In this document: one piece after another, positions 1 through 64,000 of the stretch | How positions within the stretch are numbered: the stretch's first letter is position 1 | Layout: every line of letters starts with the position of its first letter | DNA from: Psychrosphaera saromensis | Lineage (GTDB): Bacteria > Pseudomonadota > Gammaproteobacteria > Enterobacterales > Alteromonadaceae | Length of the DNA stretch: 64,000 nucleotides | Assembly: GCF_002954545.1 (NCBI RefSeq) | Contig: NZ_MSCH01000003.1 | Location: 2,147,991-2,211,990, forward strand | Direction: 5' to 3' | The notes under the pieces: generated by a model | Told to the model about the DNA's origin: nothing | Seen by the model: only the letters and a program-made list of their open reading frames with translations | Database searches by the model: none | Translations under genes and position numbers: made by a program

Positions 1-1
1 T

Positions 2-268
2 CTCACCTTAGAAAATCATGTTTTTACCCCGTCATCGTTAGAAATACCGGCTAATAAAAAAGTCAAAGTGATCATTCACAATAAAGATAAGGTGCCAGAA
101 GAGTTTGATAGCTTTGAGTTAAACCGAGAAAAAGTCATTTTTCCAGGCAAAAAAGCCGTTATTTATGTCGGCCCTTTACCTGCTGGCGAATATAAATATT
201 TTGGTGAATATCATCCCAACTCTGCAAGAGGCAGGATTATTGTGAAAGGGGACGCCAATGTTAATTAA
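2..268 (+). CDS. Cupredoxin-like periplasmic domain protein (5' truncated)
   Basis: Only the C-terminal 88 residues are in the window; the reading frame is open from base 2, so the GTG at 68 is probably internal. The visible part has the end of a cupredoxin fold, with a strand ending EYKYFGEYHP and then RGRIIVKG. This matches the last metal-loop region of Cupredoxin_1 proteins, but the usual Cys is a Gly while the His is kept. It overlaps the next gene by 11 bp, so the two are translationally coupled. In FtrABCD-like iron systems a cupredoxin works with a P19 protein and an FTR1 permease in ferrous iron oxidation and uptake, and the neighbour supports that role here. The P19 partner would lie upstream, outside the window. 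Family assignment is fairly sure; the exact role is inferred. Confidence 0.65.
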   Translation, partial: LTLENHVFTPSSLEIPANKKVKVIIHNKDKVPEEFDSFELNREKVIFPGKKAVIYVGPLPAGEYKYFGEYHPNSARGRIIVKGDANVN

Positions 269-1106
269 TACGGTTGTGCTGTTCTTACGTGATTTATTAC
301 CGCTGTTTATTTTTATTTGTTATTTAAAGGCGACGTTAGAGTCTCAGGTTTTCACCTTAAAATATCAGCTGATTAGTGTTGTATTTGGCATTTTAGTCGC
401 GGCGTTATTGTTTATAATTGCTGAGCCGTTGAGCGAATGTTTTGACGGACGTGGAACCGAATTAACCAAAGTATTGTTACTGACCATCTTTTATTTAAGC
501 ATGTTAGTTGTCAGCATAAAGTCAGAGTTGCCGTCCTTATTTAAGAAGCTCGTACCTTCAAAGTTAGTAGCTAAGATTGCAGCTGTTAGTTTTGTTTCAT
601 TGATTGCGGTAAATGGCAGTTCGTTTTTGATTTTCCTAGACGTGTATCTGCAGTTAAATATGTCGCCACTGGATGCCTCAGTTGCAGATAACCAAGCACT
701 GAATGTTGTGATTGGTTTTGTGGTTGGCCTTGGTATTTGCGTCAGTTTTAGTGTGCTGTTCTTATTTATTTTAAGAGAACTAAAACAGTTAAATAAATTA
801 TGGTTGGTAAAAACAGGATTGTTTTTATTTATTGCTGGTCAATTTAGCTATATCGTTTCCCAACTGACTCAAATAGACATGCTCTCAGCTGGTTATCCTG
901 TCGTTAATTTTAGCCAATATATTCAAGATAGCTCGGAGTATGGTCATATCTTACATGCGCTGATTGGTTTTGAAACATCCCCGTCGTTTAACTTTTTACT
1001 GGTTTATTTTATCTCATTTTTATTACCTATTTTGTTGTTGAACACCCTTAGGTTTCGCTTACAAAGCCAAAATAAAATTGCACCGCAATATAAGGAAGAT
1101 TTATGA
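258..1106 (+). CDS. Divergent FTR1-family iron permease-like membrane protein
   Basis: A 282-residue inner-membrane protein with about seven hydrophobic segments. The segment near residues 55-85 (ECFDGRGTELTKVLLLTIFYLSMLV) resembles the conserved GRGxEL region of FTR1 iron permeases. The N-terminal motif that is REGxE in active FTR1 proteins reads RDLLP here (about residues 11-15), so the usual iron-ligand glutamates are missing. It starts inside the cupredoxin gene and its stop overlaps the next start by 4 bp (ATGA), so the three genes form one transcription unit. I infer a role in iron or other metal transport with the upstream cupredoxin. Because the key residues are missing, it may be an accessory or non-iron paralogue. 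Confidence 0.6.
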   Translation: MLINTVVLFLRDLLPLFIFICYLKATLESQVFTLKYQLISVVFGILVAALLFIIAEPLSECFDGRGTELTKVLLLTIFYLSMLVVSIKSELPSLFKKLVPSKLVAKIAAVSFVSLIAVNGSSFLIFLDVYLQLNMSPLDASVADNQALNVVIGFVVGLGICVSFSVLFLFILRELKQLNKLWLVKTGLFLFIAGQFSYIVSQLTQIDMLSAGYPVVNFSQYIQDSSEYGHILHALIGFETSPSFNFLLVYFISFLLPILLLNTLRFRLQSQNKIAPQYKEDL

Positions 1107-1837
1107 AAAAATATATAAGTGCAAGCTTTGGTGAAGTGCTTAAGCTTGTCACTGGCATATTACTTTCATTGAGTTCAATGGTCGTTCAAGCGGACGGTGT
1201 GGTTGTTGATAAAGTTTATCATCCGTATGTGACCGCCAATGAAAAAGAGTTTGAATGGCGCTTATTGTCCAGTGAAACGGATGAAGCTAATCGACTGGCT
1301 CAGCGTTTAGGTTATGGGCAATCCATTTTGGAAAATCTGGCATTAGACTTTTATCTGATAGCGGAAAGAGACGATTATAAAGACTTTACCTTGCAAGCTG
1401 TAGAAGTTGAAGCCCGTTGGATGATGACAGAACAAGGCCAGTATTGGGCTGACTGGGGCTTATTGTTTGAGGTAGAAGCGGCAGAACGCAACGACAATAA
1501 AAGCTTTGAAATCACCTCAGGGTTAATATTTGAAAAAGAATTTGGCAAAAAAAGCTTAACCATGAATTTGTTTCTTATCCAAGAATGGGGTGATGTTATT
1601 CCAACGGAAATGGAAACTGAGTTTAGGTTGAAATATCGCTATCGTTATTTACCTGGTTTTCAACCAGCGATAGAGCTTTATACTGGAGAAGATTTTTTGG
1701 GTATTGGCCCAGCTATGATGGGTGTTCATCGTTTTAAAGGTCAGAAACAACTAAAGTGGGAAGTCGGTTTTATAACGGAAATAGCCCATTCTGGCAAAGA
1801 TCATTCGTTAAGATTTGCGTTGGAGTATGAGTTTTAA
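1103..1837 (+). CDS. Exported outer-membrane beta-barrel-like protein of the FTR1 cluster
   Basis: A 244-residue protein with an N-terminal hydrophobic segment ending near VVQADG (about residue 32), which reads as a cleavable signal peptide. The mature part is rich in alternating aromatic and charged residues (for example FRLKYRYRYLPGFQPAIELYTG) and ends in EYEF. A terminal Phe in such a strand is typical of outer-membrane beta-barrels. The start overlaps the FTR1-like gene by 4 bp, so it is the last gene of the iron-type operon. No precise family is recognised. An outer-membrane component or channel for the putative metal transport system is an inference from position and the barrel-like C-terminus. 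Confidence 0.6.
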   Translation: MKKYISASFGEVLKLVTGILLSLSSMVVQADGVVVDKVYHPYVTANEKEFEWRLLSSETDEANRLAQRLGYGQSILENLALDFYLIAERDDYKDFTLQAVEVEARWMMTEQGQYWADWGLLFEVEAAERNDNKSFEITSGLIFEKEFGKKSLTMNLFLIQEWGDVIPTEMETEFRLKYRYRYLPGFQPAIELYTGEDFLGIGPAMMGVHRFKGQKQLKWEVGFITEIAHSGKDHSLRFALEYEF

Positions 1838-1879
1838 TCTATGATTTTAAGCGTATGCTAAAAATAGATGGCAATAGAG

Positions 1880-1907
1880 CGTTGGCACTAGAACGTTGGC
1901 ACTAGAA
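1880..1907. repeat. 14-bp direct tandem repeat (2 copies)
   Basis: Two exact copies of CGTTGGCACTAGAA lie in the leader just before the isochorismatase-family gene. A partial third (CCTTGAGGAG) contributes the Shine-Dalgarno sequence GAGGAG at 1912-1917. The period is twice 7, like other repeats in this window. Confidence 0.8.
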
Positions 1908-1923
1908 CCTTGAGGAGACTGTT

Positions 1924-2487
1924 ATGTTAACAAAAGACAATACGGGACTGATAGTAGTGGATATTCAGGGCAAACTGGCTCGGTTAGTCCATGACTCTGC
2001 GGCGTTAATTGCTAACTGTGAAAAGCTTATTAAAGGGGCGCAAGCTCTAGAGTTACCAATAATTACCTTGGAACAAAATCCTACCAAGTTAGGTGCTACG
2101 GTTGATGAACTTAGCACTTTGTTAAATCCTAATAAACCCATCACTAAGTTTACTTTTAATGGCTGCGAACAAGCTGAATTTGTCGATGCGGTTAAGCGTG
2201 CAGTTAGCAGTATGGACAAAGATAAACAAATAAATACTTGGTTAGTCTGTGGTATTGAAGCTCATATCTGCGTGTATCAAACCGCAATGGGATTGGTAGA
2301 TTTAGGTTATAAAGTTGAGATAGTGACTGACTGCATTTCTTCCCGTACTTTAGCCAATAAACAACTCGCGGTGAATAAATTAGTTAATAACGGTGTTGAT
2401 ATAACTGGATTGGAAATGTGTTTGTATGAGCTTGTTAAAGGCTGTAATGAACCTGAGTTTAAACAAATACTTGGTTTAATTAGATAA
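1924..2487 (+). CDS. Isochorismatase-family cysteine hydrolase (YcaC-like)
   Basis: A 187-residue cytoplasmic hydrolase of the isochorismatase superfamily. The catalytic triad can be placed: Asp13 in VVDIQGK, Lys75 in PITKFTF and Cys116 in GIEAHICVYQTA, the last after the typical cis-peptide Gly-Ile. Length and motif spacing fit the short YcaC-like branch, not the fused isochorismate lyase type. The substrate cannot be read from sequence. A strong Shine-Dalgarno (GAGGAG) supports ATG 1924. It appears to be a single-gene unit ending in a convergent intergenic region with a terminator. It is unlikely to be entB-like because no siderophore genes are nearby. Confidence 0.85.
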   Translation: MLTKDNTGLIVVDIQGKLARLVHDSAALIANCEKLIKGAQALELPIITLEQNPTKLGATVDELSTLLNPNKPITKFTFNGCEQAEFVDAVKRAVSSMDKDKQINTWLVCGIEAHICVYQTAMGLVDLGYKVEIVTDCISSRTLANKQLAVNKLVNNGVDITGLEMCLYELVKGCNEPEFKQILGLIR

Positions 2488-2714
2488 AGAGTAAATCCAG
2501 TGCTCAATACAAAACTTAACCAGAATAAAAGAGTAAAGCATGACATCACCAGTGGTAATAATAGATATGAAGCAATAACACAAGTGACTTATGTGCATAG
2601 GTGTTGGTGTTGTGTTTTTAGTTGGAGTAAAGGATATGCGTTGTTGTTTGGAATAGTTTGCTTTGCTTACAGCTTACAGCTGCTTTTTAAGAGACAGCCA
2701 TATTTAATACCCAA

Positions 2715-2745
2715 TAAAAAAGCGAACACTCAGTTCGCTTTTTTA
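2715..2745. terminator. Bidirectional rho-independent terminator
   Basis: Stem AAGCGAAC / GTTCGCTT with a 5-nt loop, flanked by an A-tract on one side and a T-tract on the other. It can serve both the isochorismatase-family gene (+) and the GST gene (-). Confidence 0.85.
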
Positions 2746-2748
2746 TTA

Positions 2749-2776
2749 CAGCTTAAAACTTACGGCTTATAGCTGT
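2749..2776. repeat. Heptamer array, CTTA type (4 units)
   Basis: Four consecutive 7-mers: CAGCTTA, AAACTTA, CGGCTTA, TAGCTGT. They lie between the terminator and the stop codon of the minus-strand GST gene. Two related 7-mers (GCTTACA) lie on the other side of the terminator at 2665-2678. Confidence 0.7.
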
Positions 2777-2789
2777 TTTCTCATTACCG

Positions 2790-3455
2790 CTATAACGTAT
2801 CCAACTTTCCACCACGTTCTACAGCTTTTTGATAAGCCGGTAATGCATCTATTTGTTTAAGGTAACGTGCAATATTGGGAAATGCTGATAAATCCATACG
2901 AGTAGCTGAGGCTTGTAATGGAAAGCTCATTTGAATATCTGCTGCACTGAGTTCTTCACCCGTTAACCATGTACGATTTGCTAAAGTATTCTCTACTAAC
3001 TCTATTTGTGGTGTTAGACGAGGGGAAATAAACATTTCCTGCACTTTATTACTTAACGCTTTGGCAATCGTTTTTACAAAAAATGGCATTGGATTTTTTG
3101 GCATTTTCATCATAACCAGCTTCATCACTAATAAAGGCATTAATGAACCTTCTGCAAAATGTAACCAGTAACGATAATCCAACAAAGCTTGGCCTTTTGT
3201 TGAACGTAAACGTTTCTCTGTGTCGTAGCTATCTAACAAATATTCAATAATCGCCCCTGACTCTGCAATGGTTAAATCACCGTCTGTTATTACTGGCGAC
3301 TTGCCTAATGGATGAATTGCTTTTAACGACTCAGGTGCCGATGAAGTGACTGGATCTCGTTGGTATTGTTTAATCCCATATTCAAGCCCTAGTTCTTCTA
3401 ATAACCATAAAATACGTTGTGAACGTGAATTGTTTAAATGATGTAATGTGATCAT
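2790..3455 (-). CDS. Glutathione S-transferase family protein
   Basis: A 221-residue cytosolic GST. The N-terminal thioredoxin-like domain (MITLHHLNNSRSQRILWLLEE, with the active-site serine region near residues 9-11) includes the conserved SPVITDGDLTIAESGAIIEYL stretch that binds the glutathione gamma-glutamyl group. The C-terminal helical domain follows, with ELSAADIQMSFPL as its hallmark. I chose ATG 3455 because it has a proper AAGAGAAC ribosome site; a longer frame to 3497 would add 14 unlikely residues and run into the neighbouring repeat element. The specific substrate is unknown. The gene ends at a heptamer array and a shared terminator. Confidence 0.9.
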   Translation of the reverse strand: MITLHHLNNSRSQRILWLLEELGLEYGIKQYQRDPVTSSAPESLKAIHPLGKSPVITDGDLTIAESGAIIEYLLDSYDTEKRLRSTKGQALLDYRYWLHFAEGSLMPLLVMKLVMMKMPKNPMPFFVKTIAKALSNKVQEMFISPRLTPQIELVENTLANRTWLTGEELSAADIQMSFPLQASATRMDLSAFPNIARYLKQIDALPAYQKAVERGGKLDTL

Positions 3456-3490
3456 ATTGTTCTCTTTATTTAGCTTTATACAAGGGAGTA

Positions 3491-3867
3491 ATACCAATTG
3501 AATTAATGAATTGATTAGTTCAGAGCTATGTTAGAGGTGTGAGAATAAGCAAAATTTGTGTCGATATAGTTATTCTCGGCTTTGTCTCCTGAGTCGCTCT
3601 ATCTCCTGCATCCATGCAGTCGTACATCAAATAAGTTTTGCGCTGCTCATATGAATAGTTTGGCGCGCCTCTAACAAGCTCCCGAAGGGCGAGTTGAAAA
3701 GCTTCATATGCTTTGTTGCCCTACAAGGATGTAGGGTAAGGTGACAATGCAGGAGCATATTGTCTTTATTGATTTCAACAAGGGAACAACCATTCTCTTC
3801 AATCAATGCCTCACCTATGAACCTTTTAATTCTCGCTGAATAACTAATTCATTAATTCAATTGGTAT
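3491..3867. mobile_element. MITE-like element with 22-bp terminal inverted repeats
   Basis: A 377-bp non-coding block fills almost the whole gap between two genes. Its ends are inverted copies of ATACCAATTGAATTAATGAA(TT), 22 bp exact at 3491-3512 and 3846-3867, followed by an offset TAGTT. The inside has no ORF but holds a CTGCATCCATGCAG hairpin at 3606-3619. Size, ends and lack of coding capacity fit a miniature inverted-repeat element. A TA target duplication is possible but not clear. It ends only 10 bp from the stop codon of the next gene. The transposase that would move it is not in the window. Confidence 0.8.
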
Positions 3868-3877
3868 AATTCGTATT

Positions 3878-4393
3878 TTATAATGCGGCATTCCATTCTT
3901 CTTCAGTGGCTTTAGATTTTTGATTCTCCATCACAATTAACCATTTACCGTCTTTTTTAACTGACAATGCGGTTAAGTGAGCAATAAAGTCTTCTGTTTT
4001 ACCTTTTTCATCTGTTGTGCTGTATTTGAACATGCCGGTTTCGTGCGCTGTATTTTCACTAATGTATCTTTGCGTAAAAACAAATTTCACGTGTGCTTTC
4101 ATTTTACCGTTTTTGGTATCGGCAAAACCTTGTTGCCAACGGGCGAAGGCTTGTTTTATTGGATAGCTGTTTTGATTAAAACCACTGACTAAAACAGCAT
4201 CCTCGTGATAACCCGCAGTATATTTTTCAAATTCACCGTCTATCACGCTTTGTGATAATGCTTGCCAAAATTGGTCGAGTTCTTGTTCTGTATTTGATGT
4301 ATCCGCCGCTCGGGTATTAGCGCTGAATAATGCACTACTTATTGTAATGAGCATGACAAAAGTGGCTAAGGTGATCTTTTTAACGTTAAACAT
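3878..4393 (-). CDS. Exported NTF2-like (SnoaL/DUF4440 type) protein
   Basis: A 171-residue protein with a clear signal peptide ending at NTRAADTS (about residue 30). The rest looks like a single NTF2-like fold: a helix ELDQFWQALSQSVIDGEFEKYTAGYHEDAVLVSG, then sheet strands and the end strand KDGKWLIVMEN, which is typical of DUF4440/SnoaL proteins. Such domains serve as small-molecule pockets or enzymes, and the function cannot be deduced here. It is a single gene divergent from the Lon-family protease gene. Its 3' end abuts the MITE-like element, so its terminator may come from or be disrupted by that insertion. Confidence 0.75.
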   Translation of the reverse strand: MFNVKKITLATFVMLITISSALFSANTRAADTSNTEQELDQFWQALSQSVIDGEFEKYTAGYHEDAVLVSGFNQNSYPIKQAFARWQQGFADTKNGKMKAHVKFVFTQRYISENTAHETGMFKYSTTDEKGKTEDFIAHLTALSVKKDGKWLIVMENQKSKATEEEWNAAL

Positions 4394-4504
4394 GTTTAAT
4401 TCCTGTATTTATTAACGCAATTCTTAGCAAAGCCATGCGTTTTTAGATAATTCAATATAAACTAAGGCTACTAACCTATCAAACGGATATTTTTCTCTAT
4501 TATC

Positions 4505-6898
4505 ATGGAATTAAATAAAGCATTTCGCCTAAGTCACAAAAGTTTAGGCCCAACACTTAATTTAGACACTATCAAAAAGTTGATGCTTTCAGAGGCGGAC
4601 ACCAATATTAATTTTATTGGTCAAGAAAGAGCACAGCATGCGCTAGAGTTTGGTTTAGATATGGACATGACAGGCTACAATTTATTTGTCATGGGAGAAC
4701 CTGCGACGGGTCGTCACACCTTAATAGATAATCATTTACAGCAAGTTGCTAAAATTAAAAGTACACCACATGAATGGTGCTATGTTAATAATTTTGACGA
4801 CACCCGTACACCAACCTACATAAGATTAGCCGCTGGTGAAGGTAAACAATTTATTGAACACATTGAATCTTTTATTGATGTGCTGTTAGATACTTTTCCA
4901 TCGGCGTTTGATAATCCATCCTTTCAGCGTAAAAAGCGTGTAATTGAACGTGACTTTAACGTTAAGTACGAGAAAGCGTTGGAGTTGGTTGAGTCAAAGG
5001 CGCTTGAAAGTGGTTTAGTGTTATACGAGGAAAAAGGTGCGGTAAGTTTTGCACCTGTCATTGATGGTAAACCGTTAACGGATGCTGAATTTTCTCAACT
5101 TAAAGAAGACCAACGTCAGCAGTTTTATGACCGTATTTCTGACCTTGAAGTCTTTCTCAATGAAACGCTATTAGAGTTACCGTTGTGGAAACGAGAAGCA
5201 TCAGAGAATCAACGTAAGTTAAGTAAAGAAACCATAGAAAACGCATTAAAGCCTTTGTTAAAAGACTTAGAGCATATTTATGCGGCTGATCTTGGCGTTA
5301 TTAAATTTTTAAAAGACATGCACGATACCTTAGTTGATATGGTGCAAGAGTTTTTGGCTGATGAGGCCGACGAAGAAAAAAATAAAGAAGATGTGGATGT
5401 TCGTAAGGTACTTGAAGAAGAGCTAATTCCTAACATTTTAAATGTTAGGAAAAGCCAAGACGGTGCACCAATCGTATATGAGCCTAATCCATCATTTCAA
5501 AATATATTTGGCCGTATTGAATACAGTTCAGTACAAGGCTCGGTTTATACCAGCTATAGAATGATCCGCGCAGGCGCATTACATAAAGCCAATGGCGGTT
5601 ATTTGTTGATTGATGCTGACAAACTCATGCAGCAGCCTGCAGTTTGGGAGTCGTTAAAGTTAGCGCTGAAAAGCCAAGAAATAAAAATGGAGTCACCAAC
5701 AGGTGAAGCCAATATTGTTAATGCGTCTAGTTTAACGCCGCAGCCAATCCCTATGGATATTAAAGTTATTTTAATGGGCAGTCGTGAATTGTATTATTTA
5801 ATGCAAGAGTACGATAACGAGTTTAATGAACTGTTTAGAGTATTAGCTGACTTTGAACATTACATCCCACTTAACGACAAAGTACAGTTTGGCTTTGTGC
5901 AGAAAATTAAACAATATGCCGCTGAGCAACATTTAGAAATATCGGCAGATGCGGTTGAAGAACTGTTTAAATTTAGTTTTAGACAAGCGGAACATCAGCA
6001 TAAATTATCAGCCCGCTTTGCCGACGTATTAGAATTGTTAAGTGAGTCGCAGTTTTACGCTAAGCGTGATGGCGATAAAGAAATTCATCAAAGTCATGTG
6101 ATTAAATCCCTTGAAGGTAAACAGTACCGAACAGGGCAAATAAGCGAATCATTTTTGGAAGATATCCAAGAAGGCCAGATTTTAATTGATACCTCTGGTT
6201 TCCAAGTTGGTAAATTAAATGGCTTAACGGTATTAGAAATCGGCGATACGGTATTTGGTACGCCAGCGAGAATTTCAGCCACGGTTTATGCCGGTTCAGA
6301 TGGTGTTGTGGATATTGAAGGTGAAGCTGAGCTTGGTAAAGCGATTCATTCCAAAGGTGTGATGTTGTTAAATGGTTATTTGGGCAGTAAATACGCACAG
6401 GACTTTAATCTGTGCTTTTCGGCCAATATAGCGATTGAACAAAGTTATGGTCACATAGACGGCGACAGTGCCAGTTTAGGTGAGGTTTGTACGTTAATCT
6501 CTGCCATTACACATATTCCGTTAAATCAGTCGATTGCCATTACTGGTTCTATTAACCAACATGGACAGGTGCAGTCTATTGGTGGTGTGAATGAAAAGAT
6601 TGAAGGTTACTTTAAGCTTTGTCAGGCAAGAGGTTTGACGGGCGAGCAGGGCGTTATAATCCCTAAAACCAATTGCATTAACTTAGTGTTATCGTCTGAT
6701 GTGATCAGTGCGGTAGAAGCTGGGCAGTTTCATATTTATGTGGTTAATGAAGTTGACGATGCGTTAACCATATTAACAGGCAAAAAAGCGGGAGCTTTAT
6801 CGGCGAGAGGTCGTTACCCAAGAGATTCAGTGAATGGCATTGCCACTAAAAAACTACGCCGAATTGCCGACATCGTCGATGGTGCGGATAGCGAGTAA
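4505..6898 (+). CDS. Lon-family ATP-dependent protease (AAA_32 type, YcbZ/LonH-like)
   Basis: A 797-residue predicted cytosolic protease. The N-terminal ATPase part has a P-loop GEPATGRHT in which Arg replaces the usual Lys, and a Walker-B-like LLIDADKL. The C-terminal Lon protease domain has the catalytic dyad Ser657 (DGDSASLGE) and Lys698 (GGVNEKIEGY), 41 residues apart, close to the Lon spacing. It lacks the Lon N-terminal substrate domain, so it belongs with the AAA_32 group of Lon-like proteases of gammaproteobacteria and is not lon itself. It is longer than E. coli YcbZ (about 586 residues), in line with an intact ATPase part. It is a single gene followed by heptamer repeats and a strong terminator. 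Confidence 0.9.
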   Translation: MELNKAFRLSHKSLGPTLNLDTIKKLMLSEADTNINFIGQERAQHALEFGLDMDMTGYNLFVMGEPATGRHTLIDNHLQQVAKIKSTPHEWCYVNNFDDTRTPTYIRLAAGEGKQFIEHIESFIDVLLDTFPSAFDNPSFQRKKRVIERDFNVKYEKALELVESKALESGLVLYEEKGAVSFAPVIDGKPLTDAEFSQLKEDQRQQFYDRISDLEVFLNETLLELPLWKREASENQRKLSKETIENALKPLLKDLEHIYAADLGVIKFLKDMHDTLVDMVQEFLADEADEEKNKEDVDVRKVLEEELIPNILNVRKSQDGAPIVYEPNPSFQNIFGRIEYSSVQGSVYTSYRMIRAGALHKANGGYLLIDADKLMQQPAVWESLKLALKSQEIKMESPTGEANIVNASSLTPQPIPMDIKVILMGSRELYYLMQEYDNEFNELFRVLADFEHYIPLNDKVQFGFVQKIKQYAAEQHLEISADAVEELFKFSFRQAEHQHKLSARFADVLELLSESQFYAKRDGDKEIHQSHVIKSLEGKQYRTGQISESFLEDIQEGQILIDTSGFQVGKLNGLTVLEIGDTVFGTPARISATVYAGSDGVVDIEGEAELGKAIHSKGVMLLNGYLGSKYAQDFNLCFSANIAIEQSYGHIDGDSASLGEVCTLISAITHIPLNQSIAITGSINQHGQVQSIGGVNEKIEGYFKLCQARGLTGEQGVIIPKTNCINLVLSSDVISAVEAGQFHIYVVNEVDDALTILTGKKAGALSARGRYPRDSVNGIATKKLRRIADIVDGADSE

Positions 6899-6900
6899 TG

Positions 6901-6935
6901 AATAGTAAATAGTACAAAGTAAAATACAGAAAACA
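6901..6935. repeat. Heptamer array (5 units) between stop codon and terminator
   Basis: Five 7-mers follow the protease stop codon directly: AATAGTA, AATAGTA, CAAAGTA, AAATACA, GAAAACA. A diverged inverted copy (TACTATT, about 6967-6973) lies on the far side of the terminator. Confidence 0.65.
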
Positions 6936-6964
6936 AAAAAGCCGATTAATCGGCTTTTTTGTTT
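6931..6964. terminator. Bidirectional rho-independent terminator
   Basis: A 34-bp perfect inverted repeat centred on AAGCCGATTAATCGGCTT, with A-tract and T-tract on either side, between the Lon-like gene (+) and the exported protein gene (-). Confidence 0.9.
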
Positions 6965-7069
6965 TTTACTATTTATAAATATTGTTTACCCATGGAGCTT
7001 AGCTTTAATTTTAACTACAGCTCTAGATATTAGATATTGGATAGAAGCTCCTAATATTAAAAGATCAGC

Positions 7070-7636
7070 TTAGTCGTTAAGCTCACATTTTTTTTGTTCT
7101 TCTGAGCCTTTGTCAAACTCGTCACAAGGGTTTTTAGCTTTATTCATACCTAAGCTGGCAATCATGCCGTAAACCGATATACCGGCGATACCATCATCAT
7201 CAAAGGTAAAATTAATTTGTGTTAATGTGTTGTTGAAAAAATAATCAACGCCGTCAATCGTTAAAATATAATCACCTTTCACTGGTTTATTTAACACTCG
7301 TTTGACGAGCTTTAATTTATGCTCGCCAAGTTCCAGTGAAAAACTTTCAAATTCTCGATCTGAAAGCTCTTGTAACCAAACAAAGTTATTGTCTTTTAAT
7401 ATAAGGGCAAATGAATAGCTTTCTGGCTGACCAGTTACTTGGAAAGTATGTGGACCAATGGAAAAGGTGTGGTCGTCATTTTCATGACTGTAAGAAAGAG
7501 GGAATGGAACTTCTTTTATTTCGTCATCGTAAGGATAAGTAAGCTTCAATTTGCCATCAATATTAAAGTCAGCAAAGCTAGGTAAGCTGACCAATAACAA
7601 AGATAGCAATATAGAACGTGAGAGTGTTGTTAACAT
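7070..7636 (-). CDS. Exported protein of unknown function
   Basis: A 188-residue protein with a signal peptide (MLTTLSRSILLSLLLVSLPSFA, cleaved before DFNIDG). The mature part is mostly short beta strands (KLKLTYPYD, HTFQVTG, HKLKLVKRV) and ends in a short Cys-containing tail (NPCDEF, KKCELND) that could form one disulfide. I do not recognise the family. It probably sits in the periplasm. It is a single gene on the minus strand, downstream of mltD in the same direction with a 54-bp gap, so cotranscription with mltD is possible. Two exact TAGATAT 7-mers lie 33-46 bp beyond its stop. Confidence 0.6.
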   Translation of the reverse strand: MLTTLSRSILLSLLLVSLPSFADFNIDGKLKLTYPYDDEIKEVPFPLSYSHENDDHTFSIGPHTFQVTGQPESYSFALILKDNNFVWLQELSDREFESFSLELGEHKLKLVKRVLNKPVKGDYILTIDGVDYFFNNTLTQINFTFDDDGIAGISVYGMIASLGMNKAKNPCDEFDKGSEEQKKCELND

Positions 7637-7690
7637 TTATTCGCCTTTGTCTTATTAAATACTACTTATTAATATAGACGAAACTAGCAA

Positions 7691-9301
7691 CTATGTTCTT
7701 GTCACATCAACAAATAATTTTAATGACTGACCTGGTCTAATATATTTTTTTAAATCCAGTTGATTCCATTTCGCTATGTCGACAACACTTACTTTAAATT
7801 TCTGAGCAATTCTAGCTAACGAGTCACCATTTCTTACTTTGTAAGTAATAGCACGCATGATTGCACTGGTAGATTGATGCTTAGATACTTGATCTTTCCA
7901 AATAACTAATTCTTGACCAAGTTTTATAGGATCGGTTGGCGCAATGCCATTCCATTTAGCTAAGCTGCGAATATTTACATCGTATTCACGGCTAATATCC
8001 CACATATTATCGCCAGATTTTACTGTGTGTTTTAACTTATTAGCACCACGTTTCTTGTTTTGTGTTTTTGTTAAACGGTTATCAGCGGTTAAGCTGTATT
8101 CAGTTAATGATTTAGACGATGTAGGAATTAACAACGCTTGGTTGATATTAATTATATTGCCTTTAATATCATTAACATCAATTAGCACACTTAATGACGT
8201 ATTAAACTTATCTGCAATGCCACCTAAGGTATCGCCAGACTGAACAAGATAACGTTTCCATGACATACGTTCTTCTTTTGGTAACTCAGCTAAGTTCTGT
8301 TTAAATATTTCTACTTTCTCAACTGGCACTACAAATTTGTGTGGTCCTTTAGGATCCGTTGCCCATTGATTGTAACCAGGGTTTAGTCTGTGTAATTCGT
8401 TTACTTTTAATTCAGCAAGTTTTGCTGCCTTTGCTAAGTCAATTTGGCTTTTAGCATCAACAACTTGAATGTGTTGTTGGTTTTTAATTGGCGTCCAGCT
8501 GATTGCAAACTCTTCATGACGTTTTAATAAGTCAGCTAAGGCTAATAATTTTGGAACATAACTAGACGTTTCTTTTGGTAAATCTAAAGACCAAAAGTCG
8601 GTAGGTAAATGTTTCTTACGATTACGTTTAATTGCGCGCATCACTCGGCCTTCACCAGAGTTATAAGCTGCAATTGCATTTAACCAGTCACCATCTAAGG
8701 TTTTGTGTAAAAAAGATAAGTAATCTAACGCGGCTTTTGTAGCAGCTACAACGTCACGACGTCCGTCGTACCACCAAGATTGTTTTAATTTGAAGCGATT
8801 CCCTGTACCAGGAATAAATTGCCATAAACCTGAAGCTCGCCCATGTGAATAAGCAAATGGGTCAAATGCACTTTCAACAATTGGTAATAAAGCTAATTCA
8901 ATCGGCATTTGGCGTTTTTCTATTTCTTCAACAATGAAGTATAAAAACGGTTCAGCACGAGCAGAAATACGTTTGAAATAATTAGGGTGTTTTGCATACC
9001 AGTTTCGCTCAGTAACAACTGGACGATTTTGTGGGATATCAATATTTAATTGGCTTTCGATTCGTTTCCAAACATCATCAAATTCGATGTTGTTTGCTTC
9101 TAACTCTTGTTCTTCGCTAAGAGCTGACAAGGTTAAGGCATCAACGACATCTTCAGGAGCCGCAACATTAGCTGGCTCTGATGAGTTTAAAGAGGCTTGA
9201 GATGATTCTGAGTTGGACGAACCTATCGTATTACAGCCAGATAAAACGGCTAATAAAGAAAGGTTAACTATTGTTTTTGCAGCAAATTTATTTTTTATCA
9301 T
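7691..9301 (-). CDS. mltD: Membrane-bound lytic murein transglycosylase D
   Basis: A 536-residue lipoprotein that cleaves peptidoglycan glycan strands to anhydro-muropeptides. It has a lipobox (LSGC, about residue 23), an SLT domain with catalytic Glu in PIVESAFDPFA and the SGLWQFIPGTG motif, then three C-terminal LysM peptidoglycan-binding repeats (starting RYLVQSGDTL, KHTVKSGDNM, TYKVRNGDSL). I prefer ATG 9301 over the TTG 15 bp upstream because it gives a normal lipoprotein signal. In E. coli mltD also lies next to gloB, and gloB follows immediately upstream here, which supports the assignment. Three LysM repeats is within the range for the family. Confidence 0.95.
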   Translation of the reverse strand: MIKNKFAAKTIVNLSLLAVLSGCNTIGSSNSESSQASLNSSEPANVAAPEDVVDALTLSALSEEQELEANNIEFDDVWKRIESQLNIDIPQNRPVVTERNWYAKHPNYFKRISARAEPFLYFIVEEIEKRQMPIELALLPIVESAFDPFAYSHGRASGLWQFIPGTGNRFKLKQSWWYDGRRDVVAATKAALDYLSFLHKTLDGDWLNAIAAYNSGEGRVMRAIKRNRKKHLPTDFWSLDLPKETSSYVPKLLALADLLKRHEEFAISWTPIKNQQHIQVVDAKSQIDLAKAAKLAELKVNELHRLNPGYNQWATDPKGPHKFVVPVEKVEIFKQNLAELPKEERMSWKRYLVQSGDTLGGIADKFNTSLSVLIDVNDIKGNIININQALLIPTSSKSLTEYSLTADNRLTKTQNKKRGANKLKHTVKSGDNMWDISREYDVNIRSLAKWNGIAPTDPIKLGQELVIWKDQVSKHQSTSAIMRAITYKVRNGDSLARIAQKFKVSVVDIAKWNQLDLKKYIRPGQSLKLFVDVTRT

Positions 9302-9429
9302 ATATACACAAATCAATGTAAGTAAAAGGGTGACTCAATAGGTTTTAATAAACACGTGAAAACCTTGAGCCATAAAGACCTAGAGATAGTAACTTAATAA
9401 TTTCATAATGGCTACGATTGTGATTCGAT

Positions 9430-10203
9430 TTAAAATTGGTCTTTCCATTTTCTTAAATAAGTAAAACAATCTGAATCTGATATCGGCAATATTAGATTAA
9501 ACTTTTGGCTTATTGCTTTTTTTATCTCAGGGTCATTGCTACGTAGAAAAGGATTGATCTTTAATTGCGTTGACAGAGATGTTGGTATCGTCGGTTTGTT
9601 GTCTTTAATTAGCGCTTTGGTGGCTTCATTATATTCAACTAAGTCTTGGTTGGTTTTATCTACTGTTAGTGCAAATTTGATATTGGCTGATGTGTATTCA
9701 TGAGCACAGTAAATGTTAGTATTTTCATCAAGCTGACTAATGCGAGTGAGTGAGTTATACATTTGCTCTGGACTACCTTCAAATAAACGGCCACATCCGG
9801 CTGAAAATAATGTATCTCCTACGAAGATATTGTCCTGATCAAAATAACAAATATGATCAATCGTATGACCAGGTACTTCCATGGTTGTTAGCTTGATGCC
9901 TAGTTGTGGTAAAACAATTTGGTCATTGTCTTTACAAGACTTAGTTACCATAGGAAAACGTGATGTGCTTGGCCCATATACGTTAACATTGGCGTAGGTG
10001 TTTAATAATGTATTTACACCCCCAATATGATCAGAATGATGATGGGTAAGCAAAATATCCGTTAATGTGTAATTATGTTTCTGTAAGAACTCGATAACGG
10101 GTGTTGCATCACCTGGGTCTACGATGGCACAGTGACCGTCTTTATTTACTAATGCCCAAAGGTAATTATCAGAAAATGCTGGAATAGCGAAAACTTGATA
10201 CAT
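9430..10203 (-). CDS. gloB: Hydroxyacylglutathione hydrolase (glyoxalase II)
   Basis: A 257-residue metallo-beta-lactamase-fold enzyme that hydrolyses S-D-lactoylglutathione to lactate and glutathione in methylglyoxal detoxification. The metal-binding motif THHHSDHIGG is at residues 53-62, with a further His in VPGHTIDHI and the Asp in FVGDTLFSAGCGRLFEG. The length matches bacterial GloB. It is divergent from the YafS-like methyltransferase gene and next to mltD, the same neighbourhood as in Enterobacteriaceae. Confidence 0.95.
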   Translation of the reverse strand: MYQVFAIPAFSDNYLWALVNKDGHCAIVDPGDATPVIEFLQKHNYTLTDILLTHHHSDHIGGVNTLLNTYANVNVYGPSTSRFPMVTKSCKDNDQIVLPQLGIKLTTMEVPGHTIDHICYFDQDNIFVGDTLFSAGCGRLFEGSPEQMYNSLTRISQLDENTNIYCAHEYTSANIKFALTVDKTNQDLVEYNEATKALIKDNKPTIPTSLSTQLKINPFLRSNDPEIKKAISQKFNLILPISDSDCFTYLRKWKDQF

Positions 10204-10278
10204 AAAAATGCCTATACTTAAGTGATTATATTGCTGGCGTTATCGTTAATATTTTATTGTTTATAGTGAGTACGTATA

Positions 10279-11103
10279 ATGAAATCCGCATTAACTTACA
10301 CTGGAATTGAGTCGCTATCTCACTGGAGTCAAATCCTCACTGGTGACGAATTAAAACACATTCAGAATCAGATAATAAGCCATCGGCTTAAATTAAGTTT
10401 TGGTCACCACTTAATAAAATTAGGCCACTTAAGTAGTGCGCTAGATACCAGTTCTTGTTTGATCAAACACCAAGTGAATGTTGCTCCTAGTCCTGCCGTT
10501 TTAGATCTTAATATCGCAAACACAAATAAAGCAGACGCCAATCCAATAAACCTATTTAGTGAATTTGACGAATTAGCGTTGGCAACTAACTCAGTTGATT
10601 TGGTTTTAATGAATCACGAACTGGAGTTTTCTAACGATCCGCACCAAGTATTAAGAGAAGTGCACAGAGTATTAATGCCGGGTGGTGATTTGGTGTTATC
10701 GGTATTTAATCCTTTTTCTTTGTTTATGTTATCTAAGATATGGCCATTTAAAACTAAGTCTTCTTTGTGGCAAGCGCGGATGTTCTCGATAGGTCGAATA
10801 AAAGATTGGCTAGATTTATTAGGCTTTGAAATTATTGAGCAAGAATATTGTTGCTATTCGACGCTCTTCTTAAAAAATAAAGAGCTAAATAAGGAAGCCG
10901 CTAATAAAAGCTTTAGTAACTGGCTGCAACTCGGCTTTAAAAAGTATCTGCCTAAATTCGGTAGTGTATGCATTATTACCGCTAAAAAAAGAGAGTGGCC
11001 ATTAACGCCAATTCGTTCCAGAAACAGCTTTAAATCGGCGTTTCAACCTGCCGTGTCAAGAGCTTCATCTCAGTCAGCTAAAGTGAAAAACTCAGACAAC
11101 TGA
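10279..11103 (+). CDS. YafS-like class I SAM-dependent methyltransferase
   Basis: A 274-residue predicted cytoplasmic methyltransferase. The region around residues 100-150 (SVDLVLMNHELEFSNDPHQVLREVHRVLMPGGDLVLSVFNP) is the post-I/motif II-III part of a Methyltransf_11 domain. The glycine-rich SAM-binding motif I that should precede it is weak or absent (AVLDLNIANT). Position opposite gloB corresponds to yafS of E. coli, but rnhA and dnaQ, which usually follow, are missing here. Substrate unknown. The C-terminal tail (after residue 235) is basic and probably disordered. Confidence 0.75.
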   Translation: MKSALTYTGIESLSHWSQILTGDELKHIQNQIISHRLKLSFGHHLIKLGHLSSALDTSSCLIKHQVNVAPSPAVLDLNIANTNKADANPINLFSEFDELALATNSVDLVLMNHELEFSNDPHQVLREVHRVLMPGGDLVLSVFNPFSLFMLSKIWPFKTKSSLWQARMFSIGRIKDWLDLLGFEIIEQEYCCYSTLFLKNKELNKEAANKSFSNWLQLGFKKYLPKFGSVCIITAKKREWPLTPIRSRNSFKSAFQPAVSRASSQSAKVKNSDN

Positions 11104-11179
11104 AATAAATCATGACAGTTACATAAGTAAACGCTAATATACATAAATCGTAGAATAACTTTAATGTAACGAGACCACT

Positions 11180-11929
11180 TTGTCTGAACTCACCATTATA
11201 AGCGCTATCATTATTGGCTTGTCCCTTGGGATATTTGGCTCGGGCGGGGCGATCTTAACGTTACCTACTTTAATTTACCTACTCGGTTATGACGAGAAAG
11301 TGGCGGTTATAGGCTCTTTGTTTATTGTTGCTATTATTTCGTTTTTTACCGCAATTCCTCAAATACTTAACAATGGCGTTAGTAAAGTCCATTTAATTTA
11401 CTTTGCTTTACCTGGTTTGCTAGGCAGCTATGTTGGCGCTTATTATGGTTCTCAAGCTGCACCAATTGTGCAAATGGCGGTTTTTGTTGGCCTGATGTTT
11501 ATTGCAGCTATTAAAATGTTAACCATGAAGGATGACATGTCAGGTGATGCCGTGAGTAATCTAATACTTATAGTGATTGGATTAGCGGTTGGTTTTGTAA
11601 CTGGTTTTATTGGTGTAGGTGGTGGTTTCTTAATTGTACCTGCACTAGTTTTATTGTCTAAGTTGCCAATCAATAAAGCCATTTCTACCAGTGTCATTAT
11701 TATATTTCTACAATCAAGTATCGGTTTATTTTCCTACCACCAACATTCAATGGCTTTATTCAGCGAAATTGAATGGTCTATATTAGTTGTTATCGCTTTA
11801 GTCGGTATTGTGGGTTCTTATTTTGGGCTTTGGTTAAAGCAGTTTATAAACCAAGCTTTGTTAACACGGTTGTTTGGTTTGTTTTTGATTTTAATGGCAA
11901 GCTTTATCTTAATAGATAAAGTGTTTTAG
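11180..11929 (+). CDS. TSUP-family (TauE/SafE) membrane permease
   Basis: A 249-residue inner-membrane protein with about eight hydrophobic segments. It shows the two family repeats, each opening with a glycine-rich helix: GLSLGIFGSGGAILTLPTLIYLLG near the start and GLAVGFVTGFIGVGGGFLIVPALV near residue 140. TSUP proteins transport sulfite, sulfoacetate or related anions. The start is TTG 11180, with a weak GAGA ribosome site. It is followed after 78 bp by a rhodanese gene; TSUP plus rhodanese pairs are common in sulfur handling, which suggests export or uptake of an oxidised sulfur species. The exact substrate is not known. Confidence 0.9.
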   Translation: MSELTIISAIIIGLSLGIFGSGGAILTLPTLIYLLGYDEKVAVIGSLFIVAIISFFTAIPQILNNGVSKVHLIYFALPGLLGSYVGAYYGSQAAPIVQMAVFVGLMFIAAIKMLTMKDDMSGDAVSNLILIVIGLAVGFVTGFIGVGGGFLIVPALVLLSKLPINKAISTSVIIIFLQSSIGLFSYHQHSMALFSEIEWSILVVIALVGIVGSYFGLWLKQFINQALLTRLFGLFLILMASFILIDKVF

Positions 11930-12007
11930 CCACTGTAATTATTAATAAGCTGGATATGATATTTCAACAAAAAATAGTATTTTTATCAAGAATAAAAAGA
12001 GGTTCAA

Positions 12008-12391
12008 ATGATCAAGTCAGCTGCACAGTTAGTTCAAGAAATGAAAGATACGATTAAAGAAGTTTCCGTTGAAGAATTAGCGGCTCATTTAGCCAATAAC
12101 ATAGTACTGATAGATGTTAGAGAGTCAGAAGAATTTAGCAGCGGTCACATTCCAGGTTCAGTTAACTTTCCCCGTGGTGTATTGGAAATGAAGTTGCAAA
12201 TGCACCCAGAGTTTAAAGATGCGGAATCTCCGCTGGATGAAATGAACAAGCTAGATATGTATGTTATTTGTCGCTCTGGAGCTCGTTCTGCTTTGGCCAC
12301 TGAGTCGTTACAAAAAATGGGGTTCACTAATGTGTTCTCGGTTGCTGGCGGCATGATGGAGTGGACTGAAAAAGGCTTTCATACTAAATAA
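12008..12391 (+). CDS. Rhodanese-like domain protein
   Basis: A 127-residue single-domain rhodanese without a signal peptide. It contains the family motifs LIDVRESEEFSSGHIPGSVNFPRG and the active-site loop CRSGARS (Cys near residue 89), followed by VAGGMMEWT. The loop with Cys predicts sulfur-carrier or thiosulfate sulfurtransferase activity. AAGAGG immediately upstream of ATG 12008 is a good ribosome site. It follows the TSUP permease in the same direction, so a joint role in sulfur metabolism is likely but inferred. Confidence 0.9.
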   Translation: MIKSAAQLVQEMKDTIKEVSVEELAAHLANNIVLIDVRESEEFSSGHIPGSVNFPRGVLEMKLQMHPEFKDAESPLDEMNKLDMYVICRSGARSALATESLQKMGFTNVFSVAGGMMEWTEKGFHTK

Positions 12392-12448
12392 GCTAATTTG
12401 ATAGCAAACGATAAAATAAAACTAGGCTAAAAATTTCAGTTAAAGGGG

Positions 12449-12886
12449 TTAGTTAACGTATTTAGTTAGAACCACTTTGCCTTGTTGGATAAATTTCGTT
12501 AAATATTGTGATTGCTCTGGAGCTTCACAAATATTAAAACCAACACTCAAATACAGAGGCAGTAAAGCAGGCTCACAGATAGTGGTTAAGTTCGTTGTGG
12601 TGTTTTGTAATACATAGCGCAGTAGTTGTGATGCAAGCTTGTTATTTCTGTATTCAGGTGCGACAAACAAACTACGTAATAAATGTAGTTCGCCTTTGTC
12701 CGTTGTTAAATTTCTGATAAATACAGCTGCGACAATCGGGGATAGTTCACTTGGCTTTTTGTTATCTTGAACTGTGAATATATTGTCTAGCTTATGACAA
12801 CTTACATTCTGATTGTGGGTTTTATAAAAATGATTAACTTGTTTTTGTTTTGGCTGTTGCCAAGGTTCAATTTGTAGTTGAGTCAT
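12449..12886 (-). CDS. GNAT-family N-acetyltransferase
   Basis: A 145-residue small acetyltransferase. The acetyl-CoA-binding motif A is visible as LLRSLFVAPEYRNNKLASQLLRYVL (about residues 83-107), where RNNKLAS stands for the usual R/QxxGxG/A loop with its glycines replaced. The acceptor substrate cannot be predicted. The gene is convergent with the rhodanese gene, with a short gap and no obvious terminator between them. Confidence 0.75.
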   Translation of the reverse strand: MTQLQIEPWQQPKQKQVNHFYKTHNQNVSCHKLDNIFTVQDNKKPSELSPIVAAVFIRNLTTDKGELHLLRSLFVAPEYRNNKLASQLLRYVLQNTTTNLTTICEPALLPLYLSVGFNICEAPEQSQYLTKFIQQGKVVLTKYVN

Positions 12887-12947
12887 GTTTGAGATTTAGT
12901 GTTGGTTGACGTTACTGTATGTCATCGTAATAAAAGTGTTAAAGCTA

Positions 12948-12975
12948 AAAAGCAGGCTAGGCCTGCTTTTTTTAA
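12948..12975. terminator. Rho-independent terminator
   Basis: Stem AGCAGGC / GCCTGCT with a 3-nt loop, A-tract before and T-tract after. It sits between the GNAT gene start and the end of the next minus-strand gene, so it terminates the latter. Confidence 0.85.
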
Positions 12976-13016
12976 TTTAATGTTCATTCATCACTGATTT
13001 TATATGAAGAAAAATT

Positions 13017-13766
13017 TTACCATTTTTTCTTCGGTGCAAATAAAGCATCTAAATTATCACCATCTTCATCAGTCTCAATTTTTGCTGATTTACTCGCCTT
13101 CATCTGGTTAGATATTTCGGCTAATATTGTAGTGGCTTTTGCTTTTGTTGCGGTAATGTAATCGCTAGTATTGGTTTGAGCATTTAAGGTGGCTAAGGCT
13201 TTTTCATAATATTGACGTGCTGAACCGACCATACCATTTGCTTTTGCTTTATTGCCTCTACGCATTTGCGATTCTACGTTAATTCTTAACTGTAGCTGTT
13301 CAATCTTTTTATCTTCTTCCATAAACGCAGGGGCGGTTAAGTTACCTTTACTGTGTTCAGATCTTAAAATAACACGATACTTTTTAATCCCTTGAATTAA
13401 GGTAATTAATGGTTTTTCACTTTCAGGAATTTTTAAGGTATCAGCATCTAGAATACGGAAGTCACACGCTTCTATTTTACCTGTGCAGTCTTTAATACGT
13501 GCATGCACATCTTTGTTACCTGGTGTGGTTGAATTCATTTTCTTTAAGGCATACAAAACACGACGGTGTAATATGATAAATCCATTTCTGGTGATAGGAA
13601 CATTAGCATCATTGGCAATAATGAGTTCAGTATCTTCTACAATGGTTTTATATTTTGACATTTCTAGGCGTCTTTCAGCATCTTGTTTTTCTTTTTGTTG
13701 CTGTAATAGATTTGCTATTACGGCAATGATCACAAGACCGATAATTAACGCGATGATAATCGCCAT
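13017..13766 (-). CDS. Membrane-anchored protein of unknown function
   Basis: A 249-residue protein with one N-terminal transmembrane helix (MAIIIALIIGLVIIAVIANLL), then a charged linker (QQQKEKQDAERR) and a soluble helical domain. The section NKAKANGMVGSARQYYEKALATLNAQ, near residue 180, resembles a TPR-like helical hairpin. No catalytic motif is apparent. The domain probably faces the cytoplasm, given the charged residues right after the helix. It is followed (upstream on this strand) by the small histidine kinase gene with a 98-bp gap in the same direction. A functional link is possible but not shown. Confidence 0.6.
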   Translation of the reverse strand: MAIIIALIIGLVIIAVIANLLQQQKEKQDAERRLEMSKYKTIVEDTELIIANDANVPITRNGFIILHRRVLYALKKMNSTTPGNKDVHARIKDCTGKIEACDFRILDADTLKIPESEKPLITLIQGIKKYRVILRSEHSKGNLTAPAFMEEDKKIEQLQLRINVESQMRRGNKAKANGMVGSARQYYEKALATLNAQTNTSDYITATKAKATTILAEISNQMKASKSAKIETDEDGDNLDALFAPKKKW

Positions 13767-13864
13767 TTGTTACTCCAATAAATACAGATAAGTTGACTCT
13801 AATAACGGCTACTAAAAATCAAAGAAATTCACTAACTTCAATAATAGTAAACAAATTATAGTGA

Positions 13865-14551
13865 TTAGGGTAGTACTAAAGTGAATATGCTTCCATTAAG
13901 TGAACCACCATTTTCTAATTTAATACTGCCGTAGACACCATCTTGTTCATGTGCTGCTGCAATAAGTTGTGCAAAATAAAGACCAAGTCCGGTGCGACTG
14001 ATGTTTAACTCTATATCTTGTGGCGACGAAATAGCCGACTGCAACATATGTTCAGGGTAACCATTACCATCATCAGCAATTGTGACGTGAAGCTGGTCAT
14101 TGAGTGTTTTGGCACTGACCACAATAGAGCTATTACAATAACGCATGGCATTAACAAAGATATCATTGAGCAAGTTAGACACTAAGTCTTGGTCAAAATA
14201 CCAAGACAACTCGTCTTCAATATCAAACGTAACAGAGAGGGATTTGTTATTTATATAAAGGCTATTTTGGGCAACAAGTTCTTCAAGGGTTTCATCTAAG
14301 TAATAGCTATCGACGTTAAGAGGCAAAACATCTTTTTCTGCTCGGTACATAGCTAACATTTGTAACAAGTTGGTATTTATTCTTGAGGCTTCGTAATGAA
14401 TGCTGGCCAATTCTTCAGCTTCATCCATATTATTTAATCGCATTTTTTCGCTTAGCTGATCAATAAGTTGAATTAATAAACATAAACCGTTTTTCATATC
14501 GTGAGCCGATGATGCAAGCACAGTTGCAAAATCAATGACAGGACGTTCCAT
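13865..14551 (-). CDS. Small soluble sensor histidine kinase
   Basis: A 228-residue protein without transmembrane or input domain. It has an H-box-like segment SSAHDMKNGLCLL (His near residue 17), an N-box (NDIFVNAMRYCNSS), G1 box DDGNGYP and G2 box GTGLGLYFAQ (written TGLGLYF), so the ATP-binding domain is intact. Lack of a sensor suggests that it takes its signal from a partner or works in a phosphorelay. No response regulator is adjacent; the closest in the window is the HD-GYP regulator at 22 kb. It is divergent from cysB. Confidence 0.75.
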   Translation of the reverse strand: MERPVIDFATVLASSAHDMKNGLCLLIQLIDQLSEKMRLNNMDEAEELASIHYEASRINTNLLQMLAMYRAEKDVLPLNVDSYYLDETLEELVAQNSLYINNKSLSVTFDIEDELSWYFDQDLVSNLLNDIFVNAMRYCNSSIVVSAKTLNDQLHVTIADDGNGYPEHMLQSAISSPQDIELNISRTGLGLYFAQLIAAAHEQDGVYGSIKLENGGSLNGSIFTLVLP

Positions 14552-14701
14552 TTATAATGAGCCTATTTATCAGTAAGTAATGATTCATGTTATCGCTAAA
14601 CTAGAAAAGGAAAAACTATTTATGCTTTATTTGGCCTTTTATTAGACTATTTATGCTTTTTTTGACTAATTTAAAAACTATTTTAAAATTTTATGGAATA
14701 A

Positions 14702-15730
<1,029 letters not shown>

Positions 15731-15815
15731 TAACGGGCAGTTAATGTTTATAAAACATAGACTAAATTGCTAAAGCGATAGCACGAAATAAATAGCGCTA
15801 GGTGAATAGCACATT

Positions 15816-15858
15816 AAAAACCTCAGTTAATAGATAAATATTAATTGAGGTTTTTTTT
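15816..15858. terminator. Terminator downstream of cysB
   Basis: Stem CCTCAGTTAAT / ATTAATTGAGG (one G-U pair) followed by eight T. It ends the cysB transcript. Confidence 0.85.
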
Positions 15859-15866
15859 ATGGGCAT

Positions 15867-15896
15867 AAAAAATCCGTCACATTGGACGGATTTTTT
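15867..15896. terminator. Terminator downstream of prs (bidirectional)
   Basis: Stem AAAATCCGTC / GACGGATTTT with a 6-nt loop and A/T tracts on both sides. It lies 124 bp beyond the prs stop codon and can also back up the cysB terminator. Confidence 0.8.
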
Positions 15897-16019
15897 GTAT
15901 CTCAATTGAATATTACTTTTACCATCTTTACTGTTCACGACTTATTGTGAACACTCTTGTAGTAAAGACGGTTTCTAGCAATTTTTTTACTAGAGAGTTC
16001 TTTTGCTAAAGAATTCTTA

Positions 16020-16976
16020 TTACTGGTCAAACATCGCTGAGATAGATTCTTCGTTACTTAAACGACGAATTGCTTCAGCTAGCATATTACCTAACGTTAA
16101 TTGGCGCACGTTAGGTAATGCTGCAATGTCTGGATTCAATGGAATTGAGTCGGTAACGATAACTTCATCAATCACTGAGTTTTTAAGATTCTCAACTGCA
16201 TTGCCAGAGAATATTGGGTGAGTTGCATAAGCAAATACACGTTTAGCACCATGTTGTTTAAGTGCTTCAGCGGCTTTACATAACGTGCCACCAGTGTCGA
16301 TCATATCGTCAACAATGATACAATCACGACCTTCAATATCACCAATAATATGCATAACCTGAGCTACATTAGCTTGAGGACGACGTTTGTCGATTATCGC
16401 TAAGTCTTTATCGTCTAATAATTTAGCGATAGCTCGAGCTCTTACTACACCACCAATATCTGGTGATACAACAACAACGTCATCAGCAAGGTCAAAGCCT
16501 TGGCTTCGCATGTCTTCAACTAAAATTGGGCTGCCAAATACATTATCTACCGGAACATCAAAGAAACCTTGAATTTGCTCGGCATGTAAATCAACAGTCA
16601 ATACGCGGTCAACACCAACGCTTGATAAGAAGTCTGCAACAACCTTTGCAGTAATAGGAACACGAGCAGAACGTACACGACGATCTTGTCTAGCGTAACC
16701 AAAGTATGGAATAACCGCTGTGATTCTACCAGCGGATGCTCTACGTAATGCGTCAACCATAACAATCAATTCCATTAGATTGTCATTGCAGGGAGCACAG
16801 GTAGATTGAATAATAAATACGTCAGAGCCACGAACGTTATCATTAATTTGGACACTTATTTCACCGTCGCTAAAACGGCCAACAGTTGCATTTCCAAGTT
16901 TTAAATCAAGACGATTGCAGACGATTTCAGCAAGTTCTGGGGTAGCGTTTCCAGCGAAGAGCTTTATATCAGGCAC
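16020..16976 (-). CDS. prs: Ribose-phosphate pyrophosphokinase
   Basis: A 318-residue cytoplasmic enzyme that makes PRPP from ribose 5-phosphate and ATP for nucleotide, His and Trp synthesis. Signature elements: [16 protein letters not shown] start, [12 protein letters not shown], the ATP-binding [10 protein letters not shown] (flexible loop region), and the PRPP-binding loop [16 protein letters not shown] near residue 220. It lies 60 bp downstream of ispE, so lolB-ispE-prs form the operon seen widely in gammaproteobacteria. Confidence 0.97.
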
Positions 16977-17036
16977 AGAGTTATCCTATAGCTTCGTTAA
17001 GTGTGAGAAATAAAAGAGCACAAATGGCCAATATTT

Positions 17037-17936
17037 CTAGTTTAGTTGCTCACGTAGTTGTTGATGTGTGATAGAAATATTACAACCTTTTGCAATAAAA
17101 CCAGACAGATCCGCAGGCAACATAGTAAAAATTGTTTCGGCTTCTTGTTGATTTTCAAACACTGAAAATACACAAGCACCAGTACCAGTTAATCTGGCAG
17201 GGGCGTATTCTAACAACCAGTCCAATGCTTTGGCAACGGCTGGATAGTTTTTATAGACTAAAGTTTCAAAATCATTTTTATGATTTGGGGATAAACCTGT
17301 GTAATTTAGCTCACTTAAGTCTATTTTCGTGGTATTTCGTGGCAGTTCATCACTGTTAAATAAAAGTGCAGTATTCACATGCGCATCGGGTGTTAATACC
17401 AAATACCACTTTTCTTCGATAGGGTAATCAAATAACTTTTCGCCAACCCCTTCGGCAATTGACGATTTACCTCGAATAAAAATAGGCACGTCTGCGCCTA
17501 AATCTTTACCTATGCTTTCTAACGTTTCAGCCGGAAGATGTAATTGCCACAACTGATTTAATGCTAATAAGGTTGTAGCTGCATTAGAAGAGCCCCCACC
17601 AACACCGCCTCCCATAGGTAATACTTTCTGTAAGTTGATACTTACACCATAGTGTTTATGTTCTACGGTTAAAAAGGGCGTTAATGCATTTACCGCTTTA
17701 ATAATTAGATTTTGCTCAGAGATCAACTCTGGCAAATTACAGTCTAAGGTCACTTTGCCATTGTCGGTTAGTTGAAATGTTAGCTCGTCACCTTTATCTA
17801 AAAAATGAAATAAAGACTGTAACTCATGGTAACCATTATCCAGTCGGCCATTTATATGCAGAAACAAATTAAGCTTAGCTGGTGATGTAAGCGTTAAAGA
17901 TTTTAGCGGTATTGAGCTTGGCATAATAACTGTCAT
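17037..17936 (-). CDS. ispE: 4-diphosphocytidyl-2-C-methyl-D-erythritol kinase
   Basis: A 299-residue GHMP kinase of the MEP isoprenoid pathway. It contains SPAKLNLFLHINGRLDNGYHELQSLF at the N-terminus, the ATP-binding glycine-rich loop LPMGGGVGGGSSNAATTL (about residues 90-110), and the C-terminal ARLTGTGACVFSVF. I chose ATG 17936, where the start overlaps the lolB stop as TAATG with GGGAG upstream; a frame extending to 17954 is less likely. Coupled to lolB and followed by prs. Confidence 0.95.
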   Translation of the reverse strand: MTVIMPSSIPLKSLTLTSPAKLNLFLHINGRLDNGYHELQSLFHFLDKGDELTFQLTDNGKVTLDCNLPELISEQNLIIKAVNALTPFLTVEHKHYGVSINLQKVLPMGGGVGGGSSNAATTLLALNQLWQLHLPAETLESIGKDLGADVPIFIRGKSSIAEGVGEKLFDYPIEEKWYLVLTPDAHVNTALLFNSDELPRNTTKIDLSELNYTGLSPNHKNDFETLVYKNYPAVAKALDWLLEYAPARLTGTGACVFSVFENQQEAETIFTMLPADLSGFIAKGCNISITHQQLREQLN

Positions 17937-18538
17937 TAAAGTAAAAACTCCCAACTTGAAACCGACAGTTTTAATTTGGTATTTTTACCAGTCAAAGAGA
18001 TAGCCATAGGTAAGTGGTAAATATTCTGTTTTTGGTATTTTGAATACTTAACTTGCCACTTTTGCTGTTTATTTATTTGAACAAATTGTTTTATATTCTG
18101 ACTGCCACGAACAATATGTTTTTCAGTTCCCGTTAGCTGACCACGTACCCAAAACTCTAAATTTTCTATAGGTAGGTCTAATCCTGTTACGGTTTGTATT
18201 AACCGAGTTGGGTTTGTGTCCTGATAAACACTACCGCCAAATTCTAATGTCGATATGCCATTTTCTGTGGTTAGACTCAGAATATTGATGCCAATAAATG
18301 CATTTAAAGAGAATTGATTGGTTTCTAGGTCTTTATGCCAATAAAAATAACCTGACACATTTTCGGTGTCGGTTTTGATTAATACTTTGCCTCGAACGGT
18401 CCATGACTTAAGTTTATTAATGTCGGCCGGTAATTTGAAATCTGGATCAGATGGCTTGTTTAATAGGCCACATGACGATAAAAATGCAGCAAGTAACACG
18501 ATGATTAGCGGTTGAATTATAGTTTTTAAAGGTTTCAT
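17936..18538 (-). CDS. lolB: Outer membrane lipoprotein receptor LolB
   Basis: A 200-residue outer-membrane lipoprotein that accepts lipoproteins from LolA and inserts them in the outer membrane. It has a lipobox LSSC near residue 22, and LolB features such as WTVRGKVLIKTDTENVSGYFYWHKD and FWVRGQLTG. I chose ATG 18538; a TTG 9 bp upstream is possible. First gene of lolB-ispE-prs and divergent from hemA, the typical arrangement. Confidence 0.93.
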   Translation of the reverse strand: MKPLKTIIQPLIIVLLAAFLSSCGLLNKPSDPDFKLPADINKLKSWTVRGKVLIKTDTENVSGYFYWHKDLETNQFSLNAFIGINILSLTTENGISTLEFGGSVYQDTNPTRLIQTVTGLDLPIENLEFWVRGQLTGTEKHIVRGSQNIKQFVQINKQQKWQVKYSKYQKQNIYHLPMAISLTGKNTKLKLSVSSWEFLL

Positions 18539-18708
18539 AAAGTGCAATTTTGGCGGTTAAGTTACGCCATTTTCCCAGATAAAAAATGAAAATCAATTTA
18601 TTAGTTAATAAATACTATTGAGATTAGCAATGTTAAGGCTTTTAAATACCTCCGCTTTTTCGTAGAATTGCCGCCTTTCTTCAAAGGGTTCGGAATTAAG
18701 CCATTTAT

Positions 18709-19959
18709 ATGACGGTTCTTGCATTAGGAATAAATCACAAAACAGCATCAGTTGAGTTGCGCGAACGCCTTGCGTTTACGCCGGAACGACTATCTGAAGC
18801 ATTAGAGTCGGTAGTAACCGACGGCTTATGTGATGAAGCCGTAATTTTATCTACATGCAATAGAACAGAAATATATTGTTTTGGTGAATTAATAAATTCA
18901 GAAACACTAACGTCCTGGTTAGCCGATTTCCATTTAGTACCAGAACAAGACTTAGATCAACATTTATATGTGCAAAGAGATGTTTCAGCAACCACTCATT
19001 TAATGCGGGTTGCCAGTGGATTAGACTCCATGGTGTTGGGGGAACCGCAAATACTTGGTCAAGTTAAGCAGGCATACCAACAAGCAAAGTCGATGGGTAC
19101 AGTAAAAACCTATTTTGAACGTATGTTTCAGCAAGTATTTTCCGTTGCTAAAAAAGTAAGAACAGAAACTGATATCGCGGTAAATGCGGTGTCGGTAGCT
19201 TATGCTGCAGTAACATTGGCCAAACAAGTATTTGGCAGCTTCGATAATAAAAAAGTGTTATTAGTTGGCGCGGGCGAAACCATCGAATTAGTCGCCAAAC
19301 ATATTTTTGAGCAAGGCGCTAAAGATATAGTGGTGGCAAATAGAACTTTAAGCAAAGCTAAATTAGTTGCAGAACAGTTTGCGGCTAAGACTTGTACCAT
19401 AGCTCAAATACCAGAGCAGATGTTAGAAGCCGATGTTGTGATCAGTTCAACCGCCAGTACTTTGCCAATTATTGGTAAAGGCATGGTTGAAAACGTATTA
19501 AAACGACGTAAGCATCGCCCTATGTTCTTAGTCGACCTAGCGGTGCCAAGAGATATTGAATCTCAAGTAGCCGAATTAGACGATGCTTATTTGTATACCG
19601 TTGACGACTTGCAAGAGATTGTCGCGCAAAATATGCAAGCAAGAACGGAAGCGGCAGAAGACGCTGAAGTTATTATTCAACAAAAAGCCAATATCTTCGA
19701 TGATTGGCTAAACTCATTAGAGTCTGTTGATTTAATTCGAGATTATCGTGAGCAAAGTTTAGCGGTTAAAGATGAGTTGCTAGAACGAGCGATAAACCAG
19801 CTTCAATCTGGTAACGATGTAGAACAAATATTAAAAGAATTAGCGAATAAATTAACAAATAAATTAATTCATGCACCTACTTCGGCCCTAAAAGATGCCG
19901 CGGAAAAACAAAACGTGCAGGAATTAACCGCAATAAAAGCAGTATTAGGGATCCGATGA
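18709..19959 (+). CDS. hemA: Glutamyl-tRNA reductase
   Basis: A 416-residue enzyme that reduces glutamyl-tRNA(Glu) to glutamate-1-semialdehyde, the first step of C5 tetrapyrrole synthesis. The catalytic nucleophile is Cys50 in [11 protein letters not shown]. The signature [21 protein letters not shown] and an NADPH-binding [15 protein letters not shown] region follow; the C-terminal dimerisation helices are complete. Its stop overlaps the prfA start by 4 bp (ATGA), so hemA, prfA and prmC are cotranscribed. Confidence 0.97.
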
Positions 19960-21041
19960 AAGACTCAATCAGAAGCAAATTAGAAACACTTGTTGAACGC
20001 CGCGAAGAAGTTGAAGCGTTATTAAGTGATGCACAAATAATTTCAGATCAGGATAAGTTTCGTACCTTATCTAAAGAATATTCTGACCTGGAAGACCTTA
20101 CGGTTACGTTTAAACAATACCAAAGTGCAGAAGACGACTTTGAAGAAGCAAAGTTAATGATGGAAGAAGACGATGCTGAAATGCGCGAAATGGCGCAGGA
20201 AGAGTTTAAAGTATCGAAAGCTGAAATCGCACGTTTGGATCAAGAACTTCAATTGTTAATGCTGCCGAAAGATCCTAACGACAGTAATAACTGCTTCTTA
20301 GAAATTAGAGCGGGTGCTGGTGGTGATGAAGCCGCAATATTTGCTGGCGACTTGTTCCGTATGTATAGCCGTTATATTGAATCAAAAAAATGGAAGTTAG
20401 AAATAATCACTTCTAATGAAAGCGACCAAGGTGGCTTTAAAGAAATGATTGCCCACATAACTGGTAATGATGTTTACGGCACCATGAAGTTTGAATCTGG
20501 TGGTCACCGAGTTCAACGTGTACCAGAAACAGAATCTCAAGGCCGAGTTCATACATCAGCTTGTACGGTTGTGGTTATGCCTGAAATTCCAGAAGCGGAT
20601 GCCATTGAGATTAATTCAGCCGATTTAAAAATTGATACTTTCCGTGCATCGGGCGCCGGTGGTCAGCACGTAAATAAAACTGACTCGGCTATCCGTATAA
20701 CGCATATGCCAACGGGAACGGTTGTTGAGTGTCAGGATCAACGTTCTCAACATAAGAACAGAGCTCAGGCAATGTCGGTATTATCAGCAAGATTACAAGC
20801 CGCTGAAGATGAAAAGCGTATGGCTGAAGAAACGGGGATGCGTCGTAACTTAGTAGCCAGTGGTGACCGTTCAGAGCGTGTTAGAACGTATAACTTCCCA
20901 CAAGGCAGAATGTCAGAGCATAGAATCAATTTAACCTTGTATAAATTAAATGAAATTATGGAAGGGGATTTAGATTGTGTTTTACATCCTCTAATGACGG
21001 AATACCAAGCTGATTTATTAGCGTCAATGTCTGAAGAGTAA
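19956..21041 (+). CDS. prfA: Peptide chain release factor 1
   Basis: A 361-residue class I release factor reading UAG and UAA. The GGQ motif that triggers peptidyl-tRNA hydrolysis is at about residues 235-237 ([13 protein letters not shown]), preceded by the codon-recognition region with [13 protein letters not shown] (PxT-type anticodon element). The stop is followed after 9 bp by prmC, which methylates the GGQ glutamine. Confidence 0.97.
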
Positions 21042-21050
21042 ATAGTCGCT

Positions 21051-21902
21051 TTGGATAATAAAAATCAAATAAAGTGGCTGCTCAATGCAGCCACTTCTGC
21101 ATTCACTCCAATGTCAGACACGGCAAAGCTCGATGCTGAGATATTGATGTGTCATGTTTTAGATTGTAATCGTACGTATTTATTTACATGGCCAGACAAA
21201 GCCTTAGATGCAACTCAAATCGCTGTATTCCATCAACTCTGCGATAAAAGACACGCTGGACATCCTATTGCCCACATTGTGGGATTTAGAGCATTTTGGA
21301 CGTTAAATCTAAAAGTCACACCAACCACATTAATCCCACGCCCTGATACCGAAACGCTTGTTGAACAAGCACTATTGTTAGTTAGCGAGCAGCAGGGAGA
21401 TAATTTAACTGGGTTGGATTTGGGCACAGGTACTGGCGCAATAGCACTGTCGTTAGCTTCGGAGTTACCACATTGGAATTGGCTTGCTGCGGACTTTATT
21501 GCGGATGCCGTAACTCTCGCGCAAGAAAATGCAGAATTAAATGGCATAACAAATTGTAAAATAATCCAAAGTGATTGGTTTGAGCAAATACCCAATACAA
21601 AATTTAATCTAATTGTGTCAAACCCTCCGTATATTGAAGAAAACGATCCTCATTTAGAGCAAGGGGATGTGCGCTTTGAACCTTTGTCCGCACTGACTGC
21701 ACCAGATAATGGCCTATCCGATATAAAGAAAATAGTGTCACAAGCGAAAGATTATTTACATCAAAATGGTGTGTTAATTATAGAGCATGGTCATGCTCAA
21801 GGTGAGGCTGTTAGAGATGTTTTTATCTATAATGGATACAAAAATACAACTACCATCAAAGATTTATCTGAAAATGAACGCATCACCGTTGGCTATTTTT
21901 AA
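21051..21902 (+). CDS. prmC: Release factor glutamine methyltransferase
   Basis: A 283-residue SAM-dependent enzyme that N5-methylates the Gln of the GGQ motif in release factors. The SAM-binding motif LDLGTGTGAIALSLA is near residue 120, and the catalytic NPPY is at residues 191-194. Position right after prfA is the usual one. The start appears to be TTG 21051 with no strong ribosome site; translation may be coupled to prfA, whose stop is 9 bp upstream. Confidence 0.95.
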   Translation: MDNKNQIKWLLNAATSAFTPMSDTAKLDAEILMCHVLDCNRTYLFTWPDKALDATQIAVFHQLCDKRHAGHPIAHIVGFRAFWTLNLKVTPTTLIPRPDTETLVEQALLLVSEQQGDNLTGLDLGTGTGAIALSLASELPHWNWLAADFIADAVTLAQENAELNGITNCKIIQSDWFEQIPNTKFNLIVSNPPYIEENDPHLEQGDVRFEPLSALTAPDNGLSDIKKIVSQAKDYLHQNGVLIIEHGHAQGEAVRDVFIYNGYKNTTTIKDLSENERITVGYF

Positions 21903-21995
21903 TTAATGGGGTAATCTTAAACGTATAAGGGAGCTTAATTTAGATTAACGATTGTAAATTAAATAAAGCAAATACATGAAAGGGGACTCACTATA

Positions 21996-23549
21996 ATGAA
22001 TGATGATTTTTTGTTTGCAAATGACACTGGCGAAGAAGACGAAGTTTTGTCGATCGGCAGTTGGAAAGTTATTATTGTAGATGATGAGCCTGAAGTACAC
22101 GCCGTTACTAAATTAGCCCTCAATGATTTTATATTCCAGGATAAAAAGTTGGAATTTATCAGCGCTTATTCAGGGGCTGAAGGTAAAAAAGTGATCAGTG
22201 AAAATCCTGATGCTGCCATCGTATTGCTTGATGTGGTGATGGAAACTGATGACGCTGGTTTGCAAGTTGCACATTACATTCGTGAAGAAGCTAACAATCA
22301 AAAGATCCGCATTATTTTAAGAACAGGTCAGCCGGGACAAGCTCCAGAACGCCAAGTGATATTAAACTACGATATCAACGACTATAAATCTAAAACCGAA
22401 CTTACCGCGCAAAAATTATTTACCGTTATTATGTCCAGCCTTAGAGCATATCGAGACATAGTTTCTCTGGATAACAGTCGCCAGGGCCTGACTAAAATTA
22501 TCGAAGCGTCGGCAAATATTTTCTCAATACATTCCATGGATCAATTCATAGACGGTGTTATGCAACAGCTAACCTCAATCATTGGTTGCGGTAATGAAGA
22601 AGCCATGTACATCACAGACACCCTAATGGTTAATTGTGCTGACATAAAACACAAAGACAGCTTGACCATTATTGCGGCACAAGGTGAATTTGAAAACAGC
22701 TTAGGCAAAGATATTAAAGAAGTGGTCGATGAAGAGTTACAAGCTGCTTTCCAAGAGGCTATTGCCGGAAAATCAATTGTTTACCGTGAAGATTACCTTG
22801 TTGCGTATTGTTATAGCCGTTTCTCCAATAATTCTATTTTATATGTATCTGGTTTACCTAAACATGTAACCGATTCAGAGAAAACTCTAATAGAGCTCTT
22901 TGCCCAGAACGTACAAATCGCCTACGAAAATGTACAATTGCAATTAGAGTTAGAGGATACACAGCGCGAATTAGTTTATCGCTTGAGTGAAGCATTAGAG
23001 AATCGCTCAAACGAAACGGGTAATCACTCCAGGCGTGTTGCTTTGATCAGCAGTGTATTAGCCAATGGATATGGATTAACTGATAAAGAAAGTGACTTAA
23101 TTTGCAGTGCCGCACCATTACATGATGTGGGTAAAATTAGTATTCCAGATAGTATTTTAAATAAACCAGACAAATTATTAAATGATGAGTGGGCCACAAT
23201 GCAAACTCATGCGGAGAAAGGCGCTAAAATTCTAGAAGGCTCAAACCGCAGTGTTATTCAAGCTGGGGCAATTATTGCTCAAGATCACCACGAAAATTGG
23301 GATGGTTCTGGATATCCGGTAGGCAAGTCTGGAGACGATATCCATATTTATGGTAGAATCGTCGCAATGGCCGATGTTTATGATGCCTTACGTCATAATC
23401 GGTGTTATAAAAAAGCTTGGAGTAAAGACGAAACTCTGGAATTTATAAAATCAGAAAGCGGTAAAAAGTTTGACCCTAAACTTGTTCAAGACTTATTGTC
23501 TTGTGCCGATACAATAGAAGAAATTATTGAGCAATACCCTGAAAGGTAG
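21996..23549 (+). CDS. Response regulator with DUF3369 and HD-GYP domains (c-di-GMP phosphodiesterase)
   Basis: A 517-residue protein. REC domain at about residues 23-145, with the acidic pair in IIVDDEPE and phospho-acceptor Asp in VLLDVVMETDD. A middle DUF3369 region (about 170-310, GAF-like) follows. The C-terminal HD-GYP domain is complete: HSRRV, then LHDVGKISIPD with the HD pair, and HHENWDGSGYP. HD-GYP domains hydrolyse cyclic di-GMP. The gene lies between prmC and sirB2, inside an otherwise conserved block, so it was probably inserted there in an ancestor. Its cognate kinase is not adjacent. Confidence 0.93.
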   Translation: MNDDFLFANDTGEEDEVLSIGSWKVIIVDDEPEVHAVTKLALNDFIFQDKKLEFISAYSGAEGKKVISENPDAAIVLLDVVMETDDAGLQVAHYIREEANNQKIRIILRTGQPGQAPERQVILNYDINDYKSKTELTAQKLFTVIMSSLRAYRDIVSLDNSRQGLTKIIEASANIFSIHSMDQFIDGVMQQLTSIIGCGNEEAMYITDTLMVNCADIKHKDSLTIIAAQGEFENSLGKDIKEVVDEELQAAFQEAIAGKSIVYREDYLVAYCYSRFSNNSILYVSGLPKHVTDSEKTLIELFAQNVQIAYENVQLQLELEDTQRELVYRLSEALENRSNETGNHSRRVALISSVLANGYGLTDKESDLICSAAPLHDVGKISIPDSILNKPDKLLNDEWATMQTHAEKGAKILEGSNRSVIQAGAIIAQDHHENWDGSGYPVGKSGDDIHIYGRIVAMADVYDALRHNRCYKKAWSKDETLEFIKSESGKKFDPKLVQDLLSCADTIEEIIEQYPER

Positions 23550-23646
23550 TATCTCTTAAAACCTCAATTTATATCCTTGGTCATTTATTTAGTAATTTAT
23601 AAATAAATGACACGGGATCTCAAATTAATTAAGAAGAATCTTTATT

Positions 23647-24009
23647 ATGTACATGGCCGTAAAACACACCCATATAATGTTAGCGTTAATCAGCATAGTG
23701 CTATTTTACTTTCGTTTTTATCAAAAACAATTAAGAGGCAAAGAACTTAATAAAGCCCTTAAAGTTGTCCCTCATATCATAGATACTTTGTTACTAATCT
23801 CCGCTGGTGTTTTATCATATTTGATTTCACAGTATCCACTTGTCGATTATTGGCTAACCGCCAAACTTGGATTTGTTGTTGGTTATATTGTTTTTGCAGC
23901 GTTGGCTATGAAAGCAGAACAGAAATCTAAAGCCATACAAATGTTAAGCATCGCATCATTTTGTATTATATTCACCGCACTTTTTGCTGTGACTAAAGGG
24001 CAATTTTAA
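23647..24009 (+). CDS. sirB2: SirB2-family membrane protein
   Basis: A 120-residue protein with four hydrophobic segments, typical of SirB2 (YchQ in E. coli), a small inner-membrane protein of unknown mechanism first named for an effect on Salmonella invasion genes. The motifs KHTHIMLALISIVLFYFRF and DTLLLISAGVLSYLISQYP fit the family. ATG 23653 (MAVKHTH) is an equally good start. The order sirB2-sirB1-kdsA downstream of prmC is conserved with Enterobacteriaceae. Confidence 0.9.
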   Translation: MYMAVKHTHIMLALISIVLFYFRFYQKQLRGKELNKALKVVPHIIDTLLLISAGVLSYLISQYPLVDYWLTAKLGFVVGYIVFAALAMKAEQKSKAIQMLSIASFCIIFTALFAVTKGQF

Positions 24010-24102
24010 CCACTGCGTGTGTTGAAATTTTTGAATTAATCCCCATAAAGTAGCGATTAAGGTGTTGTTTTCACCTCGTTATAAATTATATAAGAAGTCC
24101 CT

Positions 24103-24906
24103 ATGTCTGCAAATTGGCTGTACGAGTCAGATAAGCCGGAGGATCTGCTAAGAGAAGTCATTCTATTAGAGTCCAGCTGGCAAGATGAGTTTTTCATCGA
24201 TGATATTGATTTACAATTGGCTGAATTGACGGCTCAGTTGTCTGCTTCTATTGATAAAACTGAATCTGTACAAGAACAACTTTACCAGGCTGTTGACTGT
24301 TTGATTGATGAATTAGCTATCACAGGTCCTGGTTTACAAGACTTACCTGAGTCTAGCTTAGCTAACTTATCGTTTTGCATTATGCACCGTACTGGTAATG
24401 AAATGACCTTAGCTGTGTTATTCAGATACCTACTAAGACAGTTAGGTTTTAATGCACTTATCTCTGAATTAGAAGAGGGTATGGCGTTAGTGATTAGAAT
24501 AAGCAGCTCAGAATTAATTATTTTGGATGCACTTTCTGGTGCGACGGAATACTTGATCTCCAATGATGATGTAAAAAATAGCTTAGTTAGCGACATCGCC
24601 GCTTACGCAAAAGAAATCCCACATGATGAACTGGTTAAAACGCTTATTTCAGATCAAAAGTTAGCCTTGTTAGACGAAGGGATGTTTGAAGAAGCATTAA
24701 CCTGTGTTGAAACATTGATGGATTTATTGCCTGAAGACCCTTATGAACGTCGAGACCGAGGTTTAGTATTAAACCAACTTGATTGTGGAAAATGGGCAAA
24801 AGATGATTTTGACTACTTTATCAAAGCCTGCCCAAATGATCCTATGGCCATGTTCATAAGATTGCAGTTGGAAGAGCAAAGCCATATAGTAGAAACAATA
24901 CATTAA
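24103..24906 (+). CDS. sirB1: SirB1-family transglutaminase-like/TPR protein
   Basis: A 267-residue cytoplasmic protein. The N-terminal two thirds match the transglutaminase-like SirB1 domain (YchA in E. coli) but the thiol-protease-type Cys/His catalytic pair is not evident. The C-terminal part (LALLDEGMFEEALTCVETLMDLLPEDPYERRDRGLVLNQL) is TPR-like. The function is unknown. Position between sirB2 and kdsA is conserved; here a DUF819 gene lies between it and kdsA. Confidence 0.87.
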   Translation: MSANWLYESDKPEDLLREVILLESSWQDEFFIDDIDLQLAELTAQLSASIDKTESVQEQLYQAVDCLIDELAITGPGLQDLPESSLANLSFCIMHRTGNEMTLAVLFRYLLRQLGFNALISELEEGMALVIRISSSELIILDALSGATEYLISNDDVKNSLVSDIAAYAKEIPHDELVKTLISDQKLALLDEGMFEEALTCVETLMDLLPEDPYERRDRGLVLNQLDCGKWAKDDFDYFIKACPNDPMAMFIRLQLEEQSHIVETIH

Positions 24907-24980
24907 GCATTCGCCTGATTGTATTAGAATAATCTAATTATCAAAAGCAGTTACAAAAATCTGTTACATCCATAACTAAA

Positions 24981-25005
24981 AAGTTACTATTTAAAATAGT
25001 AACTT
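24981..25005. promoter_or_regulatory. Perfect 25-nt palindrome upstream of the DUF819 gene (candidate operator)
   Basis: The arms AAGTTACTATTT and AAATAGTAACTT are exact inverted copies around one central base. There is no T-tract, so it is not a terminator. It lies 33 bp upstream of the DUF819 start and could bind a dimeric regulator controlling DUF819 and kdsA. The regulator is unknown. Confidence 0.45.
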
Positions 25006-25038
25006 ACAAAAACAATAATCATATAAAAAGAGGGATTT

Positions 25039-27158
<2,120 letters not shown>

Positions 27159-27187
27159 AGTAAACACTCGTCATAGATAAAGTTGGA

Positions 27188-28300
27188 ATGAATATGGACT
27201 CTACACCAAATATTGAAGTAGCTGATGATAAAAATGTCATTACCGATATCGCTTTTGGTGTAGATGATGCCTTATTAGGAAAGTCATTGGCAAAACCTCT
27301 GCAACGAGGAATTGCTATGGTCATTGATGCATTTTTTGTATTAATGCTTACCCATGTCAGTGCTATATTTTGGGCATTTACTGCGGGTCTTTCTATATTC
27401 AAGTTTGGTAAGAAGAGTGAGCAGAAAAGTTGGCGAATTGCTCGTTACTTACTGCGATTTATTGGCGGGTTTACGGTTTTTGTGAGCGTTTTGGTTATTT
27501 TAAACAATACCTTTAACGATGATGAGCTATTAGGCAATGCAGGAACAGGCAACGCCGAAATCAAAGTAAACTCAGTCGACTCATTAACCAATTCGATAAA
27601 GTTTGGCGCTATGGCTTTATCTTTAAGTAATAAACTAGAGCAAGGTGATTGTGACCGTGCTTGTTATCACCCGTTAGTTGAAGAAATGTTAGATGCATTA
27701 ATAAAACTCGATGCTCCAACTGATGAGGTTTATGAGTTCATCGATGATAATTCTACATCACTGTCTATGGATTCAGAGCAAGAGCGACTAGATTATGTTG
27801 CCGAGTTGTACGAGTATTATCAGAATGCTCTAGAAACCACAAAATCAGATCAAGAAACGACAACAGTAGATGCCTCAATTCTAGAAGGGCAAACTCCAGA
27901 CGCACCGACTGCTTCAACTAATAAATACTATCAAGCTCGTAATGAAAAAACAGATAGCTCTAAAGTTAACAAAACAGAAAAGCCGGTTTACAGTCTTTTA
28001 GAATTTGCTAAAGGGATTGTTTCTGACCTAGGGTTGGGTTTTGGTTGGGCTGCGTTATATTTCACTGCCTTTCCAGCTTTGTGGCGCGGACAAACACCCG
28101 GTAAACGTTTAATGGGAATTCGAGTTATTCAACTGGATGGCACTTATATGTCAGCGTGGGATTCGTTTGGTCGTTACGGTGGTTATGGTGCTGGTTTTGC
28201 TACGGGTTTATTAGGTTTCTTCCAGATATATTGGGATTCAAACCGTCAAGCCATTCAAGATAAAATATCTGCAACCGTGGTAATTAAAGGCGATTTGTAG
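27188..28300 (+). CDS. RDD-family membrane protein with long internal insert
   Basis: A 370-residue protein. The RDD pattern is split: the first RDD helix is near residues 35-65 (KPLQRGIAMVIDAFFVLMLTHV), a second helix near 90-105, and the rest of the domain only begins near residue 280 (LGFGWAALYFTAFPALWRGQTPGKRLMGIRVIQLDG). The 170-residue insert between them is hydrophilic and acidic with no motif I recognise. RDD proteins are proposed ion or small-molecule antiporters. Gene sits 29 bp after kdsA in the same direction. Confidence 0.8.
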   Translation: MNMDSTPNIEVADDKNVITDIAFGVDDALLGKSLAKPLQRGIAMVIDAFFVLMLTHVSAIFWAFTAGLSIFKFGKKSEQKSWRIARYLLRFIGGFTVFVSVLVILNNTFNDDELLGNAGTGNAEIKVNSVDSLTNSIKFGAMALSLSNKLEQGDCDRACYHPLVEEMLDALIKLDAPTDEVYEFIDDNSTSLSMDSEQERLDYVAELYEYYQNALETTKSDQETTTVDASILEGQTPDAPTASTNKYYQARNEKTDSSKVNKTEKPVYSLLEFAKGIVSDLGLGFGWAALYFTAFPALWRGQTPGKRLMGIRVIQLDGTYMSAWDSFGRYGGYGAGFATGLLGFFQIYWDSNRQAIQDKISATVVIKGDL

Positions 28301-28398
28301 CGTATTAATGTTAAAAAATAGTGAAGTGTCATAAAAACTTGCACTTTATTAGCGCAAAATTGCATAATGCACCACTTCTTAAATTTTGGGATTTCATC

Positions 28399-29517
28399 AT
28401 GACATCAGTTGTTATTTCGGGTTCAGGTCTATTTACCCCTCCTCATAAAGTATCAAATAAAGAACTTGTTGATGCATTAAATGCATACGCAGAAAAATAT
28501 AATACAGAGCACCAGGCTGAAATTGAAGCTGGTACGTTAGAAGAGAAAAAAAGCTCTAGCGTAGAATTTATAGAAAAAGCATCGGGCATTAAATCTCGTT
28601 ATGTTATGCATAAAAAGGGCATAACCGACATTAATGTTATGCATCCTACTATGACAAAGAATACCCCTGAAGAACCACCTGAGATGGTATTAATGGCCGT
28701 TGAAGCTGCTAAGCAAGCCTTAGCTAATTCTGGCAAACAAGCGTCAGACATCGACATGGTGATCCTAGGTTCTTCTAATATGCAGCGTTCTTACCCGTCT
28801 ATGGCGGTTGAAGTTCAGCAAATATTAGGTGCGTCAGGTTTTGGTTTTGATATGAACGTAGCGTGTTCAACAGCGACTTTTGCTATTATTAATGCCTACA
28901 ATGCAATCCAGTCAGGCAATGCTAATACGGTATTAGTGGTTAACCCAGAATTTACCACGCCGCAGTTAGATTATACTAACCGCGACAGCCACTTTATTTT
29001 TGGTGATGTTGCAATGGCACTTGTTATTGAAAAACAAGAAGCGGCAACCTCAAGCAATCAATTTAAAATTGTAAATACCAGTCAGGTTACTCAATTTTCA
29101 AATAACATTCGTTGTAGCCACAGCTATGTTGATCATTGTTATGACGAGTTAAGCTACGACAATTCATTCTTCTTCCAAGAAGGGCGTAAAGTATTCAAAG
29201 AGTTGTTACCACTGGCGACCAATACCATTACCAGTCATTTAGCTGAAAACAACTGGCAAGTAACAGATGTAAAACGCATGTGGTTACACCAGGCTAATAT
29301 CAATATGAATTTATTTGCAGCTAAAAAGCTATTAGGCCGTGAGCCAGAGTTTTTAGATGCGCCTTTGATATTAGATGAATATGCCAATACCGCATCGGCT
29401 GGTTCTTTAGTGGCATTCCACAAATACCAAGATGACTTTAAGTCTGGCGATAAAGGTATTTTATGTAGCTTTGGTGCAGGTTATTCTGTGGGTTGTATTA
29501 GCTTAGAGAAAGTCTAA
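28399..29517 (+). CDS. Beta-ketoacyl-ACP synthase III-like protein (FabH family)
   Basis: A 372-residue thiolase-fold condensing enzyme. The catalytic triad is Cys156 (MNVACSTATF), His297 (LHQANINMN) and Asn330 (EYANTASAGS). It is longer than standard FabH (about 317), fitting a second FabH-like group present in many marine gammaproteobacteria. It probably starts fatty acid chains or joins acyl units, but the acyl specificity is not readable. ATG 28399 was chosen over an upstream frame because the protein then begins with the conserved VVISGSGLFTPP strand. Confidence 0.9.
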   Translation: MTSVVISGSGLFTPPHKVSNKELVDALNAYAEKYNTEHQAEIEAGTLEEKKSSSVEFIEKASGIKSRYVMHKKGITDINVMHPTMTKNTPEEPPEMVLMAVEAAKQALANSGKQASDIDMVILGSSNMQRSYPSMAVEVQQILGASGFGFDMNVACSTATFAIINAYNAIQSGNANTVLVVNPEFTTPQLDYTNRDSHFIFGDVAMALVIEKQEAATSSNQFKIVNTSQVTQFSNNIRCSHSYVDHCYDELSYDNSFFFQEGRKVFKELLPLATNTITSHLAENNWQVTDVKRMWLHQANINMNLFAAKKLLGREPEFLDAPLILDEYANTASAGSLVAFHKYQDDFKSGDKGILCSFGAGYSVGCISLEKV

Positions 29518-29546
29518 TTAGCTAGAAAGTCATTAAAGTAAAAAAC

Positions 29547-29614
29547 GAAAGCCGAGTAGATTTTGCGCTTAATTAATACAGTTAATTAATAAAATAATCT
29601 ACTCGGCTTTTTTG
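29547..29614. terminator. Large bidirectional terminator with nested hairpin
   Basis: Outer arms AAAGCCGAGTAGATT / AATCTACTCGGCTTT, with a second inner stem TTAATTAA / TTAATTAA and flanking A/T tracts. It separates the FabH-like gene from the convergent liu operon. Confidence 0.88.
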
Positions 29615-29624
29615 ATCTTAGTTA

Positions 29625-30557
29625 TCAACTCAAAAGGGCAGTGGCCACTTTAGAGTTAGTTGTTTTGCCCAGAGCTTTACAAATATTGGCACCGGCTTGA
29701 GCCAGCTTAGTTAAATCCACACCGTGCTCAATGTTGAGACCGTTTAACATATAAACCACATCTTCAGTGGCAACATTACCCGATGCGCCTTTTGCATAAG
29801 GACAACCGCCTAAGCCAGCTACTGCAGAATCAACTACGCTGACACCTAATTGCAAACAAGCATAAATGTTTGCTAAAGCTTGGCCATAAGTGTCGTGAAA
29901 ATGAACCGCTAAGTGCTCAATGGGCACTTGCTTTGCCACTTCGGCTAACATAGCTTGTGCTTTGGCTGGCGTACCAACGCCTATGGTGTCACCTAAAGAG
30001 ATTTCATAACATCCCATGTCATACAGCGTTTTAGCTACTTCAGCCACTTTAGATACGTCTATGTCGCCCTCATACGGGCAACCTAATACACAAGACACGT
30101 AACCACGGACTTTAATGCCATCTAATTTAGCCTGTTGCATGATAGGTTCAAAGCGTTGCAAGCTTTCAGCGATAGAGCAGTTTATGTTTTTCTGACTAAA
30201 AGACTCACTGGCAGCGCCAAAAATAGCGACTTCTTTTACACCCGCTTGTTTGGCAAGTTCGTAACCTTGCATATTGGGGGTAAGAGCTGGGTAGTTAATG
30301 CCATTTATTTGATTAATTAAAGCGTAAATTTCAGCCGAACCTGCCATTTGCGGCACCCACTTAGGTGACACAAAAGAACCTGACTCAATCACGCTTAATC
30401 CAGTTTTTGACAAGCTGTTAATTAACGCGACCTTATGTTCAAGTGTGACAGGCACTTCGTTTTGTAAGCCATCTCTTGGACCTACTTCAACGATTTTTAC
30501 CTGTTTAGTCATGACTTGTTTAGCTAATAGATCTTTGATTGTGGTGTCGATTGTCAT
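29625..30557 (-). CDS. liuE: Hydroxymethylglutaryl-CoA lyase
   Basis: A 310-residue enzyme that splits HMG-CoA into acetyl-CoA and acetoacetate, the last step of leucine degradation. It contains [12 protein letters not shown], the metal-binding [13 protein letters not shown], and the active-site [23 protein letters not shown]. The start at 30557 has a good AGAGAG ribosome site. Last gene of the operon, 1 bp from liuD. Confidence 0.96.
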
Positions 30558-30558
30558 G

Positions 30559-32643
30559 TTAACTCTCTACTTTTTGTTCTTTCTCTGTTATTACAACATC
30601 AGCAACTTCAAAAGTTAGCAGCTCTGAGCCACCATCAACCATGTCACCGTTTTTATAAAACAAGCCAGTTACCACACCATTACTTGGTGCTTTGATCACA
30701 TGTTCCATTTTCATAGCTTCCATGATCATTAAGGCTTGGTCTTTTTCAACTTTGTCACCCGCATTCACTAATACACTGACCATAGTGCCGTTCATTGGTG
30801 CGGTTAAACCGCCGACAGTGGCATCGTCAGTCGAGTCGCCCATATCAGCTAACACTTGAGTGATGTTGAATACGCCTTGCTTGGTATACAAACAAACTTG
30901 TTGCTCAGTAAATACCACAGTCGTATTACTACGAAGCCCATCGATAAAACAATTAAGGGTGTTATCAACTAATTCGCCTTCGCCTTCAAACGAGTAAACA
31001 TTACTTTCTAACGATTTGGAACTTGTTGTGATGGTATAAGAGTGTTTGGCATTAGTATGTTGCTCAAGGTTTACTTGATATTCAACACCGTCATGCGACA
31101 ACGTTAATGTATGCAAATTATCCTGGTTTAAACGCCAGGCATTATTGTTATGCCAAGGCGAATTCACATCCGAGCTCTTTGCAGCAAGGGCGTTGGCTTT
31201 GTTTGCTTGTTGTAATACCAAGGCAAAAGCGGCCATTGCTATTTGATTGGTTATGGTTTGTTTATTAGTGCTTGATTTTGAGGTGTTAGCACTAAAAATC
31301 TCGTCGTGATTTTTTTCAATAAAACCAGTATCAATGTCTTCATTTTTGAATGCTTCACAGCTAGCTAAATTATGTAAAAAGTCGATGTTAGTCGTCACAC
31401 CTTGTATACGGTATTCCATTAACGCTTTCGTTAAACGTTGTAATGCTTTTTCACGATTTTCATCCCATACAATTAACTTTGCAATCATAGGATCGTAAAA
31501 CACACTAACATCATCACCTTGGCGTACACCTGTATCTACGCGGACGTGTTTACTTTCTGCTGGTGCTTGTAAAAACTGTAAATGGCCAGTCGCTGGTAAA
31601 AAGTCATTGTCTGGATCTTCAGCGTAAATACGCGCTTCAAAAGCATGACCCTGAATACTTAACTCTTGTTGAGTTTTCGGTAAGGTCTCATTAGCCGCTA
31701 CACGTAATTGCCATTCAACTAAATCTTGCCCTGTGATCATTTCAGTGACGGGATGCTCTACTTGCAATCGAGTATTCATTTCCATGAAATAGAAAGAACC
31801 ATCAATATCTAATAAAAACTCAACCGTTCCCGCACCTTGGTAGCCAATAGCTTGAGCTGATTTTATGGCCGACTCACCCATTTTTGCACGTAACTCAGGA
31901 GACATGTTAAATGCGGGCGCTTCTTCAATTACTTTTTGATGCCTGCGCTGGACAGAACAGTCACGTTCAAATAAATAAACGGCATTGCCATGATTGTCAC
32001 AGAAAACTTGGATTTCAACATGACGTGGTTGGGTTAAGTATTTTTCAACCAACATGCGATCATCACCAAATGACGACAAGGCTTCACGTTTTACCGCTTC
32101 AAACTCAGACTTAAATTCTTTTTCACTCCAAACCTGACGCATGCCTTTGCCACCACCTCCAGCGGTTGCTTTTAATAAAACAGGATAACCCATATCATCA
32201 GCTGCTTGTTTGATCACCGCCATAGATTGGTCGTCACCATGATAACCAGGCACTAACGGTACATTAGCTTGTTGCATAATGTTTTTTGCTGCAGATTTAG
32301 ACCCCATAGCTTCAATGGCGCCAATCGGCGGACCAATAAATACTATGTTGTTTTGCTCACACAAACGGCAAAATTCAGAATTCTCAGATAAAAAACCATA
32401 ACCTGGATGGATAGCTTGTGCGCCAGTTAATAGGGCAGCGTCAATCACCTTTTGTGACAACAAGTAACTTTCACGAGATGGCGAACCACCTAAATAAACC
32501 GCTTCGTCGGCCATTTGTACATGCATGGCATTTTTGTCAGCGTCTGAGTAAACCGCTACGGTTAATATGCCCATAGCTCTTGCTGTCTTGATAACACGAC
32601 ATGCAATTTCACCACGGTTGGCAATAAGTATTTTAGTAAACAT
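30559..32643 (-). CDS. liuD: 3-methylcrotonyl-CoA carboxylase, biotin-containing alpha subunit
   Basis: A 694-residue protein carrying an N-terminal biotin carboxylase ([21 protein letters not shown]-grasp loop [12 protein letters not shown], then [20 protein letters not shown]) and a C-terminal biotin carrier domain with the biotinylated Lys in EAMKMEH near residue 640. The middle region links the two. With liuB it carboxylates 3-methylcrotonyl-CoA. Gaps of 1 bp to both neighbours show tight coupling. Confidence 0.95.
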
Positions 32644-32644
32644 A

Positions 32645-33499
32645 TTAGTTATCCTTCACGTCAGATGATTGCCAATTGGCCGGACGTTTTTCAAAAAATG
32701 ACGTTAGACCCTCTTGGCCTTCATCAGATACCCGAATAGAAGCTATTCTGTCGCTCGTATCAGCTATCAGCTTGTCATCGATAGGTTGGTGTGCCACATC
32801 AAGAGCCAGTTTTTTAGCAGCTTTAACCGCCATTGGCCCGTTCGCTAATAAGGTATTAACAAAAGCATTTGTGGTGCTAGTAAGCTCGCTAATATCAACC
32901 ACTTCATCAACTAAGCCAATAGATTTTGCTTGGTCAGCAAAAAAGCGTTCAGCCGTTAAAAAGTAACGTCTTGCGGCTTTTAAGCCTATGGCGTTTATCA
33001 CATATGGGCTAATAGTCGCTGGAATTAAACCCAGCTTAACTTCACTTAAACAAAAACTAGCTTTGTTTGCTGCGACCACTATGTCGCAACAACTTACTAA
33101 TCCAAGTGCGCCACCAAATGCCGCACCTTGCACCTGAACTATGGTTGCTTGTGGCATAAAGTTTAATACGTTAAATAAACGGGCGAGGGCATTTGAGTCC
33201 GCTAGGTTTTCTTGATAAGAATAATCCGCCATGCGTTTCATCCAACCTAGGTCAGCGCCGGCACAAAAGCTTTTACCTGTGGACGTTAATACCATGACTC
33301 TAATATCTGGATTATCCGCAATATTAGAAAATATAGTGGTTAATAAAGCGATAACGTCATCATCAAATGCATTATGTTTATCAGGATTGTTAAGGGTAAC
33401 GGTGGCGACACCTAATTCATCTACAGTACACAAAACCTTAGGTTGCTCGCTGTCTTTCTTTTCGCTGAATAAGTCTTTAGTCACTTTTCTTATGGTCAT
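32645..33499 (-). CDS. liuC: Methylglutaconyl-CoA hydratase (enoyl-CoA hydratase family)
   Basis: A 284-residue crotonase-fold enzyme. The oxyanion-hole segments are visible as SFCAGADLGWMKRM and QVQGAAFGGALGLVSCCDIVVA. The operon context assigns it to the hydration of 3-methylglutaconyl-CoA to HMG-CoA in leucine breakdown. The 40-residue N-terminal extension is slightly longer than in common crotonases. The start 33499 has an AGGGC ribosome site. It is 9 bp after liuB. Confidence 0.93.
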   Translation of the reverse strand: MTIRKVTKDLFSEKKDSEQPKVLCTVDELGVATVTLNNPDKHNAFDDDVIALLTTIFSNIADNPDIRVMVLTSTGKSFCAGADLGWMKRMADYSYQENLADSNALARLFNVLNFMPQATIVQVQGAAFGGALGLVSCCDIVVAANKASFCLSEVKLGLIPATISPYVINAIGLKAARRYFLTAERFFADQAKSIGLVDEVVDISELTSTTNAFVNTLLANGPMAVKAAKKLALDVAHQPIDDKLIADTSDRIASIRVSDEGQEGLTSFFEKRPANWQSSDVKDN

Positions 33500-33508
33500 G
33501 GCCTTGCC

Positions 33509-35116
33509 CTACATTCTAAAGATACCAAACTTGGTATCCTCAATGGTTTTGTTTAATGATGCAGAAATTGCCAACCCTAATACTTGTCTGGTGTCGGCAG
33601 GATCGATAATACCGTCGTCCCATAAACGCCCTGAGGCATAATACGGATGACCTTGGTGTTCATAAGTATCAATAATCGGCTGTTTAAAATCAGCTTCATC
33701 TTGCTCAGACCAAGACTCACCACGTTTTTCTTTTTGATCGCGAGTGACTTGCGCCAAAACGCCAGCAGCTTGCTCGCCACCCATCACTGAAATACGTGCA
33801 TTTGGCCACATGAATAAAAAACGTGGATCAAAGGCTCGGCCACACATACCGTAGTTACCAGCACCATAACTGCCACCCACTAAAATAGTGAACTTAGGGA
33901 CTTTGGCACAAGCCACAGCCGTCACCATCTTGGCACCATGTTTGGCAATACCGCCTGCTTCATATTGTTTACCTACCATGAAGCCAGTTATGTTCTGTAA
34001 AAAAACTAAGGGTATTTTTCGTTGGGCACAAAGCTCAACAAAGTGCGCGCCTTTCTCAGCTGACTCGCCAAACAAAATGCCATTGTTAGCCACAATACCA
34101 ACAGGGTAACCATAAATATGAGCAAAACCACAGACTAATGTAGAGCCGTACAAGGCTTTAAATTCGTCAAACTCACTGCCATCAACCACACGAGCAATCA
34201 CTTCTTTTATATCAAATGGTTTACGTGGATCTTTTGGGATAACGCCGTAAAGCTCTTCGCCAGAATAATCCGGAGCAATGACTTCTTTAATATTAAGCTG
34301 CACAGGTTTAACACGGTTTAAATTACCTACCGCGCTTCTGGCTATTTCTAATGCGTGATTGTCGTTTTGCGCTAGATGATCAGACACTCCAGAAGTACGG
34401 CAATGCACATCGGCACCACCAAGTTCTTCTGCTGTAACTACTTCGCCCGTTGCCGCTTTAACTAACGGCGGGCCTGCTAAGAAGATAGTGCCTTGTTCTT
34501 TTACAATAATAGATTCATCTGCCATAGCTGGAACATAAGCGCCACCTGCAGTACACGAGCCCATAACTACGGCAATTTGCGGAATGTTTTGTGCAGACAT
34601 GGTCGCTTGATTAAAGAAGATACGACCAAAGTGTTCTTTGTCTGGGAAGACATCATCTTGATTTGGTAGATTTGCACCACCAGAGTCAACCAAGTAGATA
34701 CATGGCAAGTTATTCTCAAGGGCAATGGTTTGTGCTCTTAAGTGTTTTTTAACCGTTAATGGATAATAAGTACCACCTTTTACAGTGGCATCGTTAGCAA
34801 CTATCACACATTCTTGACCACCAACACGCCCAATGCCGGTAATAATACCCGCAGCAGGCACGTCATCTTTATACACCTCATAAGCTGCTAGTTGTGACAG
34901 TTCTAAAAACGGTGAGCCTTTATCTAGCAATTGATCAACGCGGTCTCTAGGTAATAACTTACCTCTAGACAAATGACGTTCACGGCTGCGCTCGCCACCA
35001 CCAAGTTTAATCTTTTCTAACTTGGCTTTTAAGTCATCAACCTGTGTTTGCATGTGTTGTGCATTCTCAATGAAGTCTGCACTGCGTGGATTTAACTTAC
35101 TTATTATCTTTGCCAT
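33509..35116 (-). CDS. liuB: 3-methylcrotonyl-CoA carboxylase, carboxyltransferase beta subunit
   Basis: A 535-residue carboxyltransferase subunit. It shows [22 protein letters not shown] near the N-terminus, [28 protein letters not shown], and the glycine-rich [26 protein letters not shown], all typical of acyl-CoA carboxylase beta subunits of the MCC type. It pairs with liuD to make methylglutaconyl-CoA. It starts 90 bp after liuA and ends 9 bp before liuC. Confidence 0.95.
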
Positions 35117-35206
35117 GGTATCTCTTCTTAACTCTTAATCCTTTAGAACTGGTTGTGAAAAGCCAGTTCTAAACATAGTCATTAAAGTAAACGTATATTG
35201 TTTTAA

Positions 35207-36376
35207 TTATTTTGATTCGTTAAATAATTCACGACCAATCAACATACGACGAATTTCAGATGTACCTGCGCCAATTTCATATAACTTAGCATCACGCAAT
35301 AAACGACCAGCTGGGAATTCATTAATGTAACCATTACCACCTAATAACTGAATGGCGTCTAATGCCATTTTTGTTGCTAGTTCAGCAGAATACAAAATAA
35401 CACCAGCGGCATCTTTACGAGTGGTTTCACCACGGTCACAGGCTTGCGCAACCAAATATACATAAGACTTAGCGGCATTCATTTGTGTGTACATGTCAGC
35501 AATTTTGCCCTGAATTAATTGGAACTCACCAATAGACTGACCAAATTGTTTACGGTCATGTATGTAAGGAACCACTAAGTCCATACACGCGTCCATAATG
35601 CCTAGTGGCCCACCGGATAACACTAAACGTTCGTAATCAAGACCAGACATTAATACGCGTACGCCTTTGCCTTCACCACCGAGAATATTTTCAGCTGGGA
35701 CTTCACAATCTTGGAACACTAATTCACAGGTATTAGAACCACGCATACCTAACTTATCCAGTTTCTGGTGGCGGGAAAAACCAGGGAAGTCACGTTCAAC
35801 AATAAATGCCGTTATGCCTTTTGAGCCAGCAGAAGTATCTGTTTTGGCATAAATGATAAAGACATTAGCGTCTGGACCATTAGTGATCCACATCTTGTTG
35901 CCGTTTAAAATGTACTTGTCGCCTTTTTTCTCAGCTTTCAGTTTCATGCTGACGACGTCTGAACCTGCATTTGGCTCTGACATGGCTAATGCACCAACGT
36001 GCTCACCAGTACAAAGTTTTGGTAAGTATTTGGCTTTTTGTTCGTGAGTCCCGTTTTTGTTTAATTGGTTTAAACATAGGTTAGACATAGCGCCGTAGCT
36101 CAAACCAACAGACGCAGACGCGCGGCTGATCTCTTGCATAGCGACAACATGCTCTAAATAGCCTAAACCTGAACCACCATATTGCTCATCTACCGTCATG
36201 CCCAATAAACCCATGTCGCCAAATTTGCGCCATAAGTCTGATGGAAATTCATTGTCGATGTCGATTTGCGCTGCTCTTGGTGCAATTTCGTCACGGGCAA
36301 AGGCATTAACTTGGTCGCGGATCATGTCTACGGTTTCGCCAAGATTAAAGTTGATTGATGAGAATGTGCTGATCAT
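35207..36376 (-). CDS. liuA: Isovaleryl-CoA dehydrogenase
   Basis: A 389-residue acyl-CoA dehydrogenase that oxidises isovaleryl-CoA to 3-methylcrotonyl-CoA with FAD. Motifs include [35 protein letters not shown] and the C-terminal [19 protein letters not shown]. The leucine operon context and family-typical [13 protein letters not shown] support the isovaleryl specificity. First enzyme gene after liuR. Confidence 0.95.
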
Positions 36377-36411
36377 AATTGAGTCTCTTATTTTAATTAT
36401 TATTAATTTAA

Positions 36412-36804
36412 CTAACCGTTAATTTGTTTTAACGTGTCGTTACAGTTCTTTTCTAGCTGTTCCAAATCGTCCATGACAGACGTTATATCCAGTAACTGCT
36501 GGGCTAAAATTTCTTTTTTACTGGCGATTAACTCAAGCATAGTTTCAAGTTGACGTTGTTCGGTTTTTTCTGTGTCGTACAAGTCAAAAATGGTTTTGGT
36601 TTCCGCCAAAGAAAAACCTAAACGCTTTCCCCGTAAAACCAGCTTAAGTCTGACTCTGTCTTTGACTGAGTATATTCGAGTTTGGCCTTTACGCTCAGGC
36701 GCGAGTAAACCTTGGTCTTCATAAAACCGAATACTGCGAGTGGTGATGTCAAACTCTTTGGCCAGCTCACTAATACTAAATTGTATAGGTTGGTCAGTTG
36801 CCAT
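36412..36804 (-). CDS. liuR: MerR-family regulator of branched-chain catabolism
   Basis: A 130-residue MerR-type regulator. The winged helix-turn-helix ([30 protein letters not shown]) is followed by a coiled coil ([35 protein letters not shown]). It matches LiuR, which controls leucine and isovalerate degradation genes in many gammaproteobacteria, and heads the operon. No effector Cys cluster of the metal-sensing type is present. AGGAATTACACATG gives a good ribosome site. A perfect palindromic operator sits in its promoter. Confidence 0.9.
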
Positions 36805-36842
36805 GTGTAATTCCTAAATCTGTTTACTAACAGTAGAAATTC

Positions 36843-36872
36843 ATCATAGGGTAAGTTTACGTTAACGTAAAC
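36843..36872 (-). promoter_or_regulatory. liuR promoter with palindromic LiuR operator
   Basis: The 18-bp perfect palindrome GTTTACGTTAACGTAAAC is at 36855-36872. Read on the minus strand, TTTACG (36866-36871) can serve as the -35 and TATGAT (36843-36848) as the -10, with a 17-bp gap, so the operator covers the -35 and half of the spacer, which is how MerR-type sites are placed. I infer that LiuR binds here and autoregulates the operon. Confidence 0.7.
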
Positions 36873-37020
36873 CTGTGCGAGCATTACATTAAGCATTGTG
36901 TAATAGTAAATAAACGCAAAATGTAAAAAAAACGAAACACAAAGCACATTGCTCCTTGTTACTCAGTTACCGCTAACAGTTTGATAAATTGACTGGGCAG
37001 GTGACAATGGGCGTAAGCTA

Positions 37021-37181
<161 letters not shown>

Positions 37182-37295
37182 GGGCGACTTTGGTAGTATC
37201 GAGTAAGTTGTTAATTTACCGTAATATGAAATTTAAAATTAAAAAAATACTAATAACAATAATAAACATTCACCAATTCAACAGAGGTTTTAATC

Positions 37296-38480
37296 ATGTC
37301 TAATCAAGATCCTATAGTTATTGTTTCGGCTCAACGTACGCCGTTAGGTGGGTTTCAGGGGAGTCTTTCATCGTTAGCCGCTCCGGAGCTTGGTGCAACC
37401 GCTATTGCTGCCGCAATAGAAAAAGCAGGCATTACCGGCAACGACATTGACGAAGTTATTATGGGCTGTGTATTACCAGCTGGTTTAGGACAAGCCCCTG
37501 CACGTCAAGCTGCGATTAAAGCGGGCGTGCATTTAGCCGCCGGTGCAACCACCATAAATAAAGTATGTGGCTCAGGTATGAAAGCCACCATGATGGCCGC
37601 CGATTCAATCACAGCAGGGTCTATTAACGTGGCGGTTGTTGGTGGATTTGAAAGTATGTCAAATGCGCCTTATATGTTACCAAATGCCCGTGGTGGTATG
37701 CGTATGGGTCATGGTAAAGCAATGGATCATATGTTCTTAGACGGTCTTGAAGATGCTTATCAAGGCAAAGCTATGGGCTGTTTTGCGCAAGACACATCAG
37801 ATGAATTTAACTTTACCCGTGAAGAGCTAGACAATTATGCAATACAGTCATTAACTCGCGCACAAGGTGCAATTGCCAGTGGCGACTTTGACAACGAAGT
37901 GTCACCTGTGACGGTTAAATCACGTAAAGGTGATTATGTTGTGTCGGTAGATGAACAACCGGGCAACGCTAAAATGGATAAAATTCCAACCTTACGCCCA
38001 GCCTTTGCTAAAGACGGCACTATTACCGCCGCAAACTCATCATCAATTAGTGATGGCGCAGCTGCATTAGTCTTAATGAAGCAGTCAGAAGCTGCAAAAC
38101 GTGGCTTAACTCCACTGGCTAAAATTGTAAGTTACAGCACTAACTCAATTGAGCCTGAAAAATTCACGGTAGCGCCAATTGGCGCGATGGAAAAAGCATT
38201 AGCCAAAGCGGGTTGGACAGCTAATGACGTAGACTTGTTTGAAATAAACGAAGCCTTTGCCATGGTAACCATGGCGGCAATGAAAGACATGAACTTACCT
38301 GCGGATAAAGTAAACGTAAATGGCGGCGCATGTGCCTTGGGTCATCCACTTGGTGCATCTGGTGCTCGTATTATTGTTACGCTTTTACATGCACTTAAAA
38401 CCCGTGGCTTAAACAAAGGTTTGGCGTCTTTGTGTATTGGTGGTGGAGAGGCAACGGCTATGGCTGTAGAGATGTTGTAG
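37296..38480 (+). CDS. Acetyl-CoA C-acetyltransferase (thiolase)
   Basis: A 394-residue degradative-type thiolase. The acyl-accepting nucleophile is Cys91 (NKVCGSGMKA), the base residues are in GHPLGASGARI (His near 350) and CIGGGEA (Cys near 380). It converts acetoacetyl-CoA and CoA to two acetyl-CoA, which completes the use of acetoacetate made by liuE. It is divergent from the liu operon, a frequent neighbour arrangement. No second LiuR-type palindrome is visible close to its own start. Confidence 0.95.
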   Translation: MSNQDPIVIVSAQRTPLGGFQGSLSSLAAPELGATAIAAAIEKAGITGNDIDEVIMGCVLPAGLGQAPARQAAIKAGVHLAAGATTINKVCGSGMKATMMAADSITAGSINVAVVGGFESMSNAPYMLPNARGGMRMGHGKAMDHMFLDGLEDAYQGKAMGCFAQDTSDEFNFTREELDNYAIQSLTRAQGAIASGDFDNEVSPVTVKSRKGDYVVSVDEQPGNAKMDKIPTLRPAFAKDGTITAANSSSISDGAAALVLMKQSEAAKRGLTPLAKIVSYSTNSIEPEKFTVAPIGAMEKALAKAGWTANDVDLFEINEAFAMVTMAAMKDMNLPADKVNVNGGACALGHPLGASGARIIVTLLHALKTRGLNKGLASLCIGGGEATAMAVEML

Positions 38481-38548
38481 TTTTTGGTTTTGGTTTATAA
38501 ACTGGCGTTTATGAATGGCTTAAATTAGCTATTTAATGAATAGAGAGG

Positions 38549-38574
38549 AGACCAACATAGTTGGTCTTTTTTTT
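38549..38574 (+). terminator. Terminator of the thiolase gene
   Basis: Stem AGACCAAC / GTTGGTCT with a 3-nt loop followed by eight T. Confidence 0.88.
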
Positions 38575-38585
38575 ATTTTTAATGT

Positions 38586-38635
38586 TATTACTTTGTCATC
38601 GTATTTATTTGAACTTTAAGGTTTCGCCTCTCGGC
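38586..38635 (+). repeat. 50-bp direct repeat, copy 1
   Basis: This stretch (starting TATTACTTTGTCATCGTATT) recurs at 38741-38790 with one clear difference (CCTCTCGGC against CCCCTCGGC). The 155-bp offset suggests a partial duplication of a dispersed element. Confidence 0.85.
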
Positions 38636-38740
38636 GGTCATCAAGTAAACATCCCTGTATTGATGACATCCCTTCATCCATGAAGTGAACAATACTTTTT
38701 CAACAGCCAAAAAGGCGCAGGCTTAATTCTCTATTTGCCG

Positions 38741-38790
38741 TATTACTTTGTCATCGTATTTATTTGAACTTTAAGGTTTCGCCCCTCGGC
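38741..38790 (+). repeat. 50-bp direct repeat, copy 2
   Basis: Second copy of the repeat at 38586-38635. It runs on into a different downstream sequence (AAGTTACCTTTTTGCAACAG), so the two copies belong to truncated or rearranged element ends. Confidence 0.85.
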
Positions 38791-38844
38791 AAGTTACCTT
38801 TTTGCAACAGCCCAAAAACGTAACCCAAAAAGGCCGCCCGTCAC

Positions 38845-38976
38845 CAAATATCTATTTGTATTAAATACTAACTTTTATCTTCAAATACGGAAAAACATTC
38901 GTCCCTGAACATTTTCCTCAATCGGGCATCCATGCCCGCTCGATTTGAGAAAAGTTATATTTAATACAGATATTTG
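38845..38976. repeat. Imperfect long inverted repeat with inner hairpin (REP/MITE-like)
   Basis: The left arm (38845-38880, with TGTATTAAATACTAACTTTT) and right arm (38947-38976, with AAAAGTTATATTTAATACAG) pair imperfectly over about 30 bp. Between them is an inner perfect hairpin CGGGCATCCATGCCCG at 38923-38938 with extended flanks. It looks like a small structured repeat element. Confidence 0.6.
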
Positions 38977-39192
38977 AATCGGGAGGTAAAGCAGAGCGAA
39001 AAACAAAAGCAAAAGCAGTGCATCTTGTTGAATAGTGTCACTAAAATATAAAATAATTAATTATCTGTATTTATATACAGTTATAATGTATTTCTCCAAA
39101 AATACAGTTTTTTGTGGGAAAAGTGAGCGCTAATATGCTTACTTTCTACATAGGTAAAATTCTAATTTATTGATTTATAGTATTTGATTTTT

Positions 39193-39244
39193 TAAGCACT
39201 GCGTCATACTCAGCACAAGATAGCTGAGTATGACGCAGTGCTTA
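39193..39244. repeat. Perfect 22-bp inverted repeat with 8-nt loop
   Basis: The arms start TAAGCACTGCGTCATACTCA and are exact complements over 22 bp; the loop is ACAAGATA. Neither side has the T-tract of a terminator. It lies about 125 bp upstream of the small cassette-like gene. Role unknown. Confidence 0.75.
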
Positions 39245-39368
39245 GTTTCTACAAACTTAATGTATAAAATAAAACCACCTATTTCACTATAAAGCTTTGA
39301 CAGGTAATGATTTAATTATTATTGTTTTGGTATTTTTTATATTTCATAATTCGTTACTATCGTGAATT

Positions 39369-39617
39369 ATGGATAATATACTGTTATATGCAATGGAAGC
39401 TATGAAGAAACAATATCTAAACTTCGATGATTTAGAGCAATTTGATCAAGAATTTTTTATTAATGATTCTTGGTGTAATTACTGCGATGAAGCTGATCTA
39501 GGAATCATTGAGCCTAAGATTTATATTTTAGATGAAAAGCAATACCTTGAAGGTAATTGTAAAGTTTGTTGTAAAAAACAAACTACTGAAATTGTCGTCA
39601 CATATTTAAATGATTAA
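39369..39617 (+). CDS. Small cysteine-motif protein, integron cassette-like
   Basis: An 82-residue acidic protein. It has two CxxC-type pairs, CNYC near residue 36 and CKVCC near residue 64, which could bind one zinc ion in a ribbon. It is otherwise of unknown function. It lies 22 bp upstream of an attC recombination site, as expected for a gene cassette of a chromosomal integron. No strong ribosome site is visible, which is also common in cassettes. The AT-rich composition differs from the neighbouring thiolase gene. Confidence 0.6.
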   Translation: MDNILLYAMEAMKKQYLNFDDLEQFDQEFFINDSWCNYCDEADLGIIEPKIYILDEKQYLEGNCKVCCKKQTTEIVVTYLND

Positions 39618-39638
39618 GCTTTAAGGTGATGAAATTGC

Positions 39639-39740
39639 ATATAACAAACGCCTTAACTCCGACAATGTTAAGTTGTCATGGTTTTGGCAAACAACGCAAA
39701 AAACCATGCCAACACATTGCGCATTAGGCGGGCGTTGAGG
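39639..39740 (+). other. attC: Integron attC recombination site (VCR-like)
   Basis: The left end ATAACAAACGCCT and right end AGGCGGGCGTTGAGG match the core boxes of Vibrio-type attC sites, with the crossover at G^TT (39734/39735). The inside folds into one long hairpin: CAATG, GTTG and CATGGTTTT on one side pair with AAAACCATG, CAAC and CATTG on the other, with the unpaired bases expected of a single-stranded attC substrate. This is the strongest sign that the area derives from an integron. Confidence 0.8.
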
Positions 39741-39883
39741 CCGTAGAATAACTCTTTTTTAAGAAATATGGCCGATTTTATGGGTTCCAAATGCATTACC
39801 TAGTGCGAAAAAAACGCTTAGCATTTGTTATAGGAACTCGCTTTTTCATCAATTTGGGCTGTTGGAGTAATTCTACAGCCTCG
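39735..39883. repeat. 149-bp structured unit, copy 1 (gene-less cassette or MITE)
   Basis: The unit starts at the attC crossover (G^TTGAGGCC) and ends at the next GTT. Its ends are inverted copies: GAGGCCGTAGAATAACT and AGTAATTCTACAGCCTC pair with two mismatches, and an inner hairpin (GTTCC and AAATGC pairing with GCATTT and GGAAC) lies in the middle. It has no ORF. It is followed directly by copy 2. Confidence 0.85.
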
Positions 39884-40032
39884 TTGAGGCCGTAGAATAA
39901 CTATTTTTTAAGAAAAACGGCCGATTTTATGGGTTCCAAATGCATTACCTAGTGCGATAAAAACGCTTAGCATTTGTTATAGGAACTCGATTTTTCATCA
40001 ATTTTGGCTGTTGGAGTAATTCTACAGCCTCG
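39884..40032. repeat. 149-bp structured unit, copy 2
   Basis: Tandem copy of 39735-39883 with the same length and only scattered base changes (for example TTTTTGGC for TTTGGGC-type positions). It ends at CGTTAGGC, where the next cassette begins. The equal length and GTT borders fit either integrase-made cassette duplication or two insertions of a small element. Confidence 0.85.
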
Positions 40033-40078
40033 TTAGGCTTTCAGTCAATCTTGGCACTAATTATTCATGGAGTTCATA

Positions 40079-40462
40079 ATGAAAAAAACATACTTAATTC
40101 TAGCTTTAACCTTTTCCTGTTCTAGTGCTTTAGCGGCTAATGAAAATGAACTTGAGCAAAAGCTTCCATTAACTTTTAAAATAGCCACCAATCCTCAAAA
40201 GTCAGGTCTCTGTATTGCTGCGAATAGTGTTTTAGGAAATGAAATCAGTGATTTTCGTGAATCTTCAAAGCAAATCAATTCTGTGTTATGGGCTGTAGTT
40301 GAAGAAAAACAAGGCAAAGCTAAAGCAGATATTACTGAACAAATTGCAAATGAACACGCAAGCGCAATGAAATACAATATAGATTGGACTATTAGCCAAA
40401 TGAAAAGCAACGGCTGCTCCGAAGTGAATAGAGAAATATCTGCGTTTTTAGGGGGGAATTAA
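40079..40462 (+). CDS. Small exported protein, cassette gene
   Basis: A 127-residue protein with a signal peptide (MKKTYLILALTFSCSSALAA, cleaved near residue 21). The mature part is helical with two cysteines (GLCIAANS and SNGCSEV) that could pair. I do not recognise the family. ATG 40079 gives the classic signal; an ATG 12 bp upstream is less likely. The cassette border GTTAGGC lies 47 bp upstream. Its stop shares one base with the next start (TAATG), so the two are coupled. Confidence 0.65.
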   Translation: MKKTYLILALTFSCSSALAANENELEQKLPLTFKIATNPQKSGLCIAANSVLGNEISDFRESSKQINSVLWAVVEEKQGKAKADITEQIANEHASAMKYNIDWTISQMKSNGCSEVNREISAFLGGN

Positions 40463-40731
40463 TGAATACCTACAGTAAAAAAGATAATGAATATCAAGAT
40501 AATGGGCACTATATCGTACATGGTATCCACTATATGAGTTTGTATACTTATAGAAATATTCATGGTTTACCGAGGGTTTCACCTGAAATAAATAAGAAAA
40601 TTGGTTTAAGCATTAACCCTCTTCTTTGTGAGCACATTGAAACTTTACCAGATGAAGGTCATTTTAAAATTATAAAAGCTTATAACCTTTCATATTTAAA
40701 AGAACATGAAAGTAATTTATTTGATATTTAA
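40462..40731 (+). CDS. Small protein of unknown function, second gene of the cassette
   Basis: An 89-residue soluble protein rich in Tyr, His and Asn, with no signal peptide and no recognised domain. It is coupled to the exported protein gene by TAATG overlap with GGGGGG as ribosome site. Two-gene cassettes with an exported and a cytosolic product can be toxin-immunity or effector pairs, but nothing in the sequence shows this. GCCTAAC, an attC-like R'' box, follows the stop by 2 bp. Confidence 0.6.
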   Translation: MNTYSKKDNEYQDNGHYIVHGIHYMSLYTYRNIHGLPRVSPEINKKIGLSINPLLCEHIETLPDEGHFKIIKAYNLSYLKEHESNLFDI

Positions 40732-40733
40732 AA

Positions 40734-40760
40734 GCCTAACAAGAGAATAAATAGCGATTC
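40734..40760 (+). other. Remnant attC start (R'' box only)
   Basis: GCCTAACAAGAGAATAAATA right after the stop codon looks like the left half of an attC and is complementary to the GTTAGGC at the cassette's left border (40032-40038). No matching right half (GTTAGGC-type) was found in the next 150 bp, so the site seems truncated and would not recombine. Confidence 0.45.
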
Positions 40761-40844
40761 ACTTTAGTTTGTCATTTTTAGTTGCAAACACCGCAATAAA
40801 ACTAGCTCAAATAACAAGGCCACCCACTCGTATTTTATAAAACT

Positions 40845-40883
40845 CAAAAAACAGGTGACCAATTCATTATTGCTCACCTGTTA
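40845..40883 (-). terminator. Terminator of the DUF2254 gene
   Basis: Stem ACAGGTGA / TCACCTGT with A-rich flank on the left, which gives a T-tract on the minus strand. The surrounding TATAAAACTCAAAAAA also flanks the terminator at 42471. Confidence 0.8.
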
Positions 40884-40896
40884 AATTCAATCACTG

Positions 40897-40917
40897 CTCG
40901 CCACCCGAACCTCGCCT
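40897..40917. repeat. Heptamer array, CTCGNNN type (3 units)
   Basis: Units CTCGCCA, CCCGAAC and CTCGCCT lie 3 bp from the DUF2254 stop codon and between it and the terminator. Confidence 0.7.
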
Positions 40918-40920
40918 AAC

Positions 40921-42270
40921 CTATGTGTGCTTTTCAAACCTCTCTACCAACTGCTTGCCTTGTTTTTCGCTAATTAGGGTGATTGTATTGAGCATATTTG
41001 TGATTTGTTGGCGATCGTATTTATTGGTGATGTGTTCATTAATATCATCCACAATAGCGTTTAAATAATTAAATAGGCTATTACGTGCATCGTCATTATG
41101 GTTGGCTACAAACAGAATGTTTTTAAATGCTTCAATGATATTGGTCATGACATAAGCATCGTTTTTCGCATAATTACGCAGTGGGGTGAAGTTATCGTGC
41201 AGCAATTCATCAAAACTAGTTTCGTGAAAATATAATAGCGGCTCGTTATCTGTATGTTGATAAGTGTAGTTAATGTCTCTTATCTTTAATCTTTCCATTA
41301 ATAAGATACTTAGCATATCAATTGATTTTACCGCTGTGCCGGGATCGTTTATCCCTGGACTCATTGCTTTAACGGCGATTTCTGATATTTGAGTTAACCC
41401 ATAACGATAATGATCGCTGATGTATTCTTCTATATAAAAAATAAAGCAGGCTAAGATTTTTTTAACTAACTCTTTGTTATCCGCTATGTTTTTATCGCAC
41501 TTTAGAAATGGGTAACCTTTGACCGTAAAATAGCCCTGTTTAACCGTGATAAATAACTTAATGTTTTGCTCTGCTAATAATGCACATAGTTGTTCTGTGT
41601 GGACGCCCTTGTAATAACCTTGAGTTGTACTGTTTATTCCATGCCATTGAGAAAAATCAGGAAAGCTATCAATAGGCTGCTGTTTTTGCTTTTTTTCTAT
41701 ATCTTCTATTTCACAGTTAGTTTGTCTAAACAACCCATTTAATACATTGTCTACTTGAATTGCTTTGGAAATTGAATGAATAAAAAATACAAAGAAACCC
41801 AAACATATTAAGCCAAAAATTAACGCAAATAATACACCAAGAGCTGGGATTTCAATGTCACCACTATCCAGCTTATTAATATTGATCAGCATAATGATTG
41901 AATAAATAATACTACCTAAATAAAAGCCTAATACTATTTGATGGGATTTTCGGGTGATAAGCCCAGGCACTACTCGTGGTGATAAACTTGCACTGGCGGA
42001 GTTCAAAACTATCATCACCATTGAAAAGCTAAATACGGTTAATGAAATTATACTCCCAGCAAGAGTACTTAAAATGGTACGGGCATTTTCTGCGCTATTT
42101 ACCAATACGACCGACATAAGTGACTTAAGATTCTGTATAGCAGGTAAATATTCAATGGAAATAGTAAGAACCGAGAATATTAAAAATACAACGGATAACA
42201 GGGAAGGGTAAAACCCGATACTATTGATCATTTTACGGTAGGTATTGGTAATTTTTCGAGGTAAAAACAT
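40921..42270 (-). CDS. DUF2254-family membrane protein
   Basis: A 449-residue inner-membrane protein. Four hydrophobic segments lie in the first 190 residues; the region between the second and third (NARTILSTLAGSIISLTVFSFSMVMIVLNSASASLSPRVVPGLI) is the hallmark of DUF2254. The soluble C-terminal half (with ISEIAVKAMSPGINDPGTAVKSIDML) is also typical. Function unknown. ATG 42270 has AAGGAT at the right spacing; a GTG 15 bp upstream is not preferred. Single gene, ending in a heptamer array and terminator. Confidence 0.9.
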   Translation of the reverse strand: MFLPRKITNTYRKMINSIGFYPSLLSVVFLIFSVLTISIEYLPAIQNLKSLMSVVLVNSAENARTILSTLAGSIISLTVFSFSMVMIVLNSASASLSPRVVPGLITRKSHQIVLGFYLGSIIYSIIMLININKLDSGDIEIPALGVLFALIFGLICLGFFVFFIHSISKAIQVDNVLNGLFRQTNCEIEDIEKKQKQQPIDSFPDFSQWHGINSTTQGYYKGVHTEQLCALLAEQNIKLFITVKQGYFTVKGYPFLKCDKNIADNKELVKKILACFIFYIEEYISDHYRYGLTQISEIAVKAMSPGINDPGTAVKSIDMLSILLMERLKIRDINYTYQHTDNEPLLYFHETSFDELLHDNFTPLRNYAKNDAYVMTNIIEAFKNILFVANHNDDARNSLFNYLNAIVDDINEHITNKYDRQQITNMLNTITLISEKQGKQLVERFEKHT

Positions 42271-42470
42271 ACAATCCTTATTCACATTAAAATAAATACA
42301 CTTGTTACTCTAGCATATTTGAGACTTAAAATAGTGATAATAGCTTTTTACCTATGTTGTTATTATTGTTGGAGAATTGACTGCTTTTTACTTATCTTTA
42401 GTGAAGATGTTAACAGGGATTCCCTCTCGTATTTTAAAGTGGATAGCCCACTAGATTCCTATATAAAACT

Positions 42471-42509
42471 CAAAAAAACAGGCAATCAATGCATTATTGA
42501 TTGCCTGTT
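42471..42509 (-). terminator. Terminator of the SDR gene
   Basis: Perfect 13-bp stem ACAGGCAATCAAT / ATTGATTGCCTGT with loop GCATT, T-tract on the minus strand. Same flanks and same CATTATTG core as the terminator at 40845. Confidence 0.88.
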
Positions 42510-42512
42510 AAA

Positions 42513-42596
42513 CTCGTAATTCGCAATTCGCAACTCGCAACTCGCAACTCGCCACTCGAACCTCGTCACTCGCCACTCGTAGCTCGTAGCTGAGTC
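42513..42596. repeat. Heptamer array, CTCGNNN type (12 units)
   Basis: CTCG or TTCG recurs every 7 bases from 42513 to 42583, plus one degenerate unit (CTGAGTC), with CAA, CCA, AAC, TCA or TAG between. It ends 2 bp from the SDR stop codon and begins 4 bp from the terminator stem. Confidence 0.9.
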
Positions 42597-42598
42597 CT

Positions 42599-43366
42599 CT
42601 AATTTCTGCCCGCGATTACGCCGCCATCAACATCCCATATTGCGCCGGTTACCCAGCTTGTATCATCGCTTAATAAAAGGCTGGCTACTTTGGCTACATC
42701 TTCAGGTTGACCAATGCGGCCTATTGGATGGAAACCGTTAAAGGTAGAAAGAGTTTCATCCATAACACTTGGGTCAATAAAGGATTCAAAAATGGTAGAT
42801 TTAACCAGCGCTGGTGAAATCGCATTGACTCGAATATTATTGTCGGCCAATTCCATTGCTAAATGCTGCGTAAGTGCATGTAATCCAGCTTTTGCCATAG
42901 AGTAAGCTGAAGATGGCGTTGCTTTAATTGCTTGTTTTGCCCACATAGAACCAATATTAACTATGGCACCACTGTTGTTTGCAATCATGTTTTTAGCCAC
43001 GGCTTGCGAGATAAAGAATATTGCACGGTTTAGTTCGTGGTAAATATCGTAATCATTATTGTTATGTTCAATAAATGGTTTTGGCTTAAAGTAACCTGCA
43101 GAGTTAAGTAAGTACTTAATGTGTAGGTTGTTATCGTTAGCAAATTCAACAATATTTTGAACGTCGTCTGCGTTATATAAATCAGCTTGAATTGTGCTTA
43201 CATCACCAAATTCTGCAAGTAAGTTTTTTGCTTGGTTTAGCTTTTCTAGATTACGGCCAACAATAACGGTTTTAATGCCGCGTTTTAGTAAAAGTTTGGC
43301 GCTCTCTAGCCCCATACCACTTGTTCCACCAATAATTAGTGCGATAGATTGTTTTGTGTTTTTCAT
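42599..43366 (-). CDS. Short-chain dehydrogenase/reductase
   Basis: A 255-residue Rossmann-fold oxidoreductase. Cofactor loop GGTSGMG is at residues 13-19 with a following VGRNLEK suggesting NADP preference. Catalytic residues are Ser in NIGSMWA and Tyr-x-x-x-Lys in YSMAKAG. The substrate is unknown. It is divergent from an HxlR regulator gene, 108 bp away, a common pairing in which the regulator controls the reductase. Confidence 0.92.
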
Positions 43367-43434
43367 TTGAAAATCCTAATGGTCATATGTAAAGTGCAGG
43401 CAAGATTACAAGCGGATTTTGTTTTCGAAAAGTA

Positions 43435-43466
43435 CGCACAATTCGGTAACCTAGGTACTAACAGGT
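43435..43466. promoter_or_regulatory. Candidate HxlR operator region between SDR and HxlR genes
   Basis: The stretch around GTAACCTAGGTAC (43446-43458) is a near-palindrome on CCTAGG and is followed 8 bp later by AGGTAC. It is close to the HxlR start and could be its binding site. This is a weak call from symmetry alone. Confidence 0.3.
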
Positions 43467-43474
43467 ACATCTTT

Positions 43475-43810
43475 ATGATTAATAACGAAAAAATATTTTT
43501 AAGAAATTCAGCACCAGAACGTAGCAAGCGCATTGTCGAAGCTGTTTTTCGCTGCAAGTGGTCGTTGACCGTTTATCAGCTGTTGGCTGAAAAGATAAAT
43601 AGACCGGGTGAAATGGTTCGTAGCGTTGAAGGATTAACCACAAAGGTACTTAATGAGTGCCTACGAAAGAACATAGAGTTTGGCATTATTAAACGCATTG
43701 AATATAACGAAGTTCCACCAAAGGTTGAGTATGTAGTTACGCCGTTTGGGGAAAAGTTTATTAATATTCTCGATAAGTTAGTTGAACTTGAAAGTGAAAT
43801 AGTTGTTTAA
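43475..43810 (+). CDS. HxlR-family transcriptional regulator
   Basis: A 111-residue winged-helix protein. The HxlR core is clear: CKWSLTVYQLLAEKINRPGEM, then RSVEGLTTKVLNECLRKNIEFGIIKRI and a wing PPKVEYVVTPFGEKF. The conserved Cys (residue about 28) before KW is the redox-sensing Cys in some family members, so oxidant or aldehyde sensing is possible. ATG 43475 was chosen because upstream sequence is promoter-like and unlike the family. It most likely regulates the divergent SDR gene. Confidence 0.88.
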   Translation: MINNEKIFLRNSAPERSKRIVEAVFRCKWSLTVYQLLAEKINRPGEMVRSVEGLTTKVLNECLRKNIEFGIIKRIEYNEVPPKVEYVVTPFGEKFINILDKLVELESEIVV

Positions 43811-43840
43811 CTAGAGCGAAAGTAATTAAAACGAAATTTA

Positions 43841-43925
43841 CTAAGCACTAACCATAATTAAGATCAGGCCATAACTAAGCACTAATCATAACTAAGCACT
43901 AACCGTAATTAAGACTAGCCTAAAA
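43841..43925. repeat. 17-bp tandem repeat (5 units)
   Basis: Units of 17 bp, such as CTAAGCACTAACCATAA and CTAAGCACTAATCATAA, follow one another five times; two of the units are diverged (TTAAGATCAGGCCATAA, TTAAGACTAGCCTAAAA). The array occupies most of the gap between the HxlR gene and the DUF1294 frame. Confidence 0.8.
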
Positions 43926-43939
43926 ATAAACGGAGTAGC

Positions 43940-44332
43940 ATCATCTCAGAACCTAGATACAAACCCCAAAAATCTCGTCCTTGGGTTAAGATTTTTATCT
44001 CCTTTTCTATCCTTATCTTTTTTATTTGGATAGGGGGATTTGTATTTACTGGGAGATTATCTCAAATTATTATTGGTATTTACTTAGTAATAAGCTGTAC
44101 TACCTTTATTACTTATGCAATTGATAAGTCGGCTGCCAAAAAAGGACGTTGGAGAACCAAGGAAAGTACACTACATTTGCTTTCTCTTGCTGGTGGTTGG
44201 CCTGGTGCTTATTTTGCACAAAATATACTGCGTCATAAATTACGCAAGAAACCGTTTAAAGTGGTGTACTGGATAACGGTTTTACTGAATGTTAGTGGTA
44301 TACTTTGGCTCGCCGATAAATACTGCGGTTAA
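43940..44332 (+). CDS. DUF1294-family membrane protein without a canonical start codon
   Basis: An open frame of about 130 residues with three or four hydrophobic helices and the DUF1294 signature AIDKSAAKKGRWRTKESTLHLLSLAGGWPGAYFAQNILRHK. The frame is open from 43919, yet contains no ATG or GTG in the N-terminal part. A good ribosome site, CGGAG at 43931-43935, is followed 4 bp later by ATC ATC, which sits where a start codon should be. Either it uses a rare ATC start, or an ATG was lost by mutation or a sequencing error. The coding part itself shows no frameshift, so decay, if any, is recent. Confidence 0.6.
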   Translation: MISEPRYKPQKSRPWVKIFISFSILIFFIWIGGFVFTGRLSQIIIGIYLVISCTTFITYAIDKSAAKKGRWRTKESTLHLLSLAGGWPGAYFAQNILRHKLRKKPFKVVYWITVLLNVSGILWLADKYCG

Positions 44333-44487
44333 TAAAACTACACAGTGTGAAATTAATACACGAAAATAAAGTTTTAGCCTCTGCATTATGCGTGTAATGG
44401 GTGATCTAGCCACTCAGGTTTATACTATTTGGAATAACAATTGGCTGTATCTACTCTATAGTAAATTATAAATAAAAAGGAAATTGT

Positions 44488-45837
44488 GTGAAATTTGTTA
44501 CAGCGCTTATCTTATCTCTGCTTTTAACTTCATGTGCTAGTGAAGGAGATAAAATAAAACAAGAAAAAGTGTCAACTGAAGGCACAGTTCCCACATTAAA
44601 TTCATTAAAGAAAGAAGCCCAAAATGGCAGCTCTGATGGGCAGTACTCATTAGGTATGCATTATTTAAAAAAAGGGGATCAGCCTAAAGCATTCGATTGG
44701 CTTGAGAAGTCGGCAAAGCAGAACAATACTTTGGCCGTTAACGAGCTTAAAAAAATATATTGGCTTGAGAAAGTGGCAGGGCAGGACAATATTCTGACCC
44801 TTAATGACCCAGACTCTTTTTACGACAAAGTTGCAGACTCTGACTTTGATGCTGTTATTGAATCTTTTAAAACATCAGCAAACTTAGGTGATGAAAGTGC
44901 TAGCTTTAATCTCGCTATTATTTACCAAAGTGGCCTTAAAAATTACAAAGAATCTGCTCTTTGGTACGAAAAGTCGGCGCAAAATAACTCAAGTAAAGCG
45001 CAATATAATCTAGGCACTTTATATGAAGAAGATCTGGTTGAAGGCGGCATTGAAAAAACAATATATTGGTATCAACAAGCGGCAAACAATAATAACGATT
45101 TAGCACAATATCGTCTTGGCTTGATTTACTTTACTGGCAAGGCCGTAAAAAAAGATTATAAAAAAGCGCTACCGCTATTTGAAAAATCTGCCGAGCAAGG
45201 TAATCCCCAAGCCCAATATAGACTGGGCATTATGTATGAGTCTGGTAAAGGGGTTAAGGTTAATTACAAATATGCGAACGAGTTACTAGAGAAATCTGCA
45301 CAGCAAGGCGACCGAGATGCTCAGGTGTATTTAGCCACAACGTATTTCTTGGGACGTAGTGTAAATAAAAATCTGCCAAAAGCTAAATATTGGTTCGAAA
45401 AATCAGCGCTGCAAGGCAGTAGTTTAGGCCAGTTTTTCCTTGGTGGCTTTTATCTTAAAGGTTATGCCGTCACTAAAAGTTATGAAAAAGCGGTGTTTTG
45501 GTTTTATAAGTCATCTCAGCAAGGATACAAAAAAGCAACTAACGCACTGGTCGGTTTAAAGAGCTCTGTTAAGTTAACGTTGGTTGATGGGAATCATGCA
45601 GAGGTTACGGTTCGTGGAGTTACGTTTATTCTTGATAGCTATATCGTTGCCTTTGAAAATCCTTATTATATAAAAATATATAGAGAAGATGGTCAGCAAT
45701 TGGACTTGGAAGATGCTGAAAAGGTTTCAATTAAGTATATAGAGCCAAGAGGCTGTACTGAACCTGTAACTCGCAGGCCTGATTTAGACAGCTACAATAA
45801 GACAACATCTGAATGGCTTATTGGCATCTCTTGTTAA
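44488..45837 (+). CDS. Sel1-repeat lipoprotein
   Basis: A 449-residue protein with a lipoprotein signal (lipobox LTSC, Cys16) and a run of at least seven Sel1-like repeats between residues 45 and 350 (for example AQYRLGIMYESGKGVKVNYKYANELLEKSAQQGD). The last 100 residues form a separate beta-rich domain with a Cys pair (EPRGCTEP and GISC). Sel1 proteins act as scaffolds. The GTG start has AAAAGG upstream. It is a single gene ending in a shared terminator with the convergent NLP gene. Confidence 0.88.
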   Translation: MKFVTALILSLLLTSCASEGDKIKQEKVSTEGTVPTLNSLKKEAQNGSSDGQYSLGMHYLKKGDQPKAFDWLEKSAKQNNTLAVNELKKIYWLEKVAGQDNILTLNDPDSFYDKVADSDFDAVIESFKTSANLGDESASFNLAIIYQSGLKNYKESALWYEKSAQNNSSKAQYNLGTLYEEDLVEGGIEKTIYWYQQAANNNNDLAQYRLGLIYFTGKAVKKDYKKALPLFEKSAEQGNPQAQYRLGIMYESGKGVKVNYKYANELLEKSAQQGDRDAQVYLATTYFLGRSVNKNLPKAKYWFEKSALQGSSLGQFFLGGFYLKGYAVTKSYEKAVFWFYKSSQQGYKKATNALVGLKSSVKLTLVDGNHAEVTVRGVTFILDSYIVAFENPYYIKIYREDGQQLDLEDAEKVSIKYIEPRGCTEPVTRRPDLDSYNKTTSEWLIGISC

Positions 45838-45892
45838 TTAACCGCATATAAAAAAATAAGGCATTAACTGTTAGTTAATCGCCGTTTAAAAA

Positions 45893-45927
45893 GAAAAAGC
45901 CAACTGGGTTATCAGTTGGCTTTTTTA
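45893..45927. terminator. Bidirectional terminator
   Basis: Stem AAAAGCCAACTG / CAGTTGGCTTTT with a 6-nt loop, between convergent Sel1 and NLP genes. Confidence 0.88.
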
Positions 45928-45988
45928 GTTTTTATGTCTCGTCCTGAAATGTGTTTACACTTTTCACTTATTGTTTATAGCCCATCAC

Positions 45989-46795
45989 TTAATTTGCTTG
46001 TGATGCCAAAACGTCTGCATTGGTAAATGTTGGGTAACCACTTGGTAAGTTCTGGTTAATATTGGTTAAAAATCGGCTGTCTTTTAATGGAATAGTGGCA
46101 GAGCCATAGTCGTATGAATTAAGTAAATTTCTCATTTGGCTATTGCTAACACCATCACCAGTTACTTCATACCAACTAATAATCACGGGGGCAAAAAAAT
46201 CACCGTATGGATTTTCTGCCTGCTCACCACTTGTTGCAAACCTCATAGCATGAGTCAGAAGTCCATCTTTATGATAAACAAACTTTATACGAGTGCCGTC
46301 TTTTTTCTCTAGCCCAGCAGCTTCTTTGGTATATAAATCACCATGGGCGCTATAGCTTGCATGAGTTGTTTCATCATTTTTAGACCAAATAGCAACGTAT
46401 TCCCAGTCGTGTCTATGACCACCACCAAATATTGTGGCCTGGTCTTTTTCGAAGTATAAGGCATAAAAATGTACGCAATATTCATCACTGTTACTAAAAG
46501 TACAAGCATAACGATGTAATGTGTTTGATGAGCTATTGAAATTACTAGAGCGACAACCTCCGGTAATACTACCCGAGGCACTTAACCCTCCGTTTTGTTC
46601 ACCAGTACGTGAAATACCGGCACTTGGTAGACATCCATCACTATCATAATCAATGGCTGGATGATTGATTTTATAGTTGATAATACCGCTTGCTGGCAAA
46701 GCTTTATCCAGACGGGAAAAATCCTGAGCATAACTTGATACGCTGATTATGCTCAGCATAACTACTGGTACAAGAAAGACGTTGAAGAGTTTCAT
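45989..46795 (-). CDS. Necrosis-inducing NPP1/NLP-family secreted protein
   Basis: A 268-residue secreted protein. The signal peptide ends at SSYAQ (about residue 24). The heptapeptide GHRHDWE, diagnostic of Nep1-like proteins, is at residues 126-132, and the metal-site Asp region DYDSDGCLPS is at about 49-58. Two Cys pairs (DGC with GGC, and YAC with YC) could be disulfides. NLPs bind divalent metal and sphingolipids and lyse plant cell membranes in the known members; the target here is not known. ATG 46795 has AGGAT upstream; a second ATG 15 bp earlier lacks a ribosome site. Confidence 0.88.
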   Translation of the reverse strand: MKLFNVFLVPVVMLSIISVSSYAQDFSRLDKALPASGIINYKINHPAIDYDSDGCLPSAGISRTGEQNGGLSASGSITGGCRSSNFNSSSNTLHRYACTFSNSDEYCVHFYALYFEKDQATIFGGGHRHDWEYVAIWSKNDETTHASYSAHGDLYTKEAAGLEKKDGTRIKFVYHKDGLLTHAMRFATSGEQAENPYGDFFAPVIISWYEVTGDGVSNSQMRNLLNSYDYGSATIPLKDSRFLTNINQNLPSGYPTFTNADVLASQAN

Positions 46796-47069
46796 ATAAT
46801 ATATCCTCATTAAATGTTAATTATTGTGGTTAACTATGAAAAGAATATACAAACAATATGGCAGATTAATGTCAGGTTATTGTTTTAAAAATTCAACTAA
46901 AACTAGCTATTTAAGCGGTTGCCAAGGCTGAATAAAAATAGTATTAATTTATATGTTGAGTTATTTATTAATAATCGTTTTATCTAAAATTATAGTAACC
47001 GCAGTCAGCCTTTAAGCTGAGCTTGAATAAGCTACTTTTTGGGCGAACAACTAATGAGTAGAAGCATTT

Positions 47070-48617
47070 ATGAGTGAAAATATTTATACCGATGAGTCTG
47101 AGCACAAGTTAGCTTTACGTCATTTAGTGAAAGAGGATTACGCCGACTTGAAAATAATGATGGATGAGGTTTATCCGGACTTGGGGGGCGCTTGGCCAGA
47201 GAAGCAATATCGGGCACAGTTGACGGTTTTCCCAGAAGGGCAAATTTGCATTGAAGATCACGGTAAAATTGTTGCGGCGGCATTTTCGTTAATAGTCGAT
47301 TACGACAAATTTGGTGATCATCATACATATGATCAAATAACTGGCGATGCGTATTTAACCACACACGATCCGCTTGGCGATGTGTTGTACGGTATTGAAG
47401 TTTGTGTCTCTCTTGATTATCGCAGCATGCGCCTTGGTAGACGTTTATATGAAGCGCGTAAGGAGTTATGCCAGAGTTTAAATCTTAAGTCGATAGTCGC
47501 TGGTGGACGCATTCCAAACTATAAAGATTACGCCCATGAGATGTCACCGCAGAAATATATAGAGCAAGTTAAAAAACGTGAAATATACGACCCCATTTTA
47601 ACTTTCCAATTATCCAATGACTTTGAGGTTAAACGTGTACTTACCGCGTATTTACCAGAAGATAAAGAGTCAAAAGGGTATGCGACATTATTGGAATGGA
47701 CCAATCTTTATTATGAAGATCATAAATCACCTTTAATTGGCGCCACTAAAACATCCGCCAGAATTGGTTGCATACAATGGCAAATGCGTTCATTAAATTC
47801 AGTAGATGAGCTTATTCAGCAGGTTGAGTTTTTTGTGGATGCTTTGTCAGATTACCAATGCGATCTTGCTCTGTTACCTGAGTTTTTTAATGCACCATTA
47901 ATGGGCATTGATGAACATGACAGTTCCTTTGATTCGATTAAAGCGTTGGCGGAATATTCTAGCGAAATCCTAGATGCTATTTCAAAACTCGCGGTAAGTT
48001 ACAACATTAATATAATTGCTGGTTCTATGCCGGTTATGGACAACGGTGAGTTGTTTAATGTGGCGTATTTATGTAGGCGCGACGGCACGTTAGAGTCGCA
48101 ATATAAACTCCATCCAACCCCTTACGAGAAAAGGGCTTGGATCATGAAAGGCGGTAATGGCCTTAATGTGTTTGATACTGACTTTGGCCGCATTGGTATT
48201 CTTATTTGTTACGACGTTGAGTTCCCAGAATTGGCAAGGTTACAGTCAGAGAAGGGCATGCAAATGTTGTTTGTGCCGTTTTGGACGGACACCAAAAATG
48301 CATACTTAAGAGTGCGTCACTGTGCCCACGCTAGAGCGATTGAAAATGAATGTTATGTTATCACCGCAGGCAGCGTAGGTAATTTACCTAAAGTGGATGG
48401 GGCGGATATTCAATACGCGCAATCAGCCGTGTTTTCACCGTCGGATTTCTCATTTCCACATGATGCGATTATGGCGGAAACCACACCAAATACTGAAATG
48501 ACGTTAATTGTCGATCTTGACTTAACTAAGTTAGAACAATTAAAAAATGAAGGGTCTGTGAAAAACTATTTAGACCGTCGCCGCGACTTGTACAAAATAA
48601 CCTGGTTGGGCGACTGA
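47070..48617 (+). CDS. Bifunctional GNAT acetyltransferase / carbon-nitrogen hydrolase
   Basis: A 515-residue fusion. Residues 1-210 are a GNAT domain (with CVSLDYRSMRLGRRLYEARKELC as the acetyl-CoA loop). Residues about 225-515 are a nitrilase-family amidohydrolase with the catalytic Glu in LLPEFFNAPL, Lys in YKLHPTPYEKR and Cys in GILICYDVEFPE. Such fusions are known in Alteromonadales; the substrate is not established, though a linear amide or acyl-amine is likely. It is a single gene, convergent with the small protein gene downstream. Confidence 0.92.
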   Translation: MSENIYTDESEHKLALRHLVKEDYADLKIMMDEVYPDLGGAWPEKQYRAQLTVFPEGQICIEDHGKIVAAAFSLIVDYDKFGDHHTYDQITGDAYLTTHDPLGDVLYGIEVCVSLDYRSMRLGRRLYEARKELCQSLNLKSIVAGGRIPNYKDYAHEMSPQKYIEQVKKREIYDPILTFQLSNDFEVKRVLTAYLPEDKESKGYATLLEWTNLYYEDHKSPLIGATKTSARIGCIQWQMRSLNSVDELIQQVEFFVDALSDYQCDLALLPEFFNAPLMGIDEHDSSFDSIKALAEYSSEILDAISKLAVSYNINIIAGSMPVMDNGELFNVAYLCRRDGTLESQYKLHPTPYEKRAWIMKGGNGLNVFDTDFGRIGILICYDVEFPELARLQSEKGMQMLFVPFWTDTKNAYLRVRHCAHARAIENECYVITAGSVGNLPKVDGADIQYAQSAVFSPSDFSFPHDAIMAETTPNTEMTLIVDLDLTKLEQLKNEGSVKNYLDRRRDLYKITWLGD

Positions 48618-48647
48618 TTGGATAAATAACCGATAGCGTGAAAATAC

Positions 48648-48678
48648 GTTTAAGCAGTAAACTTATTACTGCTTAAAC
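48648..48678. terminator. Inverted repeat at convergent gene ends (possible terminator)
   Basis: Perfect arms GTTTAAGCAGTAA / TTACTGCTTAAAC around a 5-nt loop. It overlaps the stop codon of the small minus-strand gene. It lacks a T-tract, so termination would be weak. Confidence 0.5.
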
Positions 48679-48888
48679 TTCCTTACCGCCATACTGCTCA
48701 GCTAAGCTGTCTAGTTCTGAAAGGGTATTGTCAAAGCCACGTTGGTCATATTCATAAGACACTTTTACGCTGTCATCACCTTTAAATAAACGTGTTTCTA
48801 CTTGTGCAACGTGCCAGTTTTTTAACTCGTGTAAAAAACGATTAGCAATTTGTGCCGATGGAAAACCATAACTCACTTCTGTTTTCAT
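48673..48888 (-). CDS. Small conserved-looking protein of unknown function
   Basis: A 71-residue soluble protein with a mixed alpha/beta pattern: EVSYGFPSAQIANRFLHELKN, then AQVETRLF, VKVSYEYDQ and a C-terminal helix FDNTLSELDSLAEQYGG. The regular secondary-structure pattern suggests a genuine small domain rather than chance. No family recognised. The stop codon lies in an inverted repeat shared with the convergent upstream gene. Confidence 0.6.
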   Translation of the reverse strand: MKTEVSYGFPSAQIANRFLHELKNWHVAQVETRLFKGDDSVKVSYEYDQRGFDNTLSELDSLAEQYGGKEV

Positions 48889-49038
48889 AAGAATTTTTGT
48901 TAGCCCTATTTTTAGCTTAATTTTGTTAATTTTGTTAATTTAGTTTATTTAATTAGTACAATAATACACATAGATAATATGCGTATTATTTATGTGTATT
49001 ATTTATGTGTAGTTCAGCAGCGATTTTAGCGGCTTATA

Positions 49039-51540
49039 TCATCTACTTTCAAGTCTATTAAAGTCCAACCAACCACCGCGAATTGGTTCGTGTTGCATAA
49101 AACTTTTATGTAACTTGTCACTGAATTGCCAAAAGTCAGGATTAGTACGGCGAACTGCAAATACATCTAACATCTTTTCGTAATCTTTTGCTGTTTTCAT
49201 ATTCTGTAATGTCACAACTAAGCTGGCGATATCTGTTTCTTTAACATGTAAAAATGAGTCAGGGTAACTGCCGATAAGGCCGTGTACCAAAGTCACAGTG
49301 TCATTTTTAATATCTCGATTATCTTCTTCAAAAAACAAGCTGTTGACGTTGTAATGGGCGCTGTTTCTTACAAGGGTGAATACCTCTGGAGCATTGGCGT
49401 CGTTGGTTTCTACCATGATCATGGTCAGCTCCGGCAAGATTGCAACCCGTTCGCCTTTAATTGAATTTATTTGCTTTAATAACGCCACACTGTTGCTAGT
49501 TAACTCACTGGTTTTTAAGTGGTATCTATTCGGTTGAACCGGACTTAAATGTTGGTTCAGTAAGTTATATAGCTCTTGTTTTGGGTTAGTGCTTTTATAT
49601 TCAATGCCACTGGCTTGATTAAACTCTACATTACTAAATTCAATAAAGTCACTGAGTTCTATACCTGCTTTTTGGTACCAAGACTTAAGTTCTTTTTTAC
49701 GATTCTCTGGTGGCAGTAAAGCTAAAAAGTTGGCTTCCCCCTCTAATCTTAAAAAGTCCATATAAAGGCGCGTTAGTAATTGGTGACCGTAATTACCATA
49801 AACATCAAAACCAGCTACCAGTAAGTAATGAATACGTTCTAATAAAACATAATCAATAACCCATGCCGTTTTTGGTTGTTGGCCTATTAAGCCTTTAACA
49901 ACGGTTGCGTTATCAAAGTGTCTGAAAACAGTAAGACTGGCATTTTCATTAACGTTATCGCCGTTCCAAATTCCGTCAATAGTAAGGTGTTTGCCGTCTT
50001 TTATGCTGGTATTAAAAAATGCATTTCTGGCTTTTAAGTAATCAGCTTGTCGGTTGGCGTATTCAATCCAATCAACCGCTAGCGTTGTGCTTTGCTCTTC
50101 TGCTGGCATTCTTAAATTGTTTTGCTGCTTGGCATAAAATGCTTTTAAGTCTGGAGAGTCAGCCATGTCAGGGTCAACAAAATAAACCCAGAAGCGGTCG
50201 TTAATAACATTCAGGGCAACTTGACCACGACAAACCGGGCCTTTGATGTATCCCATAATTGTGTTTTCGGCACGTTCTAACATAAACCGATAACGTGAAT
50301 TAACTGGCAATTGTTCAAATGCAGTAAGCGGATTGGCGGCTACTTTGGGTTTATAACTTGGTAGCTTAGTGACTGTGTAGTCAGCGGTAACAAACCACTT
50401 TTCCCATTTATCCATTAAGTCTTTGTTTATGGCATAAGGCTGATGGGTTTTATTAACTATGGTGGAGGTAATTGGTTGCAGTCGATAATACACACGATCG
50501 GTATTTGGCGCATCGTAAGGACGTCGTCCGGCGATAATTTGTATCTCTTGTCCTGTTGGTGTCACTGAACGCACTAAGTTATAAAACTGCGGTGGCAGGC
50601 TTTGTTCTGTTAAGGCCTCAAAATAAAGATGAGTTGAAAATAAATGCTCGTATATATAGCGCGCACTTAATTGCATATTTAAACTGTCAGCATTTAAAAA
50701 TGCCTCAAGCTTGTTTACTGCATCTTGTTCGGCTTTAGGAAGGGCTTGTGCTTTTGGCATATTGGCGCCATTTTCAAGCCAGGTCATTAATATTTTATCT
50801 TCTTGATTATTCAAACCAGGTAATCCGTATGGCATACCAGCTAATGGTTCGCTTTTCGCGAATTGATCAAATTCTTCTATGGTTGGGCATTGCTGATTAC
50901 CGATTAAACTGCCATTAAAACGCGCATCTAAAATTTTGTCATCCGGCAGCGGATGTTGTTTTTTTAACATTAACATACGAGCGATAACCGAAGCTTGAGT
51001 ATTAGCTTTTGCGGTTTGGACTCGTTCGTTAAGGACTGGGAAAAAAGCGCGTTCTCGCCATTGTTGGACTTCAAACGCATCGACAAATAAGCGGTTAGGC
51101 TGAGCCGCTAATAAACGGGAACCTTCATACACAGCTTCTTTGTTAGCGCCACGTTCAATACCTTCAGGTGACGACATTTTTAATTGGCAAGGCGCGTCAT
51201 AACAGGCGTGACAAACCACGCATCGACTTTCGATTATCGGTTTTGCGTGTGCGGTATAAAAGTCATGTTCTTGTTGCAAACTAGCTGTAAGTGCAGAGTT
51301 GTTATTAACGGCAGTTGTTTTACTTTCAGCTCGATGTTCTTGAGTCGTAGCTTGCTCCTCTGAAGTCGCGGTTCGATTCTCAGGAGTCGCAGCTCGATTC
51401 TCAGGAGTCGCAGCTCGATTCTCAGGAGTCGCGACGCCAAACTCTTCGTCTATATTTATTTTGGCTAGGGTAGCGCAACCTGAAATGATAGTAACCGCGA
51501 TAACAGTGGATTTGACCCAAAAACTAAAAGATGAACGCAT
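49039..51540 (-). CDS. cti: Fatty acid cis/trans isomerase with heptapeptide repeats
   Basis: An 833-residue periplasmic heme enzyme that converts cis to trans unsaturated fatty acids in membrane lipids under solvent or heat stress. The N-terminus has a signal with a lipobox-like ISGC (Cys22). A heme-c motif CVVCH is in RCVVCHACYD (about residue 107). The CTI domain covers the remainder. Residues 37-71 are five heptapeptides (ATPENRA three times, then ATSEEQA and TTQEHRA), between the anchor and the catalytic part. The repeat is unlike the rest of the protein and seems a recent insertion. Confidence 0.9.
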   Translation of the reverse strand: MRSSFSFWVKSTVIAVTIISGCATLAKINIDEEFGVATPENRAATPENRAATPENRTATSEEQATTQEHRAESKTTAVNNNSALTASLQQEHDFYTAHAKPIIESRCVVCHACYDAPCQLKMSSPEGIERGANKEAVYEGSRLLAAQPNRLFVDAFEVQQWRERAFFPVLNERVQTAKANTQASVIARMLMLKKQHPLPDDKILDARFNGSLIGNQQCPTIEEFDQFAKSEPLAGMPYGLPGLNNQEDKILMTWLENGANMPKAQALPKAEQDAVNKLEAFLNADSLNMQLSARYIYEHLFSTHLYFEALTEQSLPPQFYNLVRSVTPTGQEIQIIAGRRPYDAPNTDRVYYRLQPITSTIVNKTHQPYAINKDLMDKWEKWFVTADYTVTKLPSYKPKVAANPLTAFEQLPVNSRYRFMLERAENTIMGYIKGPVCRGQVALNVINDRFWVYFVDPDMADSPDLKAFYAKQQNNLRMPAEEQSTTLAVDWIEYANRQADYLKARNAFFNTSIKDGKHLTIDGIWNGDNVNENASLTVFRHFDNATVVKGLIGQQPKTAWVIDYVLLERIHYLLVAGFDVYGNYGHQLLTRLYMDFLRLEGEANFLALLPPENRKKELKSWYQKAGIELSDFIEFSNVEFNQASGIEYKSTNPKQELYNLLNQHLSPVQPNRYHLKTSELTSNSVALLKQINSIKGERVAILPELTMIMVETNDANAPEVFTLVRNSAHYNVNSLFFEEDNRDIKNDTVTLVHGLIGSYPDSFLHVKETDIASLVVTLQNMKTAKDYEKMLDVFAVRRTNPDFWQFSDKLHKSFMQHEPIRGGWLDFNRLESR
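51328..51432. repeat. In-frame 21-bp (3 x 7) repeat array inside cti
   Basis: Five 21-bp units coding five heptapeptides. On the plus strand each unit is three 7-mers of the CTCGNNN type (CTCGATT, CTCAGGA, GTCGCAG). The three 3'-most copies are almost identical; the other two are diverged. The period keeps the reading frame. Confidence 0.85.
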
Positions 51541-51806
51541 AAATGCCCTTGTCCAGAATGGTTATGCATTTATCTTGTTTGAAACCAATATCGTTTTATC
51601 GCTATGGTTACAGCTAATAAAACGAGCTAGACAGTGCATTACAGAAAATAATCATGCCATATTACGCACTCAAGCTAATTGAAACAACTGCTCCGTCTGT
51701 TTCTCAATTGCTTGGCTGACATATAGATGGAAAATCTATCGATTTATCTCCACCAGTGTGCGAGTTATGCGTATACTGTCGGCCTTTCAAATTTGAGCGG
51801 TATCAG

Positions 51807-52442
51807 ATGTCTAAGATTTTTATTATTGGCCTGCCGAGAACGGGCACTACTAGCATAAGCGTTGCTTTGTTGGAGATGGGTTTGTCTGTGGCACATACTG
51901 GCTTTACTAAAAAAACCTTTGAAATGGCCGATGCTATTTCTGATGCGCCTTGTTTTAGTGATTACCCACACTTAGATAAGTTATTCCCTAATTCAAAGTT
52001 TATCTACTTAACCAGAGAGTTGGATAAGTGGTTACCATCAATCACTATGTTACTGGATAAAATGGCTCAGCGTTTAGATCCTAAAACCGGTGTGTTTCAT
52101 CCAATTTTAAAACGTAGTTTTCACCATACGTTCTCTGTTGATTTACCCTTGAGTCACAGTGAATTAACTGAATGTTATCAGCGTCATGAAAAGGACGTTC
52201 GCAGGTATTTTGAAAACCGTGATGACTTTTTATCGATTGATGTGAGTGAACCAGATAGCTTGCTTAAAATGAGTCAGTTTTTGGGATTGTCGGCTAAAGA
52301 CGATGCCACGTTTCCTAAGTTAAATGTAGGACGTAACGTGGCAAGTTGGCGAGAGTATAAACACCCAAACAAAATCAATTCTAATTTAGCGGGCGTAGAG
52401 CATAGAAAATATTTTGACTATGCCCTAAGCAATATAAAATAA
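51807..52442 (+). CDS. Sulfotransferase family protein
   Basis: A 211-residue P-loop sulfotransferase-like protein. The PAPS 5'-phosphosulfate loop GLPRTGTTSI is at residues 8-17; the 3'-phosphate site with Arg and Ser near LTRELDKWLPS follows. It lacks the length of Stf0-type proteins but matches short Sulfotransfer_4 members. ATG 51807 was chosen because the signal region starts there; an upstream frame adds 17 residues with no ribosome site. Substrate unknown. Divergent from cti with a 260-bp gap. Confidence 0.82.
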   Translation: MSKIFIIGLPRTGTTSISVALLEMGLSVAHTGFTKKTFEMADAISDAPCFSDYPHLDKLFPNSKFIYLTRELDKWLPSITMLLDKMAQRLDPKTGVFHPILKRSFHHTFSVDLPLSHSELTECYQRHEKDVRRYFENRDDFLSIDVSEPDSLLKMSQFLGLSAKDDATFPKLNVGRNVASWREYKHPNKINSNLAGVEHRKYFDYALSNIK

Positions 52443-52523
52443 CCGCGACGTAAAGTCGCAGTGTTATAAAATAGCAGTGTCATAAAATGCATGGCCATAA
52501 AATAGAATGATGTTCTAACGCAG

Positions 52524-53282
52524 TTAAAGAGCCGTTAACGCGTCTTTAAGGTTAGATTTGACTCTTTGTTTATTACGATGTTTTATATCCATCAAGGCAT
52601 CTTCAACTTCATATAAAATATCATTGGCGGTTTGTCCTTTTTGCCATACTGCATAAGCAATAGAACAAGATAGAGATAAGGTCGACTGCATGACTTTATT
52701 GTTAATGCTTTGTTGTATTTTATAAGCGAAGTTATTGGGGGTATCAACTTCATTTAGTGGGATCACAATAATGAAATTGTCATCTAACCAACGAAATAAT
52801 TGAGCCGCTGCTGGCACTTTCGCTTTTAAACGTTGGCCTACATTCTTTATAACTTCATCACCAATTAACTGGCCATATAACTCATTTACCTTTGAGAACT
52901 TATCGATATTGATTTGGTAAACAATAAAGGCTTGTTGGCTTTGTTCTGCTCGTTCACACCAAGATAACAAGCTTATTTGTCCTGCACGGCGATTGGCTAA
53001 CCCAGACAATAAATCCAGTAGAGACATTTGCTCAAGTTTTTGAGCCATTTCACCAAGTTCTTTAATTCGTCGGTATGAAAAAACTAATAAGCTGAGTGCA
53101 ACGGTGAGTCCTAACGGTATCCATTCATCTAATTCTAAACCTTCATGTTGACGAGAGAAGTGGTAAGCCCACTCCAAAATATCAAATTGGATAAACATGA
53201 TTAAAAAAATAAGATTTACGCCAATTAAAATAGCAAGGTCGTTAATTACGGTGGGTTGATGTATATATTTTTTATGAGGCAT
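52524..53282 (-). CDS. Membrane GGDEF-domain protein with degenerate active site
   Basis: A 252-residue protein with two N-terminal transmembrane helices (about residues 12-35 and 53-68) and a GGDEF domain. The GG(D/E)EF motif is replaced by WLDDN (RWLDDNFIIVI), so cyclase activity is not expected. The domain start LLDLLSGLANRRAGQISLL is well conserved. It may act as a c-di-GMP or GTP-binding sensor or be inactive. Single gene; a tandem repeat tract and an exported protein gene lie upstream, divergent. Confidence 0.85.
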   Translation of the reverse strand: MPHKKYIHQPTVINDLAILIGVNLIFLIMFIQFDILEWAYHFSRQHEGLELDEWIPLGLTVALSLLVFSYRRIKELGEMAQKLEQMSLLDLLSGLANRRAGQISLLSWCERAEQSQQAFIVYQINIDKFSKVNELYGQLIGDEVIKNVGQRLKAKVPAAAQLFRWLDDNFIIVIPLNEVDTPNNFAYKIQQSINNKVMQSTLSLSCSIAYAVWQKGQTANDILYEVEDALMDIKHRNKQRVKSNLKDALTAL

Positions 53283-53494
53283 TGATAACTACTACTGCTC
53301 TTATGTAGGCGGATATTATTATAAAAATCAACGAGGGTAAATGTTATTGAAAATTATTATTGTTTAGCTATATATGATTGATCAAAAAGGGCTTTGTGAA
53401 ACCCCATGCTGTGATGATTTTTAGCGTAGTTAAATAGGTTAGGATAATTGGCGTTATTGCTGATTATAACTAGAGTGTAGTGAGACTGTTTTTT

Positions 53495-53572
53495 CAAAAT
53501 CAAAATCAAAATCAAAATCAAAATCAAAATCAAAATCAAAATCAAAATCAAAATCAAAATCAAAATCAAAAT
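53495..53572. repeat. Hexanucleotide repeat CAAAAT x 13
   Basis: Thirteen exact tandem copies of CAAAAT (78 bp), ending 19 bp before the start of the exported protein gene, with the ribosome site AAGGAC between. The purity suggests recent activity. Length changes here would alter the spacing in the leader or promoter. Confidence 0.95.
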
Positions 53573-53591
53573 ATAAATAAAGGACTATAAA

Positions 53592-54068
53592 ATGAAAAAA
53601 GTAATCGTACTCAGTTTAACCATCGCTCTAACGTTACTAGCCGTTACTTCTCAACCATCAACCGCCGCAGGATTAATAAACGAGATGCAAGGTTGTCAGG
53701 GCTTGATAGATTTTCTTGATAAGAAACTTGAATCGGCTTCCTCTAAATATGATGACGACGATGTAACTAAAGTAAGAGAAGGGCTTGGTGGTTATAACCA
53801 ATATATTCAACGTGAAATAGTATCGCCTGGTTTATTGCAAGCGACAGGTGGTGATAAGTCCAAAGCGGATGATTATCAAAGACAAGTGGATAGTTACAAA
53901 GAATCTTTGGTGACACAATTGGATGCTCGTTATCCGCAAAATCGTTTATTTAGCGATCATGCGGTTGCAATCAATAACTGTGCAAAAAAAGCCGTTCCTT
54001 CAGGACAAGAGTTAGAGGACTTAAAAGAAGCACTTAATATTATGTTGAAACTTGCACAGTTAAACTGA
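53592..54068 (+). CDS. Exported protein of unknown function
   Basis: A 158-residue protein with a signal peptide (MKKVIVLSLTIALTLLAVTS, cleaved after STAAG region near residue 26). The mature part is helical and charged, with two cysteines (QGCQGL and NNCAKKA) that could pair. No family recognised. It starts 19 bp after the CAAAAT tract, so expression may be tuned by repeat number. Confidence 0.65.
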   Translation: MKKVIVLSLTIALTLLAVTSQPSTAAGLINEMQGCQGLIDFLDKKLESASSKYDDDDVTKVREGLGGYNQYIQREIVSPGLLQATGGDKSKADDYQRQVDSYKESLVTQLDARYPQNRLFSDHAVAINNCAKKAVPSGQELEDLKEALNIMLKLAQLN

Positions 54069-54090
54069 TGCAGAGGAAATTAAATAATAC

Positions 54091-54117
54091 CAAAGGCCAA
54101 ATATTCTTTGGGCTTTT
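54091..54117 (+). terminator. Terminator of the exported protein gene
   Basis: Stem AAAGGCCAAA / TTTGGGCTTT (one mismatch) with loop TATTC, ending in a T-rich stretch. Confidence 0.6.
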
Positions 54118-54315
54118 GTATTTGGTCTTTTGATCGTCAATGAACTGAATCGACATTTTGTCCGGTCTTAATCTATTACATAAAAAGGGTTATTATCAGT
54201 CATACTGATATTATGAATGGGTATTAAAGCATCAATAAGAGAAAAAATATTATTCTCGGGGTATACTTTATTTTCATTTATTGGCTCATTACAGATTAAA
54301 CCTAGGTTAAATTCC

Positions 54316-54384
54316 ATGAATAGACTGCAATTAAGATCTATTGCCTCTCTTACTAGTTTTGAGATAGATAAGGTAAATACCTAG
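54316..54384 (+). CDS. Possible 22-residue leader peptide
   Basis: ATG at 54316 opens a 22-codon frame (MNRLQLRSIASLTSFEIDKV and two more) whose TAG stop is immediately followed by the ATG of the diguanylate cyclase gene. Such TAGATG geometry allows translational coupling. It has no clear ribosome site, so this is a weak candidate. Confidence 0.3.
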   Translation: MNRLQLRSIASLTSFEIDKVNT

Positions 54385-55461
54385 ATGCATACTGACTTTA
54401 GAAAAGTAGATGCCAAACTTATTAGGCTACTAAGTTTTGTAGGTACGGCTATATTAAGCAGTTTTATTATTGCCGATCTTTCTGTACTTCCAGCATCATT
54501 AGAAGATGTGTATTTTACATCACGTTTGTTTGTGCAACTTCCCGTTTGCATTATTTTCTTCCTCCTTACATTTATGCCGTCTTATCCAAAGTTTCACCAA
54601 TTAACGGTTTGTAGTGTCATGCTAGCGCTTATTTATAGTAACTATTGGTTAATTATTCAGTGTTGGAAGTTAGATGGTTTTGCGTTCCCTTATGAGGGCA
54701 CCATTATTTACAGTTTGTTTGCGATATTCGTTTTTAGGATAAACTTTATTTCTGCATTAATACTATGCGGCATCGCATTAGCTGGTTATACATTTTTAAC
54801 ATTTTCTTACCCTGTGTATGGTGCATCTAATTTCATTAATTTGTGCTTTGTTGCATCCTCAATGGTTGTTGGTTTGTTAGGGCTTTATCAAATAGACAGC
54901 GGGTTGAAAAAACTCAGAATGGTTAATTTCAAACTCACAGGTTTAAGCCAAATCGATCAACTGACCAATATTTTTAATCGTGGTACTTATGAAATTAGAT
55001 TCTCTGAGCAACTTGAATTAAACAAGCGTGTTGGAAATAGTGTTTGTGTGTTTATTATTGATTTGGATTCATTTAAAAAATATAACGACGGCTACGGGCA
55101 TGTCCAAGGCGATAAAGTAATTAAGTTACAAGCTGATATGTTGAGCCAAATTTTTAGACGTACCACAGATATTGTCGCCCGTTACGGCGGTGAAGAGTTT
55201 GTGGTCGTGACATCGAACAATACCGAACAAGAATGTGAGAAATTAGCGCAAAGGATCATAGAGCAATGGCAGTCGCAAAAAATACCTCACAATGACAGTA
55301 ACGAACAAGACCATGTTACTTGTTCAGTTGGCTATTATTTTGAAGTGGTTAATAGTGACTCTGAGAAAGAGTTGATAGTGGAAAAAGCAGATAAAGCCCT
55401 TTACCAAGCAAAAGCGCACGGCAAGAATTGCTTTGTACGTTACCGAGAAAAACGCACTTAG
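54385..55461 (+). CDS. Membrane-bound diguanylate cyclase (GGDEF)
   Basis: A 358-residue protein with about six transmembrane helices in the first 180 residues (a MASE-like sensor) and a C-terminal GGDEF domain from QIDQLTNIFNRGTYEIRF. The active-site motif GGEEF is intact (VARYGGEEFVVV), and RTTD, five residues upstream, is the inhibitory c-di-GMP site (RxxD). It is therefore a probable active, product-regulated cyclase. Only weak AAGG at 12 bp serves as ribosome site, so the upstream leader ORF may help start translation. Confidence 0.93.
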   Translation: MHTDFRKVDAKLIRLLSFVGTAILSSFIIADLSVLPASLEDVYFTSRLFVQLPVCIIFFLLTFMPSYPKFHQLTVCSVMLALIYSNYWLIIQCWKLDGFAFPYEGTIIYSLFAIFVFRINFISALILCGIALAGYTFLTFSYPVYGASNFINLCFVASSMVVGLLGLYQIDSGLKKLRMVNFKLTGLSQIDQLTNIFNRGTYEIRFSEQLELNKRVGNSVCVFIIDLDSFKKYNDGYGHVQGDKVIKLQADMLSQIFRRTTDIVARYGGEEFVVVTSNNTEQECEKLAQRIIEQWQSQKIPHNDSNEQDHVTCSVGYYFEVVNSDSEKELIVEKADKALYQAKAHGKNCFVRYREKRT

Positions 55462-55499
55462 CTAATATGGGACGTTTAGAACAGATTAAAAACATAAAA

Positions 55500-55527
55500 A
55501 TGGGAGCCATTAGGACTCCCATTTTTT
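55500..55527. terminator. Terminator
   Basis: Stem ATGGGAG / CTCCCAT with a 9-nt loop and a T-tract, between convergent cyclase and small membrane protein genes. Confidence 0.85.
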
Positions 55528-55560
55528 ATTCAGCTCTACACTAACTTAAATATCAAATAT

Positions 55561-55776
55561 TTAACGGGCGACTAATGATTTAGTGATATCGACTAAACGA
55601 GTTTTAACCCGGCTATTTAAGCCAAAGGTAATTAAACCAGCCGCAACTAAGCCAATTAAAAAGGTTCCTTTGTATAACTTAGCACCAGTAAAAATAGCAA
55701 CGGCCATTAATAAAGCAAGATAACCTAAGCTCAACATTCCTAAAAATAAACATAACCCTTTTAAATCATCTTTCAT
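55561..55776 (-). CDS. Small two-helix membrane protein
   Basis: A 71-residue protein with two hydrophobic segments (GLCLFLGMLSLGYLALLMAVAIF and GTFLIGLVAAGLITFGL), separated by TGAKLYK, and a basic C-terminus. Function unknown. It is a minus-strand single gene, convergent with the cyclase gene. The ribosome site AGGACACT upstream supports ATG 55776. Confidence 0.6.
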   Translation of the reverse strand: MKDDLKGLCLFLGMLSLGYLALLMAVAIFTGAKLYKGTFLIGLVAAGLITFGLNSRVKTRLVDITKSLVAR

Positions 55777-55892
55777 CGCTAGTGTCCTTTTAAATAATCG
55801 GTTAATTAAAAACAGCTTAACAAATTATTCATATTTTGCTTTAACAAATTTAGTTTGTTAATTAAGACAATTGTAAATAAATATGTATACCG

Positions 55893-56306
55893 TTACACAG
55901 CATCACTAGTGATAGATAATTTTCCTTCACTATCAAAATTCAGGATCATAGTGTCATTTTCTCTATTGTCATTTAATAAATGCTGGTACTTTTTAACAAT
56001 AAGATTTTGCTCAGCTAGACTTTGGGCTTGAGAAAACTCTTCATTAAAAGGGATTAACTTTTTCATTTCATTGACGTGAGAAGCTAGGGCATTAACCGTT
56101 TGTAACTCACGCGCTAGAGTAGGTGTTTCTTCTAAGGCTCGTTTGAACTGTGTTGCATAAGGATAATCTGCAGGAAGTTGAATTTGTCCTTGGTTATCGT
56201 ATTGAATGGTACTGGGTGGTTCTGGGATATTGTTATCTGTTAAAAACTCAGGCATTTTTTGCGAAAGGTGCTCAGTTAATGCAGCTACATTATCTTGGGA
56301 GGGCAT
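55893..56306 (-). CDS. Soluble protein of unknown function
   Basis: A protein of about 137 residues if it starts at ATG 56306, or 161 from ATG 56378. The upstream ATG lies in the last base pairs of the T-tract that terminates the RND operon and no ribosome site precedes it, so the shorter form is preferred. The sequence is charged and helical (FKRALEETPTLARELQTVNALASHVNEMKKL) with no recognised domain. Start uncertain. Confidence 0.5.
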   Translation of the reverse strand: MPSQDNVAALTEHLSQKMPEFLTDNNIPEPPSTIQYDNQGQIQLPADYPYATQFKRALEETPTLARELQTVNALASHVNEMKKLIPFNEEFSQAQSLAEQNLIVKKYQHLLNDNRENDTMILNFDSEGKLSITSDAV

Positions 56307-56378
56307 TAAAAAAACAACATCATTTAATCCCGTCGTTACCTTGAGGCTGCAAAGGATATACCAATAAAAAATCAGCAT

Positions 56379-56404
56379 AAAAAAAGGGAACCACTTGGGT
56401 TCCC
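56379..56404 (-). terminator. Terminator of the RND efflux operon
   Basis: On the minus strand GGGAACC pairs with GGTTCCC around a short loop, followed by seven T. It lies 37 bp after the efflux permease gene. Confidence 0.88.
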
Positions 56405-56440
56405 TAGATAAAATATTTATGAAAAGGTGTTAGTTTTAAA

Positions 56441-59400
56441 CTAAGCCTCTTCTACTTTTACATGTTCTTTTTTGTGATTCTCTGCAATGTCTTCAGCAAG
56501 TTCTGCTTTTGAACGTTTTTCTGTCATTTTACGTTCAGTTAACCAGAAGAAGAACAATGGAACAAAGAATATTGCTAAGAATGTCGCGGCCATCATGCCA
56601 CCCATAACACCAGTACCAACACTATGACGAGCACCCGCACCCGCACCAGAACTTAGTACAAGAGGCACAACACCAAGAATAAAGGCAAGTGAAGTCATTA
56701 TGATTGGTCTAAAACGTAAGCGTGCAGCTTCCAGCGCTGCAGTACTAGCACTCCAACCTTCCTGATACTTCATCAAGGCATATTCAACAATTAGTATGGC
56801 ATTCTTACTGGCAAGCCCCAATAACGTAACTAGACCAATTTGGAAGTAAACATCATTTGTTAAGCCTGCAATCCAAACCGAAATAAGTGCTCCAAAAGTA
56901 CCAAATGGCAATGCTAACAATACAGAAATTGGTAACGACCAACGCTCATACAAGGCAGCTAATATTAGGAACACCATAATAACGGCTAAACCTAATGCGA
57001 TGCCTGTTGTACCTGAACTTTGTTTCTCCTGGAAAGCAGCACTTGTCCATTCATATGTTAAGTTCGGCGGTAGTACTTCTTTCGCAATACGTTCTAATTC
57101 AGCAATGGCTTGACCAGAACTATAACCTGGAGCTGCACTACCAATTAACTTAACCGCTGGTAGGTTATTGTATCTATCTTGGCTTTCAGGCCCACGGCTA
57201 AATTCAATATCTGAAAACGCTGAGATAGGCACCATTTCACCAGAATTACTTTTCACGTAAATTCGACCTATATCTTCAGGTGAATTTCTAAACTCGGCCT
57301 CTGCAGACATAATTACCTGCCAAGCGCGACCAAACTTATTAAAGTCGTTTACATAGTAAGTACCTAAGTTCCCCGCTAATGCTGTAAAGGCATCACCAAT
57401 CTCAATACCCATAGCACGAGCTTGTTCACGGTCAACATCAACATTTATTTGTGGAGCATTAGGACGCCAAAGCGTTTGAATTCCAGATAAAATAGGACTT
57501 TGACGTGCTGCTCCCATAAGAAGTTGCATACCTTGCTTTAACTCTTCAGTACTGTCGTTACCTTTGCTTTGTAAGTAAACTTCAAATCCACCTGTGCTGC
57601 CTAAACCACGAATTGCTGGAGGATTGAAAGCAAGCACGAGTGCTTCTTTAATATGAGCAGTTTTCATAAACAATTCACCAACTAAAGAGGTGGTGTCTTG
57701 CTCACGTTCGCTCCAATCTTTTTGCATCACAAACATAGTTGCCGCACTTGTTTTAAATCCGCCACCGATAAAGTCAAAACCAGTAAAGGCAACAACGTTA
57801 AGGTTGGCTGGGTTTGATTTTATTGCGGCAGAAACTTCATCAACAACGGCTTTTGTACGTTCTAATGATGAACCATCAGGTAAAAATATGGCTGATATGT
57901 AGAAACCTTGGTCTTCTTCAGGTACTAATGAACCTGGCGTACTTTTCCACATTAAGCCAGTGATTGCCACCATGCCAACAACTAAAGTTAGAGCTAATAA
58001 ACCACGGCGAATAAAGAAACTTACACCACCAACATATTTGCCTGTGATCGCGGTAAACGTTCGGTTAAACCAAAGGAAGAATGGAGCGGTTTGTTTATGC
58101 TCTTGTTTTAATATCAGTACACAAAGGGCCGGTGTCATTGTAAGTGCTACAACACCCGATAAAGTTACGGCAATTGAAATGGTAATAGCAAACTGGCGGA
58201 ATAATTCGCCGGTTAAGCCACCTAAGAAAGCAATAGGAACAAAAACTGAACATAGCACTAATACTATTGCGACAACCGGTCCGCTTACTTCTTTCATTGC
58301 TTTAATAGAGGCTTCACGTGCACTTAAGCCTTCTTCGTGCATGATGCGTTCAACGTTTTCTAGTACAACAATCGCATCGTCCACCACAATACCAATCGAT
58401 AACACCATACCAAACAAGGTTAATGTATTGATTGAATACCCAAGCATATACATACCAGCAAAGGTACCAAGTAAAGATACTGGAACCGCTAAAATAGGAA
58501 TTAAGGTAGCACGCCAGTTTTGTAAGAATAAATAAACAACTAAGAATACTAACAACATTGCTTCAGCTAATGTTTTTAGTACTTCTTTTATTGATACTTC
58601 AACAAACTTGGTCGTGTCGAATGATGTGGTATGTTCAAGCCCCATAGGGAAGCTTTCTTTAGCTTCTTCAATTAAGCTAGTTACATTTTTAGCCACTTCA
58701 ATCGCATTTGCACCTGGCGCTAAAAATACACCTAATAAAACGGCTTCATGGCCATTAAATGTGCCTTTGAAGTTATAGTCTTTAGCACCTAACTCAACAC
58801 GTGCAATATCTTTTAAGCGTAATGAACTACCATCTGGATTTGAACGAATAATAATATCTTCAAACTCACTTACGTCTGTTAAACGACCTTGAGCTGTAAC
58901 ACTATAAACTAATTCTTGAGGAGAACTTAACGTTGGAGTCGCACCTATTTTACCAGCTGCATATTGAGAGTTCTGACTGCCAACCGCTGCTGCTACTTCA
59001 GGTACAGTCACTTTTAATTGACTCATTACATCAGGTCTAAGCCAAATACGCATAGCGTAATCTTTTGCACCAAATACTGTAATTCCAGTAGTACCTTTAA
59101 TGCGTTTGACTTTATCTAGGATATTTAACGTAACGTAGTTTGATGTCCATAAGCTAGATCTACTTCCATCCGACGAATAAAACGCATGGATTTGTAAGAA
59201 ACTAGAAGATGCTTTTTGTACTTGTACACCTTGGCGTACTGTTTGTTCAGGTAGGCGAGCTTCAACTTGTTTAACACGGTTACTAACATTAACCGTTGCT
59301 TGGTCGATATCAGTCCCTATTTCAAAGGTAACAGAAATAGTCACTGCGCCTGCACTTGAAGAGGTAGAAGACATATACATCATGTCTTCTACACCAGTAA

Positions 59401-59608
59401 TGGCATTTTCAATCGGTGCCGCTACGGTTTCTGATAAGACATCAGCAGATGCGCCAGGATAAACCGCCGTTACTTGTACTACAGGCGGTGAAATTTCAGG
59501 GTATTGTGAAATTGGCAAGCTACGCATAGCAGCTAAGCCAGCTAGTACAATTATAATAGATATGACAAATGCAAAGATTGGTCTATCAATAAAAAACTTA
59601 GAAAACAT
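56441..59608 (-). CDS. RND multidrug efflux permease (HAE1 family, AcrB-like)
   Basis: A 1055-residue inner-membrane transporter with the two duplicated halves and the large periplasmic loops of RND pumps. The TM4 proton-relay Asp pair is in VVDDAIVVLENVERI and the FGMVLSIGIVVDDAIVV/GLVTLLGLASKNAILIVEYA motifs mark halves 1 and 2. The length is that of AcrB or MexB. It works with the adaptor encoded just upstream (12-bp gap) and an outer-membrane channel not in the window. Substrates unknown; probably drugs, bile-like or aromatic compounds. Confidence 0.95.
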   Translation of the reverse strand: MFSKFFIDRPIFAFVISIIIVLAGLAAMRSLPISQYPEISPPVVQVTAVYPGASADVLSETVAAPIENAITGVEDMMYMSSTSSSAGAVTISVTFEIGTDIDQATVNVSNRVKQVEARLPEQTVRQGVQVQKASSSFLQIHAFYSSDGSRSSLWTSNYVTLNILDKVKRIKGTTGITVFGAKDYAMRIWLRPDVMSQLKVTVPEVAAAVGSQNSQYAAGKIGATPTLSSPQELVYSVTAQGRLTDVSEFEDIIIRSNPDGSSLRLKDIARVELGAKDYNFKGTFNGHEAVLLGVFLAPGANAIEVAKNVTSLIEEAKESFPMGLEHTTSFDTTKFVEVSIKEVLKTLAEAMLLVFLVVYLFLQNWRATLIPILAVPVSLLGTFAGMYMLGYSINTLTLFGMVLSIGIVVDDAIVVLENVERIMHEEGLSAREASIKAMKEVSGPVVAIVLVLCSVFVPIAFLGGLTGELFRQFAITISIAVTLSGVVALTMTPALCVLILKQEHKQTAPFFLWFNRTFTAITGKYVGGVSFFIRRGLLALTLVVGMVAITGLMWKSTPGSLVPEEDQGFYISAIFLPDGSSLERTKAVVDEVSAAIKSNPANLNVVAFTGFDFIGGGFKTSAATMFVMQKDWSEREQDTTSLVGELFMKTAHIKEALVLAFNPPAIRGLGSTGGFEVYLQSKGNDSTEELKQGMQLLMGAARQSPILSGIQTLWRPNAPQINVDVDREQARAMGIEIGDAFTALAGNLGTYYVNDFNKFGRAWQVIMSAEAEFRNSPEDIGRIYVKSNSGEMVPISAFSDIEFSRGPESQDRYNNLPAVKLIGSAAPGYSSGQAIAELERIAKEVLPPNLTYEWTSAAFQEKQSSGTTGIALGLAVIMVFLILAALYERWSLPISVLLALPFGTFGALISVWIAGLTNDVYFQIGLVTLLGLASKNAILIVEYALMKYQEGWSASTAALEAARLRFRPIIMTSLAFILGVVPLVLSSGAGAGARHSVGTGVMGGMMAATFLAIFFVPLFFFWLTERKMTEKRSKAELAEDIAENHKKEHVKVEEA

Positions 59609-59620
59609 ACGTTATCCTTA

Positions 59621-60814
59621 TTATTCAGCTTGGCTATTATTAGCTACGGCTACAGGCATTCCTGGGAAGAAAATACGAGCCATGCCATCAATGATCACTT
59701 GGTCATCTAACTTAAGGCCTGAACGAATTACCCAATAATTTTGAACTTCACCGTCAACTTCTTGTTTAATCCACTCCCCAACTTGTACTGGTGCAGGAAG
59801 CGCAACTGTCATGCCTTTAGCATTTGGCGTTGCTAGGTAAACAAATTTACCAGAGCCACTATCTAAAACGGCACGTTGTGGAACTAAGAATGCATTTTTA
59901 CGTACAGCGCCAGAAAGTGTTACTCGTACAAATTGACCCGGGCGTAATTTAAATTCAGGGTTTGGAATACTTGCTTGAAGTTCACTTGTACCTGTATATT
60001 GATTGATACGGATATCGCTGAAGTTAACTGAACCTGTGTGAGGATAAATTGAACCATCTTGTAATTTTATGCTTGCATCCCAGTGACCATCTTTTGGTAA
60101 AGTTAAGTTGCCTGCTGCTTGGTCAGTACGCATAGCTAGTTGCTCACGTTCAGACAAACCAAAACGAACTCTAACTGGATCCAATTGAGTGATCTGGCTT
60201 AGTAATAATGCAGGACCTGTTACATAAGTCCCTTCCGATACAAACTCTCTACCCATAACACCATTTACTGGTGATTTTACTTGAGCATAGTCTAGGTTTA
60301 GTTTGGCTTGTTTTAATTCTATCTTTGCTTTACTTACATTTGCCGCTGCCACTTCAACAGAAGCTTGTGCGCTGTCAAAATCACTTTGTGAAATAGATTT
60401 GTTGTTTTTAAGCTGAGATAGACGAGTAACGTCTTTTTTGGCTTTAGATAAGGTAGCTTCTGCACTGTCTAGCAAGGCTTCAGCGTGTGCTACTGCTAAT
60501 TGGTAAGGCTTAATATCGATAGTGAATAAAGACTGACCTTTAGTAACGGCTTGACCTTCATCAAAGTTACGTGACGTTAAGATACCGCCAACACGAGCTC
60601 TAACTTCAACTTCTTTTGAACCAGAAAGAGTGGCTGGTAATTCAATATCAAATGCTACATCTTGCGTACTAGCAGAGATAACACTAACACTGGCTGGACG
60701 CATGCCTCCTTGACCACTTGCTGGTGCTTCACCACAAGCTACAAGAAATACTGAAAAGGCTCCTAAAACAGCTAATTTTAGCTGCGTTAAAACTGAATTG
60801 TTGTTAATTCGCAT
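59621..60814 (-). CDS. RND efflux periplasmic adaptor (AcrA-like lipoprotein)
   Basis: A 397-residue membrane fusion protein. Lipobox VACG near residue 27. It shows the barrel-sandwich/lipoyl half-motifs (VEVRARVGGILTSRNFDEGQAVTKGQSLFTID and LDYAQVKSPVNGVMGREFVSEGTYV), coiled-coil hairpin between, and a beta-barrel C-terminal part. It links the RND permease to an outer-membrane TolC-like channel. First gene of the efflux operon, divergent from a tetR gene. Confidence 0.95.
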   Translation of the reverse strand: MRINNNSVLTQLKLAVLGAFSVFLVACGEAPASGQGGMRPASVSVISASTQDVAFDIELPATLSGSKEVEVRARVGGILTSRNFDEGQAVTKGQSLFTIDIKPYQLAVAHAEALLDSAEATLSKAKKDVTRLSQLKNNKSISQSDFDSAQASVEVAAANVSKAKIELKQAKLNLDYAQVKSPVNGVMGREFVSEGTYVTGPALLLSQITQLDPVRVRFGLSEREQLAMRTDQAAGNLTLPKDGHWDASIKLQDGSIYPHTGSVNFSDIRINQYTGTSELQASIPNPEFKLRPGQFVRVTLSGAVRKNAFLVPQRAVLDSGSGKFVYLATPNAKGMTVALPAPVQVGEWIKQEVDGEVQNYWVIRSGLKLDDQVIIDGMARIFFPGMPVAVANNSQAE

Positions 60815-60866
60815 ATTGATTCCAAACTCACTTAATAAGTAAAATAAAAATAAGGGTTAAGCAAAA

Positions 60867-60917
60867 GTAAACGATAGTGTATACTAAAAAAAACATCGAG
60901 TACACGATGTCGTTTAC
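60867..60917. promoter_or_regulatory. Inverted operator pair between efflux operon and tetR
   Basis: Left GTAAACGATAGTGTATAC (60867-60884) and the inverse of TACACGATGTCGTTTAC (60901-60917) share GTAAACGA and GTGTA, so the two half-sites face each other. The sequence between also has an internal CATCG/CGATG palindrome. This is likely the TetR binding site for both divergent units. Confidence 0.55.
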
Positions 60918-61000
60918 TTTACTTAGAATAAAATAATAAATTGATTGTTATATAAGTTCTAAAGCAATTTTTGTTAATTAATGTGTAGGCATAACCTTTT

Positions 61001-61642
61001 ATGAAACCCTATAACTCTAAACATAGTCTAGAGCAATGTAATGCTAAACAAAGTGACATACTTAATGCTGCTATTGTTGAGTTTGCTAAATGTGGCGTTA
61101 TGGGCACAACCATGGAACAAATTGCAAAAAGCGGTCAGGTGTCAAAACGTACCTTATATAAGAATTACGCAAGCAAATGTGATTTGTTTGATGATGTTGT
61201 CGACTTATTGTTAAGCACTATTCATGGCTTGAATAATTACCAATATCAAGCAGATGTTCCTATTCTTGAACAACTTAAGTATCTAGCGCATGAAGCGGTT
61301 AAACGCACTAAATGCGAAGATTATGTTACTTTGTCTCGCATTGTGATCATAGAGTCAATGCGTTCTAAAGAAGCAGCAGACAGAGTTGATTCAAAATTCC
61401 AATCTTGCGAGAAAGGCATGACGGATTGGTTTAAAACCGCAGAAGCGGCTGGCGTTTTAGGCAGTTTGTCAGCAAAAACCGCATCTACCATGTTTTACGG
61501 AAGTCTTAAACAACTGACTTATTGGGAACCGGTTATAAAATGGAAACCTTCTTTATCAGATGAAGAGCTTGAGGTTGTAATTGAACAAGTCTGCCAAGTA
61601 TTTTCAATCGGTTTAACTCAATTTTCGACCCAGACTGACTAA
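61001..61642 (+). CDS. TetR/AcrR-family regulator of the efflux operon
   Basis: A 213-residue repressor. The N-terminal helix-turn-helix is ILNAAIVEFAKCGVMGTTMEQIAKSGQVSKRTLYKNYASKCDLF, typical of TetR. The C-terminal ligand domain is about 145 residues with a Cys in KCEDYVTLS. It is divergent from the RND operon, the usual arrangement for local repression of the pump. The inverted operator is in the shared 186-bp gap. Confidence 0.9.
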   Translation: MKPYNSKHSLEQCNAKQSDILNAAIVEFAKCGVMGTTMEQIAKSGQVSKRTLYKNYASKCDLFDDVVDLLLSTIHGLNNYQYQADVPILEQLKYLAHEAVKRTKCEDYVTLSRIVIIESMRSKEAADRVDSKFQSCEKGMTDWFKTAEAAGVLGSLSAKTASTMFYGSLKQLTYWEPVIKWKPSLSDEELEVVIEQVCQVFSIGLTQFSTQTD

Positions 61643-62012
61643 GCTTTTGTTGTTAGTTTTATGTTATTAACAAGCATAATCTCCAACTACTACAATCAAC
61701 CATTATTGCCACATCCCACTTAGCTAGCTTTGGTTAATAAGCTTTTATAAATAAGCTTTTATAAATAAGCTTGATGTTAACGCCTAAATTATAACGCTGA
61801 AGTGAACCTGCCTTCTTTTTAGTATTCCTCTACAAATTTCCTAATGTCATTCAATATTTACGCTATCGCTCCTTATTTTATGTGTGTTCATAGCATCTTA
61901 GCCTTTGTCCTCTTTAGTTTTAATAACCAATGGTATATCTTTAGCCCGATTTAATAATTAGAAGAATTAAATAAGCACCTAATAAATAGGTACTTATAAT
62001 AGGAACTATAGA
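61643..62012. other. Intergenic region with 14-bp tandem repeats
   Basis: 370 bp between tetR and the peptidase gene. It contains two copies plus a partial third of AAGCTTTTATAAAT (61739-61772). No ORF or RNA gene is apparent. The peptidase leader has TAGGAACT as ribosome site. Confidence 0.6.
61739..61772. repeat. 14-bp tandem repeat (2.4 copies)
   Basis: Exact copies of AAGCTTTTATAAAT at 61739 and 61753 and the first 6 bp of a third copy at 61767. The period is again twice 7. Confidence 0.8.
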
Positions 62013-64000
62013 TGAAAAGTCTAAATGTATTTAGAGCGCCAGTATTTAAAGTGTTCTCTATTATTGCAGCGGGTGTATTAATACAAGCGTGTGGTAATTC
62101 AGATCCTCAAAACTCAACACAGGGGACAGAACAAATTACTCTTGAAGATATTTATAAAGATCACACATTCAGTAGCGAACCTAGTTCTTACTTCAGATGG
62201 TTAAAGGATGGCTCTGGCTATACGGTTTTAGAAGAACGAGAAATTGCTGCAGATGAAGCCGAGAAAGTAGGTAGTGAAGCTGAGACTCAAAGCTCAGATG
62301 AGCCGCAGGGTATTAGCGGTAGCGATATTGTGTTTTACGGCCCTGATGCAACAGGAAGAGAAGTACTTGTTGAATTTGAAAAGCTAATTCCAACGGGTGA
62401 AAAAGAGCCTCTTTCTATCGAAGACTATCAATGGTCTAAAGATGGTAAATGGTTAATGGTATTTACCAATAGCGAAAAAGTATGGCGTTCGCGCAGTCGT
62501 GGTGATTTTTGGGTGTTGAATTTAGAAACATCAGCCTTGTATCAACTTGGTGGAAAAACGCCTAAAGCCTCTAATTTAATGTTTGCTAAGTTTTCACCTG
62601 ACAGCAAACGTATTGCTTATGTACAAGACAATAATATCTATACAGAAATGGTAGGAAAACAAACCGTTACTGCATTAACAACCGATGGTGATGAAAATAC
62701 GGTTAATGGCAATTTTGACTGGGTTTATGAAGAAGAATTCTCAATTCGTGATGGTTTCCGTTGGAGCCCAGACAGTAAAAATATTGCTTACTGGCAACTA
62801 GACACATCGGGTGTTAAATATTTCACCATGATCAACAACACTAAATCGCTTTATCCTGAGTTAACCGAATTTCCATATCCTAAAGCGGGTGAGCAAAACT
62901 CAGCCGTTAAAGTTGGTGTGGTAAAACTTGCGGATAAAAAAACGCGTTGGGCTGAATTAGGTGGTGATAATCGTGACCGTTATATTCCTCGAATTAGCTG
63001 GGCTGGTAATGGTAAAAGTTTATTAATTCAAGATGTGAACCGTCCACAAAATCATAATGCCTTGTGGTTGTTTGACTGGGAAAGCAACAAATTAGACACG
63101 ATTTTAGAAGATAAGGACGATGCCTTTTTAGAATGGTTTTATGATGCTAAGTGGTCAGAAGATGGCGAATATTTTGTTTGGCACAGCGAACGTGACGGAT
63201 GGCGTCACCTTTACCGTGTATCTCGTGATGGAAAAACAATTGTTGATTTAACACCTGGCGAATACGACATTGTTGATATGTTAGCCATGAATGAAGAAAA
63301 CAACGCTCTTTACTTTACAGCATCACCTAAAGATCCAGGCCAAAGATATTTGTTTAAAGCAACGTTAGATGGTTCAGCAAAACCTGTTCGTGTAACACCT
63401 GAATCTGCAACAGGCTCTAACTCTTATTATATGTCACAAGATACATCTTGGGCTGTGCATACCCATTCTAGTTATGGTGTACCACCAACAAAACAGATAA
63501 TTAAAGTTGCCGATCATTCAACGGTTAAAGTATTAGTTGAAAACAAAGAATTAAAAGCAAAACTAGCTAAAGTAGAATTGCCAGCTCATGAGTTCTTTAA
63601 TGTAGCGGCTAAAGATGGCACTAAGTTAGATGGCTATATTATGTTCCCACCTAATATGGATAAATCTAAAAAATATCCGATCGTTTTTTATGTCTACGGC
63701 GAACCTTGGGGCTCTACAGTTCAAGACCGCTGGGAAGGCGGAAACTACTTATATAAATCTTTGTTAACGCAAAAAGGATTTATTGTAGCTTCGGTTGATA
63801 ACCGTGGTACTCGTGCTCCAAAAGGCCGAGATTGGCGCAAATCTATTTATAAAAAAATAGGTATTGTGACAGTGCAAGATCAAGCCGATGCACTTGATGC
63901 TATGGCCGAGCGTTGGTCGGTTATTGACACCGAACGTGTTGGTGTTTGGGGACATTCAGGAGGTGGTAGTTCAACGCTAAACCTGTTATTCCGCCATGGT
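62013..64000 (+). CDS. S9B (DPP-IV-like) prolyl peptidase lipoprotein, 3' truncated
   Basis: The first 662 residues of a dipeptidyl-peptidase-IV-like lipoprotein (family total is usually about 740). Lipobox IQACG (Cys27). The N-terminal beta-propeller includes the DWVYEEEF substrate-recognition motif. The catalytic nucleophile is in GHSGGG (usually GWSYGG), near the end of the window. Residues 85-110 are a low-complexity acidic insert (EKVGSEAETQSSDEPQG). Asp and His of the triad are beyond the window. Likely periplasmic or outer-membrane-anchored processing of proline-containing peptides. Confidence 0.9.

What the first reader, a model, noticed from the sequence alone, without database searches (positions are those of the whole stretch)
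39735..40032. Two tandem 149-bp gene-less units bounded by attC crossover sequence
Both units have exactly the same length, near-identical sequence, inverted ends and hairpin interior, and each border is G^TT as expected of integron integrase. Either these are gene-less cassettes amplified by integrase (with the unit itself acting as a folded recombination site), or a small mobile element that specifically inserts at the attC GTT with a 3-bp GTT duplication. Either would be a notable attC-associated element; similar targeting is known for some IS and group IIC introns but not clearly for a 149-bp hairpin.
Basis: partly seen in the sequence, partly recalled or inferred. Interest (0 to 1): 0.7.

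Follow-up and report, generated by a model that had tools for sequence, protein, structure and literature searches.

The report
Miniature transposon targeting integron attC sites
The two 149-base units are tiny gene-less transposons that share their ends with a larger jumping gene of marine bacteria, and both kinds are found almost only at the exact point where integrons swap their gene cassettes.

Summary
In detail: two tandem 149-bp units (96% identical, inverted ends, GTT at every border) lie at the crossover point of an integron attC. The element proper is 146 bp. Five copies lie in this genome; my catalogue holds 62 distinct copies from several marine gammaproteobacteria. GTT was never required in the searches, yet 52 of 62 have it on both sides and the other ten have altered borders. 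The same ends bound an autonomous element of about 1.86 kb with an IS1182-like DDE transposase, at the same attC position (15 of 17 GTT/GTT), in one orientation. Nearly identical attC sites occur empty, with the small unit, or with the large element; once both abut at a shared GTT. The first option, gene-less integrase cassettes, is not supported: the unit lacks attC-type AAC/GTT pairing and shows almost no covariation. Unresolved: how attC is recognised, whether this genome still has a working transposase (only a broken copy found), and a few copies without a clear attC stem. Nine paper searches listed no such element.

The parts
39369..39617 (+). ORF of the upstream cassette (82 aa, no family match)
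39638..39736 (+). attC of the upstream cassette (start approximate, TATAAC...; inner 14-nt stem 39672-39685/39700-39713), ending in the crossover GTT at 39734-39736
   Evidence: unoccupied homologues about 93% identical in the same genome
39737..39882 (+). MITE unit 1, 146 bp, terminal inverted repeats 39737-39754 and 39865-39882
39883..39885 (+). GTT shared between units 1 and 2 (direct repeat)
39886..40031 (+). MITE unit 2, 146 bp, 6 differences of 146 from unit 1
40032..40034 (+). third GTT, the start (R' core) of the downstream cassette GTTAGGC
40067..40731 (+). downstream cassette ORFs (131 aa and 89 aa, no family match)

Best explanation
Each unit is a 146-bp miniature inverted-repeat transposable element (MITE), most likely moved in trans by the transposase of a ~1.86-kb IS1182-like insertion sequence that has the same terminal inverted repeats and the same target. 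The transposase binds the GAGGCTGTAGAATWACTC ends, cuts the target at the 3' foot of an integron attC with a 3-nt stagger around the crossover trinucleotide GTT, and inserts in one orientation; repair leaves GTT on both sides. The tandem pair arose by a second insertion into a GTT bordering the first. Shown here: shared ends, shared target, GTT at both borders, empty homologous sites with GTT once, fixed orientation per class. Inferred: the chemistry, trans-mobilisation, and that attC stays usable because GTT is restored next to its L' box.
For: Copies found without asking for GTT or attC: 22 pattern-scan loci, 19 of 22 with GTT on both sides; catalogue of 62 MITE-size elements, 52 GTT/GTT. 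Partner: 17 IS-size elements left after 6 artefact pairs were dropped, 15 GTT/GTT; IS1182-like transposase, open frames of 509-531 aa in five loci. 17 of 20 unit- or end-bearing genomes match that transposase at E <= 1e-10, several only by fragments. IS-GTT-MITE-GTT junction in L084. One attC, 98.9% identical over 90 bp, is empty (L101, L061, L008), carries a MITE (L025) or the IS (L106); 19 of 76 occupied sites have an unoccupied homologue. Left flanks with perfect 7/7 attC-type pairing: 38 of 79 versus 160 of 5000 control GTTs; at least 6/7: 55 of 79 versus 1399 of 5000. Orientation: 50 class A and 12 class B copies, each class uniform; IS left and right ends uniform in 17 of 17.
Against: No intact transposase copy was found in the window's own genome: the one long match is split over two frames, one with a stop. 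Similarity between MITE and IS beyond the repeats is weak: 7 of 62 MITEs have an IS match of 35 bp or more. Classes A and B lie in opposite orientation relative to attC, so orientation is not fixed for the whole family. 24 of 79 left flanks score under 6/7 in my attC test, and a few (L012, L015, L018, L039) show by eye no clear attC stem. Ten of 62 MITE-size copies have altered borders, L110 on both sides. Three unit- or end-bearing genomes (G001, G193, G222) gave no transposase match. No transposition was observed.
Confidence: 0.85

Rival explanations
1. The units are gene-less integron cassettes: integrase excises and inserts them, with the palindromic unit acting as a folded attC-like site.
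For: Each unit has exact cassette geometry (TT...G, borders G^TT), tandem arrangement and constant orientation within a class; 19 of 20 unit- or end-bearing genomes have an integron-integrase match over the curated cut-off, a few of them broken or partial.
Against: The unit's stem is flanked by GTT on both sides, not AAC...GTT, so no R box can pair; RNAalifold covariation term -0.01, with 4 of 17 pairs doubly changed in one sequence each; an IS with its own DDE transposase shares ends and position; integrase co-occurrence is expected of any attC-bound element; the integrase match of this genome is truncated.
Confidence: 0.06
2. The unit is a MITE of an attC-targeting transposase other than the IS1182-like one, for example an RNA-guided IS110/IS1111 (seekRNA) element.
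For: [quoted passage not shown] an IS110-family gene neighbours one copy (L021).
Against: IS1111 elements add no bases at the target and have subterminal repeats (PMC11187229, listing and passages); here the repeats are at the tips with GTT on both sides, exactly as in the IS1182-like element.
Confidence: 0.05
3. The tandem pair arose by unequal recombination or replication slippage of one insertion, not by two insertions.
For: Perfect head-to-tail register with one shared GTT.
Against: Unit 1 is closer to a copy in another species (5 differences) than to unit 2 (6), and unit 2 is as close to the copy at C6:2445519 (6) as to unit 1; L084 shows IS and MITE side by side at one GTT, which duplication cannot give. 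The differences are few, so this is weak.
Confidence: 0.25
4. The units have been kept as regulatory leaders (promoter, RNA hairpin) of the downstream cassette.
For: They stand directly before the start of the next cassette; promoter activity in gene-less cassettes is reported in Vibrionaceae (PMC11014356, title and start of abstract).
Against: Promoter-like hits around the units equal the shuffled expectation (2 vs 1.6, sd 1.5); no Rfam family reached its gathering score at 39000-40500; almost no covariation.
Confidence: 0.08

Closest known systems
IS1272 / TnSha1 (IS1182 family)
   Same: DDE transposase of the IS1182 kind; targets potential stem-loop DNA at or in the stem (PMC5678879: abstract and passages; PMC4923244: passages).
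   Different: There: no primary sequence specificity, target hairpin wholly or partly deleted, no duplication. Here: one kind of site (attC), attC kept in most left flanks, GTT on both sides.
IS1111-attC group (ISKpn4, ISPst6, ISPa25)
   Different: DEDD transposase guided by a seekRNA, subterminal repeats, no added bases. Here: DDE transposase, terminal repeats, GTT on both sides, and a MITE derivative.
Group IIC-attC introns
   Same: Mobile elements associated with integrons and attC.
   Different: Retroelements; only the start of the abstract of PMC7923331 was seen, insertion details are recalled.
Gene-less cassettes of Vibrionaceae superintegrons
   Same: ORF-less stretches with G^TT borders in arrays (that they carry their own attC is recalled).
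   Different: The unit has no attC of its own and has terminal inverted repeats shared with a transposon. The main text of PMC11014356 holds none of the terms transposase, insertion sequence, MITE, inverted repeat.

Membership tests
MITE | Short, no coding capacity | tested here: met
   146 bp; no ORF of 50 aa or more overlaps the units
MITE | Terminal inverted repeats shared with an autonomous element | tested here: met
   Same ends on 17 IS-size elements; unit 1's left end matches the right end of IS L129 at 24 of 26 nt, in reverse complement
MITE | Target-site duplication | tested here: met
   GTT both sides in 52 of 62; most listed unoccupied homologous sites (at most three shown per site) read GTT once
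MITE | Mobilised in trans by that transposase | not testable with these tools
   Needs a transposition assay
IS1182 family (partner IS) | DUF772 and DDE_Tnp_1_6 domains | tested here: met
   54.0 and 98.9 bits in the L140 copy, over gathering scores
IS1182 family (partner IS) | NCBIfam NF033551 curated cut-off 270 bits | tested here: not met
   Best family by far, but 254.1-268.2 bits in five copies with full-length open frames; hence called IS1182-like
IS1272-type insertion | Deletion of target hairpin, no duplication | tested here: not met
   GTT on both sides and attC retained in most left flanks; a few copies without a clear stem remain unexplained
Integron gene cassette | G^TT borders | tested here: met
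Integron gene cassette | Own attC with R''(AAC)/R'(GTT) pairing at its 3' end (recalled definition) | tested here: not met
   The unit's stem is bounded by GTT and GTT; folds leave these bases unpaired
Integron gene cassette | Recombined by integron integrase | not testable with these tools
   Needs an integrase assay
IS1111-attC | DEDD transposase, no added bases | tested here: not met
   Partner matches DDE models; GTT on both sides

The most novel reading that the evidence does not exclude
An IS1182-like DDE transposase reads the folded attC site (as integron integrase does) and inserts itself or its MITE, in one orientation, at the very crossover trinucleotide; because GTT is regenerated and the element ends begin GAG (fitting the recalled core GTTRRRY at six of seven positions), the attC stays recombinogenic and the element then rides as the leader of the next cassette: a transposon adapted to live harmlessly inside integrons.
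Probability: 0.3. Interest if true: 0.78.

Novelty: new variant of a known kind. Interest (0 to 1): 0.6.

Why it matters
It adds a DDE insertion sequence and its MITE to the mobile elements known to use integron attC as a landing site; to my knowledge (recalled, not searched exhaustively) it is the first that lands on the crossover trinucleotide and repeats it. It offers a natural test of whether a DDE transposase can recognise a folded recombination site. It also warns that ORF-less 149-bp stretches in cassette arrays can be misread as gene-less cassettes.

Tried and rejected
Rejected: the integrase-cassette reading (see rivals). RNA element: five Rfam matches at 39000-40500, all below gathering score, E 0.018-0.81. 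Conserved fold: covariation term -0.01; 4 of 17 predicted pairs have one sequence each with both sides changed; the terminal stem pairs because the repeats are conserved. First attC test, strict pairing without a bulge, gave 40 of 79 against 709 of 5000 control GTTs and 195 of 1580 shuffled flanks; too blunt, replaced, whose controls may include some real attC sites. Unit in phage records: none. Transposase relatives in viral contigs: five stretches matched a pattern, none was a relative. Empty sites through plasmid flanks, phage flanks and the window's downstream cassette in 395 genomes (only two candidates per genome were scored): none; found instead through homologous attCs. A distant IS1182 gene in G287 (27% identity) was fetched as a control, but my scan found no terminal repeats and the script stopped, so it says nothing. 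Six IS-size pairs were dropped as ends of different elements or chance: L084 2016 bp, L097, L105, L108 twice, L109. In alignment A1 the two window rows were entered two bases too early; this affects only their ends. L110 was turned by hand to its attC strand, and class B was picked from the tree.

Paper searches for a prior description: judged by titles and abstract starts; one search listed 20 of 50 papers and one search listed 15 of 31. None listed is about an attC-targeting IS1182-type element or such a MITE. Tetu and Holmes 2008 was not held.

Full report
Observation. The window holds two 149-bp units in perfect register at 39735-40032. Written as a mobile element, each is 146 bp (39737-39882, 39886-40031) and GTT stands before, between and after them. 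The ends are 18-bp inverted repeats with 16 matches. Nothing of 50 aa or more is encoded. The strand folds better than most shuffles.

Copies in the genome. A whole-genome search gave five copies, 89-100% identical, spread over about 309 kb of one contig. All five have G^TT borders and all read the same way. Unit 1 differs from unit 2 at 6 of 146 positions, but from a copy in another species of the genus (L006) at only 5, so two separate insertions are more likely than a local duplication; the margin is small. The genus is probably Psychrosphaera (inferred: copies from G001, G002 and G003 recur with the same flanks in records so titled).

Copies elsewhere. Among 60 genomes of relatives, own genome included, 6 matched, two of them only by a short weak stretch. 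Among 395 of the family, own included, 24 matched, several weakly; only two candidates per genome were scored there. Six Pseudoalteromonas plasmids matched and no phage record. A pattern of the two ends at 105-135 bp spacing, naming neither GTT nor attC, gave 20 stretches in the genome collection (Psychrosphaera, Pseudoalteromonas, Marinomonas, Colwellia, Pseudocolwellia, Paraglaciecola, Shewanella, Psychrobium) and 2 in viral contigs. In 19 of these 22 GTT stands on both sides; L086, L093 and L099 have one altered border.

Catalogue. Over all loci held at that point, pairs of ends were collected without regard to flanks and made non-redundant: 62 of MITE size, 52 with GTT/GTT. The other ten: seven with one base changed at one border (L008, L022, L039, L099, L111, L031 twice), two with an altered left border (L012, L014), and L110 altered on both sides. 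Of 23 IS-size pairs, six were dropped as ends of different elements or chance; of the 17 left, 15 are GTT/GTT, L113 has GTT/GCT and L126 ATT/ATT. Just outside, the consensus is GGC before GTT (G in 64, G in 71, C in 69 of 78) and A after it (75 of 78), which fits the L'-R' end of attC as I recall it.

The partner element. Unpaired ends in a scan of 20 genomes (list cut) led to stretches in which the same ends lie about 1.86 kb apart around a transposase gene. The best NCBIfam hit is IS1182 (E 3e-70 for the first copy). Five copies with full-length open frames score 254-268 bits, just under the curated 270; one of them was scanned against Pfam and carries DUF772 and DDE domains over the gathering scores. 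I therefore call it IS1182-like. Of 20 unit- or end-bearing genomes, 17 match it at E 1e-10 or better, several only by fragments; G001, G193 and G222 do not. In the window's genome one near-complete copy sits at an attC GTT (L156 896-2765), but its gene is split over two frames, one with a stop, and I found no intact copy there.

Same site, three states. Essentially one attC (98.9% over 90 bp) is empty in L101, L061 (this genome) and L008, occupied by a MITE in L025 and by the IS in L106. In all, 19 of 76 occupied sites have an unoccupied homologous attC (at least 88% over 70 bp) among the loci; at most three were listed for each, and most of these read GTT once, a few having changed bases there. 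The attC before the window's unit 1 has empty homologues about 93% identical in this genome (L061, L116). In L084 the right end of the IS abuts a MITE with one GTT between them, the same geometry as the window's tandem.

Is the flank an attC? A pairing test that allows a one-base bulge found a perfect 7/7 L''-L' match next to AAC in 38 of 79 left flanks against 160 of 5000 control GTTs in the same loci; at least 6/7 in 55 of 79 against 1399 of 5000; 24 of 79 scored below 6. By eye many of the low ones are attC sites with altered R'' boxes, but L012, L015, L018 and L039 show no clear stem. These could be attC sites lost later, or deleted on insertion as IS1272 does; I cannot tell.

Orientation. 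50 MITEs (class A, the window's) and 12 (class B) are each uniform relative to attC, but B is A turned round: 591 of 600 A-B pairs align better in reverse complement, against 2 of 1225 pairs within A and 0 of 66 within B. The 17 IS are uniform by their left and right ends. Random insertion of a symmetric element should mix orientations within a class (inference); that is not seen.

Integrase reading. Unit geometry is that of a cassette, and 19 of 20 unit- or end-bearing genomes have an integrase match over the cut-off, a few broken or partial (truncated and below the cut-off in this genome). But any attC-bound element would show this. The unit has no attC of its own: its stem is bounded by GTT and GTT, and 40 aligned class A copies give a covariation term of -0.01, with 4 of 17 pairs doubly changed in one sequence each. 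A DDE element with the same ends at the same point makes the transposon reading simpler.

Mechanism. Shown: ends, target, GTT on both sides, empty sites, orientation. Inferred: 3-nt staggered cut, trans-mobilisation, continued use of the occupied attC. IS1272, of the IS1182 family, attacks hairpins, removes them wholly or partly and makes no duplication (PMC5678879, abstract and passages; PMC4923244, passages). Here attC is mostly kept and GTT repeated. Whether recognition is by fold or by the conserved L'-R' sequence cannot be settled from these data.

Novelty. Known attC-targeting elements include IS1111 members (PMC11187229, passages) and group IIC introns (PMC7923331, start of abstract). 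Nine paper searches (listings only, two of them cut) listed no attC-targeting IS1182-type element or MITE. The library is open-access papers only and ISfinder is not held, so a name may exist.

Noticed in passing
L021 2736-3692; L192, L195, L203, L211, L212: A stretch homologous to an IS110-family element (annotated so in L021), ending in TATTATCCATACAA, stands at the 5' end of many different attC sites, so one attC can carry an IS110-type element at one end and an IS1182-type MITE or IS at the other; other copies (such as L196, L198, L209) have the attC without the second insertion.
   Followed up: partly
window 39194-39243: Strong hairpin with 21-bp arms (AAGCACTGCGTCATACTCAGC), seen by eye upstream of the cassette gene.
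   Followed up: no
window, about 38588 and 38743: Direct repeat of about 40 bp (ttactttgtcatcgtatttatttgaactttaaggtttcgcc), seen by eye.
   Followed up: no
L103 12427-12572 and L104 2240-2385: Units at attC-type borders on contigs classed as viral in IMG/VR; either phage-borne cassettes or misclassified contigs.
   Followed up: no
G000:C6:2441753-2442286 (L047): The best integron-integrase match of this genome covers only positions 1-178 of 315 and looks truncated; the units are dispersed over about 309 kb.
   Followed up: partly
L022 1037-2032 and L023 1540-2535: Genes annotated as tyrosine recombinases on Pseudoalteromonas plasmids read in the same direction as the attC beside the unit, unlike the usual divergent integron layout (recalled); not tested whether they are integron integrases.
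   Followed up: no
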